Of a DNA stretch of 21,420 nt, positions 1 through 21,420 are shown piece by piece. Every line of letters starts with the position of its first letter. Positions within the stretch are counted from its first letter, which is position 1. Made by a program: the position numbers and the translations under genes. The notes beneath the pieces are model-generated. The model was not told where the DNA came from and searched no databases. It was given only the letters and a program-made list of their open reading frames with translations. Source of the stretch: a virus; the IMG/VR virus record IMGVR_UViG_3300044701_002123, positions 1 to 21,420 of that record; one strand, written 5' to 3'.

Positions 1-1
1 T

Positions 2-646
2 TTGGCGTCGCACACAGGCGAAAGCACAATTTGTATCAGTGAACGAGGGGCTAAGTCTGTTGTGGGTGTGGAACCTAGAATTGAGTTAATAGATCAGTCA
101 AAAGTTCTAGCAAAACAAAACAATATCAACAATGTTTGTTTTGTTCCTGGTGACTGCACAAACAAAGATCAATTACTAAAATTTTTACAGAATGTAGACA
201 CAGTTACCACGTTTGGTATGTTTTACCACATTGCGGACCATAACGTGTTGATTAGAAATATTTGCGAAAGCGGTGCAAAACATCTGTTAATAGAAACTGA
301 ATATGGACCAGAATCACCTTTGCCAAATATGCATTGGTATGTGGAAAACACCGAAGAAAACATTAGAGGGTGGAATGGGTACGCAGAAATTTTAGCAGGA
401 GTACCTAATTTAAAATGGATCAATGATTGTTTAACAATTTACAATTGGCAAATAATTTATTACAAAGCATTTTATCAGGGTCATAAAACTCAGGATCAAC
501 GACAAAGAATGATAATAGGCGCTGTTAACCTTAAAGATTATAATTCAGAAAAAATTGATACGTTACCCAAAAATCTTTGGGAGTGGAGTATTCAACCAAA
601 TTGCGATGTAGCAAAAATATTTTTTGGTTTTAAAAATGAAATTTAA
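2..646 (+). CDS. Class I SAM-dependent methyltransferase (5' truncated)
   Basis: The reading frame is open to the left edge, so the true start and the first strand of the fold lie outside the window. The visible N-terminus, ASHTGESTICISERGAKSVVG, matches the end of motif I of Rossmann-fold methyltransferases (usually DLGCGTGxxSxxxxxxGAxxVxGVD), followed by GVEPR with an acidic SAM-ribose position. The stretch VDTVTTFGMFYHIADHNVLI corresponds to motif IV and the following helix. The substrate cannot be read; a C-terminal part of about 100 residues has no motif I recognise. The stop codon overlaps the start of the next gene by 11 bases, so the two are probably one transcription unit. Family assignment is fairly secure; any specific role (DNA, protein, small molecule, glycan) is unknown. 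Confidence 0.8.
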   Translation: MASHTGESTICISERGAKSVVGVEPRIELIDQSKVLAKQNNINNVCFVPGDCTNKDQLLKFLQNVDTVTTFGMFYHIADHNVLIRNICESGAKHLLIETEYGPESPLPNMHWYVENTEENIRGWNGYAEILAGVPNLKWINDCLTIYNWQIIYYKAFYQGHKTQDQRQRMIIGAVNLKDYNSEKIDTLPKNLWEWSIQPNCDVAKIFFGFKNEI

Positions 647-1223
647 GTCGGATATTGACATCGATGTGGCTGATAGAGATCAAGCACTTGCTGGTCTTGA
701 TTATACAGCGGCATCCATTATTCGCGACAATAAGAATACCAAACACAATACCGGTGTTTATTTTACACAAATTCCTGTAGATCCTATAACAGGTCGTTGC
801 AGCATTGACTATGAATCTGCAGAAGATCGCGGATATATCAAATTGGATATTCTTAATGTTGGGTTATATCAGCAAGTCAAAAGCGAACAACATTTGCAAC
901 AACTAATGCATCAAGAACCCGAATGGGATCGATTATATGATCCAGAATTTTGTGCAAAACTGATACATATAGGCGCACATTATGACACACTGATCAAAAT
1001 GCCCGAAGCAGTTAACGCAATTCCAAGATTGGCCATGTTTCTAGCCATAATACGTCCAGCAAAGCGACATTTGATTGGAAAAACTTGGCAAGACATTGCC
1101 AAAACTGTATGGGAAAAACCCGAAGACGGCAGCTATTATTTTAAAAAAGCACACGCGGTAGGGTACGCACATCTAGTAGTAGTTAATATGAATCTGCTTA
1201 CCCAAGCTTCCGTACAAGTGTAA
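636..1223 (+). CDS. Miniature DnaE-like protein (DNA polymerase III alpha catalytic motifs)
   Basis: This is a 195-residue protein if translation starts at the ATG at 636; an in-frame TTG at 624 is less likely. Collinear motifs resemble the palm of bacterial replicative polymerase DnaE. SDIDIDVADRDQAL (residues 5-18) matches the PDFDxDFxxxxRDxV motif with the two catalytic aspartates. KHNTG (36-40) matches the GKHAGG loop. GYIKLDILNVGLY (66-78) matches the VKFDFLGLRT motif carrying the third aspartate, here D71. IIRPAKRH (138-145) resembles the LxRPGP motif, and FKKAHAVGYAHLVV (169-182) the FNKSHSxAYxLxS motif. DnaE is over 1000 residues, so PHP, most of the fingers, and the beta-binding and OB parts are absent. 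Whether it polymerises is unknown. It overlaps the preceding gene by 11 bases and converges with the minus-strand gene (26-base overlap). Confidence 0.65.
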   Translation: MKFKSDIDIDVADRDQALAGLDYTAASIIRDNKNTKHNTGVYFTQIPVDPITGRCSIDYESAEDRGYIKLDILNVGLYQQVKSEQHLQQLMHQEPEWDRLYDPEFCAKLIHIGAHYDTLIKMPEAVNAIPRLAMFLAIIRPAKRHLIGKTWQDIAKTVWEKPEDGSYYFKKAHAVGYAHLVVVNMNLLTQASVQV

Positions 1224-1575
1224 TTGATCTACGTTTGCTGCGTTTGGCAGCAATTTCTTTCAAGCTCAACTGTGGACCAAATTTAATCTCCACATCTTTG
1301 CTGTTCATTGTTTTAACAACATTACGGAACGGTGTCCATTCTGCCTTCAAGAACACATTGATAGGTATGAGCCTATTACTTTCCCACCACCAAGTTTCTG
1401 CTAGTTCTAAAAACTGCTGTTTTTGATCTAGAGTTCTAAGAGCGCCGTAATCGTAAATTGTAGTGATCACTTCATCTAGATTTTGTATCACTCCTATATA
1501 TTCATTACCGCCGTATATTAGGTAAGTTAAGAATGGATACTGCTTTAGTAATTGCTGGTAATCAGGTTCGTCCAT
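1198..1575 (-). CDS. Conserved-looking phage protein of unknown function
   Basis: A 125-residue protein on the minus strand, starting at ATG 1575. I recognise the general type from T4-like marine phages but know no function. It has a tryptophan-rich centre (ETWWWESNRLIPINVFLK), an acidic N-terminal half and a strongly basic tail (AAKRSKRRSITLVRKLG), which might contact nucleic acid or a negatively charged surface. No membrane segment or signal peptide is visible. A perfect late promoter element lies on the same strand about 36 bases before the start, so expression is probably late, although no ribosome binding site is evident. Its 3' end overlaps the DnaE-like gene tail to tail by 26 bases. 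It is oriented against every neighbour, which makes its own promoter necessary. Confidence 0.75.
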   Translation of the reverse strand: MDEPDYQQLLKQYPFLTYLIYGGNEYIGVIQNLDEVITTIYDYGALRTLDQKQQFLELAETWWWESNRLIPINVFLKAEWTPFRNVVKTMNSKDVEIKFGPQLSLKEIAAKRSKRRSITLVRKLG

Positions 1576-1580
1576 TTTTC

Positions 1581-1588
1581 AATAAATA
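1581..1588 (+). promoter_or_regulatory. T4-type late promoter element AATAAATA
   Basis: AATAAATA differs at one base from the T4 late consensus TATAAATA. If it occupies -13 to -6, transcription would begin near 1594, two bases before the ATG at 1596, leaving almost no leader. It would drive the baseplate/fibre block. Confidence 0.5.
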
Positions 1589-1595
1589 CAAGATA

Positions 1596-2090
1596 ATGCA
1601 AATTCTAGCTTATTTATATCCAAATACAGTCACGGTCCAATTATGGGATCTCAGTATTTTCTCACCAAGGAACAGAGTCGTGTACAGTCGCCCTATCAAA
1701 ATATATCAAGGCATAGCCAATGCCCTGCAAGTTGTTGTGTTAAATCAAGACCAAAAACCTGTAGATCTCACAGGTTACAGTTTAGAAGCTGAAATTCAAG
1801 ACCCCGTAAATGAAGTAACAGCTTACAGCTATGCTGTCGCATTTACAGATCAGGCCAAAGGACGCGGCACTTTTACTGTACCTCTAGCAGATGTAAACAG
1901 TCTAGATCAAAGATTATACAAATTGACACTTAAAACAATAGATCAGGTATCCGGAATTGAGCGTGTGGTATATATTGATGCAAACTGGACAGCTCCATTG
2001 GATTTAGAGGTTCTGCCGGCTTACTATGCAGACACAGCACCTGCTCCTACTCTAAATGAAGTGGTCATTGACAGCGGACAACTACCATGA
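1596..2090 (+). CDS. Baseplate/fibre connector protein with BppU-N-like domain
   Basis: A 164-residue protein. The frame is open further upstream, but the ATG at 1596 gives the more natural N-terminus, MQILAYLYPNTVTVQLW, and lies just after a late promoter element. Residues 28-130 (VVYSRPIKIYQGI, then LQVVVLNQDQKPVDLTGYSLEAEIQD) resemble the N-terminal Ig-like domain of phage baseplate upper proteins: a short strand, a 'GxxxxLxxxVxxxDxxPVDLTG' segment, then an exposed sheet. Such domains connect receptor-binding proteins to the baseplate. The gene ends in an ATGA overlap with the giant fibre gene, so the two are translationally coupled and presumably assemble together. The C-terminal tail is proline/alanine rich and without motif. 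The structural role is probable; exact position in the tail is inferred. Confidence 0.7.
   Translation: MQILAYLYPNTVTVQLWDLSIFSPRNRVVYSRPIKIYQGIANALQVVVLNQDQKPVDLTGYSLEAEIQDPVNEVTAYSYAVAFTDQAKGRGTFTVPLADVNSLDQRLYKLTLKTIDQVSGIERVVYIDANWTAPLDLEVLPAYYADTAPAPTLNEVVIDSGQLP
1611..1618 (-). promoter_or_regulatory. T4-type late promoter TATAAATA (minus strand)
   Basis: The minus strand reads TATAAATA exactly. Predicted start is near 1605, giving a leader of about 30 bases before the ATG of the minus-strand gene at 1575. It lies inside the first codons of the plus-strand gene and faces the plus-strand late element at 1581. Confidence 0.6.
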
Positions 2091-5000
2091 CAGCAAATGT
2101 AAATGTAACAAAAGTTTTATTTAGACGAGGTAACACAGCTCAAAATGCAGCTTATACTGGTATCAACGGTGAAGTCACTGTTGACACACAAGCATTTACA
2201 TTAAGAATTCACGACGGCACTACCGCAGGTGGCACAGTTATAAATGCCGGCGGTGTAGTGGGCAGTTACAGTAACACAAATACTGCGGCTTATTTAGATA
2301 GTCAAAATATCACTAGTGCCAACATTGGCGGCAGTCAGACGTTTGCTAATGCCAATGCTGCTGTGCAGGCCACATCAATCAATAATATCAATGCTAACTT
2401 AGGAGCGTTTCAAACTTATGCCAATGCTACATTTGGTACCAGCAGCTATGCTAATGCCAATGTGCAGAGCTATCTAGCGGCATTTGATGGTAATATACTA
2501 CCAAGCGCAAATGTAACTTATAGTCTTGGTGATGCCACACATCAATGGCGGGACCTGTGGGTAAGCAACAATACCATTTATATTGGTAATACACCTGTTC
2601 GTGTAGACGGCGGAACACTATTGGTCAACAATGCGCCGATAACTGCCGGATCAACTTATGGTAATGCCAATGTGGCCACATATTTGTCCAGAGGTAATGT
2701 CACTGTTGGCAACATAACTATTCAAGATGAATACGATCAACAGTGGCGGTTTAGCAATGGTGCATTGATTTGGCCTGCTGGAGACGGCACACCTACTGGA
2801 CCATATATAGAGGGTAGTAGTTTGATGACAGTATACCCTGAAAATGACGGTGAGTTCAGGATTCAAACTTATTCTACAACTGCTGTAGGATCTAGGCAGT
2901 GGAAATTTACTTCTGAAGGTAATTTAATTGTACCCGACGATGCTACCATACACAGTGATCTAGATCTAAGACTGTATGCAGAGACAGGCAACATAGCACT
3001 AGGCAACCAGAACGGCACGTGGATGTTTGACATTGATGGTCGATTCACAGCGCCCGGCGATGTGTACGGTCAATACTTTACTGTGCGCGGTGGCGGCTTT
3101 TCTGGCGATGAAATTGGTAGTTTAGGATACGGTGGCGACATAATAGAATTATATGGAACAAACGGTGTTAGAATATCAACCGTTGGTGAAGGTGGCCCAA
3201 TATGGCAATTTGGCACAGATGGCCGACTGATTATTCCCGGCGGCCCGTTCTTGGGATTTGCAGAATCAGGTCCTGTAGTAGCCAACCTTACGACTCTGTC
3301 ATCCGAATTAGGACCGGTGGAAATTTATTCTCAAGAATCGGTCACCCTTTCAGCTAACAACACAGTCTGGACTTTTGACAGCACAGGCAACCTAACCTTA
3401 CCGGGTAATGCTATTGTCGGTGCTTCTGGCTATAGCATCAGTCTCATTGCTAGTAACGACGGTGTGGCCACTGCTGGTACCGTTAACATTGCAACTTCTA
3501 ATCCGGCCATTGGTGAATCCTTTAATTGGCAGTTTAACTCCTTGGGCGAATTAGAACTGCCACAAGGTGGGTTGATTAAAGAAGGTGGTGGGCCATTTGG
3601 TAGCACTATCACACTAGAACCGGCCAACATCACCGACGGTGATCAAACCTTGTTGATATACCCTACCTTTGCAGAAGGTAACCATCTACACCTGACCACA
3701 GGCAATCTTTACAACACTGAACTGTATCTGGGCAGTGACGAGCTATATGTAAAATTAACCAACACAGGCGGCATAGACATCCGTACCAATGACAATCAAG
3801 GTAATGTTGCTATATGGCAATTTGATACCGGCGGCAACTTGATTACATCAACCGGGCTGTCCATTGGACCCATCCAGGCCCCTATTCCCGGAACAGATAT
3901 CAATCAGGCCGCAGATGAATACCTTTCAATTACAAGCAAAGGGATCACTGGAATTACCACAGTGGGTTGGGCAGAAACACCTTATGGCCCTAGCAACATA
4001 GCTACCATTGACTTCAACGGCACAACCGACGGTGCTGTTAGAATCGTCACCGGTAACAATTTGACCGGCAACTATAGCTGGACATTTGCCGCCAACAGTG
4101 AAACATATTTGCCAAGCGGTTTGCTGTTTGGTGCAATGGGCGAAGTGTACATGGCAGGTGGCACAGCCAGCTTTGGTAGCACTGCCTATGATGTGCAAAT
4201 CACGGCCAATTCCAATGGTTACAGCCAGACATGGGTGTTTGATCCTGCTGGCAATTTAACTTTACCATTGGAAGGCTCAATCAACTACTCCAACGGCACT
4301 AGCATATTAGATGGCATTAGTGGAACATATGGCAACGCTCAGGTAGCCGAGTACCTAGCTAACTATGATGGGACAATAAACTTTACAGCCAGCCCTGCTA
4401 CAATCAACACCGGTGAAATCACCGCGGCCAATGTGAGCAGTACCAACGGATTCTTCTGGGGCAATGGCACACCTTACAGCACGGGAGGTGGTGCAGGAAC
4501 ATATGGCAACACCGAAGTAGCAGCGTATCTGTTGACCTTTGCCAATGCCAACGTTGCAACACTTAACACCACAAGTGCCAATATCACAACACTTAGAGCA
4601 GCCAACTTTAACAGTGCAAATGCAGTTATCAGTGGCGGTTATATCAGTGCATTGACAAACGCTAGTATAATAACTTCAACTGTGGTTACAGAAAATATAA
4701 CCAATGGTAATGTAACTACATTGCGAGCAACTAACCTTGGAACCGCAAATGCAGTTATAAGTGGTGGTTATATAAGTGCTATGACCAATGCCTATGTAAC
4801 ACTTAGCCGTGTCACAAACTTTAGCACTGGTAATGCCTTCCTAACTGGCGGCTATATTAACAGCTTTACCAATGTGTATGCAACCACAGGTTCGTTTACT
4901 AATCTTGATACCAGTAACATTTTGGTCACAGGCGGATACATCAGTAGCATTGCCAATGCCACAGTGTCGGGCAATGTCACAGCCGGTAATCTTATTGGTT

Positions 5001-5539
5001 ATGGTAGTAACACCAGTATCATAGCTGGCGAATACACAAGCACATTTGACACTACTGGTAATGTTGTATTACCAAGTGCGTATGTTACTGGAAATACAAC
5101 TGTAGCAGGTATCGCTCCAGGATATGCACCAAATCGTCCAGCATTCCGGGTGTATGGTACATTAGGAACAGTTATCGTAGCACCTAATACCATCTCATCT
5201 AGTTCCGGGGTTACAGTAGATTACAATCAAGGCAACTACTATGACAACAATACCGGCTTATTTACTGCTCCAGTGGCAGGTCTTTATCATGCCTATGCCA
5301 CTGTACGAGTAGCCAATAACGATGGATTAAATCAGGTTACTATTCAAAAGAACAGCAACGGTATTGGAGCCAATGTTGTTGCATTCTGGGAAACAGATAC
5401 CAACAGTAATGTATCAACACATTTTTCTATGACTGGTTATGCTAGTATGATTCCAGGAGACACATTGAGATTATATGCATTGACTGGTAATGTTAATTTT
5501 GATAGTAACGACAGTTGGGGTGTCACATACATAGGTTAA
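2087..5539 (+). CDS. Giant tail-fibre protein with C1q-like C-terminal head
   Basis: This 1150-residue protein is coupled to the previous gene by an ATGA overlap. Residues 8-50 (TKVLFRRGNTAQNAAYTG, then IHDGT) match the short phage fibre N-terminal domain seen in Mtd-like proteins, which usually attaches the fibre. The shaft is low-complexity, rich in N, T, G and A. It carries nine WxF-containing units with a WxFxxxGxLxxP core (W at 220, 272, 312, 373, 428, 481, 577, 665, 716), several YxNxxVxxYL units (near 61, 121, 191, 748, 806) and four GGYIS units (850, 893, 921, 949). Residues about 1008-1150 (GLFTAPVAGLYHAYATV, then NDSWGV) look like a C1q/TNF-type jelly roll, a trimeric receptor-binding head. 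The protein should form a long trimeric fibre. No dedicated chaperone is recognisable next to it. Host receptor is unknown. Confidence 0.85.
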   Translation: MTANVNVTKVLFRRGNTAQNAAYTGINGEVTVDTQAFTLRIHDGTTAGGTVINAGGVVGSYSNTNTAAYLDSQNITSANIGGSQTFANANAAVQATSINNINANLGAFQTYANATFGTSSYANANVQSYLAAFDGNILPSANVTYSLGDATHQWRDLWVSNNTIYIGNTPVRVDGGTLLVNNAPITAGSTYGNANVATYLSRGNVTVGNITIQDEYDQQWRFSNGALIWPAGDGTPTGPYIEGSSLMTVYPENDGEFRIQTYSTTAVGSRQWKFTSEGNLIVPDDATIHSDLDLRLYAETGNIALGNQNGTWMFDIDGRFTAPGDVYGQYFTVRGGGFSGDEIGSLGYGGDIIELYGTNGVRISTVGEGGPIWQFGTDGRLIIPGGPFLGFAESGPVVANLTTLSSELGPVEIYSQESVTLSANNTVWTFDSTGNLTLPGNAIVGASGYSISLIASNDGVATAGTVNIATSNPAIGESFNWQFNSLGELELPQGGLIKEGGGPFGSTITLEPANITDGDQTLLIYPTFAEGNHLHLTTGNLYNTELYLGSDELYVKLTNTGGIDIRTNDNQGNVAIWQFDTGGNLITSTGLSIGPIQAPIPGTDINQAADEYLSITSKGITGITTVGWAETPYGPSNIATIDFNGTTDGAVRIVTGNNLTGNYSWTFAANSETYLPSGLLFGAMGEVYMAGGTASFGSTAYDVQITANSNGYSQTWVFDPAGNLTLPLEGSINYSNGTSILDGISGTYGNAQVAEYLANYDGTINFTASPATINTGEITAANVSSTNGFFWGNGTPYSTGGGAGTYGNTEVAAYLLTFANANVATLNTTSANITTLRAANFNSANAVISGGYISALTNASIITSTVVTENITNGNVTTLRATNLGTANAVISGGYISAMTNAYVTLSRVTNFSTGNAFLTGGYINSFTNVYATTGSFTNLDTSNILVTGGYISSIANATVSGNVTAGNLIGYGSNTSIIAGEYTSTFDTTGNVVLPSAYVTGNTTVAGIAPGYAPNRPAFRVYGTLGTVIVAPNTISSSSGVTVDYNQGNYYDNNTGLFTAPVAGLYHAYATVRVANNDGLNQVTIQKNSNGIGANVVAFWETDTNSNVSTHFSMTGYASMIPGDTLRLYALTGNVNFDSNDSWGVTYIG
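2744..4267 (+). repeat. WxFxxxGxLxxP protein-level repeats in the fibre shaft
   Basis: Nine units in the giant fibre share a WxF core followed mostly by GxL and P, for example VWTFDSTGNLTLP and TWVFDPAGNLTLP. Spacing is mostly 40-61 residues, with two gaps of 96 and 88 that look like lost or degenerate units. A possible tenth, TFDTTGNVVLP near residue 987, lacks the tryptophan. Confidence 0.8.
4613..4966 (+). repeat. GGYIS repeats before the fibre head
   Basis: Four copies of a unit of the form NAxxxGGYISxxTNA are spaced 43, 28 and 28 residues apart. The first two are also very similar at the DNA level (AANGCAGTTAT, then AGTGGNGGTTATAT), which suggests recent duplication and possible length variation by recombination. 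Confidence 0.75.
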
Positions 5540-5540
5540 T

Positions 5541-6530
5541 ATGATAATTCAAGGTGCTACAATATCCGGTATCGACATCTATGGAGAATCGCCTCTGTAC
5601 GATTTTACCACATTTACTTTTACCAATGGCAATAGCGTAGGCCGCACAGGTCCTACAGTATCAAATCTTAGAGTGCTTTACAACACAGTAGGCAACACCT
5701 GGATCAACAACGATGCCTACTTCACTGCAACCGGTGGCATACAATACTGGACTGTGCCTCGTACTGGAACTTATACTATTCGCGCGAAAGGCGCTCAAGG
5801 TGCTCCTGCTACAGCCACCGGTGGTGGATTGGGTGCAGACTTGCAAGGTGATTTCGTTCTAACCCAAGGACAAAAATTACAAATCTTAGTTGGACAAAGA
5901 GGTGTTCCTCCTAGTTCAGCGGCCAGTTATGGCAACTCCAGTCCAGGTGGCGGTGGCTCATTTGTAGTCATAAACAGTGGTGCAGTTGGAACCGTGGCCA
6001 ACACTGAAGCGATACTGGTAGCTGGTGGCGGTGGTGGCTCGGGCAATGTTATGCTGTCCACTAGTCAGGCCAATGCCAGTATTGGTACCAGTGGTAGAAC
6101 TGCTTATTTCAGTGTAGCTGGTGGTACCAATCGAATGGGCGGTGCAAGTGGGTCATCTACCGACAGCGGAGCCGGAGCAGGATTTTGGGGCAATGGGTCA
6201 GGATCGTCTGCGGGTGGTATTGCTTATAGATTTGGTGGTGCTGGTGGCGTTGTTAACTCGTCGTACTCTCCACAAGGTGGCGGTTTTGGCGGTGGTGGAT
6301 CGGTAAATCAAGGACTTTATGGTCGTTGGTCGGGCGGCGGTGGCTATTCGGGTGGTGCAGCCTCTACATCTGTTTCGGGCGTTGCTCCTAATGCCCCGGC
6401 AAACAATCAGCCATACTTCGGCGGTGGTGGTGGCAGTTATAATACGGGAACCAATCAGATCAATCAAGGCAATGCACAGGGCAATTTTGGCAATGGATCG
6501 GTGACAATTACATTTGTGAGTGCTGCTTAA
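5541..6530 (+). CDS. Glycine-rich domain protein, candidate fibre-tip adhesin
   Basis: A 329-residue protein starting one base after the fibre gene stop. After about 65 residues it shows the entry of a glycine-rich domain of the ALK-receptor type (GTYTIRAKGAQGA, then LQGDFVLTQGQKLQILVGQRG). More than 200 residues of glycine runs follow (GGGGS, GGGGGSG, GGGFGGGGS, GGGGGS), and it ends with GNGSVTITFVS, the usual closing strand. Domains of this kind pack many polyglycine-II helices. T4-family adhesin gp38, encoded directly after long-fibre gene 37 in phages such as S16, is also built on polyglycine-II helices with variable tip loops. Position and composition therefore suggest a tip adhesin, though there is no gp38 sequence match that I can claim. 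High G content explains several long overlapping frames that are not genes. Confidence 0.75.
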   Translation: MIIQGATISGIDIYGESPLYDFTTFTFTNGNSVGRTGPTVSNLRVLYNTVGNTWINNDAYFTATGGIQYWTVPRTGTYTIRAKGAQGAPATATGGGLGADLQGDFVLTQGQKLQILVGQRGVPPSSAASYGNSSPGGGGSFVVINSGAVGTVANTEAILVAGGGGGSGNVMLSTSQANASIGTSGRTAYFSVAGGTNRMGGASGSSTDSGAGAGFWGNGSGSSAGGIAYRFGGAGGVVNSSYSPQGGGFGGGGSVNQGLYGRWSGGGGYSGGAASTSVSGVAPNAPANNQPYFGGGGGSYNTGTNQINQGNAQGNFGNGSVTITFVSAA

Positions 6531-6542
6531 CATAAGTAGTTT

Positions 6543-7247
6543 ATGCTATATATTTTATACACTCTAGCGGTCACACATATCACCATTATTTGTGTTACCC
6601 TTTATCTACATCGCAGTCAAGCGCACCGTGCGGTAGAATTTCATCCTGTGGTAAGTCATTTAATGCGAGCCTGGCTTTGGTTAACTACGGGTATGGTTAC
6701 ACGGCAATGGGTGGCCGTACATCGCAAGCATCACAGATTCTGCGAACAGCCCGACGATCCACACAGTCCAAGACAATACGGATTATGGCGAGTCTTATTC
6801 GGGGGAGCACTACTATACCATGCAGCAAGTAAAGATACGGAAATGGCTAATGTATATGGCGTTGGCACTCCTGATGATTGGATCGAGCGCAAGCTATACA
6901 CGCCTCACAGTAGACTTGGCATTGGCATTTGCCTTTTGTTCAACCTCGCCATCTTTGGCGGGATGGGCGCCATAATATGGTTAGTACAAATGTTATGGAT
7001 TCCATTCTGGGCCGCAGGAGTGATCAATGGAATCGGTCATTGGTGGGGTTATCGTAATGGCGAAACTCGAGATACTAGCACAAATATTTCGCCTTGGGGT
7101 ATCATAATCGGCGGCGAAGAATTGCACAACAACCACCATCTAGATCCTGCCAGTCCACGATTAAGCCGACGTTGGTTTGAGTTTGATATTGGTTGGGTGT
7201 ACATCAAACTATTACAATCATTACGTTTGGCAACTGTTAAAATTTAG
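6543..7247 (+). CDS. Membrane fatty acid (acyl-CoA/acyl-lipid) desaturase
   Basis: A 234-residue member of the COG1398-type di-iron desaturases, which insert a cis double bond into acyl chains using O2. All three histidine boxes are present: HRSQAH (23-28), HRKHH (60-64) and HNNHH (195-199). The family motif NGIGHWWGYRN (162-172) and the PWGIIIGGEELHNNHH stretch (184-199) are also intact, so the enzyme looks active. Hydrophobic segments lie near residues 3-22, 40-55, 126-148 and 150-165. It is shorter than typical bacterial versions (roughly 270-400), mainly at the ends. The sequence style is proteobacterial. It sits between adhesin and replication genes with 12-14 base gaps and no clear promoter of its own. 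It is probably an auxiliary metabolic gene that alters host membrane fluidity during infection; substrate position is not predictable. Confidence 0.9.
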   Translation: MLYILYTLAVTHITIICVTLYLHRSQAHRAVEFHPVVSHLMRAWLWLTTGMVTRQWVAVHRKHHRFCEQPDDPHSPRQYGLWRVLFGGALLYHAASKDTEMANVYGVGTPDDWIERKLYTPHSRLGIGICLLFNLAIFGGMGAIIWLVQMLWIPFWAAGVINGIGHWWGYRNGETRDTSTNISPWGIIIGGEELHNNHHLDPASPRLSRRWFEFDIGWVYIKLLQSLRLATVKI

Positions 7248-7255
7248 TTTATAAT
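7227..7255 (+). promoter_or_regulatory. Sigma-70 type promoter for the primase-helicase operon
   Basis: TTGGCA (7227-7232; five of six consensus) and TATAAT (7250-7255; perfect) are separated by exactly 17 bases. Predicted transcription start is about 7261-7262, essentially at the primase ATG (7262), so the transcript would be leaderless or nearly so. The -35 lies in the end of the desaturase gene. This is an early, host-polymerase promoter and contrasts with the late elements elsewhere. Confidence 0.7.
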
Positions 7256-7261
7256 AACAGG

Positions 7262-8290
7262 ATGTTAGATTCTATCCAGCAATCAGTATTGCAATTGTTA
7301 CCTGCCCGCAGAAAAACGGGTCAGAATGGCTGGACCAGTTTTAACGCACCTTGCTGCACACATAATGGAGAAACTGCCGACACAAGAGGCAGAGGCGGAA
7401 TAAAAACAAATACAGGACAGGTCTCGTATCATTGTTTCAATTGTGGATTCAAAGCCAGCTTCATCCCCGGTCGGCATTTGACATTTAAGTTTAGAAAACT
7501 ACTTGCCTGGTTAGGCGCCGATGATTTAACTGTCCGAAGATTAGTTATTGAAGCAGTCAGACTACGAGAATTAGTTGCACCCGAGGAACTAGCAAAAGAG
7601 CCAGAACAAGAAATTGCGTATGAAGCCAGATTGTTACCTGATGGTGCAATAAGTTTAAGTGAATGGACCACTTATCTTGCGTTACAAGGCGATGAATACA
7701 CAGTACCCGATCATGTTGTAAGAGGTGTTCACTACATCAATCAAAGAAAAATTGATTTGAACAAATATGAATTTTTCTTAACTGACAACGAAGCGTATAA
7801 TTTGCATCGTAGAATAATCGTACCTTACTACTACAAACGTGAAATTGTTGGCTATACAGCTAGAACTTGGGAAGCAGATGTAAAACCCAAATATTGGTCC
7901 AGTCATCCCGCGGATTTTGTGTTTAATTTAGATACGCAACAACACGATTGGAAGTTTGTTATTGTATGTGAAGGCCCGTTTGATGCTATGAGCGTGGATG
8001 GTGTTGCAGTAAGTGGATCAGAAATATCAGACACTCAAATTGAACAAATTGACAGATTACAACGTGAAGTGATTGTAGTCCCGGACCGAGATCGAGCCGG
8101 ACGTAAACTAGTCGATCGTGCCATAGAAGCTGGATGGACTGTTAGTTTTCCCGTATGGCAGGAAACTTGCAAAGACATCAACGAAGCTGTTATCAAATAT
8201 GGAAAATTATTTGTTATCAAGGCCATTCTTGAATCTAAGGAAACAAGTCGTTTAAAAATTGAACTTAAAAAGAAAAAACTATATAGTTAA
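7262..8290 (+). CDS. 61: DNA primase, T4 gp61-like (zinc finger plus TOPRIM)
   Basis: A 342-residue primase that should make RNA primers on the lagging strand with the adjacent helicase. The N-terminal CHC2-type zinc site is visible as CCTH (residues 31-34) and CFNC (58-61). The catalytic core includes RRIIVPYYYKREIVGYTART (183-202). The TOPRIM metal-binding positions are the glutamate in VCEGPFDAMS (E237) and the aspartates in VVPDRDRAG (D275, D277). Length agrees with T4 gp61 (342). The last residues are very lysine rich, which may aid DNA binding. The start ATG falls at the predicted transcription start of a sigma-70 promoter, and the stop is followed by the helicase ATG after one base, so the two products are made together as a primosome. 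Confidence 0.9.
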   Translation: MLDSIQQSVLQLLPARRKTGQNGWTSFNAPCCTHNGETADTRGRGGIKTNTGQVSYHCFNCGFKASFIPGRHLTFKFRKLLAWLGADDLTVRRLVIEAVRLRELVAPEELAKEPEQEIAYEARLLPDGAISLSEWTTYLALQGDEYTVPDHVVRGVHYINQRKIDLNKYEFFLTDNEAYNLHRRIIVPYYYKREIVGYTARTWEADVKPKYWSSHPADFVFNLDTQQHDWKFVIVCEGPFDAMSVDGVAVSGSEISDTQIEQIDRLQREVIVVPDRDRAGRKLVDRAIEAGWTVSFPVWQETCKDINEAVIKYGKLFVIKAILESKETSRLKIELKKKKLYS

Positions 8291-8291
8291 T

Positions 8292-9737
8292 ATGACAAAA
8301 GATTATAATATAGACATTCAGAAATTGTTTTTAGAAATGATGTTGCAAGATGCAGAGACTTACGTGCGTGTGCAGAACATTTATAATTCTGAAAACTTTG
8401 ATCGAAGCCTAAGAGAAACTGCGGCTTTCATTAAGAAACACAGTGATGATTATAAAACATTGCCCACACGAGAACAGATACAAGCTGCGACCGGCGTGGT
8501 GCTTCGAGAAGTGCCCGATCTTAAAGAAGGACACTACGATTGGTTTTTACAAGAGTTTGAAGGATTTAGTAGAAAACAAGAGTTAGAAAGAGCTATTCTC
8601 CGGGCCGCTGATTTAATTGAAAAGGGTGAGTTTGATCCAGTTGAAAAATTGATCAAAGACGCGGTACAAATCAGTCTCACTAAAGACTTGGGTATGGACT
8701 TTTGGGAAGATCCCGAAGGAATGATCACCAGGTATTTTGATAGTGGTGGGCAGGTCAGTACAGGTTGGCCGCAACTAGATAAGTTGCTCTACGGTGGATT
8801 CAGTCGAGGTGAGCTAAACATTTTTGCCGGCGGATCAGGATCAGGTAAGAGTTTGGTCATGATGAATATTGCACTCAATTGGGTTCAAGCAGGACTACAC
8901 GGAGTATATGTTACTCTAGAACTCAGTCAAGAATTAACAGGTTTGCGTACCGCGGCTATGCTTACAAACATGAGTACAAAAGATATTCGTAAAGACAAAG
9001 AAACAGCAGCCCTTAAAATTAAAATGGTAAGCAAGAAGTCCGGCAGTTATCAAGTCAAAGCATTGCCGGCACAAAGTAACATTAATGACATTCGTGCATT
9101 TTTAAAAGAGTATCAAATTCAATCTGGTCGTAAAATTGATTTTATAATGATTGATTATTTAGACTTGTTGATGCCAGTAAGTGCAAAAGTTAGCCCCAAT
9201 GACTTGTTCGTTAAAGACAAATATGTTTCTGAAGAACTGCGTAATTTATCTAAAGAGTTAGGGGTATTAATGGTCACTGCCAGTCAGTTAAATCGCGGAG
9301 CAGTGGATGAAATTGAATTTGATCACAGTCATATTTCCGGCGGTATCAGTAAAATTAACACAGCAGATAATGTATTTGGTATTTTCACTTCACGTGCAAT
9401 GCGCGAGCGTGGGCGATATCAAATACAGTGTATGAAGTCACGTAGCAGTACCGGAGTAGGACAGAAAGTTGATCTGGAGTACAACATCGAAACCATGCGT
9501 ATAACCGATCCTGGGGAAGATGCTGCCGAAGCAGGAGTAATTGGATACGGACGACCTGGGGGCCCTAGCGCACCTGACAGCATAATGAGTCAAATCAAAG
9601 CCAGCAGCACTTCGTCTCCACCAATGATTGCAGCAAAGCCAAAGCCGGGATTTGATCTTGAAAAATCAGTGCAGGCAAATGTAGATAGCACAAAACTAAA
9701 GCAAATGCTCGCTAGCTTAAAAACAAAAACAGAATGA
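8292..9737 (+). CDS. 41: Replicative DNA helicase, T4 gp41/DnaB-like
   Basis: A 481-residue RecA-fold hexameric helicase that unwinds DNA ahead of the fork and recruits the primase. Start ATG 8292 follows the primase stop by one base; an in-frame upstream start lies inside the primase gene and is less likely. The Walker A motif is GGSGSGKS (180-187), the catalytic glutamate follows in YVTLELS (207-212), and Walker B is FIMIDYLDLL (284-293). A SQLNRG segment follows and the HISGG motif precedes the C-terminal part, as in DnaB-type helicases. The N-terminal 150 residues are helical, as expected for the primase-interacting domain. The C-terminal tail is rich in S, P and K. The gene ends in an ATGA overlap with the radical SAM gene. 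Confidence 0.92.
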   Translation: MTKDYNIDIQKLFLEMMLQDAETYVRVQNIYNSENFDRSLRETAAFIKKHSDDYKTLPTREQIQAATGVVLREVPDLKEGHYDWFLQEFEGFSRKQELERAILRAADLIEKGEFDPVEKLIKDAVQISLTKDLGMDFWEDPEGMITRYFDSGGQVSTGWPQLDKLLYGGFSRGELNIFAGGSGSGKSLVMMNIALNWVQAGLHGVYVTLELSQELTGLRTAAMLTNMSTKDIRKDKETAALKIKMVSKKSGSYQVKALPAQSNINDIRAFLKEYQIQSGRKIDFIMIDYLDLLMPVSAKVSPNDLFVKDKYVSEELRNLSKELGVLMVTASQLNRGAVDEIEFDHSHISGGISKINTADNVFGIFTSRAMRERGRYQIQCMKSRSSTGVGQKVDLEYNIETMRITDPGEDAAEAGVIGYGRPGGPSAPDSIMSQIKASSTSSPPMIAAKPKPGFDLEKSVQANVDSTKLKQMLASLKTKTE

Positions 9738-10735
9738 CCACCTGTTTAGATGCCTTTAAAAATATCTATATAGAGGCTCGAAATAATCATATCAATATAG
9801 CTCCTTGTTGTGTAAGCGAACCAGTACAAGTCAGTAAGATTGATTTTTATAACTTGCATTTTGAAAAAATAAGAAATCAATGGAAAAACAATCAATATCC
9901 AACAGAATGCAATTATTGTAAAATTGCCGAAGACAACAATTTAAACAGTAGACGACAGGGAAGTAACAATTGGTACGCAGATAATGACATTACCGATTCC
10001 GCTGTAGAACTTATACGGATAGATTATTGGGTGGGAGACACCTGTAATTTGGCCTGCTTGATTTGCGGCCCACAAAACAGCAGTAAATGGAAACAAGAAA
10101 AAAAGATACCTATACAACAAGCATCGGTCAATATCAACAAAAGTTGGTCCAATCTTGATTTAACAAAACTAAGATTTATACATTTCAACGGCGGCGAACC
10201 TTTGCTGAGCAAAGAGCACATAACATTTTTACAAAACATTCCTGATCCTTCTCAAGTACACTTAAATTATAATACCAACGGAACAATTTTACCGTCAGAG
10301 GAACTAATAGAGTTATGGAGTAAATTTAAATTGGTGCAATTAGACTTCAGCATTGACGATGTTGAAGAAAGATTTGAAATACAGCGTTACCCAGCTTCTT
10401 GGGATAGTGTAGTGGCCAATTTAGAATGGTACTATGATCACAGTCCGGTAAACTGTATGTTTTCTATTAATACCACTATCAGCGTATTGAATCAATCCAA
10501 TTTAGACAATATAAAACAATGGGCTCGAAATAATTTTTCTCACAACAGATTACAGGACCCTGTGGAACATAGATTTCAATTCGCTGCTGGTCAATTTGAT
10601 ATACATAACTATGACCGTAAACAAATAGTTGAATTTCTTGACAATTTAGACTCAAAAAGGTACACAAATTGGCGCCTAGTGCTACCTGATGTAGCAAAAT
10701 TGTTAAATTCTGGCAAGCACACTAATCATAATTAA
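9734..10735 (+). CDS. Radical SAM enzyme with N-terminal twitch/SPASM-like cysteine domain
   Basis: A 333-residue protein coupled to the helicase by ATGA. The radical SAM cluster motif is CNLACLIC (104-111; CX3CX2C), and the SAM-binding NGGEP motif follows at 152-156, with STIDD-like SIDD further on. Before the core lies a domain with C4, C25, C26, C59 and C62, arranged like a SPASM/twitch auxiliary-cluster domain (PCC, then CNYC) and ending in SRRQGSNN. Most SPASM proteins carry this domain after the core, so here the order is reversed. The enzyme should use a 4Fe-4S cluster to make a 5'-deoxyadenosyl radical; the substrate is unknown. Related proteins modify peptides or cofactors, so a peptide or protein target is one option. 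Placement in the replication operon implies early expression. Confidence 0.85.
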   Translation: MTTCLDAFKNIYIEARNNHINIAPCCVSEPVQVSKIDFYNLHFEKIRNQWKNNQYPTECNYCKIAEDNNLNSRRQGSNNWYADNDITDSAVELIRIDYWVGDTCNLACLICGPQNSSKWKQEKKIPIQQASVNINKSWSNLDLTKLRFIHFNGGEPLLSKEHITFLQNIPDPSQVHLNYNTNGTILPSEELIELWSKFKLVQLDFSIDDVEERFEIQRYPASWDSVVANLEWYYDHSPVNCMFSINTTISVLNQSNLDNIKQWARNNFSHNRLQDPVEHRFQFAAGQFDIHNYDRKQIVEFLDNLDSKRYTNWRLVLPDVAKLLNSGKHTNHN

Positions 10736-10738
10736 TGT

Positions 10739-10746
10739 AATAAATA
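10739..10746 (+). promoter_or_regulatory. T4-type late promoter element AATAAATA
   Basis: AATAAATA lies in the 30-base gap after the radical SAM gene and is followed by TCTA, an extension shared with the elements at 13387 and 13913. Predicted start is near 10752, with a GGAG ribosome binding site at 10756-10759. It separates the early replication operon from the late operon 10766-13371. Confidence 0.6.
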
Positions 10747-10765
10747 TCTAATAACGGAGTAGATT

Positions 10766-11014
10766 TTGCAAAAACGCACTCGTAGTATTCTTGATGAACT
10801 GGCACATATGCCTGTCAATAAAGACAGAGAAAATCTTGTGGAAAGTCGTGCGAGCCATGTTATACAAGGTGCTATTAATTTAATTAACTATATCAAAGAG
10901 AACTATGATGCTGAGCAAGCAGATGAACTAGAACGTAGATTATTGAATAGTATTAGAGCACAAGATCCTGCAAAATTTGCTCGAGGTGTAAGGAGATTCC
11001 GTAATGAAAATTAA
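10766..11014 (+). CDS. Small helical phage protein of unknown function
   Basis: An 82-residue product starting at TTG 10766. I prefer this start because CGGAG lies about seven bases upstream and the first residues (QKRTRSILDELAHM) continue the helical pattern. The protein is predicted mostly helical, charged, with a basic end (FARGVRRFRNEN), and resembles small conserved proteins of T4-like marine phages whose role I do not know. It is the first gene after a late promoter and overlaps the next gene by 11 bases. A ribosome binding site for that next gene (AAGGAG, 10990-10995) lies inside it. Being late and first in the operon suggests a virion or assembly role, which is inference. Confidence 0.75.
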   Translation: MQKRTRSILDELAHMPVNKDRENLVESRASHVIQGAINLINYIKENYDAEQADELERRLLNSIRAQDPAKFARGVRRFRNEN

Positions 11015-11534
11015 TGATATTATTCAAGAAGGTTTTACGTCCAGTTTTGCTAAAGCGTTGTTGCCTCAAAATTTACAATCGGTTATAAGAACTGCTAAGT
11101 CTTTTAAAGAACCAAGTGAAAAAGAATTGGCTCAAGCAGCTTACGAAAAGTTTGGAAAGTCCCCGGATTACGACGAGAAAAAAGCCCAGGAGTTGTTAGC
11201 AAGAACAACTGATCCTGCTAGAAGACAAAAAATTCAGGACTTATTAGGCAGAATGAGTTGGCTACAGGATCAACAAAAAATTAAACAAAAAGCCGAATTA
11301 AAGCAACAGCTTCGCAACAGACCACCGGCACCAGCACCAACATCCCCTTCTGTAGTAAGTCCTTTGCACCCTGATGTACAAGTAGTGAACTCGGGTGTTA
11401 ATGCAATTTTAAGGTATAGAGGTCGAGACTACGAGCGAGACGAATTCACAGGATCATGGTCTCCGGTTGGGGGAAAGAAAAGAGCTTCTCCAGGAATTAA
11501 CAGTTTTTTAAATGCCGAACTAGCAAAATTATGA
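11004..11534 (+). CDS. Unknown late protein with capsid-targeting-like N-terminus
   Basis: A 176-residue protein. The N-terminus MKINDIIQEG fits the [DE][FI]IxE pattern of the T4 capsid-targeting sequence (MKTYQEFIAE), where the prohead protease cuts after the glutamate. Residues 35-100 are charged and helical, rich in K, E and Q. A proline-rich linker follows (PPAPAPTSPSVVSP, near 107-121), then a small C-terminal domain with VNAILRYRGRDYERDEFTGS. No catalytic motif is visible. It has a good ribosome binding site (AAGGAG) eight bases before its ATG and an ATGA overlap with the nucleotidyltransferase gene. A head-internal or tail-associated role is possible, but the function is unknown. Confidence 0.75.
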   Translation: MKINDIIQEGFTSSFAKALLPQNLQSVIRTAKSFKEPSEKELAQAAYEKFGKSPDYDEKKAQELLARTTDPARRQKIQDLLGRMSWLQDQQKIKQKAELKQQLRNRPPAPAPTSPSVVSPLHPDVQVVNSGVNAILRYRGRDYERDEFTGSWSPVGGKKRASPGINSFLNAELAKL

Positions 11535-12277
11535 TAAAACTTAACGAAGGCGGTAACATTTTTAAAAATCAGGACGGAAGTTCATTGACGCAAAGAATAA
11601 ACCGTGATGATGTTCCTGCAACAGTCCAATGGATAGAATCAGTTACTGGAATTGCCTTTCCAACGGAAAATTGGTTAGGTACTACAGGTAGAAAATCCAG
11701 TTCAGGCGATCTAGATTTAGCAGTTGATGATACCAAAACAACCAAAGAGGATTTGATTAAAGTTTTGTTAGCAAAGGGTGTAGACGCAAAGGACATAAAA
11801 AAATCCGGCGATAGTGTACATGTCAAGGCTCCTATTGCAGGAGACCCCAACAACGGATTTGTACAAGCTGATCTAATGTTTGGCGATCCTGGCTGGCAAG
11901 CATTTAGTATGACCGGCGCACCTGAAACTAGCAAGTTGACCGGTATGAGTCGACATGTTATATTGGCCAGTATTGTGTCGGCATTGCATCCGGGCTTGAA
12001 ATGGAGTTACAAACACGGTTTAGTTGATCGTGTAACCAATACCACAGTGCCGGACGGCAAGACGGCCAAGAAGTTGAGCGACCTTACTGGAATACCCGTG
12101 GCAAAATTAAACACAGCCGACGACATTTTAGATGCTGTAAGTAAACGCCCAAACTACGATCAGCTAGTAGCAGCAGCTAGAGAAACACTGGCCAAGAGCG
12201 ATATTCAGTTACCCGAAGCAGCGCCTATGCCAGGTACAGCAGCTTGGTTTAGAGAAACAGCTAACAAGATCGTATAA
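11531..12277 (+). CDS. Nucleotidyltransferase of the DNA polymerase beta superfamily
   Basis: A 248-residue protein. The segment LGTTGRKSSSGDLDLAVD (49-66) fits the superfamily signature, hG[ST] followed by DxD, with metal ligands D60 and D62. A third carboxylate sits on a later strand, VQADLMF (D114). These enzymes transfer a nucleotide to a nucleic acid end, protein or small molecule. The C-terminal half (145-220) is helical and may select the substrate; I cannot name it. The N-terminus MIKLNEGG also contains an LxE|G site like that of the prohead protease. It is coupled to both neighbours (ATGA before, TAATG after), so it is co-produced with the ligase-like protein; the pair suggests end-joining or end-modification of nucleic acids. 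It belongs to a late operon, unlike the replication genes. Confidence 0.7.
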   Translation: MIKLNEGGNIFKNQDGSSLTQRINRDDVPATVQWIESVTGIAFPTENWLGTTGRKSSSGDLDLAVDDTKTTKEDLIKVLLAKGVDAKDIKKSGDSVHVKAPIAGDPNNGFVQADLMFGDPGWQAFSMTGAPETSKLTGMSRHVILASIVSALHPGLKWSYKHGLVDRVTNTTVPDGKTAKKLSDLTGIPVAKLNTADDILDAVSKRPNYDQLVAAARETLAKSDIQLPEAAPMPGTAAWFRETANKIV

Positions 12278-13371
12278 TGCTATTAGAATTCATAACCACA
12301 CTTACTGAAAGTATACGTACACCACATCCAGAAGATTTTATTCTCAATGGTAGTCAAGCAGCCGCAGACGCTATAACTGGTATGTTGGCCGCAGTGTCTA
12401 ATCCCAATATAGTAAGTATCAAATGGGACGGAAGTCCGGCTATCATATTTGGTCGTAGGTCGGCTGATGGACAATTTACCATGAATTACAAAGAATACAT
12501 TGGTATGCCCGGAGGCCAAGTAACATCTGCACAAGATCTATTAAATTTCTTTGCACAAAATGCAAAGAATATGGATGTAGGGCAAAAATTAGCCAATATG
12601 TTCGATGCAGTGTCAAGCATAGTTCCTACGAATTTCTCTGGATTTGTGCAAGGTGATGTCATGTGGACAGAACCAGTGACCGAGGATAAAGGTTATTATA
12701 TTTTTCAAGCCAATCCTTATGGAGTACAATACAAAGTTCGATCTAATAGTCCTGTTGGTAAAGAAATACAAGGCAGACCTTTTGGCCTGGCAGTACACAC
12801 TGTTGGTACCGATGTAGAAAAAACTAGCAAAGGTACAGAGTTAATTGGTAAAACATCTATGCAAGGATTGGGCGGACTTTCTGGTACAAATCAATATATA
12901 ACTGTATTAACTGGCACAATGGGGAACAGGTTTAAATTGAGAGAACCTGTGCAGCAAGTAAAAACAGCGCAAATGGCAGTTAAAAAGTTTGCCGAGCTAA
13001 ACGGCGATAATTTTCTAGGCAGTTTAACTCAAACCACAATATCCAAATTACAAACTTATTATAATCGAAAATATACCGGGCAAGCAGTAGACGCAAATTG
13101 GCTGGCAAATAATATCACAAAACCACAATTCGCCATTGTTGCAGCTGAAGAAAATCGTGCTATCATGGAAGTAATGGATGCAGCTTACGTGGCAATTTAT
13201 GCATTGAAATTGGCAATTTTGGAGCAATTAGAACCTCAGGTGCAAGGTGTTGAACAGTATGTTAACGGAATTCCAAAAGGCGAAGGATTCGTAATTAACA
13301 CACCGAGTGGATTCATTAAACTGGTAAATCGCGGAGTATTTTCCACTGCAAATGTACAAGGAAGATTATAA
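12277..13371 (+). CDS. Ligase-like covalent nucleotidyltransferase fold protein
   Basis: A 364-residue protein with signatures of DNA/RNA ligases and capping enzymes. VSIKWDGSPAIIFGR (46-60) matches motif I, KxDGxP, where K49 would carry the AMP. GFVQGDVMW (122-130) occupies the place of motif III (FxxDGE, here with G126-D127). Near the C-terminus EGFVI (336-340) matches motif IV (EGxV) and FIKLV (346-350) motif V (KxK/KL). The distance from motif III to IV is unusually long, about 200 residues, so a domain is inserted. Motif III is imperfect, so activity is uncertain. The N-terminus MLLEFITTLTES contains an LTE|S site similar to prohead-protease sites. It forms a TAATG-coupled pair with the nucleotidyltransferase. 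Possible roles are nick sealing, RNA repair or a structural derivative of the fold. Confidence 0.6.
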   Translation: MLLEFITTLTESIRTPHPEDFILNGSQAAADAITGMLAAVSNPNIVSIKWDGSPAIIFGRRSADGQFTMNYKEYIGMPGGQVTSAQDLLNFFAQNAKNMDVGQKLANMFDAVSSIVPTNFSGFVQGDVMWTEPVTEDKGYYIFQANPYGVQYKVRSNSPVGKEIQGRPFGLAVHTVGTDVEKTSKGTELIGKTSMQGLGGLSGTNQYITVLTGTMGNRFKLREPVQQVKTAQMAVKKFAELNGDNFLGSLTQTTISKLQTYYNRKYTGQAVDANWLANNITKPQFAIVAAEENRAIMEVMDAAYVAIYALKLAILEQLEPQVQGVEQYVNGIPKGEGFVINTPSGFIKLVNRGVFSTANVQGRL

Positions 13372-13386
13372 TTTTTTTGGTTCTGG

Positions 13387-13394
13387 TATAAATA
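13387..13394 (+). promoter_or_regulatory. T4-type late promoter TATAAATA
   Basis: A perfect TATAAATA followed by TCTATA. Predicted start is near 13400, giving a leader of about 32 bases with the strong ribosome binding site AGGAG at 13421-13425 before ATG 13432. It drives the first of two monocistronic paralogous genes. Confidence 0.8.
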
Positions 13395-13431
13395 TCTATA
13401 TGCGGAAACGCAAATAATTTAGGAGAAAAAA

Positions 13432-13860
13432 ATGGCAATTGGAGTCCAAAGAGTAAGCGGCGATTCACAAGTCGTAACAAACGTTGGTGATAGTTACACC
13501 AAAAATGCAAATGCACAAATCATTAACACAGGTATTAACAGCCCAATTTCTGCAATTAAAGTTGTTGCAGTTACTGGTAACTTGGCAGCTGAATTAGGTG
13601 CACCAAGCGGTGCTGGTGTCCCAGGTGCAGTCAGCACAATTTTACAAACTATTGCTGCTAACGCAACAATTTTAGCATATCAAGTTGACAATAATACTGC
13701 TAACGTTCAGTTGAGCTGTATTGTTGAGCGCAGTGGTTGGGGTTCTGATCTACAACTACAAACAGCTATTCGTGCCTTAGGTTCTAACATCGGTTCACAA
13801 GGTGTTATTAACATGAGTGCAGCAGCAGTCAGCACAACCAGTGGTATCAAGATTGCTTAA
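13432..13860 (+). CDS. Probable abundant virion protein, paralogue A
   Basis: A 142-residue protein starting MAIGVQRVSGD, with its own perfect late promoter, an AGGAGAAA ribosome binding site and a strong terminator: a single-gene unit set for high late output. The sequence is rich in A, G, T, V and N and looks all-beta or alternating alpha/beta, with no membrane segment, one cysteine and no catalytic motif. The C-terminal half shares a pattern with the next gene (ILAYxxx, then LQTAIxAxG near the end, then a closing small-residue strand), so the two are paralogues. T4-like phages carry small, abundant head-decoration or tail proteins with such promoters; I infer a role of that kind but cannot say which. 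Confidence 0.8.
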   Translation: MAIGVQRVSGDSQVVTNVGDSYTKNANAQIINTGINSPISAIKVVAVTGNLAAELGAPSGAGVPGAVSTILQTIAANATILAYQVDNNTANVQLSCIVERSGWGSDLQLQTAIRALGSNIGSQGVINMSAAAVSTTSGIKIA

Positions 13861-13880
13861 TTAAAATTACAATCTAAAAA

Positions 13881-13905
13881 AAAGCAGCCTCGGCTGCTTT
13901 TTTTA
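13881..13905 (+). terminator. Intrinsic terminator after paralogue A
   Basis: AAAGCAGC and GCTGCTTT form an eight-pair stem around a CTCG loop, followed by a run of T. It is located 20 bases after the stop codon. The preceding A-run makes it possibly active in both directions. Confidence 0.9.
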
Positions 13906-13912
13906 TGACCGC

Positions 13913-13920
13913 CATAAATA
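13913..13920 (+). promoter_or_regulatory. T4-type late promoter CATAAATA
   Basis: One mismatch to TATAAATA, followed by TCTACA as in the element at 13387. It lies directly after the terminator of paralogue A. Predicted start is near 13926, with ribosome binding site AGGAG at 13943-13947 and ATG at 13955. Confidence 0.75.
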
Positions 13921-13954
13921 TCTACAGCGAAAGCAAAATTTTAGGAGAAACAAA

Positions 13955-14320
13955 ATGGCAATCGGAATTAATCGTAGCGCAGGCTACAACTATACTGGTT
14001 TAACTGGTGTATTAAATGGTATCCAATATACCGAAGTAGGACAAAGTGTTGTATTTTATGTGGTAGACGCCGGTGTTGACTTGTCTGCAGAAGATGATGC
14101 AGCCAACGAAGCATTTGAAGCAATTATTCAAGTGTTTCCACCAATATTGGCATACTACGCACACGCAACTTCGGGTATTATTAGCCTAGTATGTGACGGT
14201 GTTAATGCATCTGATGCTAGCGTTTTACAGACAGCCATTCAGGCAATTGGTACTAGAAAAGGTTCAGTTAACCTAGGTAGCGCAACTGTAACCAATGGTA
14301 CAAGCTTTGTAGTAGCTTAA
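13955..14320 (+). CDS. Probable abundant virion protein, paralogue B
   Basis: A 121-residue protein starting MAIGINRSAGYNY, related to the preceding gene by the same N-terminus, the ILAYYA segment and SVLQTAIQAIGTRKGSVNLG near the C-terminus. It is more acidic, with AGVDLSAEDDAANEAFEAII in the middle. It has its own late promoter, an AGGAGAAA ribosome binding site and a terminator, the same architecture as paralogue A. The duplication therefore copied the regulatory cassette with the gene. No catalytic or membrane motif is visible. I infer a structural protein made in high amount late in infection. The exact virion position is unknown. Confidence 0.8.
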   Translation: MAIGINRSAGYNYTGLTGVLNGIQYTEVGQSVVFYVVDAGVDLSAEDDAANEAFEAIIQVFPPILAYYAHATSGIISLVCDGVNASDASVLQTAIQAIGTRKGSVNLGSATVTNGTSFVVA

Positions 14321-14340
14321 TTTTAATAAACTAAAAAATA

Positions 14341-14365
14341 AGGCAGACTAGTTCTGCCTTTTTTT
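14341..14365 (+). terminator. Intrinsic terminator after paralogue B
   Basis: AGGCAGA and TCTGCCT form a seven-pair stem around a CTAGT loop, followed by seven T. It lies 20 bases after the stop codon, and the next late promoter begins six bases later. Confidence 0.9.
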
Positions 14366-14370
14366 ATCTA

Positions 14371-14378
14371 TATAAATA
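14371..14378 (+). promoter_or_regulatory. T4-type late promoter TATAAATA, predicted leaderless
   Basis: A perfect element only five bases from the ATG at 14384. With T4 geometry (element at -13 to -6) the first transcribed base is the A of that ATG. No ribosome binding site can fit in between. Confidence 0.75.
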
Positions 14379-14383
14379 TCAGT

Positions 14384-14818
14384 ATGTATTTTTACACTGG
14401 AGTCACACTAGTAGACATTACTGCAACCGGGGTAATTAGATATACTCCGGCAAACGAACTTCAACGAAATCAACAAAGAAATTGGGAAACAGTTTTACAA
14501 TGTATAGGACTTAAAGCACAACCTCAACTGATTGAAGGTCCGTGCTGCAAAACAGTTTTAATTGACGAAACTAGTATTTTTCCTGACATTTATTTTGGAG
14601 AACAGCGAGTTTGGTTTTTTAGTTTTGGTGTAGAACACGAAGATGCTTTTTTAGTTGACAACGATACAGTGGCCGGGTTGGATGAAGCATTTTCCAAGGT
14701 TCCTATCATTTGCGGCCTGGAAGAAACTGCTAGATTTATGTTACCAATTTTTTATCCTTACGGCGCAATAAAAAATATATGTTTTATGAAAGGCCGTATC
14801 AACTTAAATATAATTTGA
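14384..14818 (+). CDS. Conserved-looking phage protein of unknown function
   Basis: A 144-residue protein, MYFYTGVTLVDITATGVIRY at its N-terminus, followed by RNQQRNWETVLQCIGLKAQP and an acidic, aromatic C-terminal half (WFFSFGVEHEDAFLVDNDT). It resembles a conserved protein of T4-like marine phages whose function I do not know. No enzymatic motif is clear; four cysteines (two adjacent, GPCCKT) are notable for a phage cytosolic protein. The ATG coincides with the predicted first base of the late transcript, so translation probably starts leaderless. The gene is late and follows two structural genes, so a virion or assembly role is plausible. Confidence 0.8.
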   Translation: MYFYTGVTLVDITATGVIRYTPANELQRNQQRNWETVLQCIGLKAQPQLIEGPCCKTVLIDETSIFPDIYFGEQRVWFFSFGVEHEDAFLVDNDTVAGLDEAFSKVPIICGLEETARFMLPIFYPYGAIKNICFMKGRINLNII

Positions 14819-14843
14819 ATCACGGCATTTTAAGGCATTCTTT

Positions 14844-14981
14844 ATGGCACACAATCTAGGCAACAATTCAGAACCCTCTATTTTTTATGAAAGAATAATA
14901 TGGCAGCAAGCGAAAGAGCCAGCCTTGAAGCGCACGTGGATTTATGCGCTGAAAGATACCGGGCATTGGAAGAAAAATTAG
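14844..14981 (+). CDS. Possible 45-residue small protein
   Basis: A short frame opens at ATG 14844 with TAAGG eight bases upstream (14831-14835), which is a better ribosome binding site than that of the overlapping gene at 14900. It encodes MAHNLGNNSEPSIFYERIIW and a basic, tryptophan-containing tail. It overlaps the membrane-protein gene by 82 bases in another frame. It may be a real small gene, or a leader that couples translation of the next gene; no homology is recognisable. Confidence 0.3.
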   Translation: MAHNLGNNSEPSIFYERIIWQQAKEPALKRTWIYALKDTGHWKKN

Positions 14982-15166
14982 ATAAACTTGAACAGCGTAT
15001 GCACACAATGGAAGAACACATTGTTATCATACGCACGAAAATATCGGAATCTGCTGTTGAAACTACGAACAAAACTAGTGGACAGCTGATTACCATCGGC
15101 ACAGCATTTGGCGTAGCAATGTTGACTGGTTTAATAATGGTCATTGTACAACTTGTTTTAAAATAA
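14900..15166 (+). CDS. Small coiled-coil protein with C-terminal membrane anchor
   Basis: An 88-residue protein with an N-terminal helical, charged region having heptad character (EEKLDKLEQRMHTMEEHIV, 24-42) and one hydrophobic segment at about 62-87 (ITIGTAFGVAMLTGLIMVIV). The layout of an N-terminal coiled coil and a C-terminal tail anchor resembles XhlA-type lysis accessory proteins and some holin-like proteins, but no endolysin is nearby to support that. A membrane-bound assembly or superinfection protein is another option. The ribosome binding site is weak, so translation may be coupled to the possible small frame upstream. It is followed two bases later by the next gene. Confidence 0.7.
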   Translation: MAASERASLEAHVDLCAERYRALEEKLDKLEQRMHTMEEHIVIIRTKISESAVETTNKTSGQLITIGTAFGVAMLTGLIMVIVQLVLK

Positions 15167-15168
15167 AA

Positions 15169-15375
15169 ATGAAGATAGTAGAACTATTAAATAAAGTAAG
15201 ATTACCAATTACTAACGAAGAAGCAGATGTTTTAGGGCAATTTGAAGAAAACAAAAAAATAGCTAGAAAAGATTTTTCCCATAGACAAACAGTAATAGCA
15301 GATCACCTTGTAAATAAAGATGTTTTATACAGAAAAAAAGAAGATGGAAAAGTCTATTACAGAAAAAAAATCTAA
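15169..15375 (+). CDS. Small basic phage protein, possibly winged-helix-like
   Basis: A 68-residue protein: MKIVELLNKVRLPITNEEAD, then a charged helix, then a C-terminal beta hairpin (VLYRKKEDGKVYYRKK). Helix-helix-hairpin order and the basic hairpin are reminiscent of a small winged helix, which is only a suggestion. It begins two bases after the stop of the membrane protein and overlaps the next gene by about 32 bases, so it belongs to a tightly packed late cluster. I know similar small proteins in T4-like marine phages but no function. Confidence 0.7.
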   Translation: MKIVELLNKVRLPITNEEADVLGQFEENKKIARKDFSHRQTVIADHLVNKDVLYRKKEDGKVYYRKKI

Positions 15376-15859
15376 CTTCAACAATGTACAGGAAATTTTT
15401 GTAGATTTTGGAACAAAATATTTAAAAAATTGGACACAGCAAAACCTTAAAAAATACAGAGATCAACCCGTAGTTATACCAATTGGCGACTACGGGTTTT
15501 TTATTGGTCCTTACAAAATATCAGGAAAATCAAAAAATTGCTGGACTCTGGAACTAATAGACGGGCAGCACATACATGATTTTGTATCAAAATCCCACGC
15601 TATTCTTTATTGCCTAAACGAAATAAAAAACAGACCCAATGCCGTTGAAATACTAGAATTAGATAGACAGCTTGGAAAATTAGACAATGATATCCAATTT
15701 TACAAACACACTCTAGAAACAACTAAAAATAAGTTTAAAAACACAGTTATATTAAATAGATATATAGATGCTAAATTACAGCGCCGTTATGTTTTGAATA
15801 TTTTGAAAAAAACTTTAATTTCGGCTAAATACTTAAAATTTGGGAACACACCACTATGA
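15344..15859 (+). CDS. Conserved-looking phage protein of unknown function
   Basis: A 171-residue protein if it starts at ATG 15344; another in-frame ATG at 15320 would add eight residues, and neither has a clear ribosome binding site. A central beta-rich segment (VVIPIGDYGFFIGPYKISGK) is followed by SHAILYCLNEI and a long charged helix beginning EILELDRQLGKLDNDIQFY, probably a coiled coil, then a basic end. It is lysine and asparagine rich and more AT-rich than its neighbours. It overlaps the upstream gene by 32 bases and the downstream gene by ATGA. A role in virion assembly is inferred only from its setting. Confidence 0.7.
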   Translation: MEKSITEKKSNFNNVQEIFVDFGTKYLKNWTQQNLKKYRDQPVVIPIGDYGFFIGPYKISGKSKNCWTLELIDGQHIHDFVSKSHAILYCLNEIKNRPNAVEILELDRQLGKLDNDIQFYKHTLETTKNKFKNTVILNRYIDAKLQRRYVLNILKKTLISAKYLKFGNTPL

Positions 15860-16539
15860 GATTAACAGAAATGGGCGTCAAGCCTTCCGCTAAAAAAATC
15901 AACAAAGTTATGGAAAGCCGCTTTGGCGTCAAGATCGATTATGACAATTTGAACTTTCCTAAAGCTTATGTACTGGCTCAAGGACTAACAGAAAATCTTG
16001 AAAAAATCAAGCACAGTCACGGCGTACACGTTGCCGAAAAGAATCCAAAATATATGGAATTGTTAATGGTACGTGAAGGACTACATCGTTGGATGGTAGA
16101 AAACAAGCATCAGCTTGTTATGGAAAGCGAAATGGGCAAAAGCCAAGCTATCTTAGCTGCCAAAGACATGGTTGATAGTATTCAAGATATGCTAGAAGAA
16201 GTAAGCAAAATGCAAAACGAGCAGATGCCTGCATTACTAGATACTATCCGCGACCAAATTGGTATGGAACAGGCCGATCAATTCAAAGCCAGCGTTGGTG
16301 CATTACTAGCAAACATGGTAACAGATTTGAGCACTGCGAGAGAAACAGCTGATCAAGCTGCCAGGGCACTTGCCGGTGAACAAGTGGCTGCACCAATGGG
16401 AATGGATCCAATGGCTGCACCTGGGGCAGCCCCAGGCATGCCAGGTCCAGTTGGTCCGGCACCTGGTATGGAAACTGATAGTTTTGCTGCCACTGATGCT
16501 GCTGCTGGTCCCAACGACGTTGGTAGAGAGAAACGCTAA
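15856..16539 (+). CDS. Possible head-core/scaffold-like protein
   Basis: A 227-residue protein. Residues 1-60 (MRLTEMGVKPSAKKINKVME) form a small basic domain. Residues 60-170 are strongly helical, methionine, glutamine and glutamate rich, with no catalytic motif. The end is a low-complexity tail of A, P, G and M (MGMDPMAAPGAAPGMPGPVG). A long helical body with flexible tail and N-terminal LTE site recalls prohead core proteins, but I cannot match it to T4 gp22, gp67 or gp68. Coupled by ATGA upstream and TAATG downstream. Confidence 0.65.
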   Translation: MRLTEMGVKPSAKKINKVMESRFGVKIDYDNLNFPKAYVLAQGLTENLEKIKHSHGVHVAEKNPKYMELLMVREGLHRWMVENKHQLVMESEMGKSQAILAAKDMVDSIQDMLEEVSKMQNEQMPALLDTIRDQIGMEQADQFKASVGALLANMVTDLSTARETADQAARALAGEQVAAPMGMDPMAAPGAAPGMPGPVGPAPGMETDSFAATDAAAGPNDVGREKR

Positions 16540-16961
16540 TGCGTATTCGTGAAATTATTGTAGAGAACTTGGACGAATATTTAGACGAAGTTCTCGAAGA
16601 TGAAGCCGACGGTCGCGGAGATGCCAATTTAATTACTGTATTGGAATTTCTCCGCAACCGAGCGCACGACACTCATATTCAACCTAGAATCAGGGTCGAC
16701 AGTTTAATCAACTTGATTCAAGGTTCAGGAGAACAGCAATTTACTTTAGAAAACTTGTTAGCAGCATATAAAGACAACTCTGTTATAAAAAGTTTAATTA
16801 AAGATATAAAAGATGATTCAACTGGAGTCAAGTATGTTTACCTTGTTCCTTTTGCCGATGACCAGGAGTTGGGCGCAATAGGCGATGTGAACACACCAAA
16901 AACTGCTCCAGAGCAAACAGTAGATTCAATGGCTAAATCTGCTCTTGCTAAAAGATCCTAA
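16539..16961 (+). CDS. Unknown late protein with capsid-targeting-like N-terminus
   Basis: A 140-residue acidic protein. MRIREIIVEN at the start fits [DE][FI]IxE, the core of the T4 capsid-targeting sequence, with a predicted cut after E9. Then comes an acidic helix (LDEYLDEVLEDEADGRGD), a helical body with FTLENLLAAYKDNSVIKSLI, and a flexible C-terminus. Similar proteins occur in T4-like marine phages, function unknown. It is the last gene of the small-gene cluster and is separated from iscU by 30 bases that contain only the iscU ribosome binding site. Confidence 0.7.
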   Translation: MRIREIIVENLDEYLDEVLEDEADGRGDANLITVLEFLRNRAHDTHIQPRIRVDSLINLIQGSGEQQFTLENLLAAYKDNSVIKSLIKDIKDDSTGVKYVYLVPFADDQELGAIGDVNTPKTAPEQTVDSMAKSALAKRS

Positions 16962-16991
16962 AGAATTTACAATTAATCCAAGGAGAATAAA

Positions 16992-17378
16992 ATGGCTTAC
17001 TCAGGTCAAGTCTTGGATCATTATGAAAATCCAAGAAACGTAGGTAAATTAGATAAAAATGATCCCGCAGTGGGAACAGGCCTAGTTGGTGCTCCTGCTT
17101 GCGGTGACGTACTACAACTGCAAATAAAAGTCGAAGACAACATCATTACCGATGCAAAATTTAAGACATACGGTTGCGGATCAGCGATTGCAAGTTCGTC
17201 GCTGGTTACGACGTGGCTTATGGGAAAGAGTCTTGACGAAGCAGCATCAATTCAGAATACTCACATCGCCGAAGAACTCGCGTTACCTCCTGTTAAAATA
17301 CACTGTAGCATATTGGCAGAAGATGCAATTAAAGCAGCATTAGCAGATTACAAGGCAAAACATGATACAGTTAACTGA
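16992..17378 (+). CDS. iscU: Iron-sulphur cluster assembly scaffold IscU
   Basis: A 128-residue IscU/NifU-N type scaffold on which 2Fe-2S and 4Fe-4S clusters are built from IscS sulphur. Ligands are intact: C37 and D39 in APACGD, C62 in YGCGSAIASSS, and H104/C105 in KIHCSILAEDAIKAA. LPPVK (98-102), the recognition site of the HscA chaperone, is retained, so it should work with host HscA/HscB and IscS, none of which is encoded here. Length matches bacterial IscU. The gene has a strong ribosome binding site (AGGAG, 16981-16985). It overlaps iscA by 17 bases. The pair is an auxiliary metabolic module that could keep cluster supply going during infection. Confidence 0.95.
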   Translation: MAYSGQVLDHYENPRNVGKLDKNDPAVGTGLVGAPACGDVLQLQIKVEDNIITDAKFKTYGCGSAIASSSLVTTWLMGKSLDEAASIQNTHIAEELALPPVKIHCSILAEDAIKAALADYKAKHDTVN

Positions 17379-17688
17379 TATTGCAGCCAGAAAAGTCAAG
17401 CAACAATTAGACAAGCGTGGTAAAGGACACGGCATCATGATTGGAGTTAGAACAACCGGTTGTTCCGGCTTGGCTTATAAACTAGAGTATGTTGATGTGC
17501 CGCCTGTGACTAGAGACTGGATGAAATACGACAGCAATGGCGTCACTGTATGGGTAAACGGAAAAGACCATCCGTATGTGAACGGTCTTACAATGGACTA
17601 CAAACGTCAAGGGCTTAATGAAGGTTTTGAGTTTATAAATCCCAATGAACGCGATCGCTGCGGCTGTGGAGAAAGTTTTCGAATTTGA
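17362..17688 (+). CDS. iscA: A-type iron-sulphur carrier IscA/HesB
   Basis: A 108-residue A-type carrier that passes iron or clusters to target proteins. The three conserved cysteines are present: C34 in RTTGCSGLAY, and C100 and C102 in DRCGCGESF. Length matches bacterial IscA (about 107). One difference is the central loop, VPPVTRDWMKYDSNGVTVWV, which is slightly altered from the usual D-hxxxxG-hxhhhD region. It overlaps iscU by 17 bases, so translation is coupled, and its stop overlaps the TTG start of the next gene. The presence of both scaffold and carrier suggests a functional delivery route, possibly to the phage radical SAM enzyme or a host target. Confidence 0.95.
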   Translation: MIQLTDIAARKVKQQLDKRGKGHGIMIGVRTTGCSGLAYKLEYVDVPPVTRDWMKYDSNGVTVWVNGKDHPYVNGLTMDYKRQGLNEGFEFINPNERDRCGCGESFRI

Positions 17689-18794
17689 TAGACATATACA
17701 GTGACAGCCAAATAATAGATCTTGATTGGCTACCAAGGATTAATTTTCCTTTCCCTTATAAAGTCTATCATAGTTTTGAAGATTATGCCAATTCGTCTTG
17801 CAAAATTAAATTGGCATTTACAACACACAGACTTCACTGTGACCACGACGTCAATTGTAGTGCATATCAAGGGTTCGAAGATAAAATTATCAAGTTAAGT
17901 GAAATGAGCAATTATGTTTTCACTATAGAAAGTGAATTGCATAATTATCATTGGCAAATTTGGGATCAATGCCATCGTAAAAACGTATATTGGATAGTAC
18001 CGGGCACAGTCAATGATGTTCCGGAAATGATTGATAATATAATCATATGGGCCGATTGGTTTAAAACAACAACTGCAATATATAAAGATTTACCCAATCA
18101 GCTGGCTTTATTACAACACAATGTAGTTAAACCAAAATATTTTGATGCATTATTAGGAAGTCGAAAACCTCATAGAGATTTTGTTTATAATGCTATTTCT
18201 GCTAACAATCTCAATGAGAAAATTATAGCAACTTATGGTGGACATTGGGACGACAATAAGTTTTACGCTGAAGATTATTTTATATGGGAAGAGGGAGTTA
18301 AACCCTTACAAAAAATTATAGGAACAGCAGATTATGTCGATTATCATGGTCATTCTGCTCATTTAAGTCAGATAATACCTATAGATGTTTTCAATCAAAC
18401 AGCATACAGTATTGTTGCAGAAACAGATCACGACAATACACTATCCTGTTTCACTGAAAAAACAGCCAAGCCATTGATTGCAAAAAGACTTTTCGTAGCA
18501 TTTTCTGGATACAAATTTTTACACAACTTGCGTAGACTGGGATTTAAAACATTTGGTGATGTTATTGACGAGAGTTATGATCTGATTGTTGATGATACTG
18601 CGAGATATTCTATGGCTTTTGAACAAGTAAAACAGCTTTGTAACATGGACCAGAATCTGGTCCTAAAGAAAATTCAATCTATAGTCGATTACAATCACGA
18701 TTTAATTATGTCTCAGGACTGGACTAGCTGGGCAGCAAATCACATAAAAGATTTACTTAAATCCCTGGAAATTAATTCTGCCCATAATTCATGA
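17685..18794 (+). CDS. Glycosyltransferase-like protein (GT10-like C-terminal motif)
   Basis: A 369-residue protein starting at TTG 17685, overlapping the iscA stop (TTGA); no in-frame ATG occurs until residue 74, and GGAG lies 13 bases upstream. The segment LSCFTEKTAKPLIAKRLFVA (253-272) and GFKTFGDVIDESYD (286-299) strongly resemble the nucleotide-sugar-binding end of GT-B enzymes of the fucosyltransferase/exostosin style, as found in many phage and bacterial surface-glycan clusters. DALLGSRKPHRDFVYNAI (154-171) fits the linker before that domain. No membrane segment or signal is seen. It could glycosylate a virion protein or a host glycan; acceptor unknown. Its 3' end overlaps the minus-strand hydrolase gene by 55 bases. 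Confidence 0.6.
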   Translation: MIDIYSDSQIIDLDWLPRINFPFPYKVYHSFEDYANSSCKIKLAFTTHRLHCDHDVNCSAYQGFEDKIIKLSEMSNYVFTIESELHNYHWQIWDQCHRKNVYWIVPGTVNDVPEMIDNIIIWADWFKTTTAIYKDLPNQLALLQHNVVKPKYFDALLGSRKPHRDFVYNAISANNLNEKIIATYGGHWDDNKFYAEDYFIWEEGVKPLQKIIGTADYVDYHGHSAHLSQIIPIDVFNQTAYSIVAETDHDNTLSCFTEKTAKPLIAKRLFVAFSGYKFLHNLRRLGFKTFGDVIDESYDLIVDDTARYSMAFEQVKQLCNMDQNLVLKKIQSIVDYNHDLIMSQDWTSWAANHIKDLLKSLEINSAHNS

Positions 18795-19492
18795 GTTTTA
18801 TCTCCTGGGTGAAATTTATCTTCTTGGAAATCAGATTGTGATTGGGCCAAATCGTAGATAGTGTGCTTCTGTTGATTTAAAAATACCCAGTTATCAAAAT
18901 TGATTTGATTAATAATCGGTTTTAACTCTGGGAAATCATAGACACCAAAATCTCCATTTGGACTAATGTGATCACCTGTAGTCCAGTAGTTAACGTAACT
19001 CATAAATTTATACTTGATCTGTTTAACGTCTAAGAAATTCTGAAGTTTTATAATTTCCATCAAGTTAATGTTAGCTAAACTCAATTTGCTTGAAACTTTA
19101 TACATTTCGTAAAACATTTTATGAGCCACCGGATTTTTATACCATGTGCCCAACTGCCCGCCACTGAAAATCCATCCTAGTTTGTTGTCAGGTAAACGTC
19201 TAAAAAACCCATAACTGTCAAACAATTTTTCCCAGGCATCGTCTTCCAGGCTAGTCAAGTAGTCTAAGCGACTTACTCCAGACCACATAACCAACACCAT
19301 GTCGTAATTGGTTGTCGATAACTCTCTAATTACACTATCGCATATGTATTGATTACCGGCTCCGGCCTCGGCCAAACTTTTAAATTCCCAGTCTGGGTGC
19401 AAATTATGTAAATATTTTGGCCAACAAACATTAGGTCCATCCGGATATTCTGGCCATTGGGTAAAGCTGCACCCGGATATTAGAACTTTCAT
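18740..19492 (-). CDS. SGNH/GDSL-type hydrolase-like protein
   Basis: A 250-residue minus-strand protein starting at ATG 19492; a longer frame exists upstream, but this ATG gives the family-typical MKVLISGCSFT and lies at the predicted late start. Block I is GCSFT (7-11, candidate nucleophile S9), block II AGAGNQYI (43-50, with G45 and N47), block III is altered to WSGVSR (70-75), and block V is DKFHPG (D225, H228; DxxH dyad). These enzymes hydrolyse esters of lipids or sugars. No signal peptide is present, so it acts in the cell or in the virion. Facing the glycosyltransferase-like gene with a 55-base overlap, it could trim or deacylate the same glycan, which is inference. Confidence 0.7.
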   Translation of the reverse strand: MKVLISGCSFTQWPEYPDGPNVCWPKYLHNLHPDWEFKSLAEAGAGNQYICDSVIRELSTTNYDMVLVMWSGVSRLDYLTSLEDDAWEKLFDSYGFFRRLPDNKLGWIFSGGQLGTWYKNPVAHKMFYEMYKVSSKLSLANINLMEIIKLQNFLDVKQIKYKFMSYVNYWTTGDHISPNGDFGVYDFPELKPIINQINFDNWVFLNQQKHTIYDLAQSQSDFQEDKFHPGDKTHELWAELISRDLSKSFM

Positions 19493-19497
19493 TGAAA

Positions 19498-19505
19498 TAT
19501 TTATT
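19498..19505 (-). promoter_or_regulatory. T4-type late promoter AATAAATA (minus strand), predicted leaderless
   Basis: The minus strand reads AATAAATA, with five bases to the ATG at 19492. With T4 geometry the first transcribed base is again the A of the start codon. No ribosome binding site can fit. This supports choosing 19492 as the start. Confidence 0.65.
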
Positions 19506-19532
19506 GATATGATTGTCGACACATGTTAAAAT

Positions 19533-19538
19533 TATAAT
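19533..19538 (+). promoter_or_regulatory. TATAAT -10 element before the exonuclease gene
   Basis: A perfect TATAAT stands three bases before ATG 19542, but I find no good -35 at 16-18 bases; the best upstream hexamer, TTGATA at 19504, is too far (23 bases). The expected start would fall at or just inside the ATG. A T4-middle-type or otherwise activated promoter is possible, though no clear MotA box is seen. Confidence 0.4.
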
Positions 19539-19541
19539 ACT

Positions 19542-20240
19542 ATGATTACTACAAAATTTGATTACACTCCCCTTGCAAGAGAAAGCGTAGAGGGAAAGCG
19601 TCATTACGCACTACCCGACGGTAGTCGTGTCCCAAGTGTCACTACAATATTGGACAAGACTAAACCACAAGAAGCACGACAAAAATTACAAGAGTGGCGT
19701 AATAGGGTAGGACACGAGCGGGCACAGCAGATTACCACAGAAGCTGCCAATCGCGGAACCAGGATGCACACTTATCTTGAGCGTTATGTAAAAAACGACG
19801 ACATAGGCGAATTCCCTACGAACCCGTTTGCACAACCTTCGTGGTTTATGGCTGCAGAAGTTATACTAAAAGGATTGGGTAATGTTGATGAATATTGGGG
19901 TAGCGAGGTTCCTTTATACTATTCTGGGTTATATGCTGGTACTACTGACTGTGTCGGGCTGTGGAAGGGACAGCCTGCAATCATGGATTTTAAGCAAACG
20001 AATAAGCCTAAAAAACGCGAGTGGATCGACGATTATTTTCTACAGCTCGCGGCATATGCTGCGGCTCACAACGACACATATGGAACAAACATTAACACGG
20101 GTGTTATTCTTATGTGTGCTAGACCAGCTAATGAACACGCAACGCCTGAATATCAAGAATTTGTACTAGAACCTAAAGATTTTGCGTACTGGAGCGATCA
20201 GTGGATGCGTAGAGTAGAGCTGTACTACCTAACAAGCTAA
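19542..20240 (+). CDS. PD-(D/E)XK exonuclease, RecB/MGME1-like
   Basis: A 232-residue nuclease. The family motifs are present in order: RGTRMHTYLE (71-80, conserved histidine and glutamate), GTTDCVG (133-139, metal ligand D136), MDFKQTNK (148-155, the DxK pair D149 and K151) and QLAAYAAA (168-175, the QxxxY motif). This layout is that of RecB-type single-strand exonucleases such as mitochondrial MGME1, and related proteins occur in T4-like marine phages. It probably acts in DNA recombination, host DNA breakdown or end processing. No helicase domain is fused. It is divergent from the SGNH gene with about 50 bases between starts. Confidence 0.85.
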   Translation: MITTKFDYTPLARESVEGKRHYALPDGSRVPSVTTILDKTKPQEARQKLQEWRNRVGHERAQQITTEAANRGTRMHTYLERYVKNDDIGEFPTNPFAQPSWFMAAEVILKGLGNVDEYWGSEVPLYYSGLYAGTTDCVGLWKGQPAIMDFKQTNKPKKREWIDDYFLQLAAYAAAHNDTYGTNINTGVILMCARPANEHATPEYQEFVLEPKDFAYWSDQWMRRVELYYLTS

Positions 20241-20243
20241 ATA
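20238..20243 (+). promoter_or_regulatory. Weak late promoter candidate TAAATA
   Basis: GCTAAATA matches TATAAATA at six of eight positions and overlaps the exonuclease stop codon. Predicted start is about 20249, followed by GAGG at 20254-20257 and ATG at 20265. It would let the fibre gene be expressed late, apart from the exonuclease. Confidence 0.35.
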
Positions 20244-20264
20244 CACAATAATTGAGGATTTAGC

Positions 20265-21420
20265 ATGGCCGTTACACAGATTAGCAGAATTCAACATCGC
20301 AGAGGTTTAGAACAAGATCTGCCGCAGCTTACTTCAGCTGAATTAGGGTGGAGTCTTGATACCAGAAGATTGTATATCGGCAACGGAACTCTAGACGAAG
20401 GTGCTCCTTTAGAAGGAGTTACTAGAATTTTAACAGAACTTGATGTCAATGATTTGACGTCAAACGCTTCTTTTGCAAGTTATACTTTTGTAGGCAACGC
20501 AGCCGGATATACAGCACAAACTGGTCCTAGTGCTCTAGCTCCTGTAATTAGAAGTTATCAACAAAAATTCGATGACATTGTTAATGTAAAAGATTTTGGA
20601 GCAGTTGGTGACAACTCAACTGATGACACTGCTGCAATCAATCGAGCATTGGAACAGATATACAAATCAACAGTAAGTCCTACAGATCCTCGAGCAAGAA
20701 GAACTATCGTATTTCCAGGCGGCACCTACATAACGTCAAATGTTATTAAAATTCCACCTTATGCTAGATTAGTCGGCGATGGACCATCAAGTACAATTAT
20801 AAAACAGTCTCAAGGTAATCGTAATGTTGCCAATGTATGTGATAGCTTGTTTCAAACCGGTGCAAGTCTAGGAACAGGATCTGCAGTACTACCTAGAGAT
20901 ATTGAAATTGACGGTATACAATTTTTGAATTCTAATACCACTGTAACTGAACCAGTTTTTGTAATTGACAGTGCCAGCAATCTTAAAATTCAAAATACCA
21001 AAATTTCAAGCAATGCAGCACCAGGGTCATATCCTAATCTGGTTTCAATTCAGACCACTGTGGCAGTATCATCAAAAATAACTTTTGATAATTGTCAATT
21101 TGTTAACGGCGGAAATGGGATCAGCATCGTTGGTACTGGAGTAAGTTCAATTAGAGTTATAAATAGTGCTCTTGAAGATTTGTCTAATATTGCCTATGTA
21201 TTGGGAGATTCGCTAAATTTTTCTAGTATTGGAAATTACGTAATGGCTTCAGACGGGCTGTTTAGCGGCAATGGAAACAATCGTAATTTTTCATTAGGAG
21301 ACAACGAGATTGTTTATCCCAATGGGTACCGACGCGGTGGATTGCAAGTGGGAAGTTTATTGTTAGATGTTGGTCAGCAGTATACATTAACTACTTCACC
21401 TACTGCATTTTTTCTCTCAA
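20265..21420 (+). CDS. Tail fibre/tailspike with pectate-lyase-like beta helix (3' truncated)
   Basis: The frame runs open from ATG 20265 to the window end (385 codons seen), so the C-terminus is missing. Residues 6-45 (ISRIQHRRG, then LGWSLDTRRLYIGNGT) are the short fibre attachment domain also found at the N-terminus of the giant fibre, so both may dock to the same tail site. Residues 108-125 (VKDFGAVGDNSTDDTAAI) are the hallmark start of a pectate_lyase_3 right-handed beta helix, followed by VVFPGGTY-like IVFPGGTYITSN and many short strands with asparagine ladders (IEIDGIQFLNS, ITFDNCQFVNGG, IRVINSALED). Such proteins bind or cut capsular or lipopolysaccharide glycans. Catalytic residues cannot be judged from the visible part. 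Confidence 0.85.
   Translation, partial: MAVTQISRIQHRRGLEQDLPQLTSAELGWSLDTRRLYIGNGTLDEGAPLEGVTRILTELDVNDLTSNASFASYTFVGNAAGYTAQTGPSALAPVIRSYQQKFDDIVNVKDFGAVGDNSTDDTAAINRALEQIYKSTVSPTDPRARRTIVFPGGTYITSNVIKIPPYARLVGDGPSSTIIKQSQGNRNVANVCDSLFQTGASLGTGSAVLPRDIEIDGIQFLNSNTTVTEPVFVIDSASNLKIQNTKISSNAAPGSYPNLVSIQTTVAVSSKITFDNCQFVNGGNGISIVGTGVSSIRVINSALEDLSNIAYVLGDSLNFSSIGNYVMASDGLFSGNGNNRNFSLGDNEIVYPNGYRRGGLQVGSLLLDVGQQYTLTTSPTAFFLS

Follow-up and report, generated by a model that had tools for sequence, protein, structure and literature searches.

A 195-residue viral protein is probably the metal-binding half of the split, minimal DNA polymerase III alpha of jumbo phages

A split minimal DNA polymerase III alpha was described in the group 2.2 jumbo phages by Iyer et al. 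2021 (PMC7824862), who predicted that the split enzyme has polymerase activity and suggested a resemblance to an ancestral Pol III. In that system, an NTP-binding N-terminal part and an Mg/DNA-binding C-terminal part (from here on, the N-unit and the C-unit) are two stand-alone proteins with distant genes, and a family B polymerase is encoded alongside; the phage group includes Atu_ph07. CBB_328 of phage CBB has been described as a truncated alpha subunit (PMC5259590) and gp316 of phage Atu_ph07 as an alpha subunit (PMC6102473). By size and by their match to PF07733, both belong to the family of the partner N-unit and not to that of the C-unit. PF07733 has also been reported as the single distinguishing gene that more than half of the members of a marine jumbo-phage cluster carry. 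We found no experimental test of the split enzyme in the open-licence literature. Here, we analyzed a C-unit gene in a 21,420-nucleotide stretch of viral DNA (positions 1 to 21,420 of IMG/VR record IMGVR_UViG_3300044701_002123; referred to as the window). Long relatives of this gene have the two stand-alone proteins, the distant genes and the family B polymerase of the group 2.2 system, and we found no difference for the window copy. As published work already covers the family, the split and the likely function, and nothing in the window copy deviates from it, we regard the copy as an ordinary member of an already known family.

The C-unit gene of the window (636..1223, + strand; phrog_11778), which was assigned based on profile, conservation and structure model, runs from an ATG at 636 to a stop codon at 1223 and encodes 195 aa. 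The list of open reading frames holds a 199-aa version that starts from an upstream TTG at 624; orthologues begin at the methionine of MKFKSDID. Five motifs, all on the + strand, have counterparts in Escherichia coli DnaE, i.e., DIDID (residues 6-10; 651..665) corresponds to PDFDVDF with D401/D403/D405, KHNTG (residues 36-40; 741..755) to KHAGG with H511 and G514, IKLD (residues 68-71, including D71; 837..848) to VKFD with K553 and D555, RPAK (residues 140-143; 1053..1064) to R639 P640, and FKKAHAVGYA (residues 169-178; 1140..1169) to FNKSHSAAYA with H760 and Y764. The counterparts of KHNTG and IKLD were assigned using hhalign. The original prediction had quoted four of these motifs (DIDID, IKLD, KHNTG, and FKKAHAVGYA), and direct reading of the window finds all four, in the order of DnaE. 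In a profile search, PHROG 11778 ("DNA polymerase") matched residues 2-191 of the protein (E 1.7e-63). In single-sequence searches, Pfam, NCBIfam and PDB gave zero matches to the 195-aa protein, and the relation to DnaE is visible only via the PHROG profile, profile-profile comparison and structure comparison. Because plain single-sequence searches were empty, reading the motifs by eye had caught what such searches miss.

For profile-profile comparison, we used 84 C-units and 86 DnaE sequences; the latter comprised E. coli DnaE, six DnaE from phages, and sequences from bacterial genome loci that had been filtered by length. The two profiles aligned with a score of 47.0 (E 2.5e-5 for one comparison), while the highest score among 20 DnaE profiles with shuffled columns was 26.1 and that of the reversed DnaE profile was 13.3. 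Thus, the match to DnaE/PolC on which the original prediction depended was obtained. In this alignment, hhalign pairs H37/G40 of the C-unit with H511/G514 of DnaE, E63 with E547, K69/D71 with K553/D555, R140/P141 with R639/P640, and H173/Y177 with H760/Y764. DIDID is placed on D401/D403/D405 only by a weak secondary profile match (E 0.04); this placement agrees with the pattern PDFDVDF/SDIDIDF and with the structural alignment, which starts at DnaE 397-399. An AlphaFold2 model of the C-unit based on 74 sequences had a mean pLDDT of 87.9; alignments for structure models contained IMG/VR rows only. Using Foldseek, matches to this model were borderline (best E 6.3e-3), with DnaE ranked first. When PDB candidates were realigned to the model using VIA, DnaE and PolC structures took all of the first 15 ranks, with Z-scores of 9.3-6.1 and rmsd values of 3.4-4.6 over 178-190 of the 195 residues; the PDB entry ranked next is unrelated and had a Z-score of 3.4 over 88 residues. 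Accordingly, the predicted fold superposes on the palm of DnaE/PolC, and the resemblance of the C-unit to DnaE is true homology.

The C-unit, which matches the Mg- and template-binding part of DnaE from just before PDFDVDF onward, spans residues 397-784 of E. coli DnaE in half the residues. The distance from DIDID to KHNTG is ~27 residues compared to ~106 in DnaE, in which the thumb lies in this interval, and that from RP to FKK is ~29 residues compared to ~117 in DnaE, in which it holds the fingers. Shared with DnaE/PolC are the C-terminal half of the palm, the core fold of the fingers, the three aspartates, and the equivalents of K553, H511, R639-P640, H760 and Y764. Conservation, alignment and model all place the three catalytic aspartates in a Pol-beta-type palm. 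By contrast, the 195-aa C-unit has none of the PHP, thumb, clamp-binding and C-terminal domains of DnaE, including the OB and tau-binding parts, and the profile alignment shows neither the YQEQ segment nor R709 of the fingers. The proposed origin of the reduced palm in a bacterial replicase is therefore supported by fold and profile, but of that palm only the C-terminal half remains, together with a remnant of the fingers.

The C-unit family is represented in 63 isolate phage records, with 37-49% identity over 92-99% of the protein among the 50 matches listed, and in at least 598 stretches in IMG/VR. The isolate records are nearly all genomes of jumbo phages, or partial records of their kin, and include RaK2, 121Q, CBB, PA5oct, Atu_ph07, SCTP-2 and XacN1. 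The window C-unit is 65-81% identical to the environmental copies kept and ~49% identical to its nearest isolates. In the phage records listed, the protein is often annotated as a hypothetical, membrane or structural protein. For gp074 of Atu_ph07, the RefSeq start is at position 4082 of the locus, 27 codons inside the conserved frame (4001-4576 of the locus), and the annotated protein, therefore, is without the DIDID metal-binding motif; this start has probably been mis-called.

Across 84 relatives, the columns of D6, D8, D10, K69, D71, H173 and Y177 are fixed but for two rows; that is, the catalytic aspartates of DnaE are not only retained in the window protein, as originally predicted, but near-invariant in the family. 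DIDID is fixed in 83 of the 84 rows, and the remaining row (SCTP-2) is truncated before the motif; the full-length SCTP-2 protein does carry DIDID, and the gap represents this truncation. Similarly, the K69 and D71 positions of IKLD are kept in 83 of 84 relatives, the exception being one metagenomic copy with T/A, in which the changes are limited to that short stretch. We rejected this copy as proof of degenerate members because it is a single copy with local changes. H37 and G40 of the KHNTG loop as well as H173 and Y177 are invariant (84/84). K143 of RPAK, next to RP, is an invariant specific to the phage proteins, as judged from the same alignment and the comparison with DnaE. Among close pairs of C-units, the median dN/dS was 0.06, i.e., the unit is under purifying selection.

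C-family polymerases grip the triphosphate with a GRGS turn located upstream of the catalytic aspartates. By sequence reading, this segment is absent from the 195-aa C-unit of the window. In 12 of 12 long C-unit records, we identified one small protein that matches only positions ~16-98 of the PF07733 model, and N-units alone account for the PF07733 matches above the cut-off in these long relatives. A second, weak PF07733 match in phage CBB (17.1 bits) has three stops inside, and we took it as a chance match. N-units are 169-182 aa long, with the motif GxGRGSS or GxGRGSC and a C-terminus that reads EFLK or similar; RGS does not vary among 61 sequences. The N-unit profile aligned to DnaE with a score of 78.5-78.9, compared to at most 24.9 for shuffled profiles, and this alignment stops at DnaE residue 393. 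A model of the N-unit (pLDDT 89.6) superposed on residues 279-393 of E. coli DnaE with Z-scores of 8.8-9.9 and on other DnaE/PolC with Z-scores up to 10.7, while the next, unrelated structure had a Z-score of 2.2; the fold assignment covers all but the first 70-75 residues. Just before the break, the N-unit has Glu where DnaE has the invariant R390.

N-units end within 0-3 residues of the equivalent of DnaE 393, and C-units start a few to ~15 residues before the equivalent of D401. Because profiles and models have the N-unit ending at 393 and the C-unit starting at 397, the two units together account for one palm that is cleanly divided between DnaE 393 and 397. DnaE is one chain of 1160 aa, while the phage N- and C-units are two chains totaling ~365 aa. 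With the NTP-binding half being a separate protein encoded by a distant gene, the C-unit alone falls short of both a complete palm and a complete minimal enzyme, and the suggestion that it is a minimal enzyme by itself was not borne out. DnaE is known to host split inteins, e.g., cyanobacterial DnaE, and the two halves could in principle be spliced to one polypeptide in that manner. We consider this extremely improbable; the N-unit ends and the C-unit starts too near the break to leave room for intein segments, and the sequences of the units, in which such segments are absent at the break, refute it.

The two units co-occur. Among the C-unit phage records listed, 49 of 50 recur in the N-unit list, and the exception is a 109-kb partial record. 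Starting from N-unit contigs of >200 kb, four of five also contained a C-unit; a 288-kb N-unit contig had no detectable C-unit, and represents either a fragment or a real loss. The two genes are tens to hundreds of kb apart. We observed no fusion and no close pairing of the units in ~180 loci in which flanks of ~6-8 kb were read, and operon logic, therefore, gives the pairing no support. The N-unit gene is not in the 21-kb window, which is itself a fragment, and is present in 12 of 12 long relatives. Likewise, a family B polymerase gene is present in all 12 long C-unit records and is not among the ORFs examined in the 21-kb fragment. The presence of this gene in all long records argues that the pair of units is not the sole replicase. 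A DnaQ-type exonuclease (PF00929) was considered as a fixed companion and rejected, as it was found in only 8 of 15 records.

In the window, the 3' end of the C-unit gene overlaps with a convergent gene for a 125-aa protein of unknown function (1198..1575, - strand; phrog_11637), and a convergent small ORF at this position recurs in most of the isolates examined. In RaK2, 121Q, CBB, PA5oct and others, the order is C-unit, convergent small ORF, virion protein, primase and DnaB helicase. In the window, long repetitive virion-like ORFs separate the convergent ORF from the primase and helicase genes at 7262-9737. The primase is of the DnaG/T4 gp61 type (7262..8290, + strand) and was assigned based on profile matches and the conserved neighborhood; the replicative helicase is of the DnaB/T4 gp41 type (8289..9737, + strand; the start is the ATG used in the search) and also lies in the conserved neighborhood. 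A fatty acid desaturase gene (PF00487; 6543-7247) is located between the virion-like genes and the primase gene. The window also encodes a radical SAM protein (PF04055; 9734-10735) and, side by side, NifU/IscU-type scaffold and IscA-type iron-sulfur assembly proteins (16992-17688).

The original prediction had offered, as a second option, that the protein is a DnaE mimic. Such a protein would be catalytically inactive and would bind either host DnaE or replication factors of host or phage origin (clamp, loader, exonuclease). The small size of the C-unit, its missing thumb and fingers parts, and the family B polymerase of these phages are compatible with a mimic. However, substitutions of the three aspartates, K69, H173 or Y177 are almost absent among the 84 relatives, and the partner, with its invariant RGS, provides the half of the active site that the C-unit lacks. 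Moreover, the clamp-binding, OB and tau-binding parts of DnaE are located beyond the range retained in the C-unit. We therefore disfavor a mimic and judge it quite unlikely. Because the catalytic residues are near-invariant, the RGS of the N-unit is invariant and dN/dS is ~0.06, the sequence data favor a working active site over a dead mimic.

The observed homology, complementary and abutting palm coverage, co-occurrence and purifying selection of the two units are consistent with the C-unit being, as sequences and models suggest, the metal-binding half of a two-protein, phage-specific minimal C-family (Pol III alpha-like) nucleotidyltransferase, and we consider this the probable function. In such an enzyme, the N-unit (~170 aa) would supply a helical segment and the GRGS triphosphate-binding turn, equivalent to DnaE 279-393. 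The C-unit, which has lost the thumb and most of the fingers, would contribute all three catalytic aspartates, the equivalent of K553, the H511-like loop and the fingers helix containing H760. The units would associate non-covalently and rebuild one Pol-beta-type palm, which is predicted to add nucleotides to DNA, and the pair would most likely be an accessory or repair polymerase beside the family B replicase of the phage. Because the thumb, YQEQ and R709 are absent and R390 is replaced by Glu, the grip on the template and the contacts to the dNTP must differ from those in DnaE. The loss of the thumb and of the template-side fingers, together with phage-specific invariants such as K143 beside RP, would also fit an active but non-templated nucleotidyltransferase that uses an end, a protein or a nucleotide as its acceptor substrate. 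The C-unit retains the H511-like loop and the fingers helix of DnaE, and primase and helicase genes are nearby; we find this non-templated activity unlikely. More broadly, it is conceivable, if doubtful, that the two chains (~365 residues) form an active nucleotidyltransferase that has no thumb and has a role beyond ordinary templated replication; it would then be the smallest C-family catalytic core known.

What is new here is a controlled test of the break point (DnaE 393/397), of the co-occurrence of the halves and of the conservation of the catalytic residues; none of the implications of a split polymerase is new with the window copy itself. If the pair of N- and C-units is active, it would represent the smallest functional core in the family of bacterial replicases, and the palm could be cut between its triphosphate- and metal-binding halves and then reassembled. 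Why phages with a family B replicase retain this pair would then become a question.

Follow-up and report, generated by a model that had tools for sequence, protein, structure and literature searches.

Phage T4 packages internal proteins into its head and injects them together with its genome, and one of these, IPI, acts as an inhibitor of a restriction system of the host (PMC9391042). In another, IPIII, the 10 N-terminal residues are sufficient for packaging, and the prohead protease gp21 cuts after L/I-X-E (PMC9026906). Another kind of phage equipment is represented by pol-beta nucleotidyltransferases paired with RNA ligases, which have been proposed as a tRNA-repair theme of jumbo phages against tRNA-cutting defences (PMC7824862). 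Capsid-targeted cargo and repair by a pol-beta nucleotidyltransferase plus a ligase are both of already known kinds, but the literature searched gave no report of their combination, of a proposed function for DUF6267 or of a cleavable fusion arrangement. The gene pair analyzed here lies in a 21,420-base virus record, a genome fragment of an uncultured T4-like phage (the window). On balance, we lean towards reading its products, P1 and P2, as head-packaged, co-injected heal-and-seal enzymes with tRNA as the likeliest substrate, a reading that draws on motifs, predicted folds, linkage, fusions, N-terminal tags and the protease of relatives.

Genomic setting and enzyme classes of P1 and P2

According to profile searches, the pair is located downstream of genes for a primase and a DnaB helicase and amid virion-type genes (Table 1). 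The coordinates of both ORFs and their overlap as TAATG at positions 12275-12279 agree with the original prediction, which had been made from the sequence alone. The motifs named there are likewise all present and comprise invariant core residues, i.e., GT, DLD and QAD in P1 (G50-T-T-G53, S57-S-G-D60-L-D62 and Q112-A-D114) and KWDGSP, EGFVI and IKLV in P2 (K49-W-D-G-S-P, E336-G-F-V-I and I347-K348-L-V350). By eye, the products of the last two genes in Table 1 resemble gp247 and gp246 of phage PA5oct, respectively, both of which are ESI-MS/MS entries.

Table 1. Positions of the gene pair, its motifs and neighboring features in the window (a slash marks the predicted cut)
Feature	Position	Strand	Remark
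Upstream variable ORF, 176 aa	11004..11534	+	Overlaps P1 start
P1, pol-beta-superfamily nucleotidyltransferase, 248 aa	11531..12277	+	Pol X-like palm and thumb (predicted)
P1 putative propeptide MIKLNE/	11531..11548	+	Predicted cut after E6, before GGN
P1 predicted metal-binding D60-x-D62	11708..11716	+	Invariant in 108/108
P1 third Asp, D114	11870-11872	+	Invariant in 108/108
P2, DUF6267 protein, 364 aa	12277..13371	+	ATP-dependent ligase-type nucleotidyltransferase core (predicted)
P2 putative propeptide MLLEFITTLTE/	12277..12309	+	Predicted cut after E11
P2 motif I, K49-W-D-G	12421..12432	+	Predicted adenylated Lys; invariant
P2 motif IV (E336-G-F) and motif V (K348-x-V350-N-R352)	13282..13332	+	Invariant
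T4-late-type promoter box TATAAATA	13387..13394	+	Before next gene; position kept in relatives
Second TATAAATA box, T4-late-type	14371-14378		Precedes next gene
Virion/head-type protein, MRLTE/MG...	15856..16539	+	phrog_14154, head and packaging, 1e-9
Protein with capsid-targeting-like N-terminus, MRIREIIVE/N	16539..16961	+	Tag pattern in 39/43 family members

Relatives of P1 and of P2 are each encoded on at least 580 viral-contig stretches. No host origin was found, and a search of about 85,000 prokaryote genomes gave only two remote P1 matches. G50, G59, D60, D62, Q112 and D114 are invariant in all 108 distinct single-domain homologues of P1, and an alignment of P1 homologues extends down to 26% identity. 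Neither Pfam (above the cut-off) nor PHROG gave a match for P1. Against the sequences of solved structures, single-sequence and profile searches yielded nothing meaningful for P1 or P2, and the folds of both proteins therefore rest on predicted models. The AlphaFold2 model of P1, calculated from a window-led alignment (pLDDT 91.9), had Pol lambda as its top Foldseek match (E 3.6e-4), and upon structural realignment all of the 50 matches listed were Pol mu, lambda or beta (Z 9.7-10.1), with about 164-184 residues aligned at 3.5-3.9 Å. The aligned region corresponds mainly to residues 139-335 of Pol beta, that is palm and thumb, while the fingers and 8-kDa domains are absent. In a viral structure library, significant matches were confined to unnamed relatives, one of them from phage Atu_ph07. 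P1 thus carries the features that define the pol-beta nucleotidyltransferase superfamily, namely G[ST], DxD and a third Asp on a predicted palm. Two narrower assignments were rejected: P1 is not a family X DNA polymerase proper, because the 8-kDa and fingers domains and any Pol X match in Pfam scans are missing, and it is not an RlaP protein (PF10127), because the profile matched none of 59 P1 members at E <= 1. Among ten related records, the sole RlaP match lies elsewhere in the Atu_ph07 genome. Four P1 members gave weak matches to AbiEii toxin nucleotidyltransferases.

P2 matches Pfam DUF6267 (PF19782) with 102 bits against a cut-off of 27 (E 4.8e-29), and the same profile matches all 58 members of an alignment that spans P2 homologues down to 20% identity. 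No mention of DUF6267 was found in the literature searched. P2 and all 114 homologues have motifs I (KxDG) and IV (EGx) of the covalent nucleotidyltransferase superfamily, and in these homologues K49, D51, G52, D127, E336, G337, K348, V350 and R352 are invariant. Motif V departs from the canonical KxK in that the second Lys is replaced by Val (K348-x-V350, invariant, as is R352), and P2 is therefore regarded as a divergent ligase-type enzyme and not as a canonical ligase. The invariance of the active sites among homologues of P1 and P2 implies that both are under strong constraint.

For the AlphaFold2 model of P2 (window-led alignment, pLDDT 92.4), Foldseek alone returned no significant match. 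Upon structural realignment, rows 1-43 were RNA or DNA ligases (Z 5.2-7.7) and the first unrelated row had a Z of 4.9; the values were 7.7 for Naegleria RNA ligase, 7.1 for T4 Rnl1, 6.6 for RNA editing ligase 1, 6.5 for Trl1, 6.4 for T4 Rnl2 and about 6 for ligases I and IV. With Z below 8 and no significance in Foldseek, the model points with moderate confidence to a ligase nucleotidyltransferase fold. The original prediction had been staked on the presence of two nucleotidyltransferase cores and on the conservation of K49, D60 and D62; both cores appear in the predicted models, and the three residues are invariant (114/114 for P2, 108/108 for P1). We are confident that P1 and P2 belong to the superfamilies assigned to them.

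N-terminal peptides and probable head packaging

Judging by their sequences, both proteins and several unrelated neighbors start with a short variable peptide whose last residues are [L/I/V]-x-E, which is the pattern of capsid targeting and prohead protease cleavage in T4. These tags had escaped the original prediction. Among 115 distinct P1 homologues, 109 have [LIV]xE directly before GGN, with a highly variable middle residue (e.g., MIKLNE/GGN, MQHKLFE/GGN, MILLE/GGN and MKINE/GGN). Residue 11 of P2 is E in 106 and residue 9 is L, I or V in 112 of 114 homologues, which start, for example, with MLLEFITTLTE/, MKLFEFVQFLTE/ or MRAFEFLTE/. Both MIKLNE/ and MLLEFITTLTE/ correspond to what is found on T4-type cargo, a propeptide of at most 19 residues ending in L/I-x-E. 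In the models, disorder appears to end almost exactly at the propeptide Glu: residues 1-6 of P1 and residues 1-12 of P2 are the only stretches of at least three residues with pLDDT below 50.

The tag recurs on a diverse set of cassette genes, whose cargo includes GNAT, GH19 chitinase-like and DUF6321 proteins. It is found on a second pol-beta-like family (MRAREFVIE/GGWD) and on a GNAT protein (MKIAEILIE/S), it precedes a CCA-adding enzyme (MRAFEFLIE/D), and Atu_ph07 carries a tandem array of genes with MKWxQLTE/-like starts. The ORF upstream of P1 has a capsid-targeting-like N-terminus as well (MKINDIIQE/GF); its first ~30-55 residues are kept in relatives and the remainder is strongly variable. 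Where P1 and P2 are fused, [LIV]xE is kept just before the P2 domain in all 11 junctions read out of 12 fusions (e.g., KTLTE/DVKGRTPHPED, VITE/AARIEHPED and LIIE/SARIAHPED). With families as the unit of counting, the plain [LI]xE motif of the literature occurs near the start in 63 of 278 families, compared to 20.7 expected from internal methionines in the same proteins. A strict version of the tag pattern occurs in 26 of the 278 compared to 1.8 expected, but it was tuned on these data, and the plain figure is therefore the fairer one.

A gp21-type prohead protease (Peptidase_S77) is encoded in 6 of 14 related records. These include all four complete genomes examined (S-RIM2, Phosso, Atu_ph07 and PA5oct) as well as two metagenomic relatives, one of them a contig (L041/L185) whose P1 is 77% identical to that of the window. 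As the record is a fragment, the window phage's own protease is not seen in the 21-kb window. Gp253, which is the P1 homologue of PA5oct, carries the annotation 'structural protein, ESI-MS/MS' and stands in a series of entries of this kind; its KxDG ligase-like partner, gp256, is not marked as virion-detected in the annotation. The P1 homologues of Phosso, Atu_ph07 and PA5oct lack a propeptide and begin directly at GG/SG, the mature end, and gp253 must therefore either enter the virion in another way or have a misannotated start. In cyanophage S-RIM2, the DUF6267 gene is followed by one for a tagged cytidylyltransferase (MKKFSAFLTE/), presumably an ortholog of the putative cytidylyltransferase detected in virions of cyanophage S-SM1 (PMC3037559).

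The original prediction had also assigned the pair to a late operon. This is borne out in part, on the downstream side, where T4-late-type boxes follow the pair and where a TATAAATA box is present no more than 90 nt after P2 in 66 of 186 loci, compared to 1.1% by density; ahead of the pair, none was found in the window. Capsid-targeting-like propeptides within a block of virion genes are best read as signs that the proteins travel in the head and reach the host as the next infection begins, and we regard head packaging of the pair as likely. Packaging would account for the late production of a repair pair. The alternative is an ordinary intracellular set of an RlaP-like nucleotidyltransferase and an RNA ligase, in which [LIV]xE is coincidental or a feature of translation coupling. 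Such sets are common in phages (PMC7824862), and no protease was found in the window fragment, but the absence of RlaP matches among the 59 P1 homologues scanned, the repeated appearance of the tag, both on numerous unrelated genes of the cassette and where P1 and P2 are fused, and the annotation of gp253 as a virion protein make this explanation very improbable. Furthermore, Atu_ph07 encodes canonical RlaP and RNA_ligase genes elsewhere in its genome, and its cassette pair must therefore be a separate set.

Linkage of P1 and P2

Conserved adjacency in related phage genomes, proposed earlier as a check, was found in 93 of 144 distinct untruncated loci. In a further 12 the two proteins are fused into one ORF and in 20 they are separated by at least one gene or a longer gap, so that P1 and P2 are linked in 125 loci altogether; one partner occurs alone in 19 (9 with P1 only and 10 with P2 only). 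Since the loci counted are those closest to the window, these counts apply to this clade, not to the family as a whole. The partnership is strong but not obligate. In one fusion of 815 residues (L109), a nucleotidylyltransferase-like domain with FPGRFQPF..H precedes P1 and P2.

Phosso, Atu_ph07 and PA5oct encode remote P1 proteins with a different KxDG protein upstream. Two of these three KxDG proteins show weak RNA_ligase matches, and a profile comparison with DUF6267 covered motifs IV-V only (probability 41%, E 2.7e-4). On this sequence evidence, we take them as ligase-like partners and not as proven members of DUF6267. These observations bear on the idea that P1 and P2 are packaged but act independently, P1 nucleotidylating host RNA or protein for takeover and P2 adenylylating another target. 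The diversity of the cassette cargo, the occurrence of each protein without the other and the weak AbiEii matches would fit such effectors. The strong linkage including the 12 fusions, and the presence of divergent ligase-like KxDG genes upstream of P1 in the three phages, argue against them, and we consider independent action improbable.

Proposed role and comparison with known systems

It is fairly probable that P1 and P2 cooperate in end repair. Here, the original prediction of a repair pair holds insofar as two conserved, coupled nucleotidyltransferase-type enzymes are present for which end repair is plausible; its description as simply late gives way to head packaging. Regarding the substrate, one relative (L146) has a capsid-tagged CCA-adding enzyme (PolyA_pol 2e-36) between P1 and P2, and two others (L149/L150) have the same gap. 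The balance tips modestly towards RNA, specifically tRNA, over DNA because of this tagged enzyme, and also because the P2 core is RNA-ligase-like and pol-beta nucleotidyltransferases acting with RNA ligases are a proposed theme in countering tRNA cleavage (PMC7824862). The best structural matches of P1 are DNA polymerases, an observation that favors DNA as much as RNA.

We infer cleavage, ejection and catalysis, with RNA as the substrate, in the following order. P1 and P2 would be made late with capsid-targeting propeptides at their N-termini, enter the prohead and be trimmed after [L/I/V]-x-E by a T4-type prohead protease. The trimmed proteins would then be ejected into the host together with the genome, where P1 may restore lost nucleotides at the 3' end before sealing, while P2 may form lysyl-AMP at K49, activate the 5'-phosphate end and seal. 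The likeliest substrate would be host or phage tRNA cut by first-line defense nucleases, and the repair kit would be ready at time zero, ahead of phage gene expression.

Some large eukaryotic DNA viruses carry a repair set of polymerase X and ligase. A packaged pair could by analogy act on the incoming phage genome, P1 filling gaps or adding nucleotides and P2 sealing nicks, gaps or breaks. This would be in keeping with the resemblance of P1 to Pol mu, lambda and beta, which are gap-filling or end-joining polymerases, with DNA ligases I and IV ranking just below the RNA ligases for P2 (within ~1.5 Z) and with the position of the pair after the primase and helicase genes. However, P1 has neither fingers nor 8-kDa domain, P2 is closest in fold to RNA ligases, and in some relatives the cassette also contains the tagged CCA-adding enzyme. 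DNA repair is the main competing reading, though a less likely one than repair of tRNA.

If packaged tRNA repair applies, it would begin before the expression of any phage gene, which suggests that T4-like phages may inject repair enzymes, besides inhibitors, when first-response defenses act. A testable function would be offered for DUF6267, which is present in hundreds of genome records of cyanophages and other phages, and head-delivered cargo in uncultured phages could be sought with a sequence rule, namely a conserved mature start preceded by a variable tag that has [L/I/V]-x-E at its end. More tentatively, a large T4-related clade may carry an in-capsid repair kit of a pol-beta nucleotidyltransferase, a DUF6267 ligase and in some cases a CCA-adding enzyme, organized as a swappable cassette and sometimes made as a protease-cut polyprotein; cargo in which a protease-like site separates two fused enzymes is an unusual arrangement.

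Among described families, P2 is a clear member of DUF6267, and gp183 of cyanophage Syn9 is a homologue of the cyanophage DUF6267 protein; Pfam assigns no function to the family, and the ligase core, the catalytic residues and the propeptide are proposals made here. P1 has palm and thumb, G[ST]..GDxD and the third Asp in common with the family X DNA polymerases Pol beta, mu and lambda, but differs from them in lacking the fingers, the 8-kDa domain and a Pfam Pol X match. As in tRNA repair by T4 Pnkp and Rnl1, end healing would be combined with sealing, and T4 Rnl1 ranks with the nearest structural matches of P2 (Z 7.1); however, the healing enzyme of T4 belongs to a different family and both T4 enzymes are made in the infected cell, whereas the pair described here is read as head cargo. 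RlaP-type sets of a pol-beta nucleotidyltransferase and an RNA ligase share the linkage to an ATP-dependent ligase and the proposed restoration of nucleotides before ligation (PMC7824862), but the 59 P1 members are without an RlaP match and the pair bears putative capsid-targeting propeptides. With the T4 internal proteins and Alt, which are cut by gp21, the locus shares propeptides ending in L/I-x-E, diverse unrelated cargo and, in relatives of the window phage, Peptidase_S77; in contrast to them, the pair consists of a nucleotidyltransferase and a ligase, which in some loci are fused around a predicted cleavage-like site.

A second nucleotidyltransferase family

Separate from P1, the pol-beta-type nucleotidyltransferase (NTase) of the window, the related viral loci encode a second pol-beta-like family with the signature GRPTGSS..YGDIDLQ..VQIDFM (Table); the members tested matched none of Pfam's NTase families. 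Varied [LIV]xE tags, followed by GGW, precede this family. The L158 member is fused to a GNAT domain in one protein (junction PIQEGGWD, predicted cut between E and G), and that of L136 to a GH19 chitinase-like domain.

Table. Features of the window and of related loci (L)
Feature	Position	Pfam match or context
Second-family NTase	L158 1465-2853	
Second-family NTase	L166 2195-3214	
Second-family NTase	L171 4991-5998	
Second-family NTase	L174 2941-3966	
Second-family NTase	L131 6765-7778	
Second-family NTase	L136 7005-8705	
CCA-adding enzyme, tag MRAFEFLIE	L146 6917-8056	PolyA_pol 2e-36; between P1 and P2
DUF6267 protein with insert	L119 2922-4169	
DUF6267 protein with insert	L110 2306-3550	
IscU-type and IscA-type iron-sulphur assembly pair, phage-encoded	window 16992-17688	NifU_N 2e-50; Fe-S_biosyn 2e-17
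Fatty acid desaturase, phage-encoded	window 6543-7247	PF00487, 8e-16
Radical SAM protein	window 9734-10735	flanked by DnaB helicase and cargo cassette

The desaturase is represented by 19 distinct sequences among the related loci compared with the window.

Tagged gene arrays

In Atu_ph07 (L084 8588-14296), seven tandem ORFs all have MKWxQLTE-like starts and are a candidate expanded family of head-delivered proteins. MRAxEFIxE-like starts mark arrays of mostly unrelated genes in L102 (6717-8653), L103 (4325-7425) and L104 (7666-10595); these lie behind P1 where P2, the DUF6267 protein with a ligase-type core, is missing, and are likely a cargo hotspot at this position. A P1-P2 gap like that of L146 is also present in L149 and L150.

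DUF6267 proteins and their neighbours

Some DUF6267 proteins carry an extra segment, KWS.KYKRSINCSNPKGFSQ(K/R)AHCxGRKK, between tag and ligase core. The genes at L086 6708-7856 and L085 4644-5663 adjoin DUF6267/KxDG genes of one cyanophage and of PA5oct; they show possible PD-(D/E)xK-like motifs (GDIFIKY..SLKAG; TDVVLN..SMKG), and their products could be a nuclease partner.
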